In this document: positions 1-64,000 of the stretch, piece after piece
Layout: every line of letters starts with the position of its first letter
Position numbering within the stretch: position 1 is the stretch's first letter
The notes under the pieces: model-generated
Told to the model about the DNA's origin: nothing
Databases searched by the model: none
The model's input: the letters and a program-made list of their open reading frames with translations, nothing else
Position numbers and translations under genes: made by a program
Origin: an uncultured Gemmatimonadota bacterium
GTDB lineage: Bacteria; Gemmatimonadota; Gemmatimonadetes; Gemmatimonadales; Gemmatimonadaceae
Direction of reading: 5' to 3'
Length of the DNA: 64,000 bases
NCBI GenBank assembly: GCA_903882745.1
Contig: CAIRYG010000003.1
Coordinates: 1-64,000 of the forward strand

Positions 1-466
1 CCAGGTCGGACGCCCGCGTCAGGGCCTCCTTCCGCTCGTGATCCTGCGACGGCAGCTTGAGGAGACAGTCCTTCATCACGGTCCGGATGAACCAACCGAG
101 CAGCACGCGGCTCTCACCGGTCCCAAGCGCGCTGACCACGACCAACCGCGGCACCCGGTGGCGCTTCATCGCCGCAACCACGAGCGCGAGACCCGCCGAG
201 ACATAGGTCGGGTTCTCCTTGAACCCCGCGAGCGACGAGGGCGCTGCCGTGATGATCACGGCGTCGTGCCCCACCACCGCGGCATCCACGGCGGCGGCAT
301 CGTGAAAGCTCCCCGCTCGCTTCGTGAGCGACGCGTGCTCGACGGTGAGATTCTGGGGGCTGCGTGAGAACGCGGTGACCTGGTGGCCGCGCGCCAGGGC
401 GGCCGAGACTGTGAGGGCACCGGTGCCCTGGGAGGCACCAACCACGAGCAGGCGACGGGAGGGCAT
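1..466 (-). CDS. NAD(P)-binding epimerase/NmrA-like protein, 3' truncated by window edge
   Basis: The reading frame starts at the ATG at 466-464 and runs off the left edge, so only about the first 155 residues are seen. The N-terminus has a Rossmann start (LLVVGASQGTG, fitting GxxGxxG), then AVDAAVVGHDAVIITAAPSS and VVSALGTGES, the pattern of NmrA/SDR_a5-type NAD(P)H-binding proteins. It probably acts as a cytosolic NAD(P)-dependent reductase or redox sensor; the substrate is unknown. It is divergent from the Ada-like gene at 522. The C-terminus is not available, so catalytic residues cannot be checked. The family call is fairly safe; any specific activity would be a guess. Confidence 0.75.
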   Translation of the reverse strand, partial: MPSRRLLVVGASQGTGALTVSAALARGHQVTAFSRSPQNLTVEHASLTKRAGSFHDAAAVDAAVVGHDAVIITAAPSSLAGFKENPTYVSAGLALVVAAMKRHRVPRLVVVSALGTGESRVLLGWFIRTVMKDCLLKLPSQDHERKEALTRASDL

Positions 467-521
467 GTGTCGTTCAGGTGAGGCGTTAGACATCGACCGC
501 GCACCGTCTCATCTTTCGGCC

Positions 522-797
522 ATGACTGCAAAACACTACACACTGATCGGCCCAGACGGAACGGACGTGCTGAGTACGGTACCGGGAACGCTTGGCGGGA
601 ACCGGCGGCGGAAGATTTACGGACGTCTCGACTGCCGGAGCGCGATCGGCTCGCTCCCCACGGGATATGCGAAGCATCGGGTGTTCTTTGCCGACGAGGC
701 GACGGCCATCGCGGCCGGCTACCGACCGTGTGGCACGTGCATGCAGGCGGAGTATAACACTTGGGTGGAAGAAGCCATGCGCTCGGATCGACTGTAG
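522..797 (+). CDS. Ada metal-binding-domain-like small protein
   Basis: This 91-residue protein resembles the isolated N-terminal Zn domain of Ada: a basic GNRRRKIYG segment, LDCRS, then HRVFFADEATAIAAGYRPCGTC. In E. coli Ada, zinc is bound by Cys38, Cys42, Cys69 and Cys72, and Cys38 accepts methyl groups from phosphotriesters. Here C38, C70 and C73 match Cys42, 69 and 72, but the Cys38 position is Gly34. It may therefore bind metal or DNA but is unlikely to repair methylphosphotriesters in the Ada way. I chose the ATG at 522 because upstream residues in the same frame look non-coding and antisense to the neighbouring gene. It is convergent with the photolyase gene, giving a small DNA-repair-flavoured neighbourhood. 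Confidence 0.75.
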   Translation: MTAKHYTLIGPDGTDVLSTVPGTLGGNRRRKIYGRLDCRSAIGSLPTGYAKHRVFFADEATAIAAGYRPCGTCMQAEYNTWVEEAMRSDRL

Positions 798-805
798 CGA
801 CGCGG

Positions 806-2314
806 TCAGCCCTGCGTCGTTCTGTCGCGAAACGCCTCGGCGAGCTCACGATACCCGGCTCGTTTTTCAGCCGGCATTTTGGCGACCAAGTTTCCGGCCA
901 TTCCCATGCGCGGAATCTTACGGAAGAACTCTTGATGCCGATCCACAAAGTTCCAGTACAGCGCGTCCCAGGTATCGCACCACTCCCCGCGTGGAAAGTC
1001 GCTCATCTTGAGAATGTAGTTCGAGCCGCAGATATACGGTTTCGTGGCGACGATGCCGCCGTCACTGAACTGCCCCATACCGTAGACATTGGGTCCCATG
1101 ACCCACTCAGACGAGTCGACGTTCATCTCCATGAACCATCGGTGCACCTCGCGCGGATCGACGTCGCACAAGAGCATCACATTACTGAGGACCATGAGTC
1201 GCTCGATGTGATGGTTGTAGCCGCGCCGCAGCGCCTTGCGAATCGCGGCATCTACGGGCAACAGTCCCGTGGTGCCGTCATACCAACATGGCTTGAGCGT
1301 TCGGGAATGGCCAAAGAAGTTCGACGACGCTTGCTCCTCGCCGTACACCACGTCGATCCCTTTGACAAACTCGCGCCACCCAATCACTTGCCGCAGAAAC
1401 CCTTCCAGCGAGGCAATCGGCGTATTGCGTTCGCGTGCGACTTGAAGTGCGCGCGTCACGACGGTGGCGGGCGGAAGAATCCCCAGGTTCATCATCGGTG
1501 AGAGCACGGAGTGATTGAGCACATCTTCAATCGGGCTTTCTCCGGCGCGAAGCGCGTCCTCGTACGGCCCAAAATCTTCGAGTCGTTCCACAAGAAACTG
1601 ATCGAGCCACTGGTGCGCTTCTGTGACCTCAGTGGGCAACCAAAACTGGGAGGCCTTTCCAGGGTGATCGGCGTAGTCCCGCTCAACCATCCGGATCACT
1701 TCTGCAACCGTTTCAGAGGCGTTCAGCATCGGAATCAACGGCGCTTCATAACCGCGAGGCAGCTTCTTCCGATTCTCGGCGTCATAGCTCCATTGCCCTC
1801 CCGTGGGCTCCCCGCTCTCATCGACCAAGACGTGCAGGCGCTTTCGCTGCCACTCGTAGAACGTCTTCATGAACGGACGACGGCCGCCAAATGCTGCGGG
1901 AAAGTTCTCGGTCGGTGTGAGGAAGAGGTGAGAAGGTGCAGGAACAACCTGCACCCCTGCCCGCTGACCCCACTCCGCAAAGGCCGACGCGAACGCCCGA
2001 TCGGCCAACTCGGCGACGCGGATTTCGCGAACGCCGAGTTCGCGCAGCGTTTCTTCGAGTAGTTCGAAATAGGAGCGAGGTGTTGTCCCCAACTCCAGCG
2101 TTTGGCTTTCGAGGCGCACGTAATGCACCCGAAAACCCTTGGCCTCCAGCGCCTGGGCGAAACGCCGCATAGACGCGAAGATCAACACTAACTTTTGCTG
2201 ATGGTACCGATAGCGCGCACACATCGCTCGGCACTCGATCAGCAGAAACTCGTCGTTCGTGGACGCGAGCGACCACTCGGGAAACAACTGATCGCCGAGT
2301 ACGAGGTTCAGCAT
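806..2314 (-). CDS. Cryptochrome/photolyase-family protein (PhrB/CryB-like)
   Basis: The 502-residue protein matches the prokaryotic deoxyribodipyrimidine photolyase-related family, whose studied members (Agrobacterium PhrB) are (6-4) photolyases with FAD, a lumazine antenna and a [4Fe-4S] cluster. The N-terminus (LVLGDQLFPEWS) is the antenna-binding Rossmann start. The FAD domain has VIGWREFVKGI, GYNHHIERLMVLSN (paired H368/H369, as at the PhrB active site) and WVMGPNVYGMGQFSDGG. The family's CxxC before the last helix is absent: the segment reads KMSDFPRGEWCDTWDALYW. The first cluster Cys aligns with Pro353. The cluster is therefore probably missing. The SDR gene ends 80 bp upstream and may be co-transcribed. 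Confidence 0.88.
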   Translation of the reverse strand: MLNLVLGDQLFPEWSLASTNDEFLLIECRAMCARYRYHQQKLVLIFASMRRFAQALEAKGFRVHYVRLESQTLELGTTPRSYFELLEETLRELGVREIRVAELADRAFASAFAEWGQRAGVQVVPAPSHLFLTPTENFPAAFGGRRPFMKTFYEWQRKRLHVLVDESGEPTGGQWSYDAENRKKLPRGYEAPLIPMLNASETVAEVIRMVERDYADHPGKASQFWLPTEVTEAHQWLDQFLVERLEDFGPYEDALRAGESPIEDVLNHSVLSPMMNLGILPPATVVTRALQVARERNTPIASLEGFLRQVIGWREFVKGIDVVYGEEQASSNFFGHSRTLKPCWYDGTTGLLPVDAAIRKALRRGYNHHIERLMVLSNVMLLCDVDPREVHRWFMEMNVDSSEWVMGPNVYGMGQFSDGGIVATKPYICGSNYILKMSDFPRGEWCDTWDALYWNFVDRHQEFFRKIPRMGMAGNLVAKMPAEKRAGYRELAEAFRDRTTQG

Positions 2315-2394
2315 CGCATAGCTCCCGACACGAACGGGCCACTACCTGTGTGTGGAATCAACGCCCCATCTCCGGCGGAAGGGATCGTGAACCG

Positions 2395-3069
2395 CTACTG
2401 CGCGAAGGCGTCCGCGGGTAAATCCTTTTCCCCGTTCGCAATGGCCAACACGATTCGCTGCACCACAACACTCGGCTCCAGGCCGCGCGGCATTTTGGGG
2501 GCAACGCCACACAGCGCTCGTCCCACAAGGCCCGTTTCCGTGTGTGGCGCACGAATATCGAGCACCGAAATCTTTCGTGCGCGGAGCTCGCGTGCACCGA
2601 TTACCATGGCGCTGTGCGCCGCAGCCTTTGATGCACAGTAGGCACTCATGCCCATCATCGTCACATCAGCAGCGATGCCGGTGAGGGAGGCAATCACGCC
2701 CCCTTCTTTCGTGACTCCGGCCCCGAGCGCGACGACGTTTATTGTTCCGATCGCGTTCGTGTGAAACAGTTCGGCGACGACGTCTGCAGGAACGTCCGCG
2801 GCTGACCCAAATGCGACCCGGCCAGCGGCGTTGATAATCCCATCAAATGAGCCGCCAAGCTCGTTGAGGGCGCGAGCCAGTGAGTCTCGCGAGCGAATGT
2901 CGCCCGTCGCGTGCACGAGGTGTGCGAGATCGCTTGGAATGTTCGACGGCGTGCGCACAATGAGCACTACGTCTGCGCCATTCGCCGTGAGCTGTCGAGC
3001 GGTCTCGGCGCCTAAGACTCCTGCACCCCCAATGACAAGAAATCTTTTCCCTGCGAAAAACGTGTGCAT
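2395..3069 (-). CDS. SDR-family NAD(P)-dependent oxidoreductase
   Basis: This is a 224-residue classical-type short-chain dehydrogenase. It has the N-terminal cofactor loop (FLVIGGAGVLGAETA, a GGxGVLG variant of TGxxxGxG), an acidic switch region (HATGDIRSRDS), INAAG for NNAG, and the active site SAYCASKAA (YxxxK) preceded by a Ser-poor ASLTGIAAD strand. At 224 residues it is somewhat short. It lies directly upstream of, and on the same strand as, the photolyase homologue with 80 bp between, so the two may form an operon; a functional link is not evident. The substrate is unknown. Confidence 0.82.
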   Translation of the reverse strand: MHTFFAGKRFLVIGGAGVLGAETARQLTANGADVVLIVRTPSNIPSDLAHLVHATGDIRSRDSLARALNELGGSFDGIINAAGRVAFGSAADVPADVVAELFHTNAIGTINVVALGAGVTKEGGVIASLTGIAADVTMMGMSAYCASKAAAHSAMVIGARELRARKISVLDIRAPHTETGLVGRALCGVAPKMPRGLEPSVVVQRIVLAIANGEKDLPADAFAQ

Positions 3070-3107
3070 TGATCAATAGCTCGGTGGAAATGAAAGTCGG
3101 CAGGTAC

Positions 3108-3485
3108 TCAGGCCTGATGCAGCATCACGATCGCAATGCACATCGCCAGCATCAGCGCGGCCGGTAGGGACTTCACGGGCTGATCGCCGGCTTTGAGGTG
3201 CATGGCAAGGGCCCCGACCATCAGGACCGCCACGACGCCGGCCGCGATGGTCACAGGCAGCGGCATCCACAGGCCCGCGATCAGGATGACTCCCGCCGCG
3301 ATCTTCAACGCCCCCACCACGTACATGGCCGCTTCGGGAAGCCCATAGGCGGCGAACTCCTCCTTGAGGGTCTTCGCGGCACCGCCGCGGTATGCCGTCG
3401 GCGATGCGGCGCGGAGGAGCCATACGTTGAGCAGCCCCAGGCCAACGATTGCTTGCAGGACGGACGGAATCGAAATCAGTGGCAT
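3108..3485 (-). CDS. DoxX-family membrane protein
   Basis: The protein is small, with four predicted hydrophobic segments (about residues 5-25, 45-65, 70-90 and 100-120) and the DoxX-like pattern of a Gly-rich first helix and a VVGALKIAAGVILIAGLWMPLPV central helix. I prefer the Met at 3485 over the one at 3500 because AGGATA lies 8 nt upstream of it. DoxX-like proteins are associated with redox or quinone-linked membrane functions, but the activity of this one is unknown. It is transcribed divergently from a second DoxX-like gene, with a short intergenic region that must hold both promoters. Confidence 0.75.
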   Translation of the reverse strand: MPLISIPSVLQAIVGLGLLNVWLLRAASPTAYRGGAAKTLKEEFAAYGLPEAAMYVVGALKIAAGVILIAGLWMPLPVTIAAGVVAVLMVGALAMHLKAGDQPVKSLPAALMLAMCIAIVMLHQA

Positions 3486-3554
3486 ATGCGTTATCCTCAT
3501 CAGTATGAAACGTCATGCCGCATCCGCCGAGTTACGGACAAGGGACACCGTTCT

Positions 3555-3911
3555 GTGAACATAGCATATCGAGCATCGCTGGTGGTATCGACCGTGATCT
3601 TTCTCGGTTACGGTATCCACACGCTGTTTCTCGGCGGTATGGTCGCCGACTTCGAGCGGTTCGGACTGCGCCGTATCCGCCGGCTCACCGGCGCGCTGGA
3701 ACTGCTTGGGGCGTTCGGACTGATTGCGGGGATGTTCGTGCCCGTACTCGTCGTACCCAGTGCGGCTGCCCTGGCCATGCTCATGCTTTCCGGACTCGCC
3801 GCTCGGATTCGCGCCCGCGACGCGTTCGTCGAGTCACTCCCGGCGCTGGCGCTCGTGGTTTTGAATTTGTTTGTTGTGACCTGCGCCTTGGGCGTTCTTG
3901 GCGCGGTGTGA
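3555..3911 (+). CDS. DoxX-like membrane protein
   Basis: The 118-residue protein has four hydrophobic helices. It starts VNIAYRASLVVSTVIFLGYGIHTLF from a GTG at 3555, with AAGGGA about 10 nt upstream. The middle contains FGLRRIRRLTGALELLGAFGL, close to the 'ExLGxxGL' signature helix of DoxX-like proteins. The frame is open further upstream, but that part overlaps the divergent DoxX gene and reads as antisense sequence. It is a membrane protein of unknown reaction. Its partner at 3108-3485 has the same topology, which suggests an old duplication or a functional pair. Confidence 0.72.
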   Translation: MNIAYRASLVVSTVIFLGYGIHTLFLGGMVADFERFGLRRIRRLTGALELLGAFGLIAGMFVPVLVVPSAAALAMLMLSGLAARIRARDAFVESLPALALVVLNLFVVTCALGVLGAV

Positions 3912-4014
3912 GAGCGGCTCCTCGAGGAGTTTCCGGAGGGGGTGGATCACTGCGGAGCTGGATATTCGGCGGACGCCCGCTCATCTCTCGTTGCTGCTCA
4001 AGGGGCCGTGACAC

Positions 4015-4764
4015 ATGACGATTCACATCATCGGCGTTGACTGTGCCACCGAGAACTCCAAGGTCGGCGTGGCGCGGGGGTCACTCGATCGAGGAGTCGC
4101 GCGCATCGACGAGGTCGTCGTGTGCGGCAAGGAGCGTTCGGCTGCGGACTACATTGCGTCGTGGATCAGCTCCACAGATCCCGTGCTCTTAGCCCTCGAT
4201 GCCCCACTCGGGTGGCCACAACCCCTCGGCGTGTCGCTCGCGAGCCATCGCGCTGGCGATGAACTCATGGTCGCGCCGAACGACATCTTTCGCCGCGCGA
4301 CCGACCGGTTCACACAGCGTACGCTCGGCAAGACACCACTCGACGTTGGCGCTGATCGGATTGCGCGCACAGCACATGCCGCGCTGCGCGTGTTGGGCGA
4401 ACTCCGCCGACGTCTCGGGCAACCCGTTCCGCTCGCCTGGTCGCCCGAGCTCACGGCTGGGATTTCCGCGATCGAGGTATATCCTGCAGCGACCCTCGGC
4501 GTGTGGGGTGTTCGTTCCTCGCGGTACAAGAACCCGGATCAGGTTGAGGAACGACGAGAGATTATTGCGGCGCTACGACCCCATTTCGTGCTCCCCGCGG
4601 ATGTGACAGTCCTTGAACACAACGCTGACGCGCTGGATGCGGCGGTCTGCCTGCTCTGCGCCAAGGACTTTCTTCTCGGGCACGCGTCGCCGCCAGACGA
4701 TCTGTCTGTGGCCGCCGTCGAAGGCTGGATCTGGACGCGCGCGCCGGATGTTCCGCAGCCGTAG
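4015..4764 (+). CDS. DUF429-family protein (RNase H-like fold)
   Basis: The 249-residue protein has features of DUF429: an N-terminal IIGVDCATENSKVGVA strand-loop with a conserved Asp, LLALDAPLGWP (second acidic strand), and the C-terminal EHNADALDAAVCLLCA helix containing DAxxxA. These acidic positions fit an RNase H-like nuclease or ATPase-like fold, as known for the family, but no biochemical role is established. The ATG at 4015 has AAGGGG about 9 nt upstream. It stands alone between the DoxX gene and the M10 protease on the same strand. The role is probably cytosolic; the substrate is unknown. Confidence 0.8.
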   Translation: MTIHIIGVDCATENSKVGVARGSLDRGVARIDEVVVCGKERSAADYIASWISSTDPVLLALDAPLGWPQPLGVSLASHRAGDELMVAPNDIFRRATDRFTQRTLGKTPLDVGADRIARTAHAALRVLGELRRRLGQPVPLAWSPELTAGISAIEVYPAATLGVWGVRSSRYKNPDQVEERREIIAALRPHFVLPADVTVLEHNADALDAAVCLLCAKDFLLGHASPPDDLSVAAVEGWIWTRAPDVPQP

Positions 4765-4874
4765 CAACCGTCTGTAGCAACCAGCTCGTTCGACTTCAGC
4801 CGGCGGGGACTCTCACCCCTCAAGTTTCGAGCACCAGCGGTCGATACCGAACATGATACCGCCACGCATCCGCA

Positions 4875-6584
4875 GTGGCGGCCACTCGGTATTGGGACCC
4901 CATGAGCGCGATAAGTTCGGCGATTCCAACGCGGCTGCCTCCTCTTCGTCCTGTCGCCACGCCAAGCGTCGGCACACGCACGGCAGGAGCGGCAGTGCCA
5001 CCGCGTTCGGCAAGCATCAGCTTCGATCAATCGCCGCTCGTTGGGGTGGATTCGACCGCGAGCGTGAGCGCGGCGAATCTGGATTCGGCGACCACATCGC
5101 TGTCGCTTAATCTGTCGCTGAGAGCTGGGCAGCAATATTCCTTCTCGTTCTACTTCGCGTCGGGCGGTCCAAAGGTGACGCTGGTCGATCCGGCCGGTAA
5201 ATCGACCGCCGTGACCATGTCGAAGGGGTTCTCCGTCGCGAGCAGCGGGAACTATCAACTGCGCTTCGACGCCAGCTATTCGCTGAAGGACACCGCGAAT
5301 CTGAGCAATCTCCAGATCAACGCCAAATCCCTGTTGCCCACCACAAGCGGCGACACGCGCATCGACGCGCTGCTCACAGGCGGCACGAGCCAGTGGTGGC
5401 ATTCGTACGATGCCGTCGCGGTGAAGAGTGCGGTGAAGGTTGGCTCGGCGAATGCGTTGACCGCCGGCAGCTCCGTCACATCGCTCACATACAGCTTTTT
5501 GTCGTCGCAGCCGAAAGGGCAGACCATGGACGGATTCACACCCATGAGCGATGCGCAAAAAGGCGCGGTGCGCAAAGCGTTCGACTATTACAGCAAGCTG
5601 ATCAACGTCACCTTTAAGGAAGTTGCGGGCGAGGGCAACATTAACTTCGGTACCAATAAACAGGCCAGCAGCGCGGGATACGCCAACCTCCCCAACGCGA
5701 GTGGCACGAAGGACAAGGACTATTTGTATCTCGCGAACAATGCGGCGACGAACGGCGATCAAGGCGTCCAGGAAGGCGGCTATGGCTATATGACCATTCT
5801 CCACGAGATCGGCCATACGCTCGGGCTCAAGCATCCGGGCAACTACAATGCCGGTGGCGGCGGTGCGCCCGCGCCGTACCTCACGACAGCCGACGATAAC
5901 CGCCAGCATTCCATTATGTCGTACAACGACAACAATGCCTCGCGCGGCGTCACGCCATCGTCGGCTATGCTCTACGACATCGCGGCACTCCAGTACCTGT
6001 ACGGCGCCAATACGAAGGCATCGACAGCCAACAACGGCGCCTTCGCAATGAGCGACACGAATACGCTCCAGACGCTCTGGTCGACGAACGGCACTGATGT
6101 GATTGACCTCACCGCGCTCACCAGCGCGAGCCACGTTGACCTCAACGGCGGTAGCTACTCGGATATCAATATCAAAGCGCCAGCTACGAAAGCGAGCTAT
6201 TCCGGCAACCAGAATGTGGCGATCGCATACGGTGCGCGCATCAATACTGTAAAACTGTCCTCGCAGAAGGGCCTCGCGGACACTGTTACACTGAATGACG
6301 CGTTCAGCACCGGCAGCTTTGACACCATTGGCTCGTTCGATGCGACGGACGACAAGATTTCTCTCAAGAAATCACTGTTTGGCGCCATCACGGCGGCGAA
6401 CATTGAGTTCGGCACTGAGGCGACGAAAGCGACGTCAAAAATTGTCGTGAATCGTGGCACTGGTGAGATTTTCTACGACGCCGATGGGTCCGGCAAGAAA
6501 TTCGCCGCCAAGAAGGTGGCGCAGTATCTCGCGCTGCAGGGCCGCGGGGATATTTCGACCTCCAACTTCGTAGCAGTCGCGTAG
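4875..6584 (+). CDS. Serralysin-like M10 metalloprotease, type I secretion substrate
   Basis: This 569-residue protein has no N-terminal signal peptide. Residues about 45-150 form a beta-rich prepeptidase-like domain. Residues about 170-370 are the metzincin catalytic domain with HEIGHTLGLKHPG (H310, H314, H320 as zinc ligands, E311 as base) and the Met-turn SIMSYN at 346-351. The C-terminus resembles the serralysin C-terminal domain (VIDLTAL, NVAIAYGARINTV, then a terminal EIFYDADGSGKK block), which carries the type I secretion signal. The calcium-binding GGxGxDxL repeats expected after 'IAYGA' are replaced by ordinary sequence. No ABC/HlyD/TolC exporter genes are nearby. The start may instead be the ATG at 4902. 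A strong terminator follows. Confidence 0.87.
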   Translation: MAATRYWDPMSAISSAIPTRLPPLRPVATPSVGTRTAGAAVPPRSASISFDQSPLVGVDSTASVSAANLDSATTSLSLNLSLRAGQQYSFSFYFASGGPKVTLVDPAGKSTAVTMSKGFSVASSGNYQLRFDASYSLKDTANLSNLQINAKSLLPTTSGDTRIDALLTGGTSQWWHSYDAVAVKSAVKVGSANALTAGSSVTSLTYSFLSSQPKGQTMDGFTPMSDAQKGAVRKAFDYYSKLINVTFKEVAGEGNINFGTNKQASSAGYANLPNASGTKDKDYLYLANNAATNGDQGVQEGGYGYMTILHEIGHTLGLKHPGNYNAGGGGAPAPYLTTADDNRQHSIMSYNDNNASRGVTPSSAMLYDIAALQYLYGANTKASTANNGAFAMSDTNTLQTLWSTNGTDVIDLTALTSASHVDLNGGSYSDINIKAPATKASYSGNQNVAIAYGARINTVKLSSQKGLADTVTLNDAFSTGSFDTIGSFDATDDKISLKKSLFGAITAANIEFGTEATKATSKIVVNRGTGEIFYDADGSGKKFAAKKVAQYLALQGRGDISTSNFVAVA

Positions 6585-6631
6585 CATCGCCTGGTAGAGC
6601 TTGCGAGGCCCCAGTGACCCGCTCACCTTCA

Positions 6632-6676
6632 ACGGGTGTGCCGACGCCATACCGTCGACACACCCGTCTCTTTTAT
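6632..6676 (+). terminator. Rho-independent terminator after the M10 protease gene
   Basis: A 13-bp stem (6632-6644 pairing with 6655-6667, one C-A mismatch) encloses a 10-nt loop and is followed by CTCTTTTAT. It sits 48 bp after the protease stop codon and ends before the VOC gene start at 6693, so it should insulate the protease transcript from the VOC gene. Confidence 0.8.
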
Positions 6677-6692
6677 CAGGCGCGAGGACTCC

Positions 6693-7091
6693 ATGCCCCG
6701 GACAATCTTTATTACCCTGCCGGTTACCGAGATGCCCCGCGCTCGGGCGTTCTACGCGGCGCTCGGCTTCTCACCCAACGAGGCGTTCTCCAGCCCGAAC
6801 TCGGCGTGCTTCATTGTTTCGGACGCGATTTCCCTGATGCTCGCGACGCATGAGCAGTTCCGCCAGATTTCGCCGAAACCCCTGATCCTGCCGACCGAAG
6901 GCGCGACCTGCCTCTTCGCCCTCTCCTGCGACAGCCGTGGGGAGGTCGATGCCATGACCACTGCTGCCATCGCCGCGGGTGGCAAATCGTTGCATGACCC
7001 CGAAGATCACGGCTTTATGTATTCGCGTGCCTTCGAGGATCCGGACGGTAATGGATTTGGCCCGATGTGGATGGACCCCACCGCTGTGTGA
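6693..7091 (+). CDS. VOC-family (glyoxalase/extradiol-like) protein
   Basis: The 132-residue single-domain VOC protein starts MPRTIFITLPVTEMPRARAFYAALGF, the usual first beta-alpha unit of the fold. The second half has AIAAGGKSLHDPEDHGFMYSRAFEDPDGNGFGPMWMDP, where the DPDGNGF turn and adjacent acidic residues are typical. It resembles the lactoylglutathione-lyase-relative group often annotated as 'extradiol dioxygenase-like', but only some metal-binding positions are evident. The ATG at 6693 is chosen because GAGGA lies just upstream; residues further upstream fall in the terminator hairpin. The substrate is unknown. Confidence 0.82.
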   Translation: MPRTIFITLPVTEMPRARAFYAALGFSPNEAFSSPNSACFIVSDAISLMLATHEQFRQISPKPLILPTEGATCLFALSCDSRGEVDAMTTAAIAAGGKSLHDPEDHGFMYSRAFEDPDGNGFGPMWMDPTAV

Positions 7092-7266
7092 GACCTGCAT
7101 GACCCGCCACCGTCGAGGCAGTGATCGCCTGGCAACTCCGCGGGGGCGACAGGGGCGATAACCGCCACACTACTTGCCCCCCGCCGAGTGCGACGCGCAA
7201 TTTTCAACAGCCGATACTGCCCACAATACGGCGGGGGCGATTCACCTCACGTTTGCCGGAATCTCT

Positions 7267-8724
7267 ATGACGCTGTTCTCTCCATCGTATCCAACGGGAC
7301 TCCCCATTGGAGATTCTTGGCGTGCTGCCAAAACCACGGCCCCGGTCATTTTCCCTTTTGACGGATCGCGCGTCTGCGACAGTCCCGTCGGCAATACGGA
7401 CGATGCGAATGCGGCGCTCGATCATGCACTCGCGATTCGTCTGACCGTCGGTGCGCTCTCGAGCTACGCACGCAAGGAGTTGCTCGCCCGCACCTGTGCA
7501 GCCGTCACCGCGCGCCGTGCGGACTTCGAACATCTTCTCGTCCTCGAAACCGGAAAGCCGCATCGCGACTGTGTGGTCGAAGTTGCCCGCACCATCTTGA
7601 CGCTCGAAACAGCCGCGGGTGAAGTGTCGCGACTGCACGGCGAAACGGTTCCACTGGATCTCCTCCCGAGCGGCACGGGCATGGTTGGATTTTGGATCCG
7701 AAAGCCGATCGGCGTCATCGTCGGCATCACCGGATTCAACTACCCCCTGCTGCTCGCAGCGCACAAAATTGCACCGGCGATTGCGGCAGGCTGTCCGATC
7801 ATCATCAAGCCTGCCCCACAGACGCCGCTCGCCACGCTGTGGCTGATTCACATCATGCGTGAAATCGCGGCGACGCTCGACGTCCCGCAAGGCATCGTGC
7901 AGCTCGTCACCGGCGATGCTGTTGTCGGAGCCACCCTTGTCTCTGACCCCCGCATTGGTGCCGTATCCTTTACGGGGTCTGCGGGTGTGGGCCATGCGAT
8001 TGCGAAGTTGGCCGCGCCGCGCAAGACGCTCCTCGAGCTGGGATCAAACTCGGCGTTCATTGTCGACGCGAGCGCCGACATTGAAGCGGCCGCTGCCGCC
8101 GCCGTACGCGGCAGTTACTACGCCTCCGGCCAGGCCTGCATCTCGGTGCAACGGGTCATCGTCCTCGAGAGTGTGGCCGATGCGTTCGTTGGCGCACTCA
8201 AAAAGCATCTGGCCGCCGTGGTCGTGGGCGATCCCCGCAATGCGGCAACACACATCTCGGCGCTCATCAATGAAGCCAGCACGGCGCGCGTCGCCGACTG
8301 GATTGCGCAGGCGGTTACCGCTGGCGCTGTGATTGCCCACGGTGGCACGCTCCACGGCGGCGCCTTTGAGCCCACGGTCATTATTGAACCGCCGACGGGA
8401 GCGCTCGTCTGGAACGAGGAAATCTTTGGGCCGGTGATGTGTATCCGCACAGTCGCAGACATTGACGCGGCCTTCGCGCTGGTCAACGATTCTCGCTATG
8501 GCCTGCACGCGAGCATTTTCACCGCGTCGCTGGCCAATACCTTTGCCGCATTGAACACGCTGGAAGTCGGCGGCGTTGTCGTGAACGAAGTCCCAGGGTT
8601 CCGGTCCGACTCCATGCCCTACGGTGGCGTCAAGGACTCGGGAATCGGCCGTGAGGGGCCGCGTTTTGCCGCCGAGGAGTTCACCGTGTCACGCATGGCG
8701 ATCATTCGCCCACAGATCGGTTAG
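7267..8724 (+). CDS. NAD(P)-dependent aldehyde dehydrogenase
   Basis: This 485-residue ALDH-superfamily enzyme has cofactor-binding PIGVIVGITGFNYPLLLAAHK and IIKPAPQTP, SFTGSAGVGHAIAK (the GxTxxG region), catalytic base E257 in LLELGSNSAF, nucleophile C291 in ASGQACISVQR, and the C-terminal MPYGGVKDSGIGREG. The GQACISVQR form is shared with the lactaldehyde, sulfoacetaldehyde and non-phosphorylating GAPDH branches, so it likely oxidises a small functionalised aldehyde; the substrate cannot be fixed. I chose the ATG at 7267, as residues before it look non-coding. Its stop codon lies within a 12-bp tandem repeat that also reaches the stop of the convergent hydrolase gene. Confidence 0.88.
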   Translation: MTLFSPSYPTGLPIGDSWRAAKTTAPVIFPFDGSRVCDSPVGNTDDANAALDHALAIRLTVGALSSYARKELLARTCAAVTARRADFEHLLVLETGKPHRDCVVEVARTILTLETAAGEVSRLHGETVPLDLLPSGTGMVGFWIRKPIGVIVGITGFNYPLLLAAHKIAPAIAAGCPIIIKPAPQTPLATLWLIHIMREIAATLDVPQGIVQLVTGDAVVGATLVSDPRIGAVSFTGSAGVGHAIAKLAAPRKTLLELGSNSAFIVDASADIEAAAAAAVRGSYYASGQACISVQRVIVLESVADAFVGALKKHLAAVVVGDPRNAATHISALINEASTARVADWIAQAVTAGAVIAHGGTLHGGAFEPTVIIEPPTGALVWNEEIFGPVMCIRTVADIDAAFALVNDSRYGLHASIFTASLANTFAALNTLEVGGVVVNEVPGFRSDSMPYGGVKDSGIGREGPRFAAEEFTVSRMAIIRPQIG

Positions 8725-8760
8725 CAGATCGGATAGCAGATCGGTCAGCAGATCGGTTAG
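8713..8760. repeat. 12-bp tandem repeat (4 copies) spanning two convergent stop codons
   Basis: The unit CAGATCGGTTAG occurs at 8713, 8725, 8737 and 8749 with one or two changes (ATAG and TCAG in the middle copies). The first copy encodes the last three codons and stop of the aldehyde dehydrogenase, so in-frame TAG codons recur at 8734 and 8758. The last copy supplies the stop of the minus-strand metallohydrolase at 8757-8759. Confidence 0.9.
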
Positions 8761-9818
8761 CGCGGATAGGCCTTGGTCTGTCCCGTACGGCCGTTGGTGA
8801 CAGTAAACGACCCGTCGTTCTGCGCCGTGATCTTGATCCACGCGCTGGTGGATTCGTCCAGGTTGGCGATGCGCTCGTCAGGGAGGTTGGTCACTCCCTG
8901 ATTGAGCGAGCGGTGGAGCTGCCATCCGTCGATGCTGGGCATCTGCGCGAGTGTCGCGAACGTGGGGGCCTGCGCCCCTTTCCGTGGTCCGTTGTTGAAC
9001 ACTGCGACCCGCGGTTTCACCGCAGCAAAGAACGCTGGGTCGGAGCCGTCGGCACCGCCGTGATGTGCAATCAGGTAGACGTCGGCCTCTCCGATCAGGT
9101 TGCGCGGACAGGTCAGCGCATATTGCGGCGGGCCGCTCAGGTCCCCGATGTCAAGGAACCGGAATTTGCCATACTGCAGCCGAATTCCCGTGGAGCGCGG
9201 GTTTTCGGTTTTCTCTTGCGCGGGCACACCGGCACTCGCACACGCCGAGTTTGTTGCTCCAGCACCGTCGAGCGGTGTTGGGAGTACCTCACCAGCTGTC
9301 GACACCACGACCACGTCGAGCCCGTTGATGGCGAGATGGTCACCAGGTTTGGGTTCTGTGTGCGTGCCCTTGGCACGGAGGGCGACGTAGGCGTCGTAGA
9401 GCGCCTGCGTCCCTGGCACCACAACCTCAGCCTCTGCCGAGGGCGCTGCGTGATCGATGAAGTGCCGGATAGGCATCAACTGCGCGAGCTCAATCACACC
9501 GCCAGAATGATCGGCGTGATAGTGCGTGAGCATCAGATGATCGATCTGCGTGAGCCCCGCATCGCGTGCGGCGGCCAAAATCCGCTGCGCATCACGTGCG
9601 GACTCGGGGGCGCCGGGGGTCGACTGAAAGGTGCCGGTGCCGCCAGGAAAGCCGGCGTCAATCAGAAATCCTTCGCCGGCCGGTGTCTTGATCAGTGTCG
9701 CCTGGCCGCCCTCGACATCTACGAAGTAGATGACGAGGGGGCGAGACGTCGACTGCGCCGAGAGGGTCGCGCCCGTCAGGAGGATGGTGGCCAGAAGCCA
9801 ACAGGTACGACGGATCAC
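8757..9818 (-). CDS. Exported MBL-fold metallohydrolase (ComEC/Rec2-like)
   Basis: The 353-residue protein has a cleavable N-terminal signal (hydrophobic to about residue 22, ending LSAQ) and a metallo-beta-lactamase domain: IYFVDVEGGQATLIKTPAG at the start, MLTHYHADHSGG as the HxHxDH metal motif, FLDIGDLSG supplying an Asp ligand, and YLIAHHGGADGSD for the last His. This arrangement is that of the ComEC C-terminal MBL domain, here free-standing and periplasmic. The start is a GTG. It lies 40 bp after the P1 peptidase gene and is probably the last gene of the SusCD operon, suggesting periplasmic processing of the imported substrate. A phosphodiesterase/nuclease or esterase role is possible. 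Confidence 0.85.
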   Translation of the reverse strand: MIRRTCWLLATILLTGATLSAQSTSRPLVIYFVDVEGGQATLIKTPAGEGFLIDAGFPGGTGTFQSTPGAPESARDAQRILAAARDAGLTQIDHLMLTHYHADHSGGVIELAQLMPIRHFIDHAAPSAEAEVVVPGTQALYDAYVALRAKGTHTEPKPGDHLAINGLDVVVVSTAGEVLPTPLDGAGATNSACASAGVPAQEKTENPRSTGIRLQYGKFRFLDIGDLSGPPQYALTCPRNLIGEADVYLIAHHGGADGSDPAFFAAVKPRVAVFNNGPRKGAQAPTFATLAQMPSIDGWQLHRSLNQGVTNLPDERIANLDESTSAWIKITAQNDGSFTVTNGRTGQTKAYPR

Positions 9819-9858
9819 GAGGCGCTCTTTCGGTGAATGAGAATCGGTACGGAACCCG

Positions 9859-11046
9859 CTACTTCCGCTTGACGCACGCGCTGGGGTACTGCTGGCAGTA
9901 GCCGACTCGACTATTGCCCATCTGCTTGGATTCGACCACGGCGTGAATGACCGCTCGGCCTAGGGCATCGGCGGCCGCATTGAAAATGGCGCCGAGTTCC
10001 TGGTTGTTGAGGTTGTGGCTCGGCGGCGTCGTGGCCATCCCGAACACGGTGTCGCCATCGCCAATGCCATGGATCGGTACAATCGTGCGCGCCAAACCAT
10101 CGTTCGCAATCACCGCCATCCGCTCGGCCTCGAGATCTTCGAGCGGAGCATCCGTCACGACAATCGCGATGGTGGTGTTGAACGGCGCATCCACCGATCC
10201 GTCCCGTGGGCCGCCGCGGCCGCCTGCCGTGGCGGTGCATTCCTGCGCAGTGGGCTGCACGAGGTTGAACTCGTTCGCCAGTTCGAGGTACATCCCGTAC
10301 GGCAAGCAGGTGCGCGGGTCCACCGGCGAGCCCGACGGATTGAGTGCGACCAACGCCGCCACGGTGTAGCCATTGGACAGCTTGACGCTCGCCGTGCCCA
10401 TGCCCCAGCCAGCGCCGGTGCCGGCCCCGAATCGTCCGCTGACCACCGGATCCTTCGACGCGAGCTCGGTGGCCTTGTAGCCAAAATCGGCATCGGGGCG
10501 CTTTTTGAAGTCGCCACCGCGTCCGAGATCCATCAGAATGGCTGCTGGAACGATAGGCACGACGCCACCGCCAACGGGCACGCCAAAGTTGTGCTCTTCC
10601 ATCCACTTCATCACGCCAGTCGCAGCGTCCAAACCGAACGCGCTCCCGCCGCTCAGCATGATGGCCTGCACCGCACGCACCTGTCCGCCCGGCTTGAGGA
10701 GGTCGGTTTCCTTGGTGCCCGGTGCGCCGCCCATCTGGCTATAGCCAGCGGTGGCGCCACGCTCGGTGCGGATGACCGTCGTGCCCGACCGGTAGCCGTC
10801 GCCGAACTTGGAGTACTGCCCGACGAGAAGTCCCGGCACATCGGTGATCGAGTTGGTCGGCCCGGGGCCAACCTGGGTGATGCGCGCGGGTGCCTGTCCG
10901 GCCGGACGCGCAGCGGTCGGCTGCTGCGCGTGGAGCGTGGTCGCGAAGACCACGGCGGGAAGGAGTGTGACGATCGCCCGCAGACCACCACACCGCCCCA
11001 AACCGGGGCGGGTGGTGGCAGACTTCACGAAGAGACTACGGCTCAT
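9859..11046 (-). CDS. P1-family N-terminal-nucleophile peptidase (DmpA/beta-aminopeptidase family)
   Basis: The 395-residue protein is homologous to DmpA/BapA L-aminopeptidase/D-esterases, which self-cleave to form an N-terminal Ser/Thr nucleophile. Visible family blocks are NSITDVPGLLVGQYS, SGTTVI, VRAVQAIMLSGGSAFGLDAATGVM, GTGAGWGMG and FNTTIAIVVTDAPL; cleavage would be expected before T291. Residues 1-40 look like a signal peptide, so it is probably periplasmic. A short Gly/Arg insert (GGRGGPRDG) precedes the cleavage site. The start codon overlaps the SusD stop by 4 bp (ATGA), indicating translational coupling. The context suggests hydrolysis of peptides, beta-peptides or amides imported by SusCD. 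Confidence 0.88.
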   Translation of the reverse strand: MSRSLFVKSATTRPGLGRCGGLRAIVTLLPAVVFATTLHAQQPTAARPAGQAPARITQVGPGPTNSITDVPGLLVGQYSKFGDGYRSGTTVIRTERGATAGYSQMGGAPGTKETDLLKPGGQVRAVQAIMLSGGSAFGLDAATGVMKWMEEHNFGVPVGGGVVPIVPAAILMDLGRGGDFKKRPDADFGYKATELASKDPVVSGRFGAGTGAGWGMGTASVKLSNGYTVAALVALNPSGSPVDPRTCLPYGMYLELANEFNLVQPTAQECTATAGGRGGPRDGSVDAPFNTTIAIVVTDAPLEDLEAERMAVIANDGLARTIVPIHGIGDGDTVFGMATTPPSHNLNNQELGAIFNAAADALGRAVIHAVVESKQMGNSRVGYCQQYPSACVKRK

Positions 11047-12494
11047 TGGAAGGGAAAGATTTGGGTTGCCGTCTTATTCGCCACGAGCACCCGGTTCATG
11101 TCGAACTTCATGATCGCGGTCTTCGCCGTGGCATCGTAGGTAAAGCCGTCCATCCCGAACGCCGTCGGGATAAACGACGGGATCACCGCGAGCGTGTATG
11201 CCGCGCCATCCTTCGTGTTGCCATTCGCAATGATTTCCGTCTGCGCCACTGGCATGCGAATGCCCAGGTCAGCCATGCGTCGGCCTTCGGCGATAAAGAT
11301 TTCCTGGCGCATGAGATAGAGCAGATACATCCCGTCATCGAGCGTGGCGGCAGCGGCAATCTGCGCGGCCGTCACCGACGTCCCAGACACGGTCGGCACC
11401 GATGTTGTCGCCGTCCGAGCGAGGACGAAGCCATCCAGCAGCGGCGCCCCTGGCGCAAACGACACCTTGGAGTCGGCCGTGTTGGGGTAGTTCACTTTGC
11501 CACCGGCACGACCACGGAGCTGCAGGCGACTGTCCACCGTTTCGACGGTGCGCGACTTCACCAGCGTCAGCAGCTGATTCAGGCGGTCCTTCGCGGCCAC
11601 GAGATTGTTGTCGGCCAGCAACCCTTCCGCAATGATCAGATGCGCTTCCTCGGCCTTGGCGAATGCAATCGGGCTCTGCACCGTCGTACCGCGGTTGGGA
11701 TACTTGGGATCCAGGAAGTCCAGACGCGGCAGCGGCTGGAAGTTGTTCACCGAACTGGTCAGCACACCCTGCATGCTGTTCGACGGGCCGTTGACCGCAT
11801 CGAAGGTCGCATTGCGGATAAAGGTCGGATTCGCCGCCAGCAACGCGGTGGCCTCCGAAACTGCCACGGTCTTGTTTCCGAGTCGATAGTTCGCGCGCGC
11901 GATGGCCAGCGTATAGCTGTTTTTCGCGGCAACGTCCGTCGACAAGGTGCGGGCCTGCTGGAAGTCGGTGATGGCGCTGGCGAGATGCGTCTGCCAGTCC
12001 ACTACTTCGCCATTCGCAACCGCCGGCAACCCGACATACATCTCACCAGCCCACAACGAGGCCACGCCGCGATAGTACAGCATCTCGGCCTTGTCGTTGA
12101 CCGTCACGAGCGGATCGCGCGGAAAGACGCTGTCGAGCCCAAACGTGCCCATGTAGCGCAAGCGCGCAATCGCGTTCTGAATCGACGTGACTTCCGGGTC
12201 GATGTACAGAATGTTCGGCGCGTCGAACTGCTGGTTGTTGGTGGTGTAGTTGTTGAAATAGTTATCCGAGACAAGCTCGGCGTTCTGGACCACGCTGTTG
12301 AGCGTGATCAAGAACTGACGCTGCGTCCCGCGCAGCCACGCAGCACCAGCGGCTGGCGTGTTGAGGAACTGCTGGTCGGTCAGGTTGGGGTTCTTTACAT
12401 CGGTGGGGTGAAAGCTGCTACACGAACCGGCAATGATGACGGCCAGCGTCGGCGCAAGCAGGCGCAGGGCCTGTGGCATGTTATGTCGGCGCAT
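11043..12494 (-). CDS. SusD/RagB-family outer-membrane substrate-binding lipoprotein
   Basis: This 483-residue lipoprotein has an N-terminal hydrophobic segment ending IIAGSC, a lipobox whose Cys would be lipidated. The mature part starts with DVKNPNLTDQQFLNTPAAGAAWLRG, the SusD-like N-terminal helix pattern, and continues with helical TPR-like segments (NDKAEMLYYRGVASLWAGEMYV, FAKAEEAHLIIAEGLL) and a C-terminal RQEIFIAEGRRMADLGIR, a frequent SusD motif. It is only 2 bp downstream of the SusC gene and overlaps the peptidase gene. It would form the lid of the SusC channel at the cell surface. The ligand is unknown; the peptidase next door hints at peptides. Confidence 0.88.
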   Translation of the reverse strand: MRRHNMPQALRLLAPTLAVIIAGSCSSFHPTDVKNPNLTDQQFLNTPAAGAAWLRGTQRQFLITLNSVVQNAELVSDNYFNNYTTNNQQFDAPNILYIDPEVTSIQNAIARLRYMGTFGLDSVFPRDPLVTVNDKAEMLYYRGVASLWAGEMYVGLPAVANGEVVDWQTHLASAITDFQQARTLSTDVAAKNSYTLAIARANYRLGNKTVAVSEATALLAANPTFIRNATFDAVNGPSNSMQGVLTSSVNNFQPLPRLDFLDPKYPNRGTTVQSPIAFAKAEEAHLIIAEGLLADNNLVAAKDRLNQLLTLVKSRTVETVDSRLQLRGRAGGKVNYPNTADSKVSFAPGAPLLDGFVLARTATTSVPTVSGTSVTAAQIAAAATLDDGMYLLYLMRQEIFIAEGRRMADLGIRMPVAQTEIIANGNTKDGAAYTLAVIPSFIPTAFGMDGFTYDATAKTAIMKFDMNRVLVANKTATQIFPFQ

Positions 12495-12496
12495 GA

Positions 12497-15436
12497 TCAG
12501 AATCCGAAGCGAAGAGTGAGAATAAAGCTGCGGGGGCTGCTTTCCGTAGCGTAGTTATATCCGCCAACGGCTGCGCCACCCTGCGTGAGGGCCGACGACA
12601 GGTCCGTCTCAGGATCGAAGCTTGAGGCGGCCCACCGGTACGGGTTGGTAACGGAGAACGACATCCGCATATCCTTCGCCAAGCTGGGGAGGAACTTGCT
12701 GGGGACGCGGTAATCCGCCGTAATCGTGCGGACGGACACGTAGTCAGATTTCTCCACCCACAGGTTCATGACCTGCTGCCAGATGGCTGCGCGGCTTCCG
12801 TTGTACGGGGCCTGCGCGAGCGCTGCCGCCGGCACGTAGCCGTCGGTGCCCGCCACGCCATACAGGTAACGGAAGGCACGGTCAAACGACTGCGTCTGGC
12901 CGCCGAACTGATAGTCGGCACTCATGCTCAGCGTAAAGCGCGAACCGATACCAAGCTGCGCACCGAAGCTTCCGAACTCGTCGGGCATCGGCTTGCCGAG
13001 GTATGCGAGCTGCTTGATCTCCGTGATCTTGCCCGTGGCATCAAAAATCGCGTTGGCACCGCGCAGGAAACCCACGGGGTAGCCTTCCTGTACCATGCCC
13101 TGCACCGTGCTCGCACCATACCCGCTGATGGCGAACGGCGGCGTGCCGCCGAGCTTCATCACCTTGTTGTGGAGCGTGTTGAAGGACGCGTTGAGCGACA
13201 ACCGGTACATCGGGGTGTTGATCGGCGTCACCGTGGCCCGCAGCTCGAGTCCGTCATTCGCAATTTCGCCGACGTTTGTGATCTGGCTGACTTCGCCAGT
13301 CGACGGCGACGGCGGCGCATTGAGCAGCGCGTCCACCGTGCGGGACGAGTACCAGCCGAGTCCCATCGTGATGCGCTCTTGCAGGAACGAGAGATCGACC
13401 CCGACTTCTGTGGTGCCCGTACGTTCCGGCTTCAGGTTGCGGTTGCCCGGCTGGCCGAACGTCGCCGCCTGCTGGCCGTTGAACGAGTTGATCGTTACCG
13501 TCCGGTCATTGGCGAACGGCTGCGGGAACTGTCCCGCCACACCGTAGGCCGCGCGCACGCGCACATCCGAGAGGTACTTCTCGGTGATGATCTTGCGCAG
13601 CCAGTCTTCGTTGCCCAAGGCCCAGACTAGCCCGACCTTCGGGTACGTCTGCGCGCCGGTGTTCGCACCGAAGGCCGTGTTCTTGTCCAAACGAACGCCG
13701 AGCTCAACCGTGTACTTCTCGCGCCAGCTGATGTTGCTCTGGCCGTAGATACCGTAGTTGGCCACGCGGTACGCCAGATCTGTGGACGCGGTCACACCGG
13801 CACCAGCCAGCGTCTCCTGCCCGTCGCGCACGTTGGTGGCGGTGTACTGCACCTGCACGTCGTCATTGCGGAACAGCTGCGTTCCGACCGACGAGATCAC
13901 CGAGAGGTCGTTCCCGAACGACGCGGTGTGCTGGGCGCCCGCTTCGAGCGTGAAGCCCGTGAAGGATCGCTCGTAGTTCGAGATTGAGCCGCGATCGGTG
14001 GTGCCGGCGGGATACGCCTTGGTCGCGATCAGGAACTCGTTGGTGACAATCGCCCGCTCTTTGCTGAAGCGATTATTGACGCCAAAGGTGACGTGAGCCT
14101 TGACCGACGGAAACGGGTCAAAGTCCAGCCGCTGTGACGTTTGGAAGGAGCGCGTAAACACGCGGTTGTTCTGCAAGCGCTCGGCGTTGTTCACGAAGGT
14201 CTTGAGCGCAGCCGCGTCGGTCGCGTTCAGGCTGTCGATGTTGTTGTTGAACCCGAAGGCCGACGAACGGCCCGACTCCAACACCCAGAGCGACGTGTAT
14301 CCGCCCGCGTTGCCATTTCGGAAACGCGGCGTGTCCGTTTCGTTGTACGAAAACGACCCCTGGTACTTGCCCTTGTTGCCGACGTTGGCGCCAAATGCGG
14401 TGCGGAAACCAAAGGCGGTGTTGTCGCCATACACACGCTGGGTCTCGCTCGCCCGCACATTGCCGGACAAGCTGTACGTAAACCCGTTCGTGCCGCCCTC
14501 GATGCCCGCCGAGTATTGCTGCGTGCGGCCATTCCGGTAGATCAGGTCCTTGGTGGCCTTGAAGAAGTCGAACTGCGTCTGCGGTGTGTCGTACCCATCG
14601 CGCGCTTCGAAGTACACCTTCGGGGCGCCGGCGGCACCGCGCTTGGTAAAGATCTGCAGCACGCCGTTGGCGGCATCAGAACCGTAGAGGGTGGTGGCCG
14701 CACCGCCGGGGATGAACTCCACACGGTCGATGTTATCCATCGGAAGGTCGGCGATCGCGCTCGTCGCCGCACCCTGCGCACGCACACCCGAGACGTTCAT
14801 GCCAAGCGTCGCGATGGTGTTGAGGTTGTCCATCCGCACGCCGTCGACGTAGATGACCGGCGTGGAGTTGTTGCTCACCGACGTCACGCCACGGGTGCGC
14901 ATAATGGACGTCGTACCGACCTGGCCCGACGTCATGCGCACCTGCGCGCCCGGGAGCGTGGTCTGCAGCAACTCGTCCAAGCGCTTGGCTGGCGAGGCTT
15001 CAATCACTTCTCGGCTGACCACGTCGACCGTGGTGGCAATGCGGCGCTTGGAGATTTCACCGCCCTGGCCCGTCACGACGACGGCGTCAAGGTCGAGCGG
15101 ACGCACGGCGAGCGACACATTGACCGTCGCCGTCTGCCCCGCAACAACCGTGACGGTTGCGGTCTTCACCGCGTAGCCAATCATGCGCACTGTGACGGTC
15201 CGGCTACCAGCCGGCACGTCGATGAGGCGGTACTGACCGTCTTGGTCAGACCGCGCCGAACGGTCTTTGGTATCAACCATCGTGCTGATCTGCGCGCCAG
15301 GCAGTGCGACACCAGAGCGGTCGTCTGTCACCTTACCGACAATGGTTCCGCCGGCTTGTGCGAGGGCTGGCGTGGCCTGCCCCAGCGCCGCCAACATCGC
15401 GATACATACCAGGGGCCATCGAAAACGTTGTTGCAT
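12497..15436 (-). CDS. SusC/RagA-family TonB-dependent outer-membrane receptor
   Basis: This is a 979-residue receptor. Residues 1-26 are a signal peptide. About 30-110 is a carboxypeptidase-regulatory-like domain (GTIVGKVTDDRSGVALPGAQ). About 120-260 is the plug (LDAVVVTGQGG, then TPVIYVDGVRMDN and GAATTLYGSDAANGVLQIFTKRG, typical of SusC). The rest is the beta-barrel, ending FILTLRFGF with a terminal aromatic. The ATG at 15436 has GAGG 7 nt upstream. It heads a tightly packed operon with SusD, the P1 peptidase and the MBL hydrolase and would import their substrate using TonB energy; no tonB/exbBD is in the window. Confidence 0.93.
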   Translation of the reverse strand: MQQRFRWPLVCIAMLAALGQATPALAQAGGTIVGKVTDDRSGVALPGAQISTMVDTKDRSARSDQDGQYRLIDVPAGSRTVTVRMIGYAVKTATVTVVAGQTATVNVSLAVRPLDLDAVVVTGQGGEISKRRIATTVDVVSREVIEASPAKRLDELLQTTLPGAQVRMTSGQVGTTSIMRTRGVTSVSNNSTPVIYVDGVRMDNLNTIATLGMNVSGVRAQGAATSAIADLPMDNIDRVEFIPGGAATTLYGSDAANGVLQIFTKRGAAGAPKVYFEARDGYDTPQTQFDFFKATKDLIYRNGRTQQYSAGIEGGTNGFTYSLSGNVRASETQRVYGDNTAFGFRTAFGANVGNKGKYQGSFSYNETDTPRFRNGNAGGYTSLWVLESGRSSAFGFNNNIDSLNATDAAALKTFVNNAERLQNNRVFTRSFQTSQRLDFDPFPSVKAHVTFGVNNRFSKERAIVTNEFLIATKAYPAGTTDRGSISNYERSFTGFTLEAGAQHTASFGNDLSVISSVGTQLFRNDDVQVQYTATNVRDGQETLAGAGVTASTDLAYRVANYGIYGQSNISWREKYTVELGVRLDKNTAFGANTGAQTYPKVGLVWALGNEDWLRKIITEKYLSDVRVRAAYGVAGQFPQPFANDRTVTINSFNGQQAATFGQPGNRNLKPERTGTTEVGVDLSFLQERITMGLGWYSSRTVDALLNAPPSPSTGEVSQITNVGEIANDGLELRATVTPINTPMYRLSLNASFNTLHNKVMKLGGTPPFAISGYGASTVQGMVQEGYPVGFLRGANAIFDATGKITEIKQLAYLGKPMPDEFGSFGAQLGIGSRFTLSMSADYQFGGQTQSFDRAFRYLYGVAGTDGYVPAAALAQAPYNGSRAAIWQQVMNLWVEKSDYVSVRTITADYRVPSKFLPSLAKDMRMSFSVTNPYRWAASSFDPETDLSSALTQGGAAVGGYNYATESSPRSFILTLRFGF

Positions 15437-15526
15437 GGAAACCTCGTGGAGGAAACGTGCACAGCGAGCGGTGAAAGTCGTTCAGGTGGAGCAGGAACAA
15501 CAGCGAGCGTGGTACGTGGATGCCCT

Positions 15527-15596
15527 GCCGGTCAGTTTCCGCCGGTCAGTTCGTGCCAGTCAGTTCGTGCCGGTCAGTTCGTGCCGGTGAGTTCGA
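15527..15596. repeat. 14-bp tandem repeat (5 copies) overlapping the M20 gene stop
   Basis: Five consecutive 14-bp units with consensus GCCGGTCAGTTCGT start at 15527, 15541, 15555, 15569 and 15583; outer copies are more diverged. The M20 peptidase stop (complement of 15574-15576) lies in the fourth unit, and its last codons are the fifth. On the gene strand the array reads as repeated ACTGACCGGC blocks after the stop. Confidence 0.9.
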
Positions 15597-16905
15597 GCAC
15601 GGCGAGGGCAAGCACTTTCGTGGACTGCACCAAGTCGGCAACGGTGCAGTATTCATCGGGCTGATGCGCGAGATCGAGAATCCCGGGTCCATACGCGACA
15701 CAGTTGGGCACGCCGGCAATCCGGTCGACGTGTTTGTGGTCGTACGTGCCCGGACTCGCCGCCTTCAGCAACGGACGACCCAAGATGTGTTGCGCACCAT
15801 GGTCGAGGGCTGACACCACCGAGGCGCCATCGGGCGTTTTCACCGGGTGCACGATCATCAGGTCCTGCAGCTCGTAGAACAAATCGGGGGTGTCGCGCGC
15901 CGCGCGCTCAAGAAGCTCCACGATTTCCGCACGAGCCGCGTCAAATCCTTCCTCAACCAGAAAACGACGATCGAAGATCGCGCGGCACAGGTCGGCAACG
16001 CACGGTGTTTGGATACCATCCACCGACTGCCCACCGGCAATGCCGTTGATGTTGAGCGTCGCATGGCGTGCGCCCAGTGGCTGCACGGGAATGGCGGTGG
16101 TCCGTGCACCGAGCGCCGGCATCAACTCCCGACGCATCCGGTCGAGAATGACGCCCATGTGTTCAATGGCATTCACGCCAAGGAAGGGCATCGATCCGTG
16201 GGCTATGCGCCCGCGAGTGGTGACTTCAAACCAGTAGACACCGCGATGGCCGATGTAGACGCGATCAGTGTCGGTGGGCTCGGTGATGATGACGGCGTCG
16301 GTCCGATCCGCACTGACGCGGCCCTGCTGCGCCAGATACGCCATGCCGGCAAAGCCACCACTCTCTTCATCGACAGTACCGCTGATTTCCACCGAGCCCA
16401 CCAGCGGAATTCCCGCGCGACGAATTGCTTCAGCGGCGTAAATCGCCGCGGTGATCCCAGCCTTCATGTCGCTCGAGCCACGCCCGTAGATGCGCCCGTC
16501 CTTCACGACGCCGCCAAAGGGATCCATCGTCCATCCCGCCCCAGCGGGAACAACATCGAAGTGGCCATTGAGATGCACCAACGGCCGATCCGTGCGGCCG
16601 CGCCGCAGCCCGACGACATTCATGCGCGGATGCGTAGCCGTGTGCTCAGGACGTGTGTCCGCCACGGGATAGTCGACCGTAAAATCGCATTCGCCTAAGC
16701 GGGCGCCAATCAGCCGCGCGCAGTCTTCGTACGCGTCGCCCGGCGGGTTTACCGTGGGGATACGCAGCATGGCCACCGTGAAGTCGACCATTTCTTCGGT
16801 CGCCTCATCAACAGCAGCAAGCACTCGGTCCAAATCACGCGCAGTAAGATTCACAGCGTCAAGTTGCGGACAAGTGCAAAGCTTGTCAAGAAAATGTTTC
16901 ACCAC
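15574..16905 (-). CDS. M20-family metallopeptidase/deacylase (ArgE/DapE-like)
   Basis: The protein is up to 443 residues and has the M20 metal sites: LNGHFDVVP (first His), YGRGSSDMKAG (bridging Asp), SGTVDEESGGF (catalytic Glu and Glu ligand), ITEPTD, and ILDLAHQPDEY (last His). The domain insert (GRIAHGSMPFLGVNAIEHM) fits the dimerisation domain of ArgE/DapE deacylases. It probably hydrolyses an N-acyl or amide bond in the cytosol. The start shown is the longest (GTG); a GTG at 16854 or ATG at 16791 is possible, since a TTGACA and an inverted repeat lie in this 5' end. It is divergent from the symporter operon, likely the supplier of its substrate. Confidence 0.88.
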   Translation of the reverse strand: MVKHFLDKLCTCPQLDAVNLTARDLDRVLAAVDEATEEMVDFTVAMLRIPTVNPPGDAYEDCARLIGARLGECDFTVDYPVADTRPEHTATHPRMNVVGLRRGRTDRPLVHLNGHFDVVPAGAGWTMDPFGGVVKDGRIYGRGSSDMKAGITAAIYAAEAIRRAGIPLVGSVEISGTVDEESGGFAGMAYLAQQGRVSADRTDAVIITEPTDTDRVYIGHRGVYWFEVTTRGRIAHGSMPFLGVNAIEHMGVILDRMRRELMPALGARTTAIPVQPLGARHATLNINGIAGGQSVDGIQTPCVADLCRAIFDRRFLVEEGFDAARAEIVELLERAARDTPDLFYELQDLMIVHPVKTPDGASVVSALDHGAQHILGRPLLKAASPGTYDHKHVDRIAGVPNCVAYGPGILDLAHQPDEYCTVADLVQSTKVLALAVLELTGTN

Positions 16906-16918
16906 ATAGGTTATGTGG
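16902..16918. promoter_or_regulatory. Candidate operator: 17-bp inverted repeat in divergent intergenic region
   Basis: Perfect 7-bp arms CCACATA and TATGTGG flank a 3-bp spacer. The site lies between the M20 gene and the symporter operon, 60 bp upstream of the symporter ATG, with TTGTCA (plus) and TTGACA (minus) just beside it. This is the size and placement of a dimeric repressor/activator site controlling both directions. The regulator is not in the window. Confidence 0.45.
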
Positions 16919-16978
16919 CAGAACCTTTACGTTGGTCCGTTCCCGTACACGAGAACGGTCCTCTCTCCGGCGCCCATC

Positions 16979-18412
16979 ATGCCTTCGTATCTCGCACTGA
17001 TCCTGGTTTATTCCGCCGCGCAGCTCGCCCTTGGGGCCTGGATCTCACGCCGCGTACGGAGCTCCGGTGACTTTTTCGTTGCTGGCCGCTCCCTCGGCCC
17101 AGGGCTGATCTTCAGCACCATGTTAGCCGCGAACATCGGCGCAGGATCTACCGTCGGCGCGACGGGGTTGGGTTACCAAAATGGACTCTCGGCTATCTGG
17201 TGGGTCCTCTCAGCGGGCCTTGGGTCATTCGTGTTGGCATTCTGGATTGGGCCGGCCATCCGTCGAGTCGCCGCCGAGCGTGGGTTACACACGGTGGGGG
17301 AGTATCTCGAATTTCGCTACGGCGTGACGGTGCGCAGCGTTATTGCCGCGCTACTCTGGATTGGATCGGTGTTCATTCTGGCGGGTCAGCTCATTGCCGT
17401 GTCATGGATCCTGTATGTGATCGCGGGCGTGCCCAAGACGTGGGGATGTATTCTCGCGGGCGTGCTGATCACCATCTACTTCGCCGCTGGCGGATTGCTG
17501 GCCTCCGCGTACGTCAACGTGGTGCAGCTCACTGTGAAGGTGGTTGGTTTTGCCATTGCCATTCCGGTCGCGCTGGCCGCGGCCGGTGGCTGGACCGCTG
17601 TGCGCGCCTTGCAGCCCACCGCGGACTATTGGAATCCGTGGCACGGTGGGACCTCTGGCCTTGTCTATCTCGCGATGCTTGGGCCTGCATTCATTGTCGC
17701 CCCAGGGCTCCTGCAAAAGATCTATGGCGCTCGCGATGACCGATCGGTTCGGATTGGCGTGGGCCTCAACGCCCTCGCCTTGTGCGCGTACTCCTTTGTG
17801 CCGGTGTTGCTCGGCATGATTGCTCGTGTGCGCTTCCCCGATCTCGCACAACCTGAACTCGCGTTGCCCACGCTGCTCGTGTCTGGTGTACCGGTGGCGG
17901 TCGGGGCGTTGGGACTGGCTGCGGTGTTCTCTGCCGAGCTGAGCGCGGCGGATGCGGTGCTGTTTACGCTGACCACGTCGCTCGCGCAGGACTTTTATAA
18001 GCGCTTTCTCAATCCGGGCGCGAGTGATTTACAGATGTTGCGGGTTACGCGCATCACCGCCATGCTCGCCGGCACGATGGGTATCGGGATTGCGCTGGTC
18101 GCCGCTGGCGTCGTGAGTGCACTGAGTATTTTTTACACGATTATGGGAGTAACGCTCTTCGTGCCGATTGTGACGGGCCTGATGAGTGAGCGGCCGTCAT
18201 CAACGGAAGCGTTGGCATCGATTGTGAGCGGGACGATCGTGGTGGGGGCGTTCCAGTTGCTGCACGGCGGCAAGCCGCTCGCGGGGATTACCCCGGCGAT
18301 GGGTGGGTTGGCGGCGGCGATCGTTGCGTTCCTCGTCGCGTATACTATTCGACGCATTATGGGCGGCCCGAGCGAATTGAGTCGGACCGCAGGACCTTCT
18401 TCATCCCGGTAA
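16979..18412 (+). CDS. Sodium:solute symporter (SSS family)
   Basis: This 477-residue membrane protein has about 13 hydrophobic helices. Family marks include the N-terminal FFVAGRSLGPGLIFSTMLAANIGAGSTVGATGLGYQNG, the GLHTVGEYLEFRYG loop (typical of SSS), and FSAELSAADAVLFTLTTSLAQDFYKRF near TM8-9, which carries the Na2-site Ser region and the 'DxYK' loop. It should use the sodium gradient to import an organic solute, probably an acid or acylated compound, given the downstream oxidative enzymes. I chose the ATG at 16979, as the upstream residues are not helical and lie in the promoter zone. It is the first gene of a four-gene operon. Confidence 0.9.
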   Translation: MPSYLALILVYSAAQLALGAWISRRVRSSGDFFVAGRSLGPGLIFSTMLAANIGAGSTVGATGLGYQNGLSAIWWVLSAGLGSFVLAFWIGPAIRRVAAERGLHTVGEYLEFRYGVTVRSVIAALLWIGSVFILAGQLIAVSWILYVIAGVPKTWGCILAGVLITIYFAAGGLLASAYVNVVQLTVKVVGFAIAIPVALAAAGGWTAVRALQPTADYWNPWHGGTSGLVYLAMLGPAFIVAPGLLQKIYGARDDRSVRIGVGLNALALCAYSFVPVLLGMIARVRFPDLAQPELALPTLLVSGVPVAVGALGLAAVFSAELSAADAVLFTLTTSLAQDFYKRFLNPGASDLQMLRVTRITAMLAGTMGIGIALVAAGVVSALSIFYTIMGVTLFVPIVTGLMSERPSSTEALASIVSGTIVVGAFQLLHGGKPLAGITPAMGGLAAAIVAFLVAYTIRRIMGGPSELSRTAGPSSSR

Positions 18413-18422
18413 CCCACGGACC

Positions 18423-19208
18423 ATGTCCAGCAACGGAATTTTCAGCCTCTCCGGCAAAGTCGCCGCCGTCATTGGCGGTGCGTCAGGCATTGGTGCCGCG
18501 GTGGTCAAAGGTGCGGCCGACATGGGCGCCATCGTGCACTGCCTCGACGTCAAGGCGGAGGCCGCAGCTGCGACAGCGGCAGCACTTGGACATAACGTGC
18601 ACAGTGGTGTGATCGACATTACCGATCAAGCATCGGTAGACGCGGCGCTTGATGGAATCGTGGCCACGCACGGCACGCTCGACATTCTCATTTGCACGCC
18701 CGGCATCAATGTGCGCAAAAAGATTCTCGACTACACCAACGAGGAACTGGCGCGCGTGGTCAACGTGAACATTACCGGCAACTTCAATGTGATTCGCGCG
18801 GCGGGGCGCATTATGGTCGCGCAGCGGCGCGGGAGTATCGTGCTGTTCTCGTCGATTCGCGCCTCCGTGGTAGAGCCCGGACAGTCTGTGTACGCCGCGA
18901 CCAAGGCCGGCATTCTGCAGCTGGCGAAGGGTGCGGCGTGCGAGTTCGGCCCGTTTGGTGTGCGCGTCAACTGCGTCGGCCCGGGCGTCACCGAGACGCC
19001 GCTCACAGCACCGATCAAGGCGCAGCCTGAGTGGTATAACGCCTATGCCGCCAAGACCACACTGGGGCGCTGGGCGCAGCCGGAAGAGATGGTGGGCCCG
19101 ACTCTCTTCCTTGCGTCCGATGCGGCGAGCTACGTGAACGGCACGATCATCTATGCCGATGGCGGATGGCTCGCCCAGGATGGCCGGTTTACACCGCCGG
19201 GGATGTAG
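18423..19208 (+). CDS. SDR-family oxidoreductase
   Basis: This is a 261-residue classical SDR with all motifs: AAVIGGASGIGAAV (TGxxxGIG type), CLDVKAEA with an Asp after the second strand pointing to NAD(H), NVNITGNF, the catalytic Ser strand VLFSSIRAS, SVYAATKAGIL (YxxxK), and the VNCVGPGVTETPLT loop. The usual NNAG is CTPG here. It begins 10 bp after the symporter gene and 9 bp before the tartrate-dehydrogenase-like gene, so it is part of one operon. It probably oxidises a hydroxyl group of the imported compound, or reduces the corresponding ketone. Confidence 0.9.
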   Translation: MSSNGIFSLSGKVAAVIGGASGIGAAVVKGAADMGAIVHCLDVKAEAAAATAAALGHNVHSGVIDITDQASVDAALDGIVATHGTLDILICTPGINVRKKILDYTNEELARVVNVNITGNFNVIRAAGRIMVAQRRGSIVLFSSIRASVVEPGQSVYAATKAGILQLAKGAACEFGPFGVRVNCVGPGVTETPLTAPIKAQPEWYNAYAAKTTLGRWAQPEEMVGPTLFLASDAASYVNGTIIYADGGWLAQDGRFTPPGM

Positions 19209-19217
19209 GGGATAGCC

Positions 19218-20291
19218 ATGACGAGCGCATCGAAAACATTTCGCATTGCAGTCATTGCCGGTGACGGTATCGGCCAAGAAGTGATTCCCGCCGGCATCGA
19301 CGTCCTCCGCGAGGCGGTCCGCACGGAGTCGTGCTCTCTCGACTTCGAGCACTTTCCGTGGGGCTGCGAGTTCTATCAGCGCACCGGCACCATGATGAGC
19401 GCCGACGCGCTCGATCGCCTGAAAGATTTCGACGCGATTTACCTGGGCGCGATCGGCGCGGTTGGCGTTCCCGATCATGTCTCGGTGTGGGAGCTGATTC
19501 TTCCCATCCGCCAGCGGTTCGACCAGTACGTCAATCTCCGGCCCATGCGACTCTTGGCCGGTGTACCGGGTCCGTTGTCGGGGCGCGGACCAGCAGACAT
19601 CGACATGGTCTGCGTGCGTGAGAACTCCGAAGGGGAGTACGCCGGCTTTGGTGGACGCATGCATGCGGGCACGCCGCATGAGGTCGCCGAGCAGACGGGA
19701 GTTTTCACGAGACGTGGCGTGGATCGCATTGCGCGCTACGCTTTCGAACTCGCTGCGCGTCGACCACGGAAGTTGCTGGCCAGCGCCACCAAGTCGAATG
19801 CCTTGCAACACAGCATGGTACTCTGGGATGAGGCCGTGGAGTGTGTCGCCGCCGACTATCCCGCCGTCGAATGGCGTAAGTATCACGTCGATGCCTTGGC
19901 CGCCCGCATGGTCACGCATCCGCACACGCTGGACGTCATCGTGGCGTCCAACTTGTTCGGCGATATTCTGACCGACCTCGGCGCTGCGATTTCCGGCAGC
20001 CTTGGAGTCGCGCCTGGGGCCAATATCAACCCCGAGCGCCTGCATCCCTCGATGTTCGAGCCGATTCATGGCTCGGCGCCCGACATTGCAGGGCGTGGTA
20101 TCGCCAACCCGATTGGTGCCATCTGGGCCGGTGCGATGATGCTCGACCATCTCGGAATGACGGGCGCGCATGACCGGATGGTTCGCGCGATCGAACGCGT
20201 GGTCCATGACGGCGGGCCGCGTACCCCCGACCTCGGCGGAACGGCCAACACGGCCGATGTCGCGGTGGCGATTGCCGATGCGTTGTCCTAA
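19218..20291 (+). CDS. Tartrate/D-malate dehydrogenase-type beta-decarboxylating dehydrogenase
   Basis: The 357-residue enzyme belongs to the isocitrate/isopropylmalate dehydrogenase family and most resembles tartrate dehydrogenase: IAVIAGDGIGQEVIPAGIDVL, VPDHVSVWELILPIRQRFDQYVNLRP (substrate Arg residues), VRENSEGEYAG, TKSNALQHSMVLWDE, and the metal-binding VASNLFGDILTDLGAAISG. Such enzymes perform NAD+- and Mn2+-dependent oxidative decarboxylation of 2-hydroxy acids with a beta-carboxylate. It lies between the SDR and the semialdehyde dehydrogenase gene and would generate a decarboxylated carbonyl product. The exact substrate (tartrate, D-malate or another) cannot be read from sequence. Confidence 0.9.
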   Translation: MTSASKTFRIAVIAGDGIGQEVIPAGIDVLREAVRTESCSLDFEHFPWGCEFYQRTGTMMSADALDRLKDFDAIYLGAIGAVGVPDHVSVWELILPIRQRFDQYVNLRPMRLLAGVPGPLSGRGPADIDMVCVRENSEGEYAGFGGRMHAGTPHEVAEQTGVFTRRGVDRIARYAFELAARRPRKLLASATKSNALQHSMVLWDEAVECVAADYPAVEWRKYHVDALAARMVTHPHTLDVIVASNLFGDILTDLGAAISGSLGVAPGANINPERLHPSMFEPIHGSAPDIAGRGIANPIGAIWAGAMMLDHLGMTGAHDRMVRAIERVVHDGGPRTPDLGGTANTADVAVAIADALS

Positions 20292-20305
20292 GCGCCAGAC
20301 GTCCC

Positions 20306-20327
20306 CCACCGCACCGGTGTGCGGTGG
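20306..20327 (+). terminator. Hairpin between the TDH-like gene and mmsA (attenuator or terminator)
   Basis: A perfect 9-bp stem CCACCGCAC/GTGCGGTGG with a CGGT tetraloop is followed by a pyrimidine-rich run (CTCTCTTCACTCTTTC) rather than a clean U tract. It lies in the 66-bp gap before mmsA, so it may partly terminate transcription or protect the upstream mRNA while allowing read-through. Confidence 0.5.
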
Positions 20328-20357
20328 AGACTCTCTTCACTCTTTCTGAGCAGGGCT

Positions 20358-21854
20358 ATGACACGTCCGCAAATTTCCCATGTGCGTGCTGGTGTGCGCC
20401 ACAACGCCCATACCACGCGGTGGTCGCCCGTCTACAATCCGTCAACCGGCGACGTGGCAGCGGACGTGCCGCTGGCCGATGCCGTAGACATTGAAGCCTG
20501 CATTGCCGACGCGGCCGCTGCGGCACCCGCGTGGGGGGCTCGCTCCGCGCTCGATCGCGCGCGTGTGTTGCTGCGCTGGCGCGAGCTCTGCATTGCGCAC
20601 ACTGAGGAACTCGCCGCGGGAATCAGCCGCGAGCACGGGAAGGTGCTGGCCGATGCGCGAGGCGAACTGCAGCGCGGGCTGGAAGTGGTGGAGTTCGCGA
20701 CCGGCATTCCGCATCTCATGAAGGGTGAGTTTAGCGATACCGTGGCGCGCGGCATTGATATGTACTCCATGCGGCAGCCGCTCGGCGTCACGGCCGCGAT
20801 CACGCCGTTCAACTTCCCGGCGATGGTGCCCATGTGGATGTTGGGGCCGGCGCTCGCGTGCGGCAACGCGGTGATCCTCAAGCCCTCGGAGCGCAATCCA
20901 TCGACGGCCGTACGGTTGGCGGAGTTGTTTGTGGAGGCTGGCGGGCCGCCGGGTGTGTTGAATGTGCTCCATGGCGACGCCGAAGCGGTGAATGCGCTCT
21001 GCTCTGATCCGCGCATTCAGGCGGTGAGTTTTGTCGGGTCTACGCCGATTGCACAGCATGTGTATGAGACCTCAGCGCGGCACGGGAAGCGCGTGCAAGC
21101 GATGGGCGGCGCGAAGAATCATCTCGTCGTGTTGCCCGATGCCGATCTCGACATGACCACAACCTCGTTGATGGGCGCTGCCTACGGATCGGCAGGCGAG
21201 CGCTGCATGGCCATTTCCGTCGCTGTCGTGGTGGGTGATGCGACTGCGGATGCGCTGGTCACACGTCTCACGGACCAGGTGCGCGCGCTCAAGGTCGGGG
21301 ATCCACTGATCGACGGGCACGACATGGGACCACTCGTCACGGCCGTGCATCGCGATCGGATCGCTGGGTATATCGAAGACGGCGCGCGAGCAGGCGCCAC
21401 ACTCGTCGTGGACGGTCGCACGCATACCGCGACTACCCAGAAGGGCTTCTATCTGGGCGGCACGTTGTTTGACCACGTGACCGCCGATATGTCGATTTAT
21501 CGCGAAGAGATCTTTGGACCCGTGCTGTGTATTGTGCGTGTGCAAAGTGCCGACGAGGCGCTGGAGCTGTGCAACACGCACCAATACGGCAACGGCGTTG
21601 CGATCTTTACGCGCAGTGGTGGCGCGGCACGTGAGTTCGCGCATCGCGTGCAGTGCGGGATGGTGGGCATTAATGTGCCGATCCCGGTGCCCATGGCGTT
21701 TTATTCGTTTGGCGGCTGGAAAGCCTCAGCGTTTGGCGATCACAACCAGCATGGCATGGACGGGGTGCGTTTTTACACGCGCGTCAAAACGGTCACGACG
21801 CGGTGGCCATCTGGTGCCGATGCGGCCTCGTTTACGATGCCGGTGCTGCGGTAG
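20358..21854 (+). CDS. mmsA: CoA-acylating methylmalonate-semialdehyde dehydrogenase
   Basis: The 498-residue length matches MmsA/IolA. Visible motifs: YNPSTGDVAADVPLAD, AAITPFNFPAMVPMWMLGPALACGN (the family's Met-rich form), ILKPSERNPSTAVRLAEL, nucleophile C283 in AGERCMAIS, YREEIFGPVL, and the C-terminal MAFYSFGGWKASAFGDHNQHGMDGVRFYTR, which is diagnostic. The general-base Glu of most ALDHs is replaced (MGGAKNHLVV), as is normal for this CoA-dependent branch. It makes acyl-CoA from a semialdehyde such as methylmalonate or malonate semialdehyde. AGGG precedes the ATG at 20358. It is last in the operon; its end overlaps the convergent FkbM gene by 23 bp. Confidence 0.93.
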   Translation: MTRPQISHVRAGVRHNAHTTRWSPVYNPSTGDVAADVPLADAVDIEACIADAAAAAPAWGARSALDRARVLLRWRELCIAHTEELAAGISREHGKVLADARGELQRGLEVVEFATGIPHLMKGEFSDTVARGIDMYSMRQPLGVTAAITPFNFPAMVPMWMLGPALACGNAVILKPSERNPSTAVRLAELFVEAGGPPGVLNVLHGDAEAVNALCSDPRIQAVSFVGSTPIAQHVYETSARHGKRVQAMGGAKNHLVVLPDADLDMTTTSLMGAAYGSAGERCMAISVAVVVGDATADALVTRLTDQVRALKVGDPLIDGHDMGPLVTAVHRDRIAGYIEDGARAGATLVVDGRTHTATTQKGFYLGGTLFDHVTADMSIYREEIFGPVLCIVRVQSADEALELCNTHQYGNGVAIFTRSGGAAREFAHRVQCGMVGINVPIPVPMAFYSFGGWKASAFGDHNQHGMDGVRFYTRVKTVTTRWPSGADAASFTMPVLR

Positions 21855-22812
21855 TGGCACGTTGCGGCCCATCGGCGTGTCCCGGTGGGTTCGCCCACGT
21901 GAACATGAGGCCAAAATGCGCGGAGGAGCGCACGTCGTAGCCAATCCGGGAGAAGAGTTGTTCAAGCGGCTTCCAGGTGAGCTCGCCTCCGACCCAGTGG
22001 TAGCTCTCAATGGCGAAGTGCACCGGATGCTGCGAGAGCAACGCAAGTGCGCCTTCGACCGCGGCAATTTCAGCTCCTTCGATATCCATCTTCACGTAGC
22101 TAGGGACCTCGCCGAACTCGGCGCAGGCGTCCGCGAAGGTGATCGTGTCGACCGACCGCACGTTGGCGTGGTCGGCGTACATCCGATAGTCGTTGAGTCC
22201 AGAGCTCATCGTGCCGTCCATCAGGAAATCTGCGGTGCCGGTGGCGCCTGACAGCGCTTTCTTGATTGGGACAACGTTGTGCAGCTTGTGCAGCGCAATG
22301 TTCTGGAGCAAGTACGCATAGTTCAGTTCATCGGGCTCGAATGCATAGACCTTTCCTGTCGGCCCGACAAGCTGCGCGAGAAAATACGCGGTGGCCCCTG
22401 CATGCGCGCCCACATCCCAGACCACGTCGCCTGGCTTCGGCAGGTGCGCATCGGTGTAGGCGTCCATGTATTCATCTTCCGGAATGGATGGAAAATGAAA
22501 CGCCACGCCGCTCTTGCGATACCGATGTAACCGCGGCTGAGAAAAATCCAATACCGTTCGCCCGCCGATCGTGTGTGCCTCGATCGTGTCGAAATACATG
22601 TTGTAACATTCCAGCATCAGCGGCACCATGACGAACTCCGCGAGGCTCAGGATGATCTCGCGGTCGCCCTTTCGCACCGAGATCACCCCGTTCGGGAATG
22701 TCACGACATAGCCGTGGCGCAGACCGTGCACGCAGAGCGCAGCTCGCACGAGAATGCTCGTGGGCCCTCGCGTGACCAGGGAATCTTTGATCCGTTGAAT
22801 CATGCGTGTCAT
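21832..22812 (-). CDS. FkbM-family SAM-dependent methyltransferase
   Basis: In this 326-residue protein, residues about 130-290 carry the FkbM core: GDVVWDVGAHAGATAYFLAQLVG (SAM-binding motif I), KVYAFEPDELNYAYLLQNIALHKL (acidic end of strand 2), SVDTITFADACAE and YVKMDIEGAEIAAVEGALALL, which is the family signature. The N-terminal 120 residues are less typical. FkbM enzymes O-methylate sugars or polyketides; the acceptor here is unknown and no glycan cluster is adjacent. The C-terminus overlaps mmsA by 23 bp on the opposite strand. The start could be the second Met at 22803. Confidence 0.87.
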   Translation of the reverse strand: MTRMIQRIKDSLVTRGPTSILVRAALCVHGLRHGYVVTFPNGVISVRKGDREIILSLAEFVMVPLMLECYNMYFDTIEAHTIGGRTVLDFSQPRLHRYRKSGVAFHFPSIPEDEYMDAYTDAHLPKPGDVVWDVGAHAGATAYFLAQLVGPTGKVYAFEPDELNYAYLLQNIALHKLHNVVPIKKALSGATGTADFLMDGTMSSGLNDYRMYADHANVRSVDTITFADACAEFGEVPSYVKMDIEGAEIAAVEGALALLSQHPVHFAIESYHWVGGELTWKPLEQLFSRIGYDVRSSAHFGLMFTWANPPGHADGPQRATTAAPAS

Positions 22813-22900
22813 GGGGGGATGATCGCGTTGGAACGAGCGGCGACTCGCGATATCTCTCGCGAACCGCCGCCCGTTTTAACGATAACAACACTGCACAGCC

Positions 22901-22956
22901 GCGCGCGAAGTTTCGCTTGCGAAGTACTGCTTGCGAAGTACCGCGCGCGAACTGCG
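22901..22956. repeat. 14-bp degenerate tandem repeat (4 copies) after the secreted VOC gene
   Basis: Four contiguous 14-bp units start at 22901, 22915, 22929 and 22943, with common core GC..GCGAAGT; the two middle copies differ at one base. It begins 12 bp beyond the stop codon of the minus-strand VOC gene, in the 155-bp gap before the FkbM gene start. Confidence 0.75.
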
Positions 22957-22967
22957 GCGCGCGCGTC

Positions 22968-24140
22968 CTACGGCTTTACAATAATGACTGTGCGATTCTG
23001 CTTCGTCGCGTTGCTGAGCTGCAAGTTATAGCCCATCGGCGTGTTGGTGTGAAAACTTTTGTAGTTCACCGTGGCGTCGTTGATGTGGGCGGCCGCGTCG
23101 ACGCCCGGAATGCCGATGTCTGGCGACGCCGTGAGGCCGCGCGACTTGAGATCGTTGCCCGTCACATCAGGACTGAACGGCGAGAGACCGAACGACACGT
23201 GGTCGATTGAGGCACGCGCGGGTGCGCTCTTGTCAAAGCTCGGGCTGAGCGAGTTGCCGCCACGAATGAGCACGTTGCCACAGTCATCGCACATCCACAC
23301 TTCGTTCTGACTCCCTTCATCACCCTGCGGCTTCCAACCAATAAGCGTCTCGTAGAATGCGACTTCCGTCTTGTAGTCGCCGACGCCAAAGGAAATGTGG
23401 TCGAGCCACACGGTCTTCCAGTTGGTGGATTCAAACGGCGCGGGCTCGCTCCAGGTGATCGCCTTGGCGGTCTTCCGCCCCTTGGCATAGCAGCTATTGC
23501 TGAGCACGAGGTCAAAGCCTTGCGGGTCCTTCACATGGAACGCCTCGCATCCGGCCGGGCCGCTGTTATCAGCCACCGGATTGAGCCCACGCTTCTTGAG
23601 TTCTGCCTCGATGGTCTTCGCGTTCCAGGGAGTAATGATCCACGCATACGAGTCCCAGGCGACCTGCACCGGGCGACGCTGGCCACCACCGGCCCCGCCG
23701 CGACCAGCACCACCGGCCCCGCCGCCGCGCGCGGCCATGGCCGCACTATCGGCCGCCGACAGCACGCGCGGTGGTGGTGGTGGCGCCGGTGTGTAGCCGC
23801 CCACAATGACCACCGTCCCCACATCACCCACGTCGAGCACCGCTTGCTTGCCGTCGTCGCTCCGAAGCTTCCAGTTCATCAGGGCCATGTAGTACGCCGC
23901 TTCCTTCTTGTAGTCGACGGCGTGCATGGTGAAATGGTCGAGCCCGGTGGTCTTCCACCCGGTCGCGGCGAACGGTGCTGGCGCGTGCGTCGTGTCGCAG
24001 ATTGGCGTGTGCTCGTTCGGGCGTCCCTTGCAGCTTCCCTGCCCTTCGGCGGCACTCATCGGCACCGACAAGGCAAGTCCGAGGGCAGCACACAGGACGG
24101 AACGGGTGAGCAATGACCGGTGGGTGTTCGGCTGGGCCAT
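22968..24140 (-). CDS. Exported two-domain VOC-family protein
   Basis: The 390-residue protein has a signal peptide (residues about 10-34, ending AAEGQG) and two VOC units. The first starts TTGLDHFTMHAVDYKKEAAYYMALMNW and the second TVWLDHISFGVGDYKTEVAFYETLIGW. Between them are a Pro run and a Gly/Arg-rich insert (about residues 150-172) that look like a flexible linker. The second unit holds a CDDCG pair that could bind metal or form a disulfide. VOC modules bind small molecules or catalyse isomerisation or dioxygenation; here the location is periplasmic and the substrate unknown. The Met at 24140 is chosen because the signal peptide starts there. Confidence 0.83.
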   Translation of the reverse strand: MAQPNTHRSLLTRSVLCAALGLALSVPMSAAEGQGSCKGRPNEHTPICDTTHAPAPFAATGWKTTGLDHFTMHAVDYKKEAAYYMALMNWKLRSDDGKQAVLDVGDVGTVVIVGGYTPAPPPPPRVLSAADSAAMAARGGGAGGAGRGGAGGGQRRPVQVAWDSYAWIITPWNAKTIEAELKKRGLNPVADNSGPAGCEAFHVKDPQGFDLVLSNSCYAKGRKTAKAITWSEPAPFESTNWKTVWLDHISFGVGDYKTEVAFYETLIGWKPQGDEGSQNEVWMCDDCGNVLIRGGNSLSPSFDKSAPARASIDHVSFGLSPFSPDVTGNDLKSRGLTASPDIGIPGVDAAAHINDATVNYKSFHTNTPMGYNLQLSNATKQNRTVIIVKP

Positions 24141-24366
24141 GAGAGGGTGCGGGCTGAGGGGGTGGACGCGGCGGACGTACCTGCAGGAGAACAGCATAAC
24201 CGGTGTTTTCATCGGTTTCGCATGATTATACGGCGCAGGCCCCCGCGGCGTTAGAGTCGGCGCCCAATACCAGGCAACTCACCGCCCGGCACACCCAGCA
24301 GGATTACATATCGGCATGCGAATCCTCCTCTTGGCGGCCCTCGCCGCGCGTCAACCGCCACCTGCC

Positions 24367-25011
24367 CTACCGCGTGGCAAGCCAGCCGTCGACGATCGGG
24401 GCAATCCGGCTTGCGAGCATATCCGCCCCTAGGGCCGCGAAGAGCGCGGCAAAGACGTCCATCGTGTAGTGGGCGCGGAGCACAATCACCGTGACGGCCT
24501 CAACAGCGGCAACCACGATACCTATTGCCGCGAGCCAGGGAGGCGCGGTGTGATAGAGATAGAGCGCGCCAAGCACCGACACGGCCGTGTGCCCAGAAAA
24601 GAAGAAATCGTTGCTGGTGCCATAGGTCACCAGTAACGAGGGAAATCCGGGGTAGCGCCAAATCGACCCCTGTGGGATCGGCAGCGTGCAAATCATCTGA
24701 CACGCCTGTCGCATCAAAAACAGGATCAGCAGCCCCAGGAACGGTCGGAGCGTTGGCCCCAGCACCGCGCTCGCGAGGAGATACAGACCAAATACGTCAA
24801 TCAGCGCCGACGTAACAATGAGCGTCACATCGGCAGCACGCGGATGATCGGTGAGCCGGCGGTGCAGCGGCGCGCTCCAGTCATGCAAGCGGTCGCCAAG
24901 GCCAGCGTTAGCCGGCGCTTTGGCACTAATAACGCGCTGCGTCCAGAACCACAGAAAGAGCGCAACAGCGACGAAGGTCGAGCGAAGCGCAACTTCCGCG
25001 AGTGTGTTCAT
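24367..25011 (-). CDS. PAP2-superfamily membrane phosphatase (sphingomyelin-synthase-like subgroup)
   Basis: The 214-residue integral membrane protein has about six hydrophobic helices. The catalytic signature is of the PAP2_C type: FFFSGHTAVS (SGHT) and ALRAHYTMDVFAAL (HYTxDV), as in sphingomyelin-synthase-related phosphatases/phosphotransferases, rather than the longer KxxxxxxRP bacterial PAP2 motif. It likely acts on a lipid phosphate or phosphatidyl head group at the membrane. I chose MNTLAEVALR (ATG at 25011) because the longer frame is a shadow of the intergenic region. It is divergent from the ABC-F gene, 186 bp apart. Confidence 0.83.
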   Translation of the reverse strand: MNTLAEVALRSTFVAVALFLWFWTQRVISAKAPANAGLGDRLHDWSAPLHRRLTDHPRAADVTLIVTSALIDVFGLYLLASAVLGPTLRPFLGLLILFLMRQACQMICTLPIPQGSIWRYPGFPSLLVTYGTSNDFFFSGHTAVSVLGALYLYHTAPPWLAAIGIVVAAVEAVTVIVLRAHYTMDVFAALFAALGADMLASRIAPIVDGWLATR

Positions 25012-25197
25012 GGGGCAGTATACGGTGCATTCGCGGCCGACGCGAGCAACGCCCGCTCCCCTGGCACCGATCCGGCGGCACGCGGCAGCAGGCGGCACGC
25101 GGTGTTGACTCGTCGCCCGACGAGCCCCGGTGATATTTTTCACCTAGCACCAGAACGCCGCTCGGTCCGCTCCCGGATCTTCTTCTTTTATCTCCGC

Positions 25198-26823
25198 GTG
25201 ACTCTTCTTTCGGTATCCAACGTCGGCGTCTCCTTTGGCGCGACGGAACTCTTCAAAGACATCACCTTTACCGTCGCCGACGGCGAACGGTGGGGGATCA
25301 TCGGCCGCAACGGCGCCGGCAAGAGCTCGATCTTCAAAATCATCATCGGCGAGCTCCAGCCCAACGTCGGAAGCGTGGCCCGCAAGCCGGGACTCCGACA
25401 CGCCCTGCTCGATCAGCACCGCGCCTTCGAAGGCGCCACCACAGTATGGCAAGCGGGCGCTGCCGCCTGGCGTGACGTCATTGCACTCGAACACAGCCTC
25501 GCGCAACAAGCCATCGAACTCGGCGAGATGGGCGAAAAGGTCACCGACGAGTTCCTGGAACGGTTCGGGCGCGACCAAGAGCGATTCGCCGATCTGGGAG
25601 GCTACGAATACCACGCTCGCGTCGACGCGGTTCTCCAAGGCCTCGGCTTCGACGCCGAGGAGTCCAAGACACGCCTCATCGCGACACTCTCCGGCGGTGA
25701 GCGCGGACGTGTAGGCCTCGCGGCGCAACTCATCGCGCCGGCCGACCTACTCCTGCTCGACGAACCGACCAACCATCTCGACCTCGACACCACAACCTGG
25801 CTGCAAGAATGGCTGAGCGAAGCCGCCGAAACGGTCATCGTCGTATCGCACGATCGTGCGTTTATGGACGCGGTCTGCACGAATATCTTGCACGTTGAAG
25901 CGAAGTCGAGCGAATCGTACAAAGGCAACTACAGCCAGTTCGTGCCACAGCGCGCCGAACGACGGCTCACGCGTGAGCGCGAGCTGGAGAAACAGCGCGC
26001 CTACGTTAAGAAGGAAGAGGAGTACATCCGTCGCAACTTGGCTGGGGTCAACTCCTTCCAAGCCAAGGGCAAGCGCAAGCGCCTCGAACGCCTGCCACGT
26101 CTCGCACCGCCGCCAGGCGATCCGGCCGCGATGTCGCTCAACTTCGAAGTTGGAGAGCGCGGCGGCGACCAAGTCACCGACATCAAGAATCTCCGCGTCG
26201 AAGTGCCAGGACGGGTGCTCGTCGAGGATTTCACCGCGGTGCTGCGCCGCAACGATTTCGTGGCGCTCGTCGGCCCGAACGGCGCGGGCAAGTCATCCTT
26301 TATCTCCACCATCCTCGGCGATCGCGCGCCCGCCCACGGCGAAGTGCGCGTGGGCGGCTCAGTGACACCGGCATGGTTCCGACAGGATTTGTCGGATCTC
26401 CCACTGCGGATGTCGCTGGCAGACGCCGTTCAGGAGATTCGGCCAACCTGGAGCCGCGGGTCAGTGCAGAATCACCTCGGCGCATTCGGGTTCACCGGCG
26501 ACGAAGTCTTCCGTGAGATCAGCACCTTGAGCGGCGGCGAGCGCGCGCGTATTGCGCTCGCGCGGATGACGCTGGCGCGCGCAAATCTGCTCGTGCTCGA
26601 CGAACCAACGAACCACCTCGACGTCGAAAACATCGAAGTGCTCGAGGACGCGCTCGCGGAGTACGACGGCACCGTACTGCTCGTCAGCCACGACCGGGCG
26701 TTCCTTCGTGAAGTCGCCACGCGTGTGTGGGCGTTCGATGGCACGCGGCTCGTTGATTTTGATGGCCCGTTTGAGGAATGGGAAGAAGATCGCGCACGGC
26801 GGGCGGCGAACGCGCGCAGCTAA
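25198..26823 (+). CDS. ABC-F family ATP-binding protein
   Basis: This 541-residue soluble protein has two ABC domains and no membrane segments. Domain 1 has GRNGAGKSS, LSGGERGR and LLLLDEPTNHLDLD; domain 2 has GPNGAGKSS, LSGGERARIALAR and LLVLDEPTNHLDVEN. The charged linker between them (RELEKQRAYVKKEEEYIRR...KGKRKRLERL) is the ABC-F interdomain P-site tip linker. Members act on ribosomes (translation factors or antibiotic-resistance proteins); which subgroup this is cannot be decided by eye. The start is a GTG at 25198, just before TLLSVSNVGVSFG, with no clear Shine-Dalgarno. Residues further upstream in frame look non-coding. Confidence 0.9.
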   Translation: MTLLSVSNVGVSFGATELFKDITFTVADGERWGIIGRNGAGKSSIFKIIIGELQPNVGSVARKPGLRHALLDQHRAFEGATTVWQAGAAAWRDVIALEHSLAQQAIELGEMGEKVTDEFLERFGRDQERFADLGGYEYHARVDAVLQGLGFDAEESKTRLIATLSGGERGRVGLAAQLIAPADLLLLDEPTNHLDLDTTTWLQEWLSEAAETVIVVSHDRAFMDAVCTNILHVEAKSSESYKGNYSQFVPQRAERRLTRERELEKQRAYVKKEEEYIRRNLAGVNSFQAKGKRKRLERLPRLAPPPGDPAAMSLNFEVGERGGDQVTDIKNLRVEVPGRVLVEDFTAVLRRNDFVALVGPNGAGKSSFISTILGDRAPAHGEVRVGGSVTPAWFRQDLSDLPLRMSLADAVQEIRPTWSRGSVQNHLGAFGFTGDEVFREISTLSGGERARIALARMTLARANLLVLDEPTNHLDVENIEVLEDALAEYDGTVLLVSHDRAFLREVATRVWAFDGTRLVDFDGPFEEWEEDRARRAANARS

Positions 26824-26862
26824 CAGCTCGGCAACATTCACCTTTCGCGTTATCGTTATTCT

Positions 26863-27600
26863 ATGAGAATCGCACACGCGCTGTATCTCGTGTCAGCCGC
26901 CGCTGGGCTGTTGCTCGCCCGCCCGGCCCACGCGCAGGACGCTCGCACCGTCGTACTCCGCTTCCGGAAGGCGGGCGACACGGTCGCTATTCGCAACGCG
27001 CAGATTACGATCGATCACACTATCGAGGCCGGGAACACCGACTCGCTCGGCATGATCAGCATTCCCGATCTCGATGATGGTGGCCATATCGTCGAGGCGG
27101 TCGCGCGCGGGTACCAGGCGTACTTCGACAAGTTCAAGAGTGGACCGAACGAGCGCATGCCGATCGAGCTCGAGATTCTTGCCGTTGAAGTGGCGATGAA
27201 ACCCAAGGGACAGCCAACAGAGCTCGCCGCGGCTGGCTTTGATCAACGGCGCACAAAGGCGCAGGGCAAGTTCTTTACCCTCGCGCAGCTCAAGGCTGCC
27301 GGCGGCCGTCCGCTCGCCAATCTGCTCAAAATCGACGCCGGTGCAGGCATCGCAACGGGACCGCGCGGGGAGTCGTTTCTCGCCTCCGGCGCTGCGCCAA
27401 CTCCGGGCGCTCCCTGCTACGCCACCGTGATCCGTGACGGGCTTCGGGTCTATCCGTTTGAGAGCGCTGCACCGCCGGACCTCGATAAGATCTTCACCGA
27501 TGATCTCGCGGCTGTTGAGCTGTACCCACGTGGTGCAGTCGGGCCCGCCGAACTGAAGGATGCCTCGAGCTGCGGCGCACTGGTGCTCTGGAAGCGGTAG
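26863..27600 (+). CDS. Exported regulatory-domain plus plug-like protein without a barrel
   Basis: The 245-residue protein has a signal peptide (residues 1-25, ending AHAQ). Residues about 28-110 resemble a carboxypeptidase-regulatory-like beta domain (IRNAQITIDHT, DSLGMISIPDL, VARGYQAYF). The rest resembles the end of a TonB-receptor plug: LANLLKIDAGAGI, YATVIRDGLRVYPFE, DDLAAVELYPRG, and a final CGALVLWKR. No transmembrane barrel follows; the gene ends at the point where a barrel would begin. A second protein of the same design is at 56827-58242. It may be an exported binding or adaptor protein. The function is unknown. A bidirectional terminator follows. Confidence 0.72.
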   Translation: MRIAHALYLVSAAAGLLLARPAHAQDARTVVLRFRKAGDTVAIRNAQITIDHTIEAGNTDSLGMISIPDLDDGGHIVEAVARGYQAYFDKFKSGPNERMPIELEILAVEVAMKPKGQPTELAAAGFDQRRTKAQGKFFTLAQLKAAGGRPLANLLKIDAGAGIATGPRGESFLASGAAPTPGAPCYATVIRDGLRVYPFESAAPPDLDKIFTDDLAAVELYPRGAVGPAELKDASSCGALVLWKR

Positions 27601-27624
27601 GCACTCGCCCACATCAATGAAGCA

Positions 27625-27656
27625 CGAAGGGCGCCCCCATCCGGGGGCGCCCTTCG
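27625..27656. terminator. Bidirectional terminator hairpin between convergent genes
   Basis: A perfect 14-bp GC-rich stem (27625-27638 with 27643-27656) has a 4-nt loop ATCC. It lies 24 bp after the plus-strand stop at 27600 and 23 bp after the minus-strand stop at 27680. U tracts are short on both sides. Confidence 0.8.
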
Positions 27657-27679
27657 TTCACATCGTGGTTGCGTTGGGC

Positions 27680-29545
27680 CTACTTCGCCGCCGCCAACCG
27701 CCGGATCTCACCGGCCATCGTCTTCACCCGAGCGCCGTCCTTGGCACCCTTCACGTCGCCATCGACCTGCGTGGCGAGGGCGTTCAGCGCAGCCGCGCGC
27801 GCTGCACCCGACTTCATTTCCGCTGCGTCGAGCGCCGCAGCAATCGCCGAGGTACGGTCGGCAGCGAGTCCGCTTCCGCGCACCAACTGGTCGAGGTACG
27901 ACCGCACAACCACGAACGCTGCCGGCCAGGTCATCTTCGGCTGGCTCTGCGGATTGTACTCGGTGAAGGTGACCAGCTTGGCCGCAGCAATCTCATTGGC
28001 CGAGAGCTGCGCACTGGGCGTCAACTCTAAGATGTCCAGCCCACGATCGAGCTCGGACGAGTAGACCATGCCGTTCCAGTAGTACGCGCCCCACGAACCG
28101 CCAATCGTGCCGCTGCCGCGGCGCGCACCGGCTGCCTGACCAGCCATCGCACCCACCGGAACGTCGGCCCCAGCTGGCGGATCGATCGAGCCGCGATCGA
28201 AGTACGCGATCTCGAACGCATTGTCCTGGTCCGTGAAGTCCATGACGTCAATGCCGCCCTGGTACCAACCCTGCACGTACAGATCGCGCCCCGGCACCGG
28301 AATGATGCCGCCGTTGTGCGACACGCAGTTCTCTTCTGCGGACTGTGCTGCCGGAAGCTTGAAGTAGCCGTGCTGGGCCTGCTTCTTCTTGGCATCGATG
28401 GAGATGATCGTGTTGCCGCCGAGTTCCTTCATGCTCGAGGCCTGGCACATCGGACCCGTGCCGCCGCCCCACTCATCCGTCTGGATCGTCTTCTTACCGT
28501 CGTTGCTGAACGCGGCGGTGTGACGGCCCTGGAAGTTGTTCGTGTCGGCCAGCGCATCGAGGCGCACCGGCTTTTCAGGATTCGAGATGTCCACCAAAAT
28601 GGCGTGCGTGGAGCAGGACGCCGAGAGCAGGTGGAGTGCCGGGTAGGCCGTCACGTCGTGACAGTTGCGCGGACCGGTCGGTGCCGGCGCTGCTGCTGGC
28701 GCGGCGGCATCACCTGGGGCACCGCCGCGGCCGCCGCGACCACCGGCCGCACGGTTCGGGTTCACCGGCATGCAGAACTGCTTGCACGTGCCGCCGCCAT
28801 CGAGGCCCGTGAAGATGCGGGCGCCCGGAATCACCACGGCCTGCTCGGGATGATTGAGCGGCACCTTGATGATGTCGAGCTGATACAGCGAGTTCGTCGG
28901 ATCAGCCGGATCCGTGCCGTTCTTGCAGCCGGCGAGTTCCGTCTCCGGACGAGCGGCCGACTGCCCGGACACATAGAGATAGATGATGTTGGCGTCCGTC
29001 GGGCTGGGCACGACGGTGTGCGTGTGCGAGCCTTTGCAGGTTTGCACGTTCTTGACGAGCTTGGGCGCCTTCGGGTTGGTCACGTCGAAGATGCGCACGC
29101 CAGCCATGTGGTCCTTGGGGTCCTGCACGCCACCCTTGCCGCAATCATTGCGGTTGCCCGCGCCTTCTGCGGAGATGAAGAGCAAGTTGCCAACCACGGA
29201 CGGATCGCCCTGCGACGTGATGCACTCGACAACCGAGGCAAGCGTCGGCTTGGCGGTGTCCGTGATATCCCAAATCGTGAAGCCGGCGAAGTTCGCCTGG
29301 TACACGAAGTGCGTGCCGAAGGCGAGATCCGAGTTGATGAAGGTCAGGCCACGGACGGTGTCGAACTGCGCCGGCTTCTTGGAGAACGACACAAGGCGCA
29401 TGTTGCTCGCCGCAACGCCGGCGTCAAATCGGCCCGGCTTGAGGTTCGTGCGAGGATCTTGGGCGCTCGGATAGGTCTGCGCCGATGCAAGACTCGGCGT
29501 GATGATCGTCACGAGCAGCAGTATCAAAAGGCGGACAACGCGCAT
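27680..29545 (-). CDS. Exported LVIVD-repeat beta-propeller-like protein
   Basis: The protein is about 621 residues with an N-terminal signal peptide (hydrophobic to about residue 24, ASAQ). The body holds repeats of the type GVRIFDVTNPKAPKLV, GFTIWDITDTAKPTL, AILVDISNPEKPVRL and GIDVMDFTDQDNAFEIAYF, the LVIVD pattern of surface propeller proteins. Multiple Cys residues suggest disulfides. A Gly/Arg/Ala/Pro-rich insert lies near nucleotides 28665-28755. The C-terminal 70 residues are helical. It probably lies outside the cytoplasm, with an unknown ligand. I chose the ATG at 29545 over the GTG at 29551 because GGAG lies upstream. Confidence 0.8.
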   Translation of the reverse strand: MRVVRLLILLLVTIITPSLASAQTYPSAQDPRTNLKPGRFDAGVAASNMRLVSFSKKPAQFDTVRGLTFINSDLAFGTHFVYQANFAGFTIWDITDTAKPTLASVVECITSQGDPSVVGNLLFISAEGAGNRNDCGKGGVQDPKDHMAGVRIFDVTNPKAPKLVKNVQTCKGSHTHTVVPSPTDANIIYLYVSGQSAARPETELAGCKNGTDPADPTNSLYQLDIIKVPLNHPEQAVVIPGARIFTGLDGGGTCKQFCMPVNPNRAAGGRGGRGGAPGDAAAPAAAPAPTGPRNCHDVTAYPALHLLSASCSTHAILVDISNPEKPVRLDALADTNNFQGRHTAAFSNDGKKTIQTDEWGGGTGPMCQASSMKELGGNTIISIDAKKKQAQHGYFKLPAAQSAEENCVSHNGGIIPVPGRDLYVQGWYQGGIDVMDFTDQDNAFEIAYFDRGSIDPPAGADVPVGAMAGQAAGARRGSGTIGGSWGAYYWNGMVYSSELDRGLDILELTPSAQLSANEIAAAKLVTFTEYNPQSQPKMTWPAAFVVVRSYLDQLVRGSGLAADRTSAIAAALDAAEMKSGAARAAALNALATQVDGDVKGAKDGARVKTMAGEIRRLAAAK

Positions 29546-29599
29546 CAGCACACACTCCGGTGGAAGGACGAACGGGACGCCAGCGACGGCGCCTGAGAA

Positions 29600-29641
29600 C
29601 GGAAGACGAACTTCGGAAGACGAACTTCGGGAGACGAACTG
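29600..29641. repeat. 14-bp tandem repeat (3 copies) after the DUF305 gene
   Basis: The unit CGGAAGACGAACTT occurs at 29600 and 29614 exactly and at 29628 with two changes. It begins 8 bp after the stop of the minus-strand DUF305 gene (29649) and lies upstream of the LVIVD gene, where it could also affect the 5' leader of a read-through transcript. Confidence 0.9.
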
Positions 29642-29648
29642 TTGGTGC

Positions 29649-30293
29649 TTACTTCGGGGGGAGCTTGGCCATCAGGCCGCGCATGATACCGATCTCACTC
29701 GTCTGCGCCGTAACAACATCGTTGGCGAACACGGAGACATCGACTTCCTGGCCTGCGCGTGGCGTCATGAACAGGTCGTCGACCATCTTCAGGGCGCCGG
29801 CGTGGTGCATAATCATGAACGTCAGGTAGGCACGATCGAAATCGACCCCCTTGGAATTCTCGAGTTGCGTGAGCTGCTCGTCGGTCAGCATCCCTTCCAT
29901 CCGTACGTGATGCCACGATGCCGTGTCGGGTGCGAACTGGTTGTTGCGCTCCAACCACTTCTGCATGATCTGGATTTCGGGAATCTGCGACTGGTCGATC
30001 TTCTTCGAGAGCTTGAGGACCTGCGCGTTGGCGCCATGGGAGTCCGCCAGGCGCGACATCACAACCGCTTGGGCGTGGTGCGCAATCATCCCCTGCATGA
30101 ACTCAACATCGGCCTTCGTATAGATCGCGCCCGCAGGGATCACGATCTCGGGGCCCATGTTCATGTGGTCCATACCGCTCATGCCGGCCATTCCCGCCAT
30201 ACCGGACATTCCGCCTTGGGCGGACGCCGTCGACGAGACGCCGGCGAGCAGGGTGCAAACCGCGACTGCGACACCTAAGCGGTAGTTCAGCAT
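29649..30293 (-). CDS. Exported DUF305-family protein with Met-rich N-terminus
   Basis: The 214-residue protein has a signal peptide (to about residue 26). A Met/Gly/His stretch follows (GMSGMAGMAGMSGMDHMNMG), a composition typical of copper-binding segments. The DUF305 domain has VEFMQGMIAHHAQAVVMSRL and, in a second half, DRAYLTFMIMHHAGALKMVDDLF: two MxxHHxxA helices as in the ferritin-like DUF305 fold. Such proteins are often found near copper or metal handling genes; here the multicopper oxidase is far away (62 kb). A periplasmic copper/metal-binding role is inferred. It is 155 bp downstream of nothing translated and 166 bp after the M13 end. Confidence 0.87.
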   Translation of the reverse strand: MLNYRLGVAVAVCTLLAGVSSTASAQGGMSGMAGMAGMSGMDHMNMGPEIVIPAGAIYTKADVEFMQGMIAHHAQAVVMSRLADSHGANAQVLKLSKKIDQSQIPEIQIMQKWLERNNQFAPDTASWHHVRMEGMLTDEQLTQLENSKGVDFDRAYLTFMIMHHAGALKMVDDLFMTPRAGQEVDVSVFANDVVTAQTSEIGIMRGLMAKLPPK

Positions 30294-30459
30294 GGCGAGT
30301 GTTCTCCGTCAGTGTACCGGCTCAAACATCGGACCGGGAGGATCAGGGAACTATTCACAATTTCCCTACAGAAAACGATACAGCGCGCGCGCGTCCGGCA
30401 CTAGGCGGTAGGCGGTAGGCAACCGCACCTCACGAAGCACCGGACGGCGACACCGCCCC

Positions 30460-32532
30460 TTACCAGATCCTCGCCCGCAGGTTCTCCGGACGGACCATCG
30501 CGTCGCTCTCCTTGCACCCAAAGGCGGCCCGAAACTCCGGCATGTTGGCAAGCGGGCCGTTAACGCGCCATTTGCCGGGCGAGTGTGCGTTGGTCTTGAG
30601 GTTCTGCAGCTCCGCCTCGGGACGCTGCAACCCACGCCAAATCTGCGCCCAGGCCAGGAAGAAGCGCTGCTCCGGCGTGAAGCCATCAATCTTGGTGCGG
30701 GGTTTGTTGCCGAGCGCCTTTTCCATCGCGAAGTAGGCGACCGTCAGTCCACCCAGATCGGCGATGTTCTCACCCAACGTGAGTCGACCGTTCACGTGCG
30801 ACTGGTCATCGACCACGGTGTAGCCGTTGAACTGATCCACCACGAGCTGCGCCGCCGATTTGTACTTGGCGGCATCAGACGGGGTCCACCAATCGCGGAG
30901 ATTCCCCGTCGCATCAAACTGACGACCCGAGTCGTCAAAGCCGTGCGTCATCTCATGACCAATCACCGCGCCGATCGCGCCGTAGTTGACGGCATCGTCC
31001 GCTTTCGGATCAAAGAATGGCGCCTGCAGAATACCAGCCGGAAACTGAATCTGATTGAGCGACGAGCTGTAGCTCGCATTGACCGTCGGTGGCGTCATGC
31101 TCCATTCCGCACGGTCGGGCGCACGGCCCACGCGCGCCCAGCTCCGCACCGCATTCCACTCCGCCACCGCCCGCTGATTGTCGTAGTACGCGCCCGTGGC
31201 GATCGGGAGCGATGTGTAATCGCGCCACTTGTCGGGATAGGCAATCTTCCGGAGGAAGGCGTCGAGCTTCGCAACGGCCTGCACCTTGGTCGTGTCGCTC
31301 ATCCAGTCGAGCCCCTTGATCCGATCGCGGAGCGCGGAGACGAGGTTGTCGACCATTTTCGCCGCGCGAGCCTTGGCCTCAGGAGAAAAGTTGCGCTTGA
31401 CCCACTCCTGACCCACAGCCTCTCCGAGCGCCGTGTTCGTGGTGCTTGCACACATTTTTGTGCGCGCCTCCTCTTGGAGCACGCCGCTGGTGATCTGCTG
31501 CCAGCGGAACGCCTCAGCGCGGAATGCGGCACTGAGCGAGCCCATGGCACCGTTGGTTACGTGCCACCGCAGGAACGCTTTCCAATCGGCGACTGGCGTT
31601 GCCGCGAGGATGGAATCCAGTGCCACAAAGAATGCCGGGGTCCGCACATTCACGTCCCCGACATTCTTGCCACCCTGCTGGCGCACGTAGCGCGCCCAGT
31701 CGACATGCGGCGTGGTGCGAGCAAAATCTGTCAGCGGCATCTTGTGGTACATCGCATTCGGATCACGCATATCGGCCTGCGGGATCGATACGCGCGCCAA
31801 GGCAGTCTCCAACGCAAGCACGGTGTTCGCGTCGGCCTTGGCCTGACTCGCACTCTCGCCGAGGAGTTGGAACGAGCGGCTTACATGGTCCACGTAATCC
31901 GCGCGGCGCTTCACGGCGCGGTCGTTGGTGCCGAGGTAATCTTCGCGGTTCAGCACCAGTCCGCCCTGATTGGCGGAGACGATCACCATCTTGCTGTTCT
32001 TGGGATCTGTGGACGGACCCAGTGAGAATGGGGCCACACCGCCACCGCCCCGCCCTCCGCCGCCGGCACCGCGCAGACCAAAGCTCTTCACGATGTCGTC
32101 CGTGGTCTTGGCTGCTGCAATGGCGTCGAGCAGCCCCTTGATGGGCTTGGTGCCCGCTTTTTCAATCGCGGTGGTGTCGAGGCAGCTCATATAGAGCGTG
32201 CCGATTTTCCATTCATTTGTGCCCGGCTTGGTTTCGCCACCGCGCACGAGCTTGGCGTCGTCGTCGACAATATGCTGCACGATTTCTTGGTTCTTGTCGC
32301 CGAGCATGCCGAAGGCGCCGAGCCCAGTTTTGTCCGGCGGAATCACCTGCTTGCTGAGCCAGGTGCCGTTGGCGTACTGATAGAAATCCGTACAGGCCGC
32401 GCAGGTGGTGTCGAGGTTGGCGCGATCGAGCGGCTTGGTCGAGGCCCGCTGCGCAAGGACCGGAGACGCAACGACGGAAGAGGCACAGGCGACCACGAGG
32501 ATCGCGCGAACAACGAGGTGACGAAGTGACAT
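30460..32532 (-). CDS. M13-family metallopeptidase (neprilysin/PepO-like), exported
   Basis: The 690-residue protein has a signal peptide (hydrophobic to about residue 27, VLAQ). The C-terminal catalytic half has VNASYSSSLNQIQFPAGILQ (substrate-binding NAxY), VIGHEMTHGFDDSGRQFD (HExxH), and LGENIADLGGL (third ligand Glu in ExxxD). The C-terminus ends CKESDAMVRPENLRARIW, the conserved M13 end (CxxxW-like). The N-terminal half is the helical lid. A short Gly/Arg insert (GGGGRGGGG) occurs near residue 160. It cleaves oligopeptides in the periplasm or outside. It lies 23 bp downstream of the alpha/beta hydrolase gene on the same strand. Confidence 0.93.
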   Translation of the reverse strand: MSLRHLVVRAILVVACASSVVASPVLAQRASTKPLDRANLDTTCAACTDFYQYANGTWLSKQVIPPDKTGLGAFGMLGDKNQEIVQHIVDDDAKLVRGGETKPGTNEWKIGTLYMSCLDTTAIEKAGTKPIKGLLDAIAAAKTTDDIVKSFGLRGAGGGGRGGGGVAPFSLGPSTDPKNSKMVIVSANQGGLVLNREDYLGTNDRAVKRRADYVDHVSRSFQLLGESASQAKADANTVLALETALARVSIPQADMRDPNAMYHKMPLTDFARTTPHVDWARYVRQQGGKNVGDVNVRTPAFFVALDSILAATPVADWKAFLRWHVTNGAMGSLSAAFRAEAFRWQQITSGVLQEEARTKMCASTTNTALGEAVGQEWVKRNFSPEAKARAAKMVDNLVSALRDRIKGLDWMSDTTKVQAVAKLDAFLRKIAYPDKWRDYTSLPIATGAYYDNQRAVAEWNAVRSWARVGRAPDRAEWSMTPPTVNASYSSSLNQIQFPAGILQAPFFDPKADDAVNYGAIGAVIGHEMTHGFDDSGRQFDATGNLRDWWTPSDAAKYKSAAQLVVDQFNGYTVVDDQSHVNGRLTLGENIADLGGLTVAYFAMEKALGNKPRTKIDGFTPEQRFFLAWAQIWRGLQRPEAELQNLKTNAHSPGKWRVNGPLANMPEFRAAFGCKESDAMVRPENLRARIW

Positions 32533-32555
32533 GAGAGACGTCTCGGGCAGAGGTG

Positions 32556-33560
32556 TTAGGGCTTCCCCAGTTCAAGCGCTTGCCACAGCTTCGCCATCCG
32601 CTCGGTGGGAAGCCACGACTTTTGTTCCGTTGGAATTTTCTGGTCGCCGATTGCGATGTACTGCTTGGTTTTCACATCACCCGAATAGCCGGCCTTTTCC
32701 AACACCGGCTTCAGAGTGCCACCGGGGCCCACACGCATGGGCAGAATGTCCTCGTAGAACGCCATGGCGATGTCGCGTGACTGCCCAACAATGTGTGCAG
32801 CACCCGGTTCGGTCGCTAGCGCCCAGAGTGCGCCGCCGCGACGATTCAGCGCGAATAATCCGCTGATGGTCCAAATGCGCTGGTCGCCATCCTTGCCGCC
32901 AATAAAGAGAATCCCCGGCACCGCGCGCGCTGCGGGCGACACGAGGGCCGAGTAATACACGCCGCCCTTGTTCACCACGAAGGCGGCCACCCGTTCTGGC
33001 TTCCAGGCGGTGAACTCGTAGTTGAACTGTCCGCCGGCGGACATCCCCCACATCAGAAAAGGGGCCGTTGCAAGCTCGGGATGCTTGGAGCGTGTGGCGA
33101 ACGTGTTTATGACATCAATCAGCGCCTGACCGCTCCCCTGCGACACGTTCACGTACGCTTCGATGAAACTCTGCGGCGGCTTGTCCTTGAAGTAGCAGGC
33201 CACCAGGGCAACGTGATGGCTTGTGGCAAACGCCTGCCAGTCACGATCATCCGCGTCACCACGTCCGTCGCCATTCGACCCGGGGACGAGCACCGCAATC
33301 GCCTGCAGCGGGCCTGCGTCAGCCGGCGCCCAAAATCGGAAGGAGGCGATCTCGTAGTTGTTGCCGGGCGCGGCGACTTCGTCCATCGATCCGGGCCCCG
33401 GTGGCCCCACCACCGGCGCCTGCATCCGCGCTCCGGCAGCAGGCGCCACACCACCGGCACTCGCCCCGCCCTGAGCGGCGGCGCGGTGCGTGATCACACA
33501 CATGGCGACCGCAACGGCGATGCGTGTTGCGATGATCCGGCTTTTTGATTGCTTGCTCAT
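32556..33560 (-). CDS. Exported alpha/beta-hydrolase
   Basis: The 334-residue protein has a signal peptide (residues about 8-29, AAAQ) and a low-complexity Gly/Ala/Pro stretch to about residue 60. The hydrolase core follows: IAVLVPGSNGDGRGDADDRDW, FLMWGMSAGGQFNYEF (nucleophile Ser in GMSAGG), GILFIGGKDGDQRI (acid), and a likely His in EPGAAHIVG. It resembles PHB-depolymerase/feruloyl-esterase-like or peptidase-S9-like secreted hydrolases. The substrate is unknown. It is in a minus-strand run with the S15 peptidase and RibD-like gene upstream and the M13 peptidase downstream, gaps of 23-45 bp. Confidence 0.82.
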   Translation of the reverse strand: MSKQSKSRIIATRIAVAVAMCVITHRAAAQGGASAGGVAPAAGARMQAPVVGPPGPGSMDEVAAPGNNYEIASFRFWAPADAGPLQAIAVLVPGSNGDGRGDADDRDWQAFATSHHVALVACYFKDKPPQSFIEAYVNVSQGSGQALIDVINTFATRSKHPELATAPFLMWGMSAGGQFNYEFTAWKPERVAAFVVNKGGVYYSALVSPAARAVPGILFIGGKDGDQRIWTISGLFALNRRGGALWALATEPGAAHIVGQSRDIAMAFYEDILPMRVGPGGTLKPVLEKAGYSGDVKTKQYIAIGDQKIPTEQKSWLPTERMAKLWQALELGKP

Positions 33561-33605
33561 GCTGAACGCCTAGAAAAAAGGATTGGGAACGTCGTACGCG
33601 CAGAA

Positions 33606-34214
33606 CTATGCGGTGTCCGGCGCCTTGTTGTTCTGTAGTGCCGCCGCGCTACCGCGAATCTCATACCGCACATCGAGCATTCCCGTGGCATATGCATGCA
33701 CCTCGGCGAGGTGGAGCGCAATATCAGCGCCAAGCGCTCCGAAAAATGGTATGCCGTCACCAATCAGCACCGGCAGGATGGAACACCGCACCTCGTCGGC
33801 CAGGCCGAGTCGGAGAAGCTCCCCAGCGACCATCGCACCACCGACGCACCAGATGGTGGTGTGCTGGTGGCGAAGTGTAGCATTGACGAAGGCGGAAAGA
33901 TCTCCGGCGTAGAACTCGACCGACGGACGGATGCGCGGCAACTCACGCGTCGTCAGCACGTAGACCGGCGTGTCGCCGTAGGCCCATCCCGCTCCACTTT
34001 GTGCAAAGCGGAGCGCCGTCTCATACGTCCGCGACCCCATCACATAGCAGTCGATGGTGGCAAGGAATGCGCTGACGTCGGCTGCCGCCATCGTCTCTCC
34101 GTCGGCGTAGTGGTCCGACGTGTCGAGCCAATCAACCCGCCCGTCTCTGCGGGCAATAAACCCGTCTAGACTGGCGGCCATGTGAATCGTGACGCGAGAG
34201 TCAGCGACGGACAT
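33606..34214 (-). CDS. Dihydrofolate-reductase/RibD C-terminal-like protein
   Basis: The 202-residue protein begins VTIHMAASLDGFIARRDGRVDWLD, the first strand and loop of RibD_C/DHFR-like reductases, followed by DCYVMGSRTYET, VYVLTTRELP and IWCVGGAMVAGELLRLGLADEVRCSILPVLIGDGIPFF, all characteristic. These bind NADPH and reduce a pteridine- or pyrimidine-like substrate; standalone members such as this one have mostly unknown roles. It is probably cytosolic, despite lying in a run of exported-protein genes (S15 upstream by 39 bp, alpha/beta hydrolase downstream by 45 bp). Confidence 0.87.
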   Translation of the reverse strand: MSVADSRVTIHMAASLDGFIARRDGRVDWLDTSDHYADGETMAAADVSAFLATIDCYVMGSRTYETALRFAQSGAGWAYGDTPVYVLTTRELPRIRPSVEFYAGDLSAFVNATLRHQHTTIWCVGGAMVAGELLRLGLADEVRCSILPVLIGDGIPFFGALGADIALHLAEVHAYATGMLDVRYEIRGSAAALQNNKAPDTA

Positions 34215-34253
34215 GCGGGAATCGGTGCGAGAGGGGCGCGTTCAGCGGAAAGC

Positions 34254-36176
34254 TCAGGGCGTCACCCCAGCCTTGGCCAGGGCACTCACGCCCCCAACAA
34301 TGGGAATCGTGAAGCTGGAGTGGGCGAGGTCTACGGTCAGTCGCGTGCCGGCCTTGGGCCAGAGCGTGAACTGGCGATCGCTCGACATAATCATCACCCC
34401 AAGTTGCTGCCCTGGGAGGAGCATCTGATCGTTCGCTTCGAGATCAAAGGTCACGTCGTGAAACGCACCAGGCACGAGCGGCTCGCCCGGGCGCTTGTCG
34501 GTGTAGTAGCCACCCGTCGTCAGCGACTTGTAGTTGCGAATGTCAGCCCACCCACGCGTGATGACTCCGCGATTTCCCTCGGAACCACGACGGGCGGAAT
34601 CGTACGGCAGGGTGACGAGCCACACCGTGAGATTGGCAGCTGATGCACTGGCCGCGACGCGCAGCGTGACGCGTGCGGTCCCCGAGATGTGTACGGTGTC
34701 TTTGAGTGTTGCCGTGGCGTACAGCAGACGATTCGCCGACTGGGCGGCGCTCGCATTGGCACTGCCGCTCATCGCGACGTCATCGGTCAGCGAATCCACG
34801 CCGCGCGCGGGTGCCTTAAAGCGCATCATCGCAACGCCGCGCCCGCCGCTCTGTCCGTAGAATGTCACAGGAGTAGAACCTGGCACGGGAAAGGTGGCGA
34901 AGGGTGCCGGCGCCGGTGCCACCGGACGCTGACCAGGAGCGCTCACCGCGGCGGCCGTATTCGACACAATCCACGCGCGCCCGTCTTTCTCCACGCCGTT
35001 GTCTACGCCGTACAGATAGTGACTGAACCAGCGGTTCAGCAGCTCTTCTGGTGGATTCCCACCGTGACCACCCTGATGCAGATAGATCGCCGACGTGATG
35101 TGGTGCGCCTGCAGTTCCTCGAACACGCGCACGCTGTGCGAGGGCATCACGTTGTAGTCATTCAAGCCGTGCGCGAGGAGCACCGCGGCCTTGATGTTCT
35201 TGACCAGGGGCACCAGGTCGCGCGCGGCCCAGAAGTCGTTGTAGTCACCGGTGGCGCGGTCTTGGCCTTTGGCCCCGGCAAAGATGCCATTCTTCCAGAT
35301 GCGGTCGCAGTTCGCGCGCCCTGCCGTGTCACCACTGGCGATAAAATCATACAGAACGTCGACATCCTCGCCGAGGTAGCCGCCGGGGGAACGGACAAGG
35401 CCGTTGGCGCGGTAGTAGTTGTAGTAGGAGGTGTTCGGGGAGACGGGGACCACCACTTCGAGTCCTTGCACACCGGTCGTGGCGGCGGCGAGCGGGAGGG
35501 TGCCCTCGTAGGAGGTGCCGATCATCCCAACTTTTCCGGTGGACCAAGCGGTGGCCTTGACCTCGTCCATTCCTGTTTTGGTGGTGTAGCCCTTGGCGCG
35601 TCCGTTCAGCCAGTCGATGACGAACTTCATGGCCATACGCTCCGGGTAGTCACCCACCGTGGGGCATCCCTGCGACTGTCCCGTACCGCTCGCGTCGCTG
35701 TGCACGACGGCGAAACCGCGCGGCACCCACTGATTGATCAGCACGTTGGAAATACGGATCCGATCCTCGCGGTACGGCGGCGCGGTCGCCGGCTCCCGTG
35801 GGGGCGAGACGGCATCCAGCTCCTGCTTCACATCCCAAGCAGGATCGACCCGCGAGGTGCGGGCGAAGTACGGGCTCGACCCGTACACGATCGACACTTT
35901 GAGTCCCTCAGAGTCTGTCTGACCGGGACGGGTGACATCCACAAACACGCGATCCTTCTTGCCGTCTTTGTCGCTGTCGAAGTCCGTTTCGACCCAGAGG
36001 TGCTGGCGGATCCAGCGAGTGGAATCCTGGAAGGCCGGAACCACCTGCGCTGTGCCGTTGACGAACACGGGGCCACTCTTGGACGGGCCCTGTGCCGCCG
36101 CCGGGGAGGCGCCCAATAGCAGGGCGAGGGAGGCAGCGACCACGAGCGAGCGACGACGGAGCATCGGGACGGGCAT
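34254..36176 (-). CDS. Exported S15-family Xaa-Pro dipeptidyl-peptidase-like hydrolase
   Basis: The protein is about 640 residues with a signal peptide (ending AAAQGP). The alpha/beta-hydrolase core has VSIVYGSSPYFA, VPRGFAVVHSDASGTGQSQG (oxyanion region), nucleophile Ser in MIGTSYEGTLP, acid Asp in LAHGLNDYNVMPSH, and His in HQGGHGGNP: the S15/CocE order. The C-terminal jelly-roll domain (residues about 440-640) includes WADIRNYKSL and ends with a beta-rich segment. It likely removes Xaa-Pro dipeptides from peptides outside the cytoplasm, though CocE-type esterase activity is possible. I chose the ATG at 36176; 36164 is also plausible. Confidence 0.9.
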   Translation of the reverse strand: MPVPMLRRRSLVVAASLALLLGASPAAAQGPSKSGPVFVNGTAQVVPAFQDSTRWIRQHLWVETDFDSDKDGKKDRVFVDVTRPGQTDSEGLKVSIVYGSSPYFARTSRVDPAWDVKQELDAVSPPREPATAPPYREDRIRISNVLINQWVPRGFAVVHSDASGTGQSQGCPTVGDYPERMAMKFVIDWLNGRAKGYTTKTGMDEVKATAWSTGKVGMIGTSYEGTLPLAAATTGVQGLEVVVPVSPNTSYYNYYRANGLVRSPGGYLGEDVDVLYDFIASGDTAGRANCDRIWKNGIFAGAKGQDRATGDYNDFWAARDLVPLVKNIKAAVLLAHGLNDYNVMPSHSVRVFEELQAHHITSAIYLHQGGHGGNPPEELLNRWFSHYLYGVDNGVEKDGRAWIVSNTAAAVSAPGQRPVAPAPAPFATFPVPGSTPVTFYGQSGGRGVAMMRFKAPARGVDSLTDDVAMSGSANASAAQSANRLLYATATLKDTVHISGTARVTLRVAASASAANLTVWLVTLPYDSARRGSEGNRGVITRGWADIRNYKSLTTGGYYTDKRPGEPLVPGAFHDVTFDLEANDQMLLPGQQLGVMIMSSDRQFTLWPKAGTRLTVDLAHSSFTIPIVGGVSALAKAGVTP

Positions 36177-36258
36177 TCGGCGTTCCCACGACTGAAGTGC
36201 GGGGTCAAAAATCACGATTCGGGAGTATAGGACGGCGCTTCGGCAGAAGATAGTACGG

Positions 36259-36277
36259 GTGTTCGTTTATCGAACAC
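36259..36277. promoter_or_regulatory. Inverted repeat in divergent S15/PEBP intergenic region
   Basis: GTGTTCG and CGAACAC arms (7 bp, perfect) flank a 5-nt TTTAT spacer. It lies about 80 bp upstream of the S15 start and 84 bp upstream of the PEBP start, so it could be an operator. No nearby regulator gene is seen. Confidence 0.35.
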
Positions 36278-36360
36278 ACGGAATCACTTGACTGGTTACT
36301 GGTTCTCACGGCCAAAAGATGACATCTTTGTATGGAATCCCAAACCCTCCAAGTTCCCCC

Positions 36361-36993
36361 ATGAAGCTCGAGTCTCCTTCGTTCGCCAACGGCGCGCCGA
36401 TTCCGCCGGAGTTCGCGTTCGCGTGCCCCGATGCCACCACCCACATGGTGCTGTCCACCAATCGGTCGCCGGCGCTCACCTGGTCTGGCGTGCCCGAAGG
36501 GACCAAGAGTTTCGTGCTCCTCTGTCACGACCCAGAAGTCCCAACGGTCGCCGACGACGTGAACAAGGAAGATCGACGCGTCCCCTTTGATCTGCCGCGC
36601 TTCGACTTCTTCCACTGGGTGCTCCTCGACATTGCCGCCGATTGCCGCGCCCTTGCTGCCGGCGAAGGCTCCGAGGGAATCCAGCCGCATGGCAAGCCGG
36701 GCCCCGACGCTGCGCAGGGTCGCCGCCACGGCTCCAACGACTACACCATCTGGTTTGCTGGCGACGCCGCCATGGAAGGCACGTACTTCGGGTACGATGG
36801 CCCGTGCCCGCCATTCAACGACACAGTGATCCATCCCTACACCTTCACCCTCTACGCGCTCGACGTGGCGCGTTGTCCGGTGGACGGTGTCGTCGATGGG
36901 CGCGCCGTTCGCGCCGCGATCGCCGGACATGTGCTGGACAGTGCCGTGCTCGTGGGGACGTACACCCTCGCCGCGGACGCGCGCGCCCGCTGA
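36361..36993 (+). CDS. YbhB/YbcL-family PEBP (Raf-kinase-inhibitor-like) protein
   Basis: The 210-residue protein has PEBP signatures: ALTWSGVPEGTKSFVLLCHDPEVP (DPD/DPE ligand region), FFHWVLLDIAAD (HW motif), GYDGPCPPFNDTVIHPYTFTLYALD (GxCPP loop and HPY). Bacterial YbhB proteins are small cytoplasmic phospholipid- or anion-binding-fold proteins of unknown role. No signal peptide is visible. A start 14 codons upstream (36319) is possible. It is followed 32 bp later by the hybrid histidine kinase gene on the same strand, so the two may be co-transcribed. Confidence 0.9.
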   Translation: MKLESPSFANGAPIPPEFAFACPDATTHMVLSTNRSPALTWSGVPEGTKSFVLLCHDPEVPTVADDVNKEDRRVPFDLPRFDFFHWVLLDIAADCRALAAGEGSEGIQPHGKPGPDAAQGRRHGSNDYTIWFAGDAAMEGTYFGYDGPCPPFNDTVIHPYTFTLYALDVARCPVDGVVDGRAVRAAIAGHVLDSAVLVGTYTLAADARAR

Positions 36994-37025
36994 TCGCGCG
37001 CGACGCTCGCACGACACCGCCCATT

Positions 37026-39491
37026 ATGGATTCGCCGCCCACCGGTCCGTCAGTGCGCATCAGCGCCAAGCGCCAACTCGAAGTCTTTGAGGCGGTCGCG
37101 ACGCGGAGTCGCAGTCTCGTGGTCGTCACCGACCAGCTGCGGCGCACCGAATGGGTGAACGCCGTCTTCTGCTCGCACACCGGATACTCGCTCACTGAGA
37201 TCCTCGGCCTCGAGCTTCACGAGCTGTTACACGGACCGGACACCTCAGCGGACACCGCCGCCGAAATGGCGCGCGTGACGACAGCGGGCGAGCCCTTCAC
37301 GCTCGAAGTACTGCACTACCGGAAATCTGGGGAGCAATACTGGGCCTTGGTTGAAGGGGAGCCCACGCGAGATGATGCTGGGAACCTCACGGGCTACATC
37401 AGCATCCTCACCGATATCACGGAACGCCGCATTGAGGTCACCCATGCGGAGGTCACGCGACGCATCGGCGATCAGCTCCTGACGTCGCGATCGATCGCGC
37501 AGGCCGCAGAAGCCGTCGCGCAAGAACTGGTGCGCGCGTACGACATCCGCACCGTGTCCGTGTGGACGGTGGAACCGGAGCAACCCACGCTCCAGTACGT
37601 CACAGGTGCGATCTCCGATCCGTCCTGTCGCGACTGGATGGACGTGACGGCCTCCATCAGCTTTGCTGCTGGCACGGAATGGACCTTGGGTGTCGGCGCG
37701 CCTGGGGTCGCCTGGGGAACCGCCGCGCCCTGCCAAAAGACCGACTTCCTCACACAGGGCCTTGATGGGCGTTATTCGCGCCGGTCCGAAGCGGCTCGGC
37801 GCACCGGCATCCGAACCCTGTGCGCCGTCCCCGTGATGGGAAGCGAAGGGGTCTTGGCCGTTATCGAGTTCGGCGGGTCCCATACCTTTCCGGGGTACGA
37901 TCAACTCCCAGCACTCCTCGAGCAGGTCGCACAGCTCTTCGGCGCATTTATCACGCAGACGCGAACCCAACGCGCCCTCCGCGCGCTCTTCGATTCGAGT
38001 CCCGATGCGCTGCTGGTCGTCGACACTGACGGAACCGTATCGCGTGCCAATGTGCGCGCCAACACCCTCTTCGGAAATGCTGTTGGGAGTTCGCTGGGGA
38101 CCCTGCTCGACGACGCCCCGAAGCTGCTGACGCAGAACCGTCAGGACACCGCCGGGCTCGTTTATCAAGGGGTGGCACGACGTCTCGACGGCACCACCTT
38201 CGACGCCGAATTCACGATTTCTCGATCGAAGGGAATCCACACCGCCTCCGACATTGTGTCGGTCCGTGATCTGACGGAGCGCCGGAAGCATCAAGCGGCA
38301 CAGCAGATGGTGGCCGAGATGCAGATGGCGGTACAGATATCTGATCAGGCGAATCGTGCCAAAAGTCAGTTCCTCGCGAACATGAGTCACGAAATCCGGA
38401 CGCCGATGAACTCGATCATCGGCATGTCGTACTTGTGTTTGCAACAAGACCTTGGCGACAAGCAGCGCTCGTATATCGCCAACGTGAACAAATCCGCCCG
38501 GGACCTCCTTACGATTATCAACGACATCTTGGACTTCTCCAAGATGGACGCCGGGAAGGTCCAGCTTGAATCTGAGCCACTCGGGATTCAGGAAAGCCTC
38601 GAGCAGGTTGACAGTATCTGTGGCCACATGGCGCGTCAGAAGGCGCTGCAATTTTCAGCGCGCGTGGCCGACGATGTTCCGAGATTTGTGGTCGGTGATG
38701 CGCTCCGCTTAGGTCAGGTGCTCCTGAACCTCACGGGAAATGCCGTGAAGTTCACGGCGCGCGGTCGGGTAAATGTGGACGTGGCACTCAGCCGCGCGGA
38801 TGTTGACTCCGTGGAACTTGCGTTTCACGTCAGCGACACCGGCATTGGCCTCACCCCCGAGCAACTCGACCGCATCTTCGCCCCGTTCAGTCAGGCCGAT
38901 GCGTCAAGCACGCGGAAATACGGCGGCAGTGGGCTCGGGCTCGCTATCTGCAAGCAACTCGTCGAGCTCATGGGCGGGCGTATTTGGGCCGAGAGCACGT
39001 TCGGAGAAGGAAGTTGTTTTTCCTTCACCATCCCCTTCAAGCGGGTGGTTGATATGGATGTGCCGGTGGTGGAAGACACGGCGGGGATCGCGGCGGTGGC
39101 CGCGGCGCGGGCGCGCTTGGTCGGGGCTCGGGTTTTGGTGGCTGAGGACAACGAGTTCAATCAGATTGTGATTGAGGATCTGCTCACGGGATGCGGCGCA
39201 ACCGTGACGCTCTGTGCGAATGGCCGTGAAGTACTCGAGGCACTAGCGCGCGCGTCCTTCGATCTCATCTTGATGGATGTCCAGATGCCCGAAATGGACG
39301 GCTATGAAGCGACCCGCCAAATCCGCGCGATCCCCGCGTGGGCATCGCAACGGGTCATCGCGATGACCGCGAACGCTATGGATGAGGACCGGCAGCGCTG
39401 TCTCGACGCCGGCATGGATGACTTCGAAACCAAGCCGATCGACCCCGACCATTTGTTCGTGACGATGGCGAAGTGGTTGTCAGTCGGCTGA
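37026..39491 (+). CDS. Hybrid sensor histidine kinase (PAS-GAF-PAS-HisKA-HATPase-REC)
   Basis: The 821-residue cytosolic sensor has no transmembrane segment. Its domains are a PAS/PAC unit (about 15-140; EWVNAVFCSHTGYS, GYISILTDITERR), a GAF-like domain (about 150-315), a second PAS (about 320-435; LFDSSPDALLVVDTDGTV), HisKA with H455 in FLANMSHEIRTPMNSIIG, HATPase (NLTGNAVKFT, DTGIGL, GSGLGLAI), and a C-terminal receiver with phospho-acceptor D751 in LILMDVQMPEMDGYEA. It would sense a soluble or redox signal. No output regulator or HPt gene is next to it, so it is an orphan here. Its 3' end overlaps the convergent tgt gene by 12 bp. Confidence 0.93.
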   Translation: MDSPPTGPSVRISAKRQLEVFEAVATRSRSLVVVTDQLRRTEWVNAVFCSHTGYSLTEILGLELHELLHGPDTSADTAAEMARVTTAGEPFTLEVLHYRKSGEQYWALVEGEPTRDDAGNLTGYISILTDITERRIEVTHAEVTRRIGDQLLTSRSIAQAAEAVAQELVRAYDIRTVSVWTVEPEQPTLQYVTGAISDPSCRDWMDVTASISFAAGTEWTLGVGAPGVAWGTAAPCQKTDFLTQGLDGRYSRRSEAARRTGIRTLCAVPVMGSEGVLAVIEFGGSHTFPGYDQLPALLEQVAQLFGAFITQTRTQRALRALFDSSPDALLVVDTDGTVSRANVRANTLFGNAVGSSLGTLLDDAPKLLTQNRQDTAGLVYQGVARRLDGTTFDAEFTISRSKGIHTASDIVSVRDLTERRKHQAAQQMVAEMQMAVQISDQANRAKSQFLANMSHEIRTPMNSIIGMSYLCLQQDLGDKQRSYIANVNKSARDLLTIINDILDFSKMDAGKVQLESEPLGIQESLEQVDSICGHMARQKALQFSARVADDVPRFVVGDALRLGQVLLNLTGNAVKFTARGRVNVDVALSRADVDSVELAFHVSDTGIGLTPEQLDRIFAPFSQADASSTRKYGGSGLGLAICKQLVELMGGRIWAESTFGEGSCFSFTIPFKRVVDMDVPVVEDTAGIAAVAAARARLVGARVLVAEDNEFNQIVIEDLLTGCGATVTLCANGREVLEALARASFDLILMDVQMPEMDGYEATRQIRAIPAWASQRVIAMTANAMDEDRQRCLDAGMDDFETKPIDPDHLFVTMAKWLSVG

Positions 39492-40712
39492 TGCAGCAGC
39501 GCTCCCCGCGCGATACTCCTGCAACCACGCGTTGCTCCACGGAGTAAAATCGCCGGCGCCGATCGCGGCCCGCGCGGCACGCATCAACTCGGTGAGCATG
39601 GTGAGGTTGTGCAGCGCAATGAGGCGCGGCCCCAACGGCTCATCGGCCGCAAACAGATGCCGGAGATACGCGCGATCGTACTCCGTGCAGGCGGGACACG
39701 AGCAACCCTCGACAAGCGGCGAGCGATCGAGACGATTCGTCCCTTTGAGTAGCTGGAGCGACCCCTGTGGGGTGAACGCCGTGCCGTGACGCCCCATGCG
39801 CGTTGGCGCCACGCAATCAAAGAGGTCGATCCCGCGACGCACACCTTCCACGAGATCATCGGGGAAGCCAACGCCCATCAAGTATCGTGGACGATTCCGC
39901 GGAAGCTCATCGCCGCAGAGATCGAGCGTGGCGTACATCTGCGGTTTGGGTTCGCCGGTGGAGAGGCCGCCGACCGCAATGCCGTCCCAGTCGCGCATAG
40001 AAAGAATTCCGGCCATCGATGCCCGACGCAACGCAGGATGTACACCGCCCTGCACAATCGGAAACAACGCCTGCGACGGCGCGCGCCGTTCGTCACCATC
40101 GGTGGCGGGAAGTGGCGGCGTCCCCGGCGGCACCGGAATGGCGTCGAGTGGCGCGCGCCCTTCACGGGTGAGCCGATCAAACTCGACGGTGCAGCGCTCC
40201 AGCCACCGCAGGCTTCGCTCCATCGCCGCACGCGCAGGAGTCACCTCGCTTCCGCCCGCAATGAGCTCGTCGAGCTGCATGATCACGTCGGCGCCAAGAT
40301 TGCGTTGCACTTGCATCACGCGTTCGGGCGTGTAAGCATGCAACGCACCATCGAGCTTGCTCTTGAACGTCACCCCTGCTTCGCTCACCTCGCGATACCG
40401 CGCGAGCGAGAACACCTGAAACCCACCGGAATCGGTCAGCATGGGTCCGTCCCAGCGGGCAAAGGCATGCAACCCGCCGAGCGCGCGGACGACCGCGTCG
40501 CCCGGACGCATATACAGGTGGTACGCGTTCGAGAGCAACATGCGCCCCCCCATCCCAGCCACCTCAGAGGTGGTGAGGCCACGAATGGCGGCGTGCGTTC
40601 CCACCGGCATAAAGGCGGGGGTCTCCACACGTCCATGCGGTGTCGTAAACTCGGCGGCGCGTGCAGCGCCGTCGGTGGCATGGATCTGGAATGCGAACGG
40701 CGTGGAAGGCAT
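39480..40712 (-). CDS. tgt: tRNA-guanine transglycosylase
   Basis: The 410-residue enzyme inserts preQ1 (or queuine) at G34 of GUN-anticodon tRNAs. Visible sites: RGLTTSEVAGMGGRMLLSNAYHLYMRPGD, general-base Asp in LTDSGGFQVFSL, FPIVQGGVHPALR, GGLSTGEP, nucleophile Asp in DLFDCVAPTRMGRHGTAF, and the zinc site CSCPAC...ALHN. An insertion of about 18 residues (PPGTPPLPATDGDE) precedes the FPIVQGG block. The start is the ATG at 40712; the open frame extends far upstream, but that is antisense to the M28 gene. No other queuosine gene is in the window. Confidence 0.95.
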   Translation of the reverse strand: MPSTPFAFQIHATDGAARAAEFTTPHGRVETPAFMPVGTHAAIRGLTTSEVAGMGGRMLLSNAYHLYMRPGDAVVRALGGLHAFARWDGPMLTDSGGFQVFSLARYREVSEAGVTFKSKLDGALHAYTPERVMQVQRNLGADVIMQLDELIAGGSEVTPARAAMERSLRWLERCTVEFDRLTREGRAPLDAIPVPPGTPPLPATDGDERRAPSQALFPIVQGGVHPALRRASMAGILSMRDWDGIAVGGLSTGEPKPQMYATLDLCGDELPRNRPRYLMGVGFPDDLVEGVRRGIDLFDCVAPTRMGRHGTAFTPQGSLQLLKGTNRLDRSPLVEGCSCPACTEYDRAYLRHLFAADEPLGPRLIALHNLTMLTELMRAARAAIGAGDFTPWSNAWLQEYRAGSAAASAD

Positions 40713-40781
40713 CGCCGAAAGGTAGTGGTCGCGGCCGGATGCCGGAGGCGGGGTAGAGCTCAAAATGCTATGTTTCCAGCT

Positions 40782-42575
40782 ATGACTAATCGCCGAGTGC
40801 GTCTCGCCGTGGTGTCCGCCGTGGGTGTTGCGCTGACTGGTGCCGTGAGTGGTGGTGTGAGTGGTGCGCGCCTCCACGCGCAAGCAGTCACGACGCCCTG
40901 CCCTGCGCCCACAAGCGCGCTCCCGCTGACCTTTTCTGGTCCGCCAACAACGGCCGCGATTACGGCGTGCGATTTGATGACGCGCCTCTACAAGTTCGCC
41001 GATGACTCGATGGGCGGGCGAAAGATCGGCACCAGCGACCATGAACGGGCCACCGCGTATCTCGCCGCGGAAGCGAAACGGCTGGGGCTCGAGCCGGCCG
41101 GCGAGAATGGCACGTACTTTCAGAACTTGCCGCTGATCTCGCGTGCGCTCGACACGACCGGTACGATGGTGGTTGGGAGTACGACGCTCCGCGCCGGGAC
41201 CGATTATTTGGTGAGCACCACCGCCACGCGCGCTGGCGACGGCGCCGGCTGGCAACTGGTGTATGGCGGATCGCTCCTCGATACGACGATCACGATGTTC
41301 CCGGTGCCGGCGACTGGCACAGTGGTGCTGTTCCGCCCGATTGCCCCGGGCGCGGACGGTAGTGCGATTCAGAAAACGGCGAAGGGAAAATCGTGGGTCG
41401 CGTGGTATAACAGTATCAAGAACCGCGCGTCGCTTTCCACAACGCCGGCGCTGTCGGCAACGAGCGTGCGAACGGCCGTGAATCCAACAGCCACCATCCT
41501 CCTCGTGAATGAGAGCGCGCCGCTTGCATTGACCCTCACGCCCGCCGCCGCACACACGCTCTTCGGTGGGCCGCTCGACGGTGTCGCCGCAGGAACACCC
41601 AGCAAGAGCTTCACGCTCGCGCTGCGATTCATTGACACGCCGCGCATCGACCGCAATGTGATTGCGCGTCTCCCAGGCACCGACCCCAAGCTTCGCGGCC
41701 AGTATGTCGCGCTTGGCGCACACTCTGATCATGTGGGGACCGCGCGGGCTGCCGTCGATCATGACTCCGTGCGGGCCGCGCACATGGCCGCGCGCTCTGG
41801 CACGGAAGGCGCGGCGAGCCGTCGGCAGACAACCGAAGACGACGAATACGATCGCATCAAGGTGCTGACGGACAGCCTCCATAAATTGCGTCCGATTCGT
41901 CGAGACTCCGTGAATAACGGCGCCGACGACGGTGGCTCTGGTTCGGTTGCGCTGCTGGAGATTGCGGAGTCGTTCGCGCGTGGAGCAGCAGGTGCCAAGC
42001 CGAAGCGTTCGGTGCTCTTCATCTGGCATACCAACACGGAATCGGCACCCACGCTCTCCGGTTCCAGCTGGTTCCTCGAACATCCGACCGTTCCGCGCGA
42101 TTCGATTGCCGCGGAAATCAACGTGGACATGATTGGCCGCGGTGAGAAGACGGACGAAGTTGGCATTACCATGACCGACGAGGATCCGCGCTACGGCAAT
42201 CCCGATTTTGTTGAGGTCATTGGGTCGCGCCGTCGGTCGAACGAACTCACACCGTTGATTGAACGGGCGAATGTCGACGCAAAGCTTGGCCTCAAACTCG
42301 ACTATGCGGCCGATGCTGAGGGACATCCGGAGGGGTTGGTCTGCCGGAACGATCAGGCGTCATACGCGCGCTATGGAATTCCGGTGGCCTTCTTCACTAC
42401 AGGCTACCACGCCGATTTCCGTGAGCTCACCGACGAGCCACAGTATGTGCGCTATTCGCATCTGGAGCGGATCGTGAAGCTGGCGGCGTCCACCTCGCTG
42501 GCGCTCGCCAACGTGGATCACCGACTGAGCGCCGACACGCCAGCCCCGGATCCGAAGGCGGCATGCAAGCCGTAA
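40782..42575 (+). CDS. Exported M28-family zinc peptidase
   Basis: The 597-residue protein has a signal peptide (to about residue 34, LHAQA). Metal ligands of the family are visible as GAHSDHVG, NNGADDGGSGSVALLEIAE, NVDMIGRGE and TGYHADF. The usual adjacent Glu-Glu (base plus ligand) is changed: the segment reads HTNTESAPTLSGSSWF, with a single Glu and two extra residues. It may still be active with a rearranged site or may be impaired. The N-terminal half has an inserted PA-like domain. The ATG at 40770 is also possible. It is divergent from tgt, 69 bp apart. Confidence 0.87.
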   Translation: MTNRRVRLAVVSAVGVALTGAVSGGVSGARLHAQAVTTPCPAPTSALPLTFSGPPTTAAITACDLMTRLYKFADDSMGGRKIGTSDHERATAYLAAEAKRLGLEPAGENGTYFQNLPLISRALDTTGTMVVGSTTLRAGTDYLVSTTATRAGDGAGWQLVYGGSLLDTTITMFPVPATGTVVLFRPIAPGADGSAIQKTAKGKSWVAWYNSIKNRASLSTTPALSATSVRTAVNPTATILLVNESAPLALTLTPAAAHTLFGGPLDGVAAGTPSKSFTLALRFIDTPRIDRNVIARLPGTDPKLRGQYVALGAHSDHVGTARAAVDHDSVRAAHMAARSGTEGAASRRQTTEDDEYDRIKVLTDSLHKLRPIRRDSVNNGADDGGSGSVALLEIAESFARGAAGAKPKRSVLFIWHTNTESAPTLSGSSWFLEHPTVPRDSIAAEINVDMIGRGEKTDEVGITMTDEDPRYGNPDFVEVIGSRRRSNELTPLIERANVDAKLGLKLDYAADAEGHPEGLVCRNDQASYARYGIPVAFFTTGYHADFRELTDEPQYVRYSHLERIVKLAASTSLALANVDHRLSADTPAPDPKAACKP

Positions 42576-42585
42576 GGGCGAACGG

Positions 42586-43173
42586 CTACGGCACCAGCCA
42601 GTAGACGGCGGCCACAATCACCGTGCCGCCAATGAGCGCAGCCACGCCCCACTGACGACGGCGTGGCAGCGCCCACCAAATCAGAATGCCGGAGAGCGAT
42701 CCGAGGAAGAGGAGGATCGCCGAGAGATCGAGCATCCAGCGCCAAGAGACACCGGTGTCCTTCCCTCGGTGTAGGTCGTCGAGCCGCATCATCAGGCCGC
42801 GCCGTTCCACCTTGAGGGTGAGCTTCCCGCTCTTGCGGTCGATATCCGCCTCGGTGTGACGCCCCGGGCCCTTGAGCTCGATATGCAGGCTCGTGTCTTC
42901 CACGTCGAAGGTCGACACCGCACCGATGGCGCCGAACTCTGCGCGCAGCGTCTCGACGATCATCAGTTTGTCGGGCCCGGAGGGGCCTGCAAGCAGGGCG
43001 CCGGGAAGTACGGCTGTTGTGTCGCGCGTGACCGTCTGTCCGGCAATCCAATCCTCGTGATTGAGCACCACACCGGTGACGGCGAAGAACATCATGAGGA
43101 GGAACGCAGACATCGTGAGGTAGATATGGATTGACCTCACAACGCCGGCGAAACGCGCGTACGTGTACGCCAC
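42586..43173 (-). CDS. PepSY-associated membrane protein
   Basis: The 195-residue protein has an N-terminal helix (IHIYLTMSAFLLMMFFAVTGVVLNHEDW), the standard PepSY_TM opening with H and NHE, a periplasmic PepSY-like domain (about 45-140; ADIDRKSGKLTLKVERRG), then LHRGKDTGVSWRWMLDLSAILLFLGSLSGILIWW and a last helix. PepSY_TM proteins occur as electron-transfer partners in iron reduction and flavinylated redox systems. The gene starts 2 bp after the ApbE-DUF2271 gene, so the two are translated together. It would pass electrons between membrane carriers and the periplasmic flavoprotein (inference). The start is a GTG. Confidence 0.85.
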   Translation of the reverse strand: MAYTYARFAGVVRSIHIYLTMSAFLLMMFFAVTGVVLNHEDWIAGQTVTRDTTAVLPGALLAGPSGPDKLMIVETLRAEFGAIGAVSTFDVEDTSLHIELKGPGRHTEADIDRKSGKLTLKVERRGLMMRLDDLHRGKDTGVSWRWMLDLSAILLFLGSLSGILIWWALPRRRQWGVAALIGGTVIVAAVYWLVP

Positions 43174-43175
43174 GG

Positions 43176-44735
43176 TTACTTCTTACCGGCGTCGCAGCTG
43201 ACGTCGGCGCCGGTGAATGCCGACGCCGTCGGGATCGCCGCCGCAACCGGGCCCTTGCCGCACGCGACAGTCACACTCTTGGCGCTATGTGCGCCATCTT
43301 CGAAGGCGACTTCGAGCCAGAACATGTAGGGCCCCGCGGGGGCGGCCGCTCCCTTTTGATCGAGGCCGTCCCACTCGAGCGAGTACTTCCCTACCGGGCG
43401 CGTGGCGCGTGTGATGGCGTCAATCAACGGCTGGTCACCCTTGTTGAGCCCCCACCACTTAGACATCTCATGCAGATACTTGGGCTTGTCGCCCCAGAAG
43501 GCGAGCGTCCGCACATGCTTGCCGGTGGTATCGGTGATCCACACGGCAACGAACGGCTGATGGCGATTGGCGACCGTCGGTGTGACGTCGATCGCGAGCT
43601 TGGCGGTGATGAGCGGGGCGACGGCTGCGTCGTGGCGCGCCGGCGACCGGCGTTCAAGGCGCGCGAAGCCTGCGGTGCGACGTACCGCACCATCAGCGGT
43701 CACGAGCATCGCTTCAACCCCTGGCGTCGCCGCGGCGAGCGCGAGCCCCTGCGCTGGCGAGAGCACCGAGAGGGTGGTCGCGAGGGCATTCGCGGTCGCG
43801 TTATCAGGCGCAACCACCGTCACGCCGGTCACGTGGTCCACCGGACGGCCAGTGCGAGGGTCGAAGATGTGCGAATAATGTTGCGTGCCAATCGTGAAGC
43901 CGCGCTCATAGTCACCGCTGCTCGACACCGCGCCGCCGTGAATCGCGAGCGTGGTCATCGGCGCCGCGTTGTCGGCGTGGCGGGCGGGATCAGCGACGGC
44001 CACCGTCCAGCTCCCCCCGCTGGCGGGCGTGCCCCACACGTGGATATCGCCGCCAATGTTGATCAGCGCGCCGCGCAGTTCGGGCACGCTGTCGCGCACC
44101 GCCTGAAGCGCCCGATCAATAATGAAACCCTTGCCCAGCGAGTTGAGATCCACACGATGCGTGGTCAACGCCACGATCCGCGTGCCGTCCACGCGCCAGG
44201 CGGGTGCCGCAATCTCGCGTGCGAGGCGTGCGGTTTCCTCAGCGGTCGGTGTCGTGCCGCGGAGGGCGGCGGCACGCCATACCGTGGCGAGTTCACCCAC
44301 GCGCGCTGAGTAGGCGCGGTCAGCGCGCGCGTTCCACGCGGTGTACTGGTTCAGCACGTCGCGTAGTTCCGCCGATGGGTGCTCCAGCGCGCCGGTTGTG
44401 AACAGCTGCGAGAGCTCAGACTGATCGTCCCAGCTGCTCAGCACGCGCCGCAGCCGTTCGATCTCCGCGAGCGCCACCCGTTCGGCCCGCTCTGCCGCTT
44501 GCGTCGACGCTTGCGTCGATCCTCGCGTCGACGCAGCGACGAAGGTGAAATCAGCAGAGGTGCCGAGGATTCCGTCAAAGTGGAACGCGGCGCTCGTGAT
44601 GACTGGAGCCGTGATGACTGGAGCCGTGATGACTGGAGTCGTGGGGACCGGAGTCGTGGGGACCTCAGCGCGAACCGTCGACACGTGCGTTCCGGCGATA
44701 CAGATCAGCGCGAGGAGTGCGGTAGCAGTCTTCAT
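43176..44735 (-). CDS. FAD:protein FMN transferase (ApbE) fused to DUF2271
   Basis: The exported protein is about 519 residues. After a signal peptide (to about residue 23) and 5-residue VITAP repeats comes an ApbE domain (about 50-350): VDLNSLGKGFIIDRALQ, GALINIGGDIHVWG, SSSGDYER, YSHIFDPRTGRPVDHVTGVTV. ApbE attaches FMN to Thr in a D..(S/T)GAT motif. The C-terminal DUF2271 domain (about 375-505) has AVWITDTTGKHVRTLAFW, SKWWGL, DAITRATRPVGKYSLEWDG and GPYMFWLEVAFEDG. DAITRAT (from D439) looks like such an acceptor motif with Gly changed to Arg, so the fusion could flavinylate itself. It pairs with the PepSY gene. The start Met at 44735 begins the signal peptide. Confidence 0.9.
   Translation of the reverse strand: MKTATALLALICIAGTHVSTVRAEVPTTPVPTTPVITAPVITAPVITSAAFHFDGILGTSADFTFVAASTRGSTQASTQAAERAERVALAEIERLRRVLSSWDDQSELSQLFTTGALEHPSAELRDVLNQYTAWNARADRAYSARVGELATVWRAAALRGTTPTAEETARLAREIAAPAWRVDGTRIVALTTHRVDLNSLGKGFIIDRALQAVRDSVPELRGALINIGGDIHVWGTPASGGSWTVAVADPARHADNAAPMTTLAIHGGAVSSSGDYERGFTIGTQHYSHIFDPRTGRPVDHVTGVTVVAPDNATANALATTLSVLSPAQGLALAAATPGVEAMLVTADGAVRRTAGFARLERRSPARHDAAVAPLITAKLAIDVTPTVANRHQPFVAVWITDTTGKHVRTLAFWGDKPKYLHEMSKWWGLNKGDQPLIDAITRATRPVGKYSLEWDGLDQKGAAAPAGPYMFWLEVAFEDGAHSAKSVTVACGKGPVAAAIPTASAFTGADVSCDAGKK
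44596..44664. repeat. 15-bp in-frame tandem repeat within the ApbE-DUF2271 gene
   Basis: Units of GTGATGACTGGAGCC start at 44596, 44611 and 44626, then two related GTGGGGACCGGAGTC-type units to 44664. It is in frame and encodes a Pro/Thr/Val-rich linker of five-residue repeats between the signal peptide and the ApbE domain, where length change would be tolerated. Confidence 0.9.
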
Positions 44736-44836
44736 AGGACAGGAGAGGGGTCGGACGGTGGTTACGACCACGGAAAGCTACCGCAGGTTGGACAATCGTG
44801 CGACTCCGGCTGCCGAACAGCGCTGGCCCCGCAACA

Positions 44837-44877
44837 ACACGACCGCCCGCCTGAAAGTCTCAGGCGAGCGGCCGTGT
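44837..44877 (-). terminator. Strong hairpin between the TonB receptor and ApbE genes
   Basis: An 18-bp stem (44837-44854 with 44860-44877, two G-U wobbles) has a 5-nt loop, 19 bp after the receptor stop. The following sequence on the minus strand is GTTGTTGC rather than a clean U tract, so it may be a partial terminator or an mRNA-stabilising element that lowers ApbE expression relative to the receptor. Confidence 0.65.
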
Positions 44878-44895
44878 GTACCCCCACTGCACTGA

Positions 44896-47619
44896 TTAGA
44901 AACGGATATCGACGCGGCTGTAGATGTAGCCGCCATCCGTGCTGTACGGGGAGTTACGCGAGTAAATGAGGCCGCGGAATGCTTGGTACTGCGACTTGTC
45001 GGGGTACGTGTTCAAGATGTTTTCTGCGCCAACCTTGAGATCGAGGTGCTTGCCCAGCGAGACATTCGCCACCACGTCGTGGAACGTCATCGGGCTAAAT
45101 ACCTGCGGGTTGTACGTGGGGTAGGTCGTGCCTGGGGTCGCGGTCGCGGGGAATGCATCGGTCCAATCCGACCACGATCCGTAGTAGCGCGAGCGGAACG
45201 TGAGATCGACGCCGCCGAGTTTGTATGATGCGGAGAGGGTCGCACGCTGCGCCGGCAACGACTCCTCAGTCAGCTGCTTGGCGTACGGATTCACCGATCG
45301 CGAGCCGCCGGTGATATGCGTCTCGAGATAGCTGAGCGCCGCCGTCAGCGTCAGCTCTCCCGCTCCAACGCCGCGGGTATTGTAGACGGTCACGAGATCC
45401 AAGCCACGATTCCGCGTGTCGTAGTCGTTCTGCAGGAAGTTCGCGGAATAAATATCCTGAAGGTTCGGGATATGCAGCGCCGTCAATGCCGCGTTCTCGG
45501 CGGAGGTCAGCACATAGGACGTGCTGGTGTTCAGGCGATGTGCGATGTCAATCTGATACGCATCCAACGTGGTCTGGAGTCCGAATCCACTCTCCCACAC
45601 AAGCCCCGCCGAGAGGTTGTTTGACGTCTCGGGCTCGAGCGGCTTGATGTTGACCCCCGTGCGCTTGTTCAAGAGTTGCGCGACTGCTCCCACCGGGCTG
45701 AAGCGCCCCGTGGTCGTGATCGAGGCCGTAGCGCTCGGCAGGAACTGTGAGAGTCCTTCGCTGTACACCTGCGCGGTGGTCGGCGCGCGGAATCCCGTCG
45801 ACACCGTTCCGCGCAGCGCGAACTGCGAGGTGAGCGCCAAGCGCGTGCCGAACTTGTACGTCAGCGACTGCCCAAAGGTCGAGTAGTGCTCAAAGCGCGT
45901 GGCCGCACCGACATCCCAACGCTTCGTGATCGGCAAGTCGAGATCGGCGTAGACCGCCTGACTGCTCTGGTCGTGCGAGCCGGCGTTGACCGGCGCATAG
46001 CCCGGAAACCCACTCGAGCAGCAGGGCAGCGCCGGCGAGCCGTACGCGCCAGGACCGAACGTGTACGACGCCAGCTCACCGGCGATGATTTCAAAGCGCT
46101 CGGTGCGATGTTCCGCGCCAAACGACAAGGCGCCAGGCTTCGTCGGCTCGAACAGCTTGACCGGCAGCGAGCCATCGACGTTGATGTTCATTTCGGTCTG
46201 ATCAACGGCACCGTCGTCAAAGCTCGTGGGGCTGTTCGGCCCGAGCGAGGCGTTGATCGAGTTCGTCATGAAGTAGCGAATGTGGTTCTTACCGGTCCCG
46301 ACACTCAGGTCGAGCTTGAGACCACTCGCCCGTTCCGTTTTCACGCCGGCGACAAGACTGAGGTCCGTGTCATGACTGCCGAAGTGCGGCGTGAAACCCG
46401 CCGGATAGAGCGACAGCAAGTTCCAACCCGGGAACACCGTACTTGTCTTGAAGACGCTTGCATACGAACCCACTGGGCCACGGTAGTTGAAGTCGCCGAC
46501 ACCGGTGCCCCAGCCGTATGTGCCGAACGCATAGAGCGATACGTTGCCCAGGTTCTGCCCCGCCGTCACGGCGAGACGCGTCGCTTCACGGTCCGGCTTG
46601 CCCCAGTGTACCGCAGGGCTCGGGAATACCACGCTGGGATATGCAGCCTGCGAGGACGCGGCGTTGGTTCCCTGCACCGCGCGGGACGTATACCCCGACT
46701 TCGTGTATTCGCCGGTCAGCGCAAAAAATCCATTGGCCGAGCGAAACCCACTGTGGAGCCCAACACGCGGGCCTGCGCCGTCGCCAGCAAACTGCTGACC
46801 GAACTGCGCGAAGGTCCGGAATCCCGCACTCTCATCGAGGTTCATGTTGATCACACCGGCGATCGCATCCGACCCGTACTGCGCCGCCGCACCGTCGCGC
46901 AGCACATCCACGGACTTCAACGCCGAGTTCGCGATCTGATCAAGATCCGGCGCTTGGAAGGCACTGCCGTAGCTCGGGTTCATCATCATCGCCGACCGAT
47001 GCATGCGCTTGCCGTTGAGCAGCACCAGCGTCTGATCCGGCGACAGGTTCCGCAGCCGCGCTGGCCGGACGAAGATGGTCGCGTCGAGTGCAGGAAGGGT
47101 TTGCACGTTGAAGGAGGGCACGAGACTCGCGAGCGTTTCCACGAGTTCGGCTTGCCCCGTCCGCTCCATGACATCGCTCGCAATCACATCGACCGGCGCG
47201 ATGCTCGTGAGCGATGTGCGAGGCTCGGCGCGCGATCCCACCACCGTCATCTGATCCAGAAACCGCGCACCGAGAGCACTCAGGGTGAAGTCGAGCGTGA
47301 CCGGAGTGTCCGACTTAATGAACACGCTGTCGCGGGTCACGACCTGAAGGCCGAGCTTGCGCACCGTCAGTGTGTACGGCCCGCCAACGGCGAGCGAGGT
47401 AATGGCGTACCGTCCGTCCGCCCGCGATTGCACGCTGACGCTGGTTCCGGTCGACTTTAAGGTGGCGGTGACACGAACCTCCGCGATCTTCGCTCCGTCC
47501 GGACCCGTGATTGAGCCCGCGACGGTCCCCACGGCTGGGACTTGTGCAATCAGCGCGGCGGCTGGAACCGCGAGCGAGAGGAGGACACCGACGACTGGTC
47601 CGAGATGCTTCGTTTTCAT
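44896..47619 (-). CDS. TonB-dependent outer-membrane receptor
   Basis: The 907-residue receptor has a signal peptide (to about residue 25), a carboxypeptidase-regulatory-like domain (GTVAGSITGPDGAKIAEVRV), and a plug with PVDVIASDVMERTGQAELVETLASLVPSFN, DQTLVLLNGKRMHRSA and VDVLRDGAAAQYGSDAIAGVINMNL. The beta-barrel ends GGYIYSRVDIRF. The plug form (RDGAAAQYGSDAIAGVIN) is that of receptors for siderophores, cobalamin or other small ligands rather than SusC. A CC pair (LPCCSSG) lies in an outer loop. It is upstream of the ApbE-DUF2271 and PepSY genes, suggesting iron-chelate import linked to flavin-based reduction. The Met at 47619 starts the signal peptide. Confidence 0.92.
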   Translation of the reverse strand: MKTKHLGPVVGVLLSLAVPAAALIAQVPAVGTVAGSITGPDGAKIAEVRVTATLKSTGTSVSVQSRADGRYAITSLAVGGPYTLTVRKLGLQVVTRDSVFIKSDTPVTLDFTLSALGARFLDQMTVVGSRAEPRTSLTSIAPVDVIASDVMERTGQAELVETLASLVPSFNVQTLPALDATIFVRPARLRNLSPDQTLVLLNGKRMHRSAMMMNPSYGSAFQAPDLDQIANSALKSVDVLRDGAAAQYGSDAIAGVINMNLDESAGFRTFAQFGQQFAGDGAGPRVGLHSGFRSANGFFALTGEYTKSGYTSRAVQGTNAASSQAAYPSVVFPSPAVHWGKPDREATRLAVTAGQNLGNVSLYAFGTYGWGTGVGDFNYRGPVGSYASVFKTSTVFPGWNLLSLYPAGFTPHFGSHDTDLSLVAGVKTERASGLKLDLSVGTGKNHIRYFMTNSINASLGPNSPTSFDDGAVDQTEMNINVDGSLPVKLFEPTKPGALSFGAEHRTERFEIIAGELASYTFGPGAYGSPALPCCSSGFPGYAPVNAGSHDQSSQAVYADLDLPITKRWDVGAATRFEHYSTFGQSLTYKFGTRLALTSQFALRGTVSTGFRAPTTAQVYSEGLSQFLPSATASITTTGRFSPVGAVAQLLNKRTGVNIKPLEPETSNNLSAGLVWESGFGLQTTLDAYQIDIAHRLNTSTSYVLTSAENAALTALHIPNLQDIYSANFLQNDYDTRNRGLDLVTVYNTRGVGAGELTLTAALSYLETHITGGSRSVNPYAKQLTEESLPAQRATLSASYKLGGVDLTFRSRYYGSWSDWTDAFPATATPGTTYPTYNPQVFSPMTFHDVVANVSLGKHLDLKVGAENILNTYPDKSQYQAFRGLIYSRNSPYSTDGGYIYSRVDIRF

Positions 47620-47709
47620 ATTGTTCGAGAGGGGGCAGGGAGACATACAGTGTTCGGGGAGAAGTCTCTCCTCCGCGTGACACGGTTCCCGTACCATGGT
47701 GCTCCGGTC

Positions 47710-47740
47710 GGGTCTCAATAAAACCACGATTGAGTAACCC
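47710..47740 (-). promoter_or_regulatory. Inverted repeat about 90 bp upstream of the TonB receptor start
   Basis: Arms CTCAAT/ATTGAG with a 9-nt loop, extended by GGGT/ACCC with a 2-nt bulge, lie in the 179-bp leader between the receptor start and the upstream RuBisCO-like gene. It could be an operator, an end hairpin for the upstream operon, or a leader structure. I see no cobalamin-box sequence and no clear Fur-like 19-mer. Confidence 0.3.
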
Positions 47741-47798
47741 ATTCCCGCTCTCGGCCCTGCCGTCCTCTGCGTCGCTGATTGGCGCAGGTCGCCCCGCC

Positions 47799-49073
47799 TC
47801 AGTGGATCGGCGCTGATCCTACGTCGGTACCAATTGCGCTCCACGCATCGCGGATGTTCCTCGCGCCAGCAGCAGGGCCCTCGGGATGGCCGAAGATGCC
47901 ACGCCCGGCAACAAAACCAAAATCCACCGTCCCGAGTTTTCGATACACGGCCTCGAGTGTCGCGGCGGAGTCACTGCCGCCCGGCACGGGAAGACTCGGC
48001 GCAATGGTCCCCATCGGCTCGACGCAGGCGCGCACATTCTCAAGGACCTCGTGCTCGGGCGTGAACATCCGCGGCCCAAACCCCGGCATGATAATCGCAT
48101 CGCAGCCGGCCAAGCGCTGCAAGCGCGTCATCACACGTGAATGAATACCGTAGCCCGGAACGCGACTCCACGCGGCGATCATCGGAAAATGCGCGATGAT
48201 GGGCACCGTGGCATGACGACGCAGCATGCGTACGCCGCTCAGCCCAACGGGCATGGTGTTCACGAGCACAGCATTCGCACCCTGCTCCACCGCGACATCA
48301 TGCAGCGCCACTAACTGATCGACTTCATCGGTGATATTGGCGAGGTATAGCTTCGGCACGCCGGTCACGGCTTCTGCACGCCGCCGCGCCGCGCCGAGGA
48401 GGGCTGCGCGTTCCGCGAGCGGACACCACGGCATGTCGGCGAGCATCTCGTCGTCCTTGGCGATGTCGAGCCCGCCAACCCAACTCTCATAGCCAAGCGC
48501 TGCAAAGCTCTCCGGCGGGAGCCCGATATTCGGCTTGATCACGCCAAAGAAGATTGGACGATTGAACACCTGAAGTTGCGCACGAAGTCCCGCAATCCCG
48601 AACTGTGGTCCGTCGAACTGCGCGAGATAGCTCGCGGGAAACCGAACGTCCTCGAGACGGATCAGCGGAATGCCTGGTGAAAAAAAGACCCCCTCGCCGC
48701 AGATCGCCGAGAGCAGGTTCGGCAGACGTGCCCCAAAGTTCCCGTGCGGATGCGCGATCGTGGCGCGGCACGCATGAACCGCACCCGGTCCCGCACCCGG
48801 TCCCGCAGTCTGCGGCGAATGCGCAAGCGGAATGGAAAAGCCGTGCGGGAGGGGGCGTGCGTCGAACTCGAGCACTTTGGCTGCGAACTGCGGGCGGACA
48901 TCTTCATCCACACCGACGCGTTTCCACTGCGCGGTCGACTGCTCGGCGCACAAGTGCGCCGCTGCTTCGCGCGGATCGCCCACACACTCGAAGCTGAAGT
49001 CCAGCTCGAGATACTGCTCGCGGTCTATGGCGTCGCGCGTGGCGAAGAAGCCGGCGATGTCGTCCGAGGTCAC
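47799..49073 (-). CDS. RuBisCO-like protein (form IV)
   Basis: The 424-residue protein is homologous to the RuBisCO large subunit. It keeps the first active-site Lys (K180 in GVIKPNIG), the carbamate and metal residues ([11 protein letters not shown]206, D208, E209) and a His in IIAHF (H295). It lacks the loop-6 Lys (GFGPRMFTP instead of GKMEGD), and the SGG phosphate loop reads PVPGGSD. Such changes exclude carboxylation and fit form IV enzymes acting as enolases or isomerases in sulfur salvage or sugar-acid pathways. The C-terminus [20 protein letters not shown] is typical. The GTG start has GAGGG 5 nt upstream. It is last in an operon with YjbQ and an S1/P1 nuclease. Confidence 0.9.
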
Positions 49074-49113
49074 AACGCCCTCACATGGTCCTCACGTGCG
49101 GCTCACGACAGGC

Positions 49114-49557
49114 TCAGGTAACACGCACGTCTCGCTCGCCAATCACCTGCAGTTGCACTTCGCGTTCGGCGCGCGGTCCGTCGAGTTCCACAAAAAAAAT
49201 CGATTGCCAAGCGCCAAGCACGAGCGCACCGTCGGCAATGGGAATCGTCTCCGAGGCATTCACAAAGAGCCCCAGCAGATGCGCGTGTGCATTGGCACGC
49301 CCATCGACCGTGTGGCGATTATGTCGGTACTCCGCCTCAGACGGTGCGAGCGCCGTGAGAAACTCGACCATGTCGTGCTGCAACTCCGACTCGCGCTCAT
49401 TGATTGTAAGACGCGCGGTGGTATGCAGCGAAATCACAGTGAGCGACCCATGCCGAATCCCACTCGCGGTGACCCACGCGCGCACCGACTCGGTGATATC
49501 AATGATCTCGATGGGCGCCGAGGTGGTGACGCGGAGCGCGTGCCGAAGGAACTCCAT
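49114..49557 (-). CDS. YjbQ/UPF0047-family protein
   Basis: The 147-residue protein matches the YjbQ family: IIDITESVRAWV, GSLTVISLHTTARLTINERES, a metal-site His in HRHTVDGRANAHAHLLGLFVNASETIPIADGALVLGAWQSIFFVELDGPR, which is the diagnostic C-terminal block. The family is annotated as secondary thiamine-phosphate synthase because members can complement thiamine mutants, but the true role is unsettled. Usual length is 130-140, so it is full length. It sits 8 bp after the S1/P1 nuclease gene and 40 bp before the RuBisCO-like gene, in one operon. Confidence 0.92.
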   Translation of the reverse strand: MEFLRHALRVTTSAPIEIIDITESVRAWVTASGIRHGSLTVISLHTTARLTINERESELQHDMVEFLTALAPSEAEYRHNRHTVDGRANAHAHLLGLFVNASETIPIADGALVLGAWQSIFFVELDGPRAEREVQLQVIGERDVRVT

Positions 49558-49565
49558 GGGTGACG

Positions 49566-50507
49566 TTACTTCGCGAGCAGGCGATTTAGCACCGTGGCCA
49601 GCCGATATCCGGCAAGCGCGACCCGACGCTCTCCCGCCTGACCCGCCGCCGTCTTGTACGCATCACTCGGCACGGCCCCAGCAATCAGTGTGGCGGGATA
49701 GAGGAGTTCCTCTGCTAACGTGAGGCTCTCTTTGCCCCACACCTCGGGCCCCGCCTCGAGTTCGGCCTTCGTGAACGCCGTCATGGGCAGTTCCTTTTCG
49801 ATTCTCGTGGCCCATCCGTCGACGTAGCCACTCCGATCACCCGCGGGCGGCTTCTCGAGGATGTCGAGGATGCCGTCCCAGTAGCTGTGCAAGTTGCTCT
49901 GCGCGCCAGCGAGCTTGAGGTCGTTGCCGCCGCGATCGCCCTTGGGGCTTTCGGCGGTCACGCGTGCCGAGAGGTGCAGTGGCTGATGCACGTCGCCGAC
50001 CAGATGTTCGATCCAGGCCAGTGCGACCGCGCGCGCGCTATCCGGTGCGCCGCTCGCGAGCACCCCCGGCAAGAGTGCGAGGCGCTCGAGTGCGTTCTCG
50101 GGATCCGGTGTGAGCTCCGGCACGAGGACAATCTTCCCGTTCTGCTCGCGCCAGTAGTAATCGGTGTAGTGCCAGACCGGTCGATCGTAGGCGTGGTTCG
50201 GTGCGGTGCGTCCTTTGACTTGATCCGCCCACACGGAGGTGTGCACGAACAGTGCCTTCTCCCGTTCGGCCGGCGACCCTGACGACGGTTCGGCGTCACC
50301 CAGATGCGCTTCTGGCGGACCGCTGCGCAGCAACTGCACCGCGCGTGCGCGCGCTTGCGGCGTAAGATGGTTCCACGCGATCGACGCAATCACCTCGTGG
50401 CCCGTAGCGTTCCAGCGACGTGCCGCGGTCGCCGCGGTCACCCCGCTCGCCGTGGCCAGAGTTGTGACCGCCGTGATCAGTGCGAGGGGACGAAAGATCG
50501 GAAGCAT
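49566..50507 (-). CDS. Exported S1/P1-type zinc nuclease
   Basis: The 313-residue protein has a signal peptide (to about residue 28). After processing, the N-terminus would be near RRWNATGHEVIASIAWNHL, giving the Trp/His that ligate the zinc cluster of S1/P1 nucleases. Other ligands: VWADQVK, VWHYTDYYW, IEHLVGDVHQPLHLS, and NLHSYWDGILD with GGNDLK before it. It degrades single-stranded DNA/RNA or 3'-nucleotides outside the cytoplasm, likely for phosphate or nucleoside scavenging. It is the first gene of the operon with YjbQ and the RuBisCO-like protein. Confidence 0.93.
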   Translation of the reverse strand: MLPIFRPLALITAVTTLATASGVTAATAARRWNATGHEVIASIAWNHLTPQARARAVQLLRSGPPEAHLGDAEPSSGSPAEREKALFVHTSVWADQVKGRTAPNHAYDRPVWHYTDYYWREQNGKIVLVPELTPDPENALERLALLPGVLASGAPDSARAVALAWIEHLVGDVHQPLHLSARVTAESPKGDRGGNDLKLAGAQSNLHSYWDGILDILEKPPAGDRSGYVDGWATRIEKELPMTAFTKAELEAGPEVWGKESLTLAEELLYPATLIAGAVPSDAYKTAAGQAGERRVALAGYRLATVLNRLLAK

Positions 50508-50545
50508 TGGAGCCTAGTGAGTCGAAGGAGACTACGTGACGACGG

Positions 50546-50578
50546 AGGCGGTTCGAAGGCGGTTCGCAGGCGGTTCTA
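50546..50578. repeat. 11-bp tandem repeat (3 copies)
   Basis: AGGCGGTTCGA, AGGCGGTTCGC and AGGCGGTTCTA follow one another at 50546, 50557 and 50568, in the intergenic region between the divergent S1/P1 nuclease and trmL genes, about 40 bp upstream of the nuclease start. Confidence 0.85.
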
Positions 50579-50654
50579 AAGCGCATCGTCGGCGCATGAG
50601 CCGCGCCTATCGCTAATTATAGAGCATCGATCCCCTGTCGTCCTCCACATTCTG

Positions 50655-51146
50655 GTGCGGAACTACGCTGTGGCGCTTCATGTTGTGCTCGTCCATCCTG
50701 AGATTCACTGGAATACCGGCAATGTGGGGCGAAGCTGCCTCGCGGCCGGGGCCACCCTGCATCTGATCGAGCCGTTGGGCTTCTCGCTCGACGAGCGCGA
50801 GCTCAAGCGCGCGGGACTCGACTACTGGGCGCATGTGCCGCTGCGCGTCTGGCCCAACTGGGAGGCCTTCGAGCGCGAACTCCGGACCTTCGGCGAGCCC
50901 TGGTTCTTCACCACCCGATCCACTCGGCGGTATTGGGAAGCGCCGCTCGCAACGGCGGCGACGGGGACGGTGCTCATTTTTGGACGGGAAACAGCGGGGC
51001 TGCCGCGCGAGCTGCTCGACCGATACCCCGACCGATGCGTGACGATGCCAATGGCGTCGACGGTGGTTCGGTCGCTCAATCTCTCGACAACAGTAGGAAT
51101 AGCGCTGTACGAGGCGGTCCGACAACAATCACAGATAGGCGAATAA
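50655..51146 (+). CDS. trmL: tRNA (cytidine(34)-2'-O)-methyltransferase (SPOUT family)
   Basis: The 163-residue SPOUT enzyme starts HVVLVHPEIHWNTGNVGRSCLAAGATLHLIEPLGF, the TrmL/TrmH start with the NTGNVGR motif, then LKRAGLDYWAHVPL, VLIFGRETAGLP and CVTMPMASTVVRSLNLSTTVGIALYEA, which is the trefoil-knot SAM site. It methylates the 2'-O of the wobble nucleotide in certain leucine tRNAs. The start is a GTG at 50655; the GTG at 50670 is also possible. It is divergent from the S1/P1 nuclease. Confidence 0.93.
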   Translation: MRNYAVALHVVLVHPEIHWNTGNVGRSCLAAGATLHLIEPLGFSLDERELKRAGLDYWAHVPLRVWPNWEAFERELRTFGEPWFFTTRSTRRYWEAPLATAATGTVLIFGRETAGLPRELLDRYPDRCVTMPMASTVVRSLNLSTTVGIALYEAVRQQSQIGE

Positions 51147-51315
51147 ACACCGAATTAGCGACCAGAGCACCCTACCACCCGTCCTAACCGAGGAAAGCCG
51201 AATCAGAGGGCGAACAATGCACCGGAATCCCTCCCTTATATAACGATTTGCCCTGCTTGCGCGTCTAGAAAGGGTCCATCCCCCCGCTCTCGTTTTCTCG
51301 AATCCGGTCCTCTCT

Positions 51316-54300
51316 GTGCGCTCCTGGCGTCTGACTCTTCTGTTCGTCTTTTCCCTGTTCATCGGTTCCGCCGCCCAACTTGGCGCGCAGACGGTGGACG
51401 TGATCCGCGGCCGAGTGACCGGCCCCGACTCTGCGGCTATTCAAGGGGTGCGCGTGGTCGTCACCTCGCTCTCCGGCGCCGTGAACCGCGAGGCCCGTAC
51501 CGACCGCAATGGCCGGTTTACTGTGACCTTCCCGAACGGGGAGGGCGACTACTTCGTCACCTACACCTACCTCGGCTACGCCCCGCGCCGCTTTGAGATC
51601 AAGCGCGCCGCTGATGAGGATATTCTCATTGCCGATGCGCGCATGTCGAAGACCACGGAGCTCGACGCCATGCGCATCAGCGCACCGCGCGACAAGGTGA
51701 ACCGCGTGGAAGCCAATGCGGACATCTCCGGCACCGAGAAGACAGCGAGTGTCTCGGCGCTCTCGGCGGCTGACATGGGCAATCTTGCGGCGATGGCGGC
51801 ATCGCTCCCGGGCGTGACGCTTGTCCCGGGTGCCGATGGCGATCCGTCGGGCTTCTCGGTGCTCGGCCTCTCGGCGGACCAGAACAGCACGACGCTCAAC
51901 GGCCAGAACTCGAGCGCGTCGGACTTGCCACGCGACGCGGCGTTGTCGGTGAGCTTGAGCACGGGCACGTATGACGTGTCGCGCGGTGGATTCAGCGGCG
52001 GCCAGTTGAGTGTGCGCACGCGGTCGGGCACGAACTTCAAGATCCGCACCATGAGCTTGAACCTCGACGCGCCGCAGTTGCAGTGGACCGATGCCGCGGG
52101 ACGCGCGCTCGGCCAGCAGTACACGAACATTTCGCTCGGCGGCTTGGCCTCGGGCGCCTTTACGCTCGACAAGTCGTTTTACTCGGTCTCGTACCAGCTC
52201 GGCCGCCGTTCGAATCCGCTGTCGACGCTGTTGAACATGGATCCGCTCGCGCTGCAGACGACGGGTGTCTCGGCCGACTCGGTGACGCGCCTGCTCGGCA
52301 TCTTGGCGCTCAAGGGGATCCCGACCACGGTCGGGGCTGCGCCGTCGAACAAGCTGACCGACTCCGGCTCGCTGCTGGGCACCTTTGATCTCACCCCGCC
52401 GACGTCGTTCAGCGGCACGGCGCTCAACCTCACGATGAACGCGTCGTGGAACAAGGCGTCGCCGGTGTCGAACCTGCAGACGGAGATGCCCGCGCACAAC
52501 GGCGAGCGTACGACGGTCAACGGTGGCATTCAGGCCCGTCATTCCGGCTATCTCTTCTCGCTGCTCCTGAGCGAGTCGACCGTGGGCTACAATACGTCGC
52601 GCAACGCCTCGGACCCGTACTTGCTCGACGCCAGCGGTTCGGTCCGCATCAACAGCACCTTCGCCGACGGCACCAACGGTTTGAAGACAATCTCGTTCGG
52701 CGGAAGCCCGAACCTGAACTCGTCGAATCAAACGTCGAGCACGCAGTTCACGAATCAGCTCTCGTGGTTCAGCGAGAACAACAAGCATCGCGTGAAGCTC
52801 TCCACCGAGTTGCGTCGTGACAGCTATGACCAGGACGCCACCACGAACGCACTGGGCAGCTTTAGCTTCAACTCGCTGACCGATCTCGCCAACGGCACGC
52901 CGGCGTCGTTCACGCGCTCGCTCTCGCCGCGCACGCGCAATGGCAATCAGATTGTTGGCGCTATGGCGCTCGGCGATTCGTACCGCCAGAGCCAGGAATT
53001 GCAGATTCAGTACGGCGTGCGTGTCGACGGCAACCAGCTCTCGGCCACCCCTGCGCTGAACTCCGGGATCCAGTCGCTGTACGGCGTGGCAAACAACTAT
53101 GTGCCGAATCGTTTGTATGCGAGCCCGCGTATCGGGTTCGCCTACACGTACGGCACGTCGCAGCAGATCCCCGGCTTCGAAGGGGCGTTCCGCGGTCCGC
53201 GTGCGGTGATCCGCGGCGGTATCGGCCTCTTTCAGAACACCCCGGCCACCACCCTCATGACGAGTGCGGTCGACAATACTGGCTTGCCTGGTGCGGTGCA
53301 GCAGGTGACCTGCGTCGGCGTTGCCGCGCCGTCGCCGGATTGGCAGGGCTATCTCAGCCATTCCTCGTCGATCCCGAACAGCTGCGCCACCGGCGCTGGC
53401 AGTTCTGGCTTTAGCAGCACGGCTCCGAACGTCAGCATGTTCGCGAAGGATTACGAAGCCCAGCGCAGCCTGCGCGCGAACATGAACTGGGCGGGCCCGA
53501 TCCTGAACAATCGTTTCTCGGCAACGTTCGACGTAACCTACTCGAACAACATGAACCAGCCCGGGAACGTCGACCTGAACTTCCTGCCCACGACGCAGTT
53601 CAGCCTTGCCAGTGAGGGTGGACGTCCCGTGTTTGTCGCGCCGGCCAGCATTGTGGCAACCTCTGGCGCCATCTCGGCCGCCGGATCGCGCGTCTCGTCG
53701 CTGTACAATCGCGTCAACCAGGCGCGGTCGGATCTGCGCTCGGAGAGCAAGCAGTTCACGGTGCGCCTTTCGCCGGCGACCTTCTCGACCACCTGGTCGT
53801 GGAGCGTGAACTACGTGTTCTCCGATGTGCAGGAGCAGGTGCGTGGCTTCACCAGCACGGTGGGCAATCCGCTCAGCGTGGACTGGTATCGCTCGGCCAA
53901 CGCGTCGCGCCATCAGATTGTGTACTCGCTTGGCTACAACTTCTTCGATGCCGTCCGCGTGACCTGGAACGGCAACGTGCGCTCGGGCAACCTGTTCACC
54001 CCGATGATTTCGGGTGACGTGAACGGCGACGGTTACTCGAACGACCGCGCCTTTGTGCCGAACCCGGCGACCGCGACAGATCCGGCACTCGCCGCCTCCA
54101 TGACGCAGCTGCTCGCGTCGGCGACTGGCAATGTGAAGAGCTGCCTGCAGAACCAACTCGGCGCACTGGCCACGCGGAATAGCTGCGAAGGCCCGATGAC
54201 GCACACGGCGAACATGCAGATCTCGTTCAACCCGCTCAAGCTCGGGTTGCCGCAGCGCGCGATCATCTCGTTCAGCATCTCGAACCCGCTTGGCGCGGCC

Positions 54301-55053
54301 GACCTGATGCTCCACGGGCAGAACAACTTGCAGGGGTGGGGCACGACGGTGCAGCCCGACCAGTCGCTGCTCTACGTGCGCGGCTTTGACCCGGCTACGC
54401 AGCGCTTCAAGTACGAAGTCAACCAGCGCTTCGGATCGACCAGCTTGGCGTTCAACACGGTCCGTACGCCGGTGATTGTCACGGCGCAGATGCGATTCGA
54501 TCTCGGGCCGACACGCGAAAAGCAGTCACTCGTGCAGCAGCTGAATGCTGGGCGTCGTTCGGGCGGCCAGAAGGTCACAGAGGCCGTCCTGCGCGCGACG
54601 TACGCCAGCAGCGGTGGCTTGGTGAATCCGATCAGCACGATCCTGCGTCAGGCCGACTCGCTCAAGCTCAGCGGCCCGCAGGCGGATAGCCTCGCGACGC
54701 TCAATCGCTGGTACATCGTGCGCATGGACTCGGCCTGGTCGCCGGTCGCGAAGTACTTGGCCGCGCTCCCCAACGAGTACGACGAGTCCGATGTGTACGA
54801 GCGTTATCTCACGGCTCGCAAGAAGACGGTGGACTTGCTGATCAAGTTGTCGAAGCCGCTGACCGGGCTGCTCACGCCGGAACAGTATCGTATGCTTCCC
54901 GCGATTGTCGCGAGCTATCTCGATACGCGGTATCTGCAGGGGATTCGCAATGGCACCGCGGGCGGTGCACAGAATCCATTCAACAGCGGTGGTGGTGCCG
55001 GTATTCCGGGTGGTGGCGGCGGTGGTGGCGGTGGTGGTCGTAGCGGGAACTAA
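51316..55053 (+). CDS. Oar-like TonB-dependent receptor with helical C-terminal extension
   Basis: The 1245-residue protein has a signal peptide (to about residue 25), a carboxypeptidase-regulatory-like domain (about 28-110; IRGRVTGPDSAAIQGVRV), a plug (about 115-240; LAAMAASLPGVTLVPG, VLGLSADQNSTTLNG, GGFSGGQLSVRTRSGTN) and a large barrel with the Oar marks SGDVNGDGYSNDRAFV and a strand ending VTAQMRFDLGP near residue 1065. About 175 residues then follow that no barrel needs: LKLSGPQADSLATLNRWY, YLAALPNEYD, GLLTPEQYRMLP, like Spy/CpxP LTxxQ helices, then a Gly-rich tail. The start is a GTG. A secreted partner gene follows 54 bp later. Confidence 0.9.
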   Translation: MRSWRLTLLFVFSLFIGSAAQLGAQTVDVIRGRVTGPDSAAIQGVRVVVTSLSGAVNREARTDRNGRFTVTFPNGEGDYFVTYTYLGYAPRRFEIKRAADEDILIADARMSKTTELDAMRISAPRDKVNRVEANADISGTEKTASVSALSAADMGNLAAMAASLPGVTLVPGADGDPSGFSVLGLSADQNSTTLNGQNSSASDLPRDAALSVSLSTGTYDVSRGGFSGGQLSVRTRSGTNFKIRTMSLNLDAPQLQWTDAAGRALGQQYTNISLGGLASGAFTLDKSFYSVSYQLGRRSNPLSTLLNMDPLALQTTGVSADSVTRLLGILALKGIPTTVGAAPSNKLTDSGSLLGTFDLTPPTSFSGTALNLTMNASWNKASPVSNLQTEMPAHNGERTTVNGGIQARHSGYLFSLLLSESTVGYNTSRNASDPYLLDASGSVRINSTFADGTNGLKTISFGGSPNLNSSNQTSSTQFTNQLSWFSENNKHRVKLSTELRRDSYDQDATTNALGSFSFNSLTDLANGTPASFTRSLSPRTRNGNQIVGAMALGDSYRQSQELQIQYGVRVDGNQLSATPALNSGIQSLYGVANNYVPNRLYASPRIGFAYTYGTSQQIPGFEGAFRGPRAVIRGGIGLFQNTPATTLMTSAVDNTGLPGAVQQVTCVGVAAPSPDWQGYLSHSSSIPNSCATGAGSSGFSSTAPNVSMFAKDYEAQRSLRANMNWAGPILNNRFSATFDVTYSNNMNQPGNVDLNFLPTTQFSLASEGGRPVFVAPASIVATSGAISAAGSRVSSLYNRVNQARSDLRSESKQFTVRLSPATFSTTWSWSVNYVFSDVQEQVRGFTSTVGNPLSVDWYRSANASRHQIVYSLGYNFFDAVRVTWNGNVRSGNLFTPMISGDVNGDGYSNDRAFVPNPATATDPALAASMTQLLASATGNVKSCLQNQLGALATRNSCEGPMTHTANMQISFNPLKLGLPQRAIISFSISNPLGAADLMLHGQNNLQGWGTTVQPDQSLLYVRGFDPATQRFKYEVNQRFGSTSLAFNTVRTPVIVTAQMRFDLGPTREKQSLVQQLNAGRRSGGQKVTEAVLRATYASSGGLVNPISTILRQADSLKLSGPQADSLATLNRWYIVRMDSAWSPVAKYLAALPNEYDESDVYERYLTARKKTVDLLIKLSKPLTGLLTPEQYRMLPAIVASYLDTRYLQGIRNGTAGGAQNPFNSGGGAGIPGGGGGGGGGGRSGN

Positions 55054-55107
55054 TCGCCCGTCCATCTGACTTTTTGTATAGCCTGTAAATCTTCTTTGGT
55101 GATTCGA

Positions 55108-56691
55108 ATGACACGCAAGCATATCTCGATGGCCGCGCTCGCTTTGTGCGTGTGCGCCGTGCAGTCTGTGAAAGCGCAGGACCCGATGCCGGAAAACACG
55201 CCGGCCAGTCAGCTCCCGCCAATCAAGCCGTTGGGCGCCGTCTTCGCGAAGTCCAAGGAACTGCTTGGCTCCGTCTCAGCCGTGCGTTCGTTGCCGGGTG
55301 GAAAGGTCCTCGTAAACGACATCAACGGCCGCAAGGTCGTGCTATTTGACTCGACCCTCGCGACCACCACGCTGGTCGCGGACACGACCAGTGCAACGGC
55401 CAACGCCTACAGCTCGCGCGCTGGTGGCCTGATTCCGTGGAAGGGTGACTCCACGCTGTTTGTCGATCCGTTGTCGCTCTCGATGCTGGTGATTGATGGC
55501 AAGGGGAACATCACGCGGGTGATGTCGGTCCCGCGCGCCAACGATGTGAACCTGCTGATTGGCGGACCGAACGGCACGCCAGGCACCGACGCGTCGGGAC
55601 GCTTGATTTATCGCGGCACTCAGGGGCGCGGTGGTGGTGGACGTGGCCCCAACGGCGCGCAGCCCATCCCGACGCCCGCGCGTGCCGGTGGCGCTGGCGG
55701 TGCAGCAGCGACGGCATCGACCGCCGGACTGCCCCCCGGCATGGCCCCGCTTCCGGGTCAGACGACGGCAGCCACGGCAAACACCGGCAACAATCGTGGT
55801 GGGGGTGGACGTGGCTTTGGTGGCGGCGCGCAGCCGGATTCGGCGCCGCTCGTCCGCTTCGACCTGATGTCCCGCAAACTCGATACGATCGCCTTTCTCA
55901 AAGTCCCCGTGAGCAACGTACGCGTGGCGCAGGGGGATGACGGCCGGATGAATATGCTGGTGACGGTGAATCCGCTCCCAGTGGCTGACGACTGGTCGCT
56001 CTTGGCCGACGGATCGATCGCCGTGGTGCGTGCGCGTGATTATCACGTGGATTGGGTTCGCGCGAACGGTACAAAAGATGCGACCGGCAAAACGCCGTTC
56101 GATTGGAAGCGGATGAGTGAGGACGAGAAGTCGGCGTTCCTCGACTCGACCAAGGCGTCGCTCGAGAAGTTGCGGGCTCAGGCCGCGGCTGGTGACCAAG
56201 CCGGTGCGGCAGCTGCCGCCGCGGCGGCCGGCATCTCGGGAATCCCGGGACTCAACATGGGTGGTGGCGGTGGTGGTGGTGGTCGCGGAGGTGATACCGG
56301 CGGCGGCGGCCGTGGCGGCCGTGGTGGTGGCGACACCGGCGGCGGGTTCGGTGGCGGTGGTGGTGGATTCGGCGGCGGCGGACGTGGTGGGCGAGGCGGC
56401 GTTGAGCTCCAGCCAATCAACATGGTCTCGCCAAACGAGATGTCCGACTATGTACCGCCCTTCACCCCGGGCGCTGCACTCGGTGATGCCGACGGCAACC
56501 TCTGGGTGCGCACAACGCGCGGGATCAATGGCGGCTCCATTTACGACGTCATCTCGCCAAAGGGTGAGTTGCTCAAGCGCGTCGGCATGCCCCCGGGACG
56601 TGTCATCTCTGGCTTCGGCACGGGCGGCATCGTCTACATGGGCGTGCGCGAAGAAGGCGGCGTGCGACTCGAAGCGGCACGCGCGCCGTAA
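55108..56691 (+). CDS. Exported Gly-rich propeller-like protein
   Basis: The 527-residue protein has a signal peptide (to about residue 24). Its ordered parts read like beta-propeller blades: LLGSVSAVRSLPGGKVLVNDINGRKVVLFD, LFVDPLSLSMLVIDGKGNI, DDWSLLADGSIAVVRARDYHVDW, and ALGDADGNLWVRTTRG followed by DVISPKGELLKRVGMPPG. Three Gly/Arg-rich inserts interrupt it (near nucleotides 55622-55650, 55795-55830 and 56255-56400); the last is over 40 residues of mostly Gly, Arg and Asp. No enzyme motif is seen. It probably works with the upstream Oar-like receptor at the cell surface. The ATG at 55108 is preferred over the TTG at 55096. A terminator follows. Confidence 0.72.
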   Translation: MTRKHISMAALALCVCAVQSVKAQDPMPENTPASQLPPIKPLGAVFAKSKELLGSVSAVRSLPGGKVLVNDINGRKVVLFDSTLATTTLVADTTSATANAYSSRAGGLIPWKGDSTLFVDPLSLSMLVIDGKGNITRVMSVPRANDVNLLIGGPNGTPGTDASGRLIYRGTQGRGGGGRGPNGAQPIPTPARAGGAGGAAATASTAGLPPGMAPLPGQTTAATANTGNNRGGGGRGFGGGAQPDSAPLVRFDLMSRKLDTIAFLKVPVSNVRVAQGDDGRMNMLVTVNPLPVADDWSLLADGSIAVVRARDYHVDWVRANGTKDATGKTPFDWKRMSEDEKSAFLDSTKASLEKLRAQAAAGDQAGAAAAAAAAGISGIPGLNMGGGGGGGGRGGDTGGGGRGGRGGGDTGGGFGGGGGGFGGGGRGGRGGVELQPINMVSPNEMSDYVPPFTPGAALGDADGNLWVRTTRGINGGSIYDVISPKGELLKRVGMPPGRVISGFGTGGIVYMGVREEGGVRLEAARAP

Positions 56692-56717
56692 CGCACGTCG
56701 ATGGCGAGTTGGATCTG

Positions 56718-56758
56718 CGGGGGTGTTCTCGAGTGCTCATCACTCGTGAACACCCCCG
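56718..56758 (+). terminator. Terminator hairpin after the propeller-like gene
   Basis: Long stem: 56718-56728 pairs with 56748-56758 (CGGGGGTGTTC) and, after a T-T mismatch, CGAGTG pairs with CACTCG, with a CTCAT loop. It lies 26 bp after the stop at 56691. The U tract is weak (TTCGATAT), so it could also be partly read through into the plug-like gene at 56827. Confidence 0.7.
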
Positions 56759-56826
56759 TTCGATATGGTGCCGAGCAACGCCGAGCGAGTAGCTTGTTCA
56801 GTATCCTTCCGTCAGGCGAACTCCGG

Positions 56827-58242
56827 ATGCGGCTCCGAACTCTGTTTCTCGCGATGCTGTGCGCGTGCGTCGTGGACGCGCAATCGGCGCGCACCACCGT
56901 CCGTGGCGTCGTGCGCGACAGTATTTCCCACCGACCGCTCGCTGCCGCCACGGTGCAACTGGTAGCACCCGATACCCTTGCCGCGTTTGGTCGTACCGCC
57001 ATCTCCGACTCCCTCGGTCGTTTCACGCTGACCGATGTCGCAGACGGCCGCTACATGATCGGGTTCTACCATCCGCTGCTCGACTCCCTCGGCGTCGAGC
57101 CGCCACCACGCACGGTGCGGGTGGAGGGGCATCAGTCAGTCAGCATTGATCTCGCAACACCGTCGCCGGAGAAGATCCGCGCTGCGGTGTGTGGCGTGCG
57201 CGCGGTGACAGACTCTGCGGCACTCCTGATGGGTGTCGTGCGCGACGCGAAGACCCTCACACCGGCGAGTGGTGTAAAGGTCGCGGGCGAATGGCTTGAG
57301 CTTGCGTTCCGCCCCGATGGCGTCCAACGGCACCAACCGCGCTTGATCGCAACCACAGGAGACAATGGGTGGTTCGCTATCTGTAATGTGCCCCGTTCCG
57401 GCACGATGTTTTTGATCGCGAGTCGCGGGGCCGACAGTACCGATATGATTGACGTGCAGATTCCCGCCGAAGGGTTTCTGCGTCAGGAGTTATTCCTTGG
57501 TCCGTCTCGAAAACGTGCCGTAGCAGCCGTCTCGCGTGCCGACAGTGCGGCGGCAACGCCGCGGACGATTCGGGTAGGTGACGAGCGATTGAGCGGTACC
57601 GTATTGATTGCGAACGGCTCACGCCCCCTCGCGGGAGCACAGGTGCGTGTCGCGGACGGCGATGCGGCGCGCACGAACGAACGCGGGGAATGGACGATCA
57701 CGGATGCGCCCGCTGGCACGCGCACGCTCGAGGTGCGAGCGATCGGCTATTACCCCGAACGGAGAACCGTGGACATCTTCGACGGAAGCGCGCCGGTACG
57801 CGTCACCCTCTCCACGTTGAAAGCTGTCTTGGATACGGTTCGAATCTCCGCGTCTCGTGTGCGCTATGGGAGCGACCGGAGCGGCTTTGAGCAGCGGGCG
57901 CGGACCGCTGGCGTAGGTCGGTTTATCACCGCCGACGACATCAAGCGCCGCCCGGTAACAAATGCGTCGGATGTCTTCCGCCTGATGCCTGGAGTACGTC
58001 TCGAGCGTGATAGTTCGGGATTTACCAAACAACTCCAAGTGCGGGGGATGATGGCGGACTGGTGCACCCCGTCGATCTACCTCAACGGCGGGTTCATGAG
58101 TGGATTCGACGCCGACGAGATTGATGCGATGGTTCAACCCGAGCAGATCAAAGGAATCGAGATTTACACAGGCCCGGGAATCCCCGCGGCCTTCCAACGA
58201 GGAATGACGGGATGCGGCAGTATCGTGATCTGGACGCGCTGA
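56827..58242 (+). CDS. Exported regulatory-domain plus plug protein without a barrel
   Basis: The 471-residue protein has a signal peptide (to about residue 20). Three carboxypeptidase-regulatory-like segments follow (VRGVVRDSISHRPLAAATV, LMGVVRDAKTLTPASGVKV, LSGTVLIANGSRPLAGAQV). Then a TonB plug: LDTVRISASRVRYGS, FITADDIKRRPVTNASDVFRLMPGVRLE, LQVRGMMADWCTPSIYLNGGFMSG, VQPEQIKGIEIYTGPG, and a final MTGCGSIVIWTR. The gene stops where the barrel would start. It has the same plan as the protein at 26863-27600. Two Cys (W-C-T and G-C-G) could form a disulfide. It may be an exported ligand-binding or adaptor protein. The ATG at 56827 starts the signal peptide. Confidence 0.8.
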   Translation: MRLRTLFLAMLCACVVDAQSARTTVRGVVRDSISHRPLAAATVQLVAPDTLAAFGRTAISDSLGRFTLTDVADGRYMIGFYHPLLDSLGVEPPPRTVRVEGHQSVSIDLATPSPEKIRAAVCGVRAVTDSAALLMGVVRDAKTLTPASGVKVAGEWLELAFRPDGVQRHQPRLIATTGDNGWFAICNVPRSGTMFLIASRGADSTDMIDVQIPAEGFLRQELFLGPSRKRAVAAVSRADSAAATPRTIRVGDERLSGTVLIANGSRPLAGAQVRVADGDAARTNERGEWTITDAPAGTRTLEVRAIGYYPERRTVDIFDGSAPVRVTLSTLKAVLDTVRISASRVRYGSDRSGFEQRARTAGVGRFITADDIKRRPVTNASDVFRLMPGVRLERDSSGFTKQLQVRGMMADWCTPSIYLNGGFMSGFDADEIDAMVQPEQIKGIEIYTGPGIPAAFQRGMTGCGSIVIWTR

Positions 58243-58781
58243 TACGACGTCTTGGTATGGGTGTCGTGTTCGCAACGGCGGTGGCGCTGCCCACGCGCGC
58301 GGTGGCACAAGCGCCCGCGCTCGCTGGAAGCTGGACCCTCGTGTCACGCCTCGACAGCGGCACCGCCGGCACCACCGGAATCCGCGGCACCCTGCCCGCC
58401 GACGGGGCACTCGGGGCAGATCCGATTTCGTTTCTCACGTACGACACCTTCGGCAATGTGTCGGCGCAACTCATGGCGCGGCGGCGCACGGCAGAAATTC
58501 CCAAGCCGGCGGCGTCTACACAGTCAGACCCCAACAACAGCGCTCCCTCGGGTGGCTACGATGCCTATTTCGGGCATTACACCGTCGACGTCGCTGCCGG
58601 GACGGTCACACACGAACTCCTTGGCGCACTTGCCCCTGCCGACGTCGGCAGAAAGCTCACGCGGCATTTTGTGTTGGATGGGGACGTGCTGCGCCTCTGG
58701 TTCGAGACGACGCGTGCCGATGGCACTCCAGTACGTCGCACCCTCACGTGGAACCGCGTGCGCGAGCGGCCTGGCGCATAA
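58212..58781 (+). CDS. Exported lipocalin-like-domain protein
   Basis: The 189-residue protein has a signal peptide (hydrophobic about 15-33, AVAQAP), then LAGSWTLVSRLDS, DPISFLTYDTFGNVSAQLMARRR, GGYDAYFGHYTVDVAAGTVTHELLGAL and LTRHFVLDGDVLRLWFETTRADG, the pattern of the lipocalin-like DUF (Lipocalin_5) with a GSWxL start. It probably binds a small hydrophobic ligand in the periplasm. The start at 58212 has GAGGA 8 nt upstream and overlaps the plug-like gene by 31 bp, implying coupling; the Met at 58257 is possible. Its stop abuts the stop of the convergent CcdC-like gene with no base between. Confidence 0.82.
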   Translation: MRQYRDLDALIRRLGMGVVFATAVALPTRAVAQAPALAGSWTLVSRLDSGTAGTTGIRGTLPADGALGADPISFLTYDTFGNVSAQLMARRRTAEIPKPAASTQSDPNNSAPSGGYDAYFGHYTVDVAAGTVTHELLGALAPADVGRKLTRHFVLDGDVLRLWFETTRADGTPVRRTLTWNRVRERPGA

Positions 58782-59270
58782 TCAGCCGGCGAACGGTTCT
58801 CGAAGCAGGCGCTGATATTCCACGTACATCGCGGCACGCCAGCGGGCGATCATCCCAAAGGCCAGCGCGAAGAGCACCGCCGCGGTCTGCAACGGCGAGA
58901 TTAGGTGCCCGATATAGTCGCGGAGCACAAATCGTGTCGCGAGCAGCCCGAACAGAATCCAGAGAAAAGTCTTGGAGCGCTTGAGCACGACGCCCCCGTC
59001 CGCGCGACGTTCCAGTCGCGACGTTCGAATCAGCGGCTCGGCGAGTACCACCGCCCCCATAAACACCGCGCCGACAACCCAGAGCAGCGGAATGCGGAAT
59101 GGCGGATAGAAAAACATCCCAAAGCCCGTTGCCATTCCCAGTGGTGGGATGACAATCAGCGGGATCGTGATAGGACGCTGCGTCTCCCGTATGCGCCAGC
59201 CGAGCATGACGGTGGCGCCGCCGAGTGTTGCGGCGACGCCGGTGAAGAGGGAGGTGGGAGAAAGTATCAC
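58782..59270 (-). CDS. CcdC-like membrane protein
   Basis: The 162-residue integral membrane protein has about five helices. The end (LKRSKTFLWILFGLLATRFVLRDYIG, FALAFGMIARWRAAMYVEYQRLL) matches the CcdC/DUF1453 family, named after a Bacillus gene near ccdA and cytochrome c biogenesis, but of unknown function. No cytochrome c biogenesis genes are nearby. The start is a GTG. It is downstream of nothing obvious; the VPS10-like gene ends 41 bp upstream on the same strand, so co-transcription from there is possible. Confidence 0.75.
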   Translation of the reverse strand: MILSPTSLFTGVAATLGGATVMLGWRIRETQRPITIPLIVIPPLGMATGFGMFFYPPFRIPLLWVVGAVFMGAVVLAEPLIRTSRLERRADGGVVLKRSKTFLWILFGLLATRFVLRDYIGHLISPLQTAAVLFALAFGMIARWRAAMYVEYQRLLREPFAG

Positions 59271-59293
59271 GATCAGTTGCCAGCAGCACTCCA

Positions 59294-59322
59294 GCGCGAC
59301 GACCCGCGCGACTACCCGCGCG
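59294..59322. repeat. 12-bp tandem repeat (about 2.4 copies) spanning the VPS10-like gene stop
   Basis: GCGCGACGACCC (59294) and GCGCGACTACCC (59306) are followed by a partial third GCGCGG (59318). The stop codon (complement of 59312-59314) lies in the second unit; the last codons of the gene form the third. Confidence 0.75.
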
Positions 59323-62182
59323 GATCCGGCTTGATGACGAAGGGTTGCGTGTAGCTCTTCCCGGCAACGGTCAGCTTGGCCGTGAAGTTGCCTGTGGTCT
59401 GTGGCGGTGCGCCACCGCCGCCGCCCCGTCCGCCACGTCCGCCACCGCCGCCGCCTCGGCCACTGCCACCACCCGGAGTAAACACCACCCGGTGCATGCC
59501 GGCCGCAGTGGAGAATGGCGCCGGCGCCGGACGCCAGAGCGGCGAGGTGTTGGGGATTCGCTCCGGTGCTACCGTTGCAGCAGCCGTTGCAGCAACCGTT
59601 GCAGTCGGCGGTGCAAAGCTCCGCACCACCGCACCACTCGCATCCATGACGTCGAGCGTGACTGTTCCGGACACACCCGGCTTCAGGTAGTAATCCAGAT
59701 ACGCACCGTCCGCCGGGTTCTGGGCTTGTGGTTCGTCCTTCTGTGTGGGCGTGCCGTTGTCGCCGCCCTGATTGTAGAGGATCGCGTCGGCCGGCTTGAA
59801 CAAGTAGGCATCGCTCGCGAGCACCGTCGCGTTGACCTGCCGGAGCGGGGAGATGTCGTCAATCACCCAGAAGCCGCGACCGTGCGTCGCGACAATAAGG
59901 TCCGCGCCGTAGATCTCGAAATCGCGCACCGAGGTCACCGGCAGGTTGAGCTGCAACGGCTGCCAGCTGTCCCCGTCGTCGAGCGAGACAAACGCACCGC
60001 GCTCCGTGCCCGCGAAGAGCAGGCCACGACGCTTGGGATCTTCCTTCACCACATGGACGTACACACCCGCGGGCAATCCCTTGGTGATCTTCTGCCAGCT
60101 CTTGCCGCTGTCGCGCGTGCGGTAGATGTAGGGCTCGAAGTCTTGCAACTGATGGCGGTCGACGCTCGCGTACGCGACGTTCGCATCAAAGTGCGACCCT
60201 TCAATTCCGGTCACACGGCTCCACGCCGTGAGCTCCGGCGGCGTGACATTCTGCCACGTCTTGCCGTCGTCGGTCGTGAGCTGGATATACCCATCGTCAG
60301 TGCCGCACCACACCATCGGTGCCTTGAGTGGCGACGGGCACACCGCGTAAATCACGCCACGCTTTCCATTGCGATCCGTCTGCGCTGCAGCAGCGGCATC
60401 AAGCGTGCTCGGCACCCCTGGATCCGCCCGTGTAAGATCAGGACTGATTGGCGTCCACGTCTGCGCGGTGTCGGTGCTCTTGAAGAGCGACTCGCCCGCA
60501 TAGTACAACGCCTTCGGATCCGCCTTTGAGAGCACCAACGGTTGCGTCCAATCACTGCGACCCGCTGGCGCCTGTGTGGACGGCACATTGCGATTGTTCA
60601 CCAAATCAAAGCGTGCACCACGACCACCGTAGATGATCCCCGGATGCAGCGGATCACCAACCGTCATCCCGCTCTCGCCACCGGCGCCAATCGGCTCCCA
60701 GTCACGCATGGAGATGCCGGCGAACTTGCCGCGTGAGGCTACCGCGACCGCGCCGCTATCCTGCTGCGCACCGGTCACCCAATACGGAAAGCGCGGATCG
60801 ACCGACACGTGATAGATCTGCGCCGTGGGCTGGTTGAGCCAGCTGCTCCACGTCACTTCGGTCGCGTCGTCCGTTTTGGCGTTGCGCGTAATGATCGCAC
60901 CCTGGTCGCTCGCCACAATCATCGTGTTCGAGTCGTCCGGCGACACCCACGCCTGATGGTAGTCGTCACCACCCGGTGATCCGCGCAGTGCGACCCACGT
61001 CTTGCCGCCGTCCTTCGAGCGACTCACGGCCACGTTCGGCACGTACACGATATCCGCGTTCTTCGGATCGACCGCCACCTTCTCGAAGTACCAGCCGCGC
61101 CCGTGCAGCGCCTGATCGGCCGAGACGCGTGTCCAGCTCGCGCCCGCGTCATCGCTGCGGAAGAAGCCGCCGAGCGTCGCGGCGGCCGCGCCGCCACCGG
61201 CACCGCCGGCGCCACCACCACGTCCGCCCGCAGGCGGAGTTGCCGGCGCCGGCGCCTTCGGATCGGGCAACAGGCAATCCACCACCGCATACAGCCGCTT
61301 CGGATTGCTCGCCGCGATCGCGATGCCTGTGCGACCAATCCCCTCGGCGGGGAGGCCCTTGGTCATCGGCTTCCAGGTGGTACCACCGTCGACTGACTTC
61401 CACATCCCACCACCCGGGCCGTTCGACGGCGCGTAGGTGTACCAGGGTGGGCGCCGCGTGTTCCAGAGGCCGGCGTAGACAATCTTGGAGTTCGTCGGAT
61501 CGATCGCGACATCCACCGCGCCGACGTTGTCGTCCTTGAAGAGCACCCGCGTCCACGACTTGCCACCGTCGGTGGTGCGGAAGAGTCCGCGATCTTTGCT
61601 CGCTGCGTAGAGCGGTCCAATGGCGGCGACGAAGGCGATGTTCGGATTCTTCGGATCGACGGCGATGCGCCCAATATGCTGCGTGCCGTCGAGGCCGAGG
61701 TGCGTCCAGCTCTTCCCCGCGTCGGTTGTCTTGTAGACGCCGTTCCCGAATCCCATGGAATCGCGCAGGGTGGATTCGCCGCTCCCGACGTACACCGTGT
61801 CGGGGGCTGACGCTGCCACCGCGATAGCCCCAATGGAGGCAACCGGCTGTCCGTCGAAGATCGGGGTCCAGACGCGCCCGGCGTCGATGGACTTCCAGAC
61901 GCCGCCGTTGACGGCGCCGAAGTAGAACTCGTTCGGGCGTCCCGGCACGCCGGTCACCGCCGCGGTTCGGCCGCCGCGGAAGGGGCCGAGCATGCGCCAG
62001 CGAAGGCCCGAGTAGGCGCTGTCCGCCTGTTGGCGGCCGGTGCGAAGCAGGAACGGATCGTGCGCGCCGTCGCTGGTGGGCTGTGCGTTCAGCAGCCCGC
62101 TGCGAAGGAGCGGATCGAGCATCGGAATCGAGATTCCGAGTCGTCCGGCGAGCGCGAGAAAGTCACGACGGTTCTGCGTCAC
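59312..62182 (-). CDS. Tat-exported BNR/VPS10-sortilin-like propeller protein
   Basis: The 956-residue protein begins TQNRRDFLALAG, a twin-arginine signal (RRxFL), so it is likely exported folded. The body has many Asp-box/BNR-type repeats (GVWKSIDAGRVWTPI, GVYKTTDAGKSWTHL, GLFRTTDGGKSWTRV, GMWKSVDGGTTWKPM, YIYRTRDSGKSWQKI, AFVSLDDGDSWQPL), forming two propellers as in sortilin/VPS10 and related glycosidase-like proteins. The C-terminal part is a beta domain with a Gly/Arg-rich insert near nucleotides 59398-59475; another Gly-rich insert is near 61185-61255. The ligand is unknown. The start is a GTG with GAGG 6 nt upstream. A 12-bp repeat overlaps the stop. Confidence 0.88.
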   Translation of the reverse strand: MTQNRRDFLALAGRLGISIPMLDPLLRSGLLNAQPTSDGAHDPFLLRTGRQQADSAYSGLRWRMLGPFRGGRTAAVTGVPGRPNEFYFGAVNGGVWKSIDAGRVWTPIFDGQPVASIGAIAVAASAPDTVYVGSGESTLRDSMGFGNGVYKTTDAGKSWTHLGLDGTQHIGRIAVDPKNPNIAFVAAIGPLYAASKDRGLFRTTDGGKSWTRVLFKDDNVGAVDVAIDPTNSKIVYAGLWNTRRPPWYTYAPSNGPGGGMWKSVDGGTTWKPMTKGLPAEGIGRTGIAIAASNPKRLYAVVDCLLPDPKAPAPATPPAGGRGGGAGGAGGGAAAATLGGFFRSDDAGASWTRVSADQALHGRGWYFEKVAVDPKNADIVYVPNVAVSRSKDGGKTWVALRGSPGGDDYHQAWVSPDDSNTMIVASDQGAIITRNAKTDDATEVTWSSWLNQPTAQIYHVSVDPRFPYWVTGAQQDSGAVAVASRGKFAGISMRDWEPIGAGGESGMTVGDPLHPGIIYGGRGARFDLVNNRNVPSTQAPAGRSDWTQPLVLSKADPKALYYAGESLFKSTDTAQTWTPISPDLTRADPGVPSTLDAAAAAQTDRNGKRGVIYAVCPSPLKAPMVWCGTDDGYIQLTTDDGKTWQNVTPPELTAWSRVTGIEGSHFDANVAYASVDRHQLQDFEPYIYRTRDSGKSWQKITKGLPAGVYVHVVKEDPKRRGLLFAGTERGAFVSLDDGDSWQPLQLNLPVTSVRDFEIYGADLIVATHGRGFWVIDDISPLRQVNATVLASDAYLFKPADAILYNQGGDNGTPTQKDEPQAQNPADGAYLDYYLKPGVSGTVTLDVMDASGAVVRSFAPPTATVAATAAATVAPERIPNTSPLWRPAPAPFSTAAGMHRVVFTPGGGSGRGGGGGGRGGRGGGGGAPPQTTGNFTAKLTVAGKSYTQPFVIKPDPRG

Positions 62183-62279
62183 ATGAGCCTCAACGGTTGA
62201 AGGCGATGGTTGAAGCTACAGCGCGTCGGCGCCGTCCACCATCTCCTGAACCCAGAGGTTCAAGCAGAGGTCGCGCGTA

Positions 62280-63818
62280 CTACGGAACCACCAGAAACTG
62301 CCCCATCAGGCCAAGGTCTTCGTGGTTCGACATGTGGCAGTGGAACATGAACGCATCCGTACTGCTCGCGAAATCGGTGAATTTGGCGACCACCACCACC
62401 GATTCTCCTTTCGGGATATAGAACGTGTCCTTCCACCCCGATTCGTAGGCTTCTACGGGACCGCCGCTGCGCGAGATGATTTTGAACTGAATGTCGTGCA
62501 GGTGAATCGAGTGTCCGAAGATCTGGTTATTGACGATCGTCCATTTTTCGACCGCGTTCAGCTTGATGGTCTGATTGATGTAGCCGTGGTCGAAGAAGAC
62601 GTTGTCGAAGGAAAAGTTTCCGCCGGCCTGCCCACCAGTGATGTTGATGGTGCGGCTGTTCGTGACGTCGGCGAGCGTCCAATAGCGATTCGTGGTGAGC
62701 GCGCCCGGGAGCGTGGTGATGGCACCAGTGGTTGCCGCGGCGACATTGATGTGCAGAATGGGAAAGTCGGTGTTGTTGAGCAGACTGCCGTTAATCGGGC
62801 CGGCATTTCCGGACGGCGTCACGGGGTTCCCTTCGTTTCCTGGAAAGCCGAAGGTCTGGCCAGAGTTGAACGCCTTCAGGTCAAGTGACGCACCGACGGC
62901 GTCGCTTCCCAAGTTCACCAAGATTTCGACCCGTTCGCCGGGGAGCATGCGCACCCGCGTGACGCCAACCGGCGCATCGAGCAGCCCGCCATCGTTGGTG
63001 ATCACATAGAAGGTGCGATTGTCACTGAAGCCCAAGTTGAGCGCGCGCTCGATTTCCGCGTTGAGCAGCCGGAAGCGAACAAACTGCTTGGGGAGGCTCA
63101 CCTGCGCGTTCATCGTGCCGTTGGCGAGCATGTAGTCGCCGTAGTTGTCGATCACGATGTTCTTGGAGAACTGATTCGACGAGAGGAACCGCCGACTCGT
63201 CATCACGAGGGGGATGTCGTCGGTACCATAGGTGCGCGGCAGCTGCAGCGCCGACTCGATCGGATCCTTGATGATGATGAACCCGCCGGCCCCCATGGTG
63301 AGCTGGTCGTAGGTCTTCGTGTGCAGATGCGGGTGGTACCAATAGGTGCCGGCGTTGTTGCGCACGCGGAATGTCGGGCGCCAGGTTGTGGTAGGCGCGA
63401 TCGTCTGGTGCGGGCCGCCGTCCATCGAGGCGGGGATATGGAATCCGTGCCAGTGCACCGTGGTGGTGTCTGTCAGCGCGTTGGTCACATTCATCTGCAC
63501 GCTGTCGCCCTGATTCAGAATCAGAGTCGGGCCCCAGAACTGCTCCCCGTTGTAACCGTAGGTGTCGGTCGCCGTCCCGCTGCGAAACTGCTTGGTGGTT
63601 CGCGCGAGCGTGAGGTTGAAGCTCGTGCCCTGAAGCGTCGGCGGGATTCGCAGGTCGTTGTAGGTGCTGGAGCCTGCGTTCGTGCCGCCGTTCGTGGTGC
63701 CGTTCGTGTTGGTGGTATTGGTCAGCGTGTTTGCGCTGGTACTGCAGCTCATTGCGGTGGCAACCACGAGGATGCCAGCGCTGACAACGGCAAGCAGGGA
63801 ACGGGCAGTACGCAGCAT
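62280..63818 (-). CDS. Exported multicopper oxidase (CueO/bilirubin-oxidase type)
   Basis: The 512-residue protein has a lipoprotein-type signal (AMSCS; the Cys may be lipidated). A Thr/Asn/Gly-rich linker follows. Three cupredoxin domains hold the copper sites: TVHWHGFHIP, TYWYHPHLH, FGHSIHLHDIQF, and MFHCHMSNHEDLGLMGQF with the trinuclear His-Cys-His and the type-1 axial Met 10 residues after the Cys. It would oxidise Cu(I), Fe(II), Mn(II) or phenols in the periplasm or at the surface with O2. I chose MLRTARSLLA (ATG at 63818) because it starts the signal; GGAG precedes it. A nine-G tract lies just upstream. Confidence 0.92.
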   Translation of the reverse strand: MLRTARSLLAVVSAGILVVATAMSCSTSANTLTNTTNTNGTTNGGTNAGSSTYNDLRIPPTLQGTSFNLTLARTTKQFRSGTATDTYGYNGEQFWGPTLILNQGDSVQMNVTNALTDTTTVHWHGFHIPASMDGGPHQTIAPTTTWRPTFRVRNNAGTYWYHPHLHTKTYDQLTMGAGGFIIIKDPIESALQLPRTYGTDDIPLVMTSRRFLSSNQFSKNIVIDNYGDYMLANGTMNAQVSLPKQFVRFRLLNAEIERALNLGFSDNRTFYVITNDGGLLDAPVGVTRVRMLPGERVEILVNLGSDAVGASLDLKAFNSGQTFGFPGNEGNPVTPSGNAGPINGSLLNNTDFPILHINVAAATTGAITTLPGALTTNRYWTLADVTNSRTINITGGQAGGNFSFDNVFFDHGYINQTIKLNAVEKWTIVNNQIFGHSIHLHDIQFKIISRSGGPVEAYESGWKDTFYIPKGESVVVVAKFTDFASSTDAFMFHCHMSNHEDLGLMGQFLVVP

Positions 63819-63834
63819 CAACGAACTCCGGTAC

Positions 63835-63843
63835 GGGGGGGGG
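63835..63843. repeat. Nine-base G homopolymer upstream of the multicopper oxidase
   Basis: A run of nine G (C on the gene strand) lies 17-25 bp upstream of the multicopper oxidase start, just before its ribosome binding site. Homopolymers of this length are prone to slippage. The rest of the region to 64000 contains no further gene that I can support. Confidence 0.8.
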
Positions 63844-64000
63844 ACGAATGATAGGTATTCGACAGCGCGACCGGCAAAAGCATTCCATCTGAGGGGCACA
63901 CGGCGTCGCCAACGCCAGCGAAACAGCTCCGTCATGCATATTGGAAGTGAGGTCATCTCCGGATCCCCCTCCACCCCCGAGATTCATGTCCGTCAAGTTC

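Follow-up and report, generated by a model that had tools for sequence, protein, structure and literature searches.

We found that the gene at positions 56827–58242 of the window (the whole 64 000-nucleotide stretch of uncultured Gemmatimonadota DNA analysed here) encodes a TonB plug without a barrel. The protein, W57, has the domain order of a SusC-like transporter that ends exactly where the barrel would be expected to start, and it belongs to a family of barrel-less plugs with an invariant pair of cysteines. This family is large and looks previously undescribed; paper searches found no description of barrel-less or stand-alone plugs. The gene, its parts and two other genes of the window discussed below are:

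56827–58242, + strand: W57, barrel-less plug protein; 471 aa, complete open reading frame from ATG to TGA
56827–56880, + strand: signal-peptide-like N-terminus (sequence pattern only), cleavage at about VVDA/QS
56887–57171, + strand: transthyretin-like (CarboxypepD_reg) domain 1, residues about 21–115 (Pfam and AlphaFold2 model)
57214–57504, + strand: transthyretin-like domain 2, residues about 130–226 (structure model)
57577–57825, + strand: transthyretin-like domain 3, residues about 251–333 (Pfam/fold search)
57829–57852, + strand: TonB-box-like linker LDTVRISA between domain 3 and the plug, predicted disordered
57886–58239, + strand: plug domain, F354–R471 (Pfam Plug match at 57925–58179)
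58063–58065, + strand: invariant cysteine 1, C413 (sequence and family alignment)
58213–58215, + strand: invariant cysteine 2, C463, within the terminal motif CGSIVIWTR
58257–58781: Lipocalin_5 protein, the next gene after W57 (Pfam E 2.8e-16)
26863–27600, + strand: W27, a smaller family member of 245 aa; one N-terminal domain and a Cys-pair plug, ending SCGALVLWKR

The N-terminus of W57 reads MRLRTLFLAMLCACVVDA ahead of QSA, a signal-peptide-like pattern, and the stop codon follows directly on TGCGSIVIWTR. Pfam scored the plug (PF07715, residues 367–451, E 1.3e-11, above the curated cut-off) and two stretches of CarboxypepD_reg (E 3.7e-24), against three transthyretin-like domains in the AlphaFold2 model (about 21–120, 130–226 and 251–334). 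In the fold search, the third of these resembled the N-terminal extension domain found in SusC transporters: Z was 12.2 for 9hfj, over 79 residues, and 9.9 for 6ytc. The original prediction had described three regulatory-like domains and a TonB plug ending at the start of a barrel, in an intact exported protein with a normal stop, and both the modelled domains and the open reading frame bear this out. Among the Pfam matches of W57 with E ≤ 1 there is no STN domain, and a TolA/TonB-like C-terminal domain is likewise absent. Two further cysteines, C122 just before domain 2 and C187 inside it (window 57190–57390), are conserved in the orthologues L028–L030 and likely form a second disulfide. The upstream gene at 55111–56688 encodes a protein that looks exported, contains long runs rich in Gly and Arg, and matches no Pfam family.

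Because the fold search with the whole model was filled by transthyretin-like domains, the plug of W57 was folded alone (AlphaFold2 on an input alignment of six sequences; mean pLDDT 75.5, pTM 0.71). The predicted structure has the plug fold: it matched FepA (1fep) with a Foldseek E of 8.2e-7, probability 1.00 and TM 0.60, and also matched chains of Fiu, Cir, OprC and SusC. At the sequence level the domain is 31–33% identical to the plugs of FepA, PirA and IroN.

The C-terminal 22-stranded beta-barrel that follows such plugs in transporters is absent from the W57 chain, which stops right after the plug. Beyond 58242, the window region gave no match to the TonB-receptor barrel model PF00593 or to the Oar-type model PF25183; within the window, matches to these barrel models above cut-off are confined to the chains at 12905–14380, 45016–46542 and 52447–54222. 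A barrel in another frame just downstream was looked for as well, and none of the three frames holds a barrel-sized continuation. The next gene encodes the Lipocalin_5 protein, in agreement with the earlier claim that a different protein follows and that the ending is no frameshift truncation. Without a pore, W57 cannot transport.

The lack of a barrel extends to the relatives of W57. None of the 95 Cys-pair plug members from sampled Gemmatimonadota genomes carries one, and in 92 of them the chain ends no more than 35 residues past the terminal tryptophan. The family signature, which W57 fits, is C-x3-[VIL]-x-[LIV]-[DN]-G ... E-x-Y ... P ... CGx[IVL][VLA][IVL]W, followed by a stop or a non-barrel tail. 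The CG..W motif occurs in all 95 members and the first cysteine in 94; the remaining member (L040) lost its first cysteine to a local-alignment cut, and its full match has two. Spacing between the cysteines is 47–59 residues in 76 of 77 members. Moreover, in a 55-row plug alignment, drawn mostly from a set filtered at < 45% pairwise identity, five positions (C60, E92, P100, C110 and W116 in plug numbering) never vary, and Y94 is kept in 54 rows. With the two cysteines and the tryptophan unchanged across rows this divergent, the shared ending goes far beyond chance. The idea in the original prediction that CGSIVIWTR marks a real family was right, and the family is larger than was thought. That prediction did not mention the other invariant cysteine, which completes the pair, the linker resembling a TonB box, the paralogues across the genome or the fusions to TonB C-terminal domains described below.

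These plugs form one clade under strong purifying selection. The 55 family plugs fall on one side of a branch that separates them from transporter plugs (SH-aLRT 99), and the split persists when the signature columns are removed (SH-aLRT 98). A comparison of W57 with its closest relative, L028, gives 39 synonymous but only two non-synonymous changes in the linker and plug (dN/dS 0.012 there; 0.075 overall), so that W57 is not decaying.

In the window's own genome, paralogues were sought with a profile built from four plugs combined with a Pfam search. We counted 12 barrel-less plug chains against 22 with > 400 residues past the plug (or running off the fetched locus). The cysteine pair is present in 11 of the 12 and in none of the 22 barrelled plugs (Fisher p 4e-8), which contain no cysteine anywhere in the plug. 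All 11 family chains carry the invariant cysteine pair (C...YLDG and CGxIVIWT[K/R]). W27, which has no Pfam match of its own, was recovered by the family profile. The twelfth barrel-less plug (L023, G000:C3:110624–110764) is of another type: it is a half plug of ~114 aa that covers only the latter half of the Plug model and ends GGVVLIVTK, and while it lacks a barrel like W57, it has no cysteines in its plug part.

Among 200 Gemmatimonadota genomes the family profile matched at least 156, covering at least 66 of 93 genera, often in many copies and with a maximum of at least 19; no more than 20 candidates were scored in any genome, which makes these counts lower bounds. Members range from about 240 to 830 aa with varying numbers of transthyretin-like domains, and one with three domains, from the cultured species Gemmatirosa kalamazoonensis, ends GCSVVLVWTRQ. 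Tandem pairs or triples are common (L029, L092, L047, L104, L107), which points to local duplication. The profile gave weak matches only when run on 199 Acidobacteriota genomes (≤ 44 bits, in frames of 457–1160 aa); nearly all of these end ahead of CGxIVIW, and the loci with a readable plug end are ordinary transporters. A one-protein scan of genome contigs, too insensitive to exclude other phyla, returned three full relatives, all from Gemmatimonadota, and a CarboxypepD match from Acidobacteria.

What might hold such a plug together? Cysteines in the plug domain always come in even numbers (two in 89 members, four in five), and 57 of the 59 chains with a recognizable signal peptide have an even cysteine count in the mature chain; in the two chains with odd counts the start seems to have been misassigned. 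The genome also encodes VKOR, a disulfide maker in the envelope. On this pattern, C413 and C463 of W57 very probably form a disulfide, which would tie the start of the YLNG strand to the start of the terminal IVIW strand. According to a review (PMC11658791), the FepA plug behaves like an unfolded protein when isolated, and engineered intraplug disulfides in FepA block transport. For a plug with neither a barrel to hold it nor a pore to open, an invariant pair of cysteines is readily understood: where a plug is normally folded only with its barrel, the disulfide of W57 would take over the role of the barrel.

Two lines of evidence link the family to TonB. First, 25 of 94 family linkers contain a match to [DE]T[VILM]x[VIL]x[AG], where shuffles would give 0.55, and box-like matches almost always begin 14–20 residues ahead of the FExR anchor of the plug. 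The box-like segment of W57, LDTVRISA, recurs in relatives as LDTVRVTA and LDTVRIIA, and the family boxes resemble those of transporters in the same genome (LDTISVVA in L002, LDAVKVTA in L027). In many members, however, the candidate box matches the pattern poorly, and the motif may be an inherited linker. Second, three long-tailed family members end in a TonB C-terminal domain (TonB_C). A profile for the fusion of transthyretin-like domain, Cys-pair plug and TonB_C matched 75 of 395 genomes in 19 genera, all within the window's taxonomic family and four in its own genus; the window's own genome, with three TonB_C genes, has no such fusion at the cut-off used. The both-cysteine pattern with an in-frame tail was found in 20 of 25 fetched fusion loci, and all 19 tails scanned matched PF03544. 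The repeated occurrence of this fusion across genera strongly hints at cooperation between the free plug and TonB. Natural plug–TonB_C fusions from the window's taxonomic family include L110, L113, L089 and L145–L169. Four fusion matches (G172:C2:263811–264518, G578:C200, G432:C80 and G403:C26) contain one in-frame stop each; they may be pseudogenes, stem from errors in assembly or reflect reading on beyond the stop of a shorter chain.

The reading that we favour, to which we give about an even chance, is that W57 is a disulfide-held, soluble periplasmic plug coupled to TonB. It would descend from a SusC/TonB-dependent transporter of which the N-terminal half remains, with the transthyretin-like domains, the TonB box and the plug, and the exported protein would engage TonB as an adaptor or regulator. 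We infer TonB binding, the periplasmic location and the adaptor or regulator role alike. No recurrent partner gene was found around family members (~40 loci, 178 heterogeneous neighbours), and Lipocalin_5 was not seen beside the relatives L029 or L030. A bolder version, which we regard as unlikely though not far-fetched, is a relay in which a pool of disulfide-locked, pore-less TonB clients, together with plug–TonB_C chains that are client and energizer at once, would pass on or compete for TonB force between TonB and the true transporters.

Alternatively, the free plug could act without TonB, as a periplasmic ligand catcher whose weak ligand surface makes it a soluble binding protein or chaperone for imported substrates. 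An isolated FepA plug does still bind ferric enterobactin at 5 uM (PMC11658791), and many divergent paralogues per genome would suit many ligands. We consider this rather improbable, as the conserved C, E, Y, P, C, G and W look structural, unlike a ligand site, and the TonB-box pattern and TonB_C fusions are left unexplained. The fusions are also hard to explain, and the retention of the box pattern far above shuffles is not expected, if W57 is an envelope scaffold in which the transthyretin-like domains and plug are merely stable modules and the box a leftover linker; the variable number of transthyretin-like domains and the lack of a conserved partner gene would fit such a scaffold, which we think improbable.

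There is a precedent for a barrel-less receptor derivative signalling to an inner-membrane regulator, namely VreA (PA0674) of the Pseudomonas aeruginosa PUMA3 signalling system, which joins a receptor-derived STN signalling domain to a TolA/TonB-like C-terminal domain (PMC2729926), a pairing reminiscent of the plug–TonB_C fusions. A cell-surface-signalling role of this kind nonetheless seems quite improbable for W57: the receptor-derived part of VreA is an STN domain and not a plug, and sigma and anti-sigma genes are not among the most frequent families in the 178 neighbours.

Given that the plug fold is retained, W57 might instead be a spare plug docking in trans into a barrel from another gene. 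Two long Oar-like barrel chains of the same genome have no Pfam Plug match and are possible partners (G000:C3:215015–215701 and G000:C14:162862–164799). The former lies ~2 kb from a family member (L037). Yet all 18 PF00593 barrel chains above cut-off in this genome have a plug of their own, intraplug disulfides block FepA transport (PMC11658791), and a barrel anchor is mostly lost. The basic residue of IEVL[RK]G, which we take to be the plug–barrel anchor of the FhuA R133 type, is present in 12 of 16 own-genome transporters vs. 11 of 55 family members, with Thr in W57. Docking in trans is thus very improbable. Finally, although W57 corresponds to no more than the N-terminal half of a transporter, a frameshifted or truncated transporter, a decayed relic or a sequencing artefact can be rejected with near certainty given the absence of a downstream barrel remnant, the 94 further intact members and the low dN/dS against L028 (0.012 in linker and plug).

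Whether a plug can fold or act outside its barrel has been an open point, given the unfolded state of the isolated FepA plug (PMC11658791). Genomes with many free Cys-pair plugs offer natural material on plug folding, on TonB-box binding and on whether TonB pulls on anything that is not a transporter. There is also a practical consequence. Gemmatimonadota are abundant in soil, and automatic naming of family chains as ‘TonB-dependent receptor’ would overcount the transporters of this phylum.

Compared with known systems, W57 shares export, a TonB-box-like linker and the plug fold with TonB-dependent transporters (SusC/RagA, FepA, Cir, Fiu; PF07715), and with SusC (9hfj, 6ytc) also a transthyretin-like N-terminal extension ahead of that linker. 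The family differs from them in having no beta-barrel, an invariant cysteine pair, a Tyr in place of Leu/Val in the IEVL strand, a terminal Trp and, in most members, no barrel-anchoring Arg/Lys. The nearest described analogue is VreA, which is likewise barrel-less, mostly soluble and exported (PMC2729926). Its C-terminal TolA/TonB-like domain recalls the fused sub-branch of the W57 family; in contrast, W57 has no such domain and has a plug in place of STN, no cysteine-pair family has been described for VreA, and the sigma and anti-sigma genes adjoining VreA do not recur among the frequent neighbours of the W57 family. As for TonB itself, its C-terminal domain (PF03544), which W57 lacks, ends the fused sub-branch of the family, and in these chains a transthyretin-like domain and a Cys-pair plug take the position that the transmembrane helix and spacer have in TonB.
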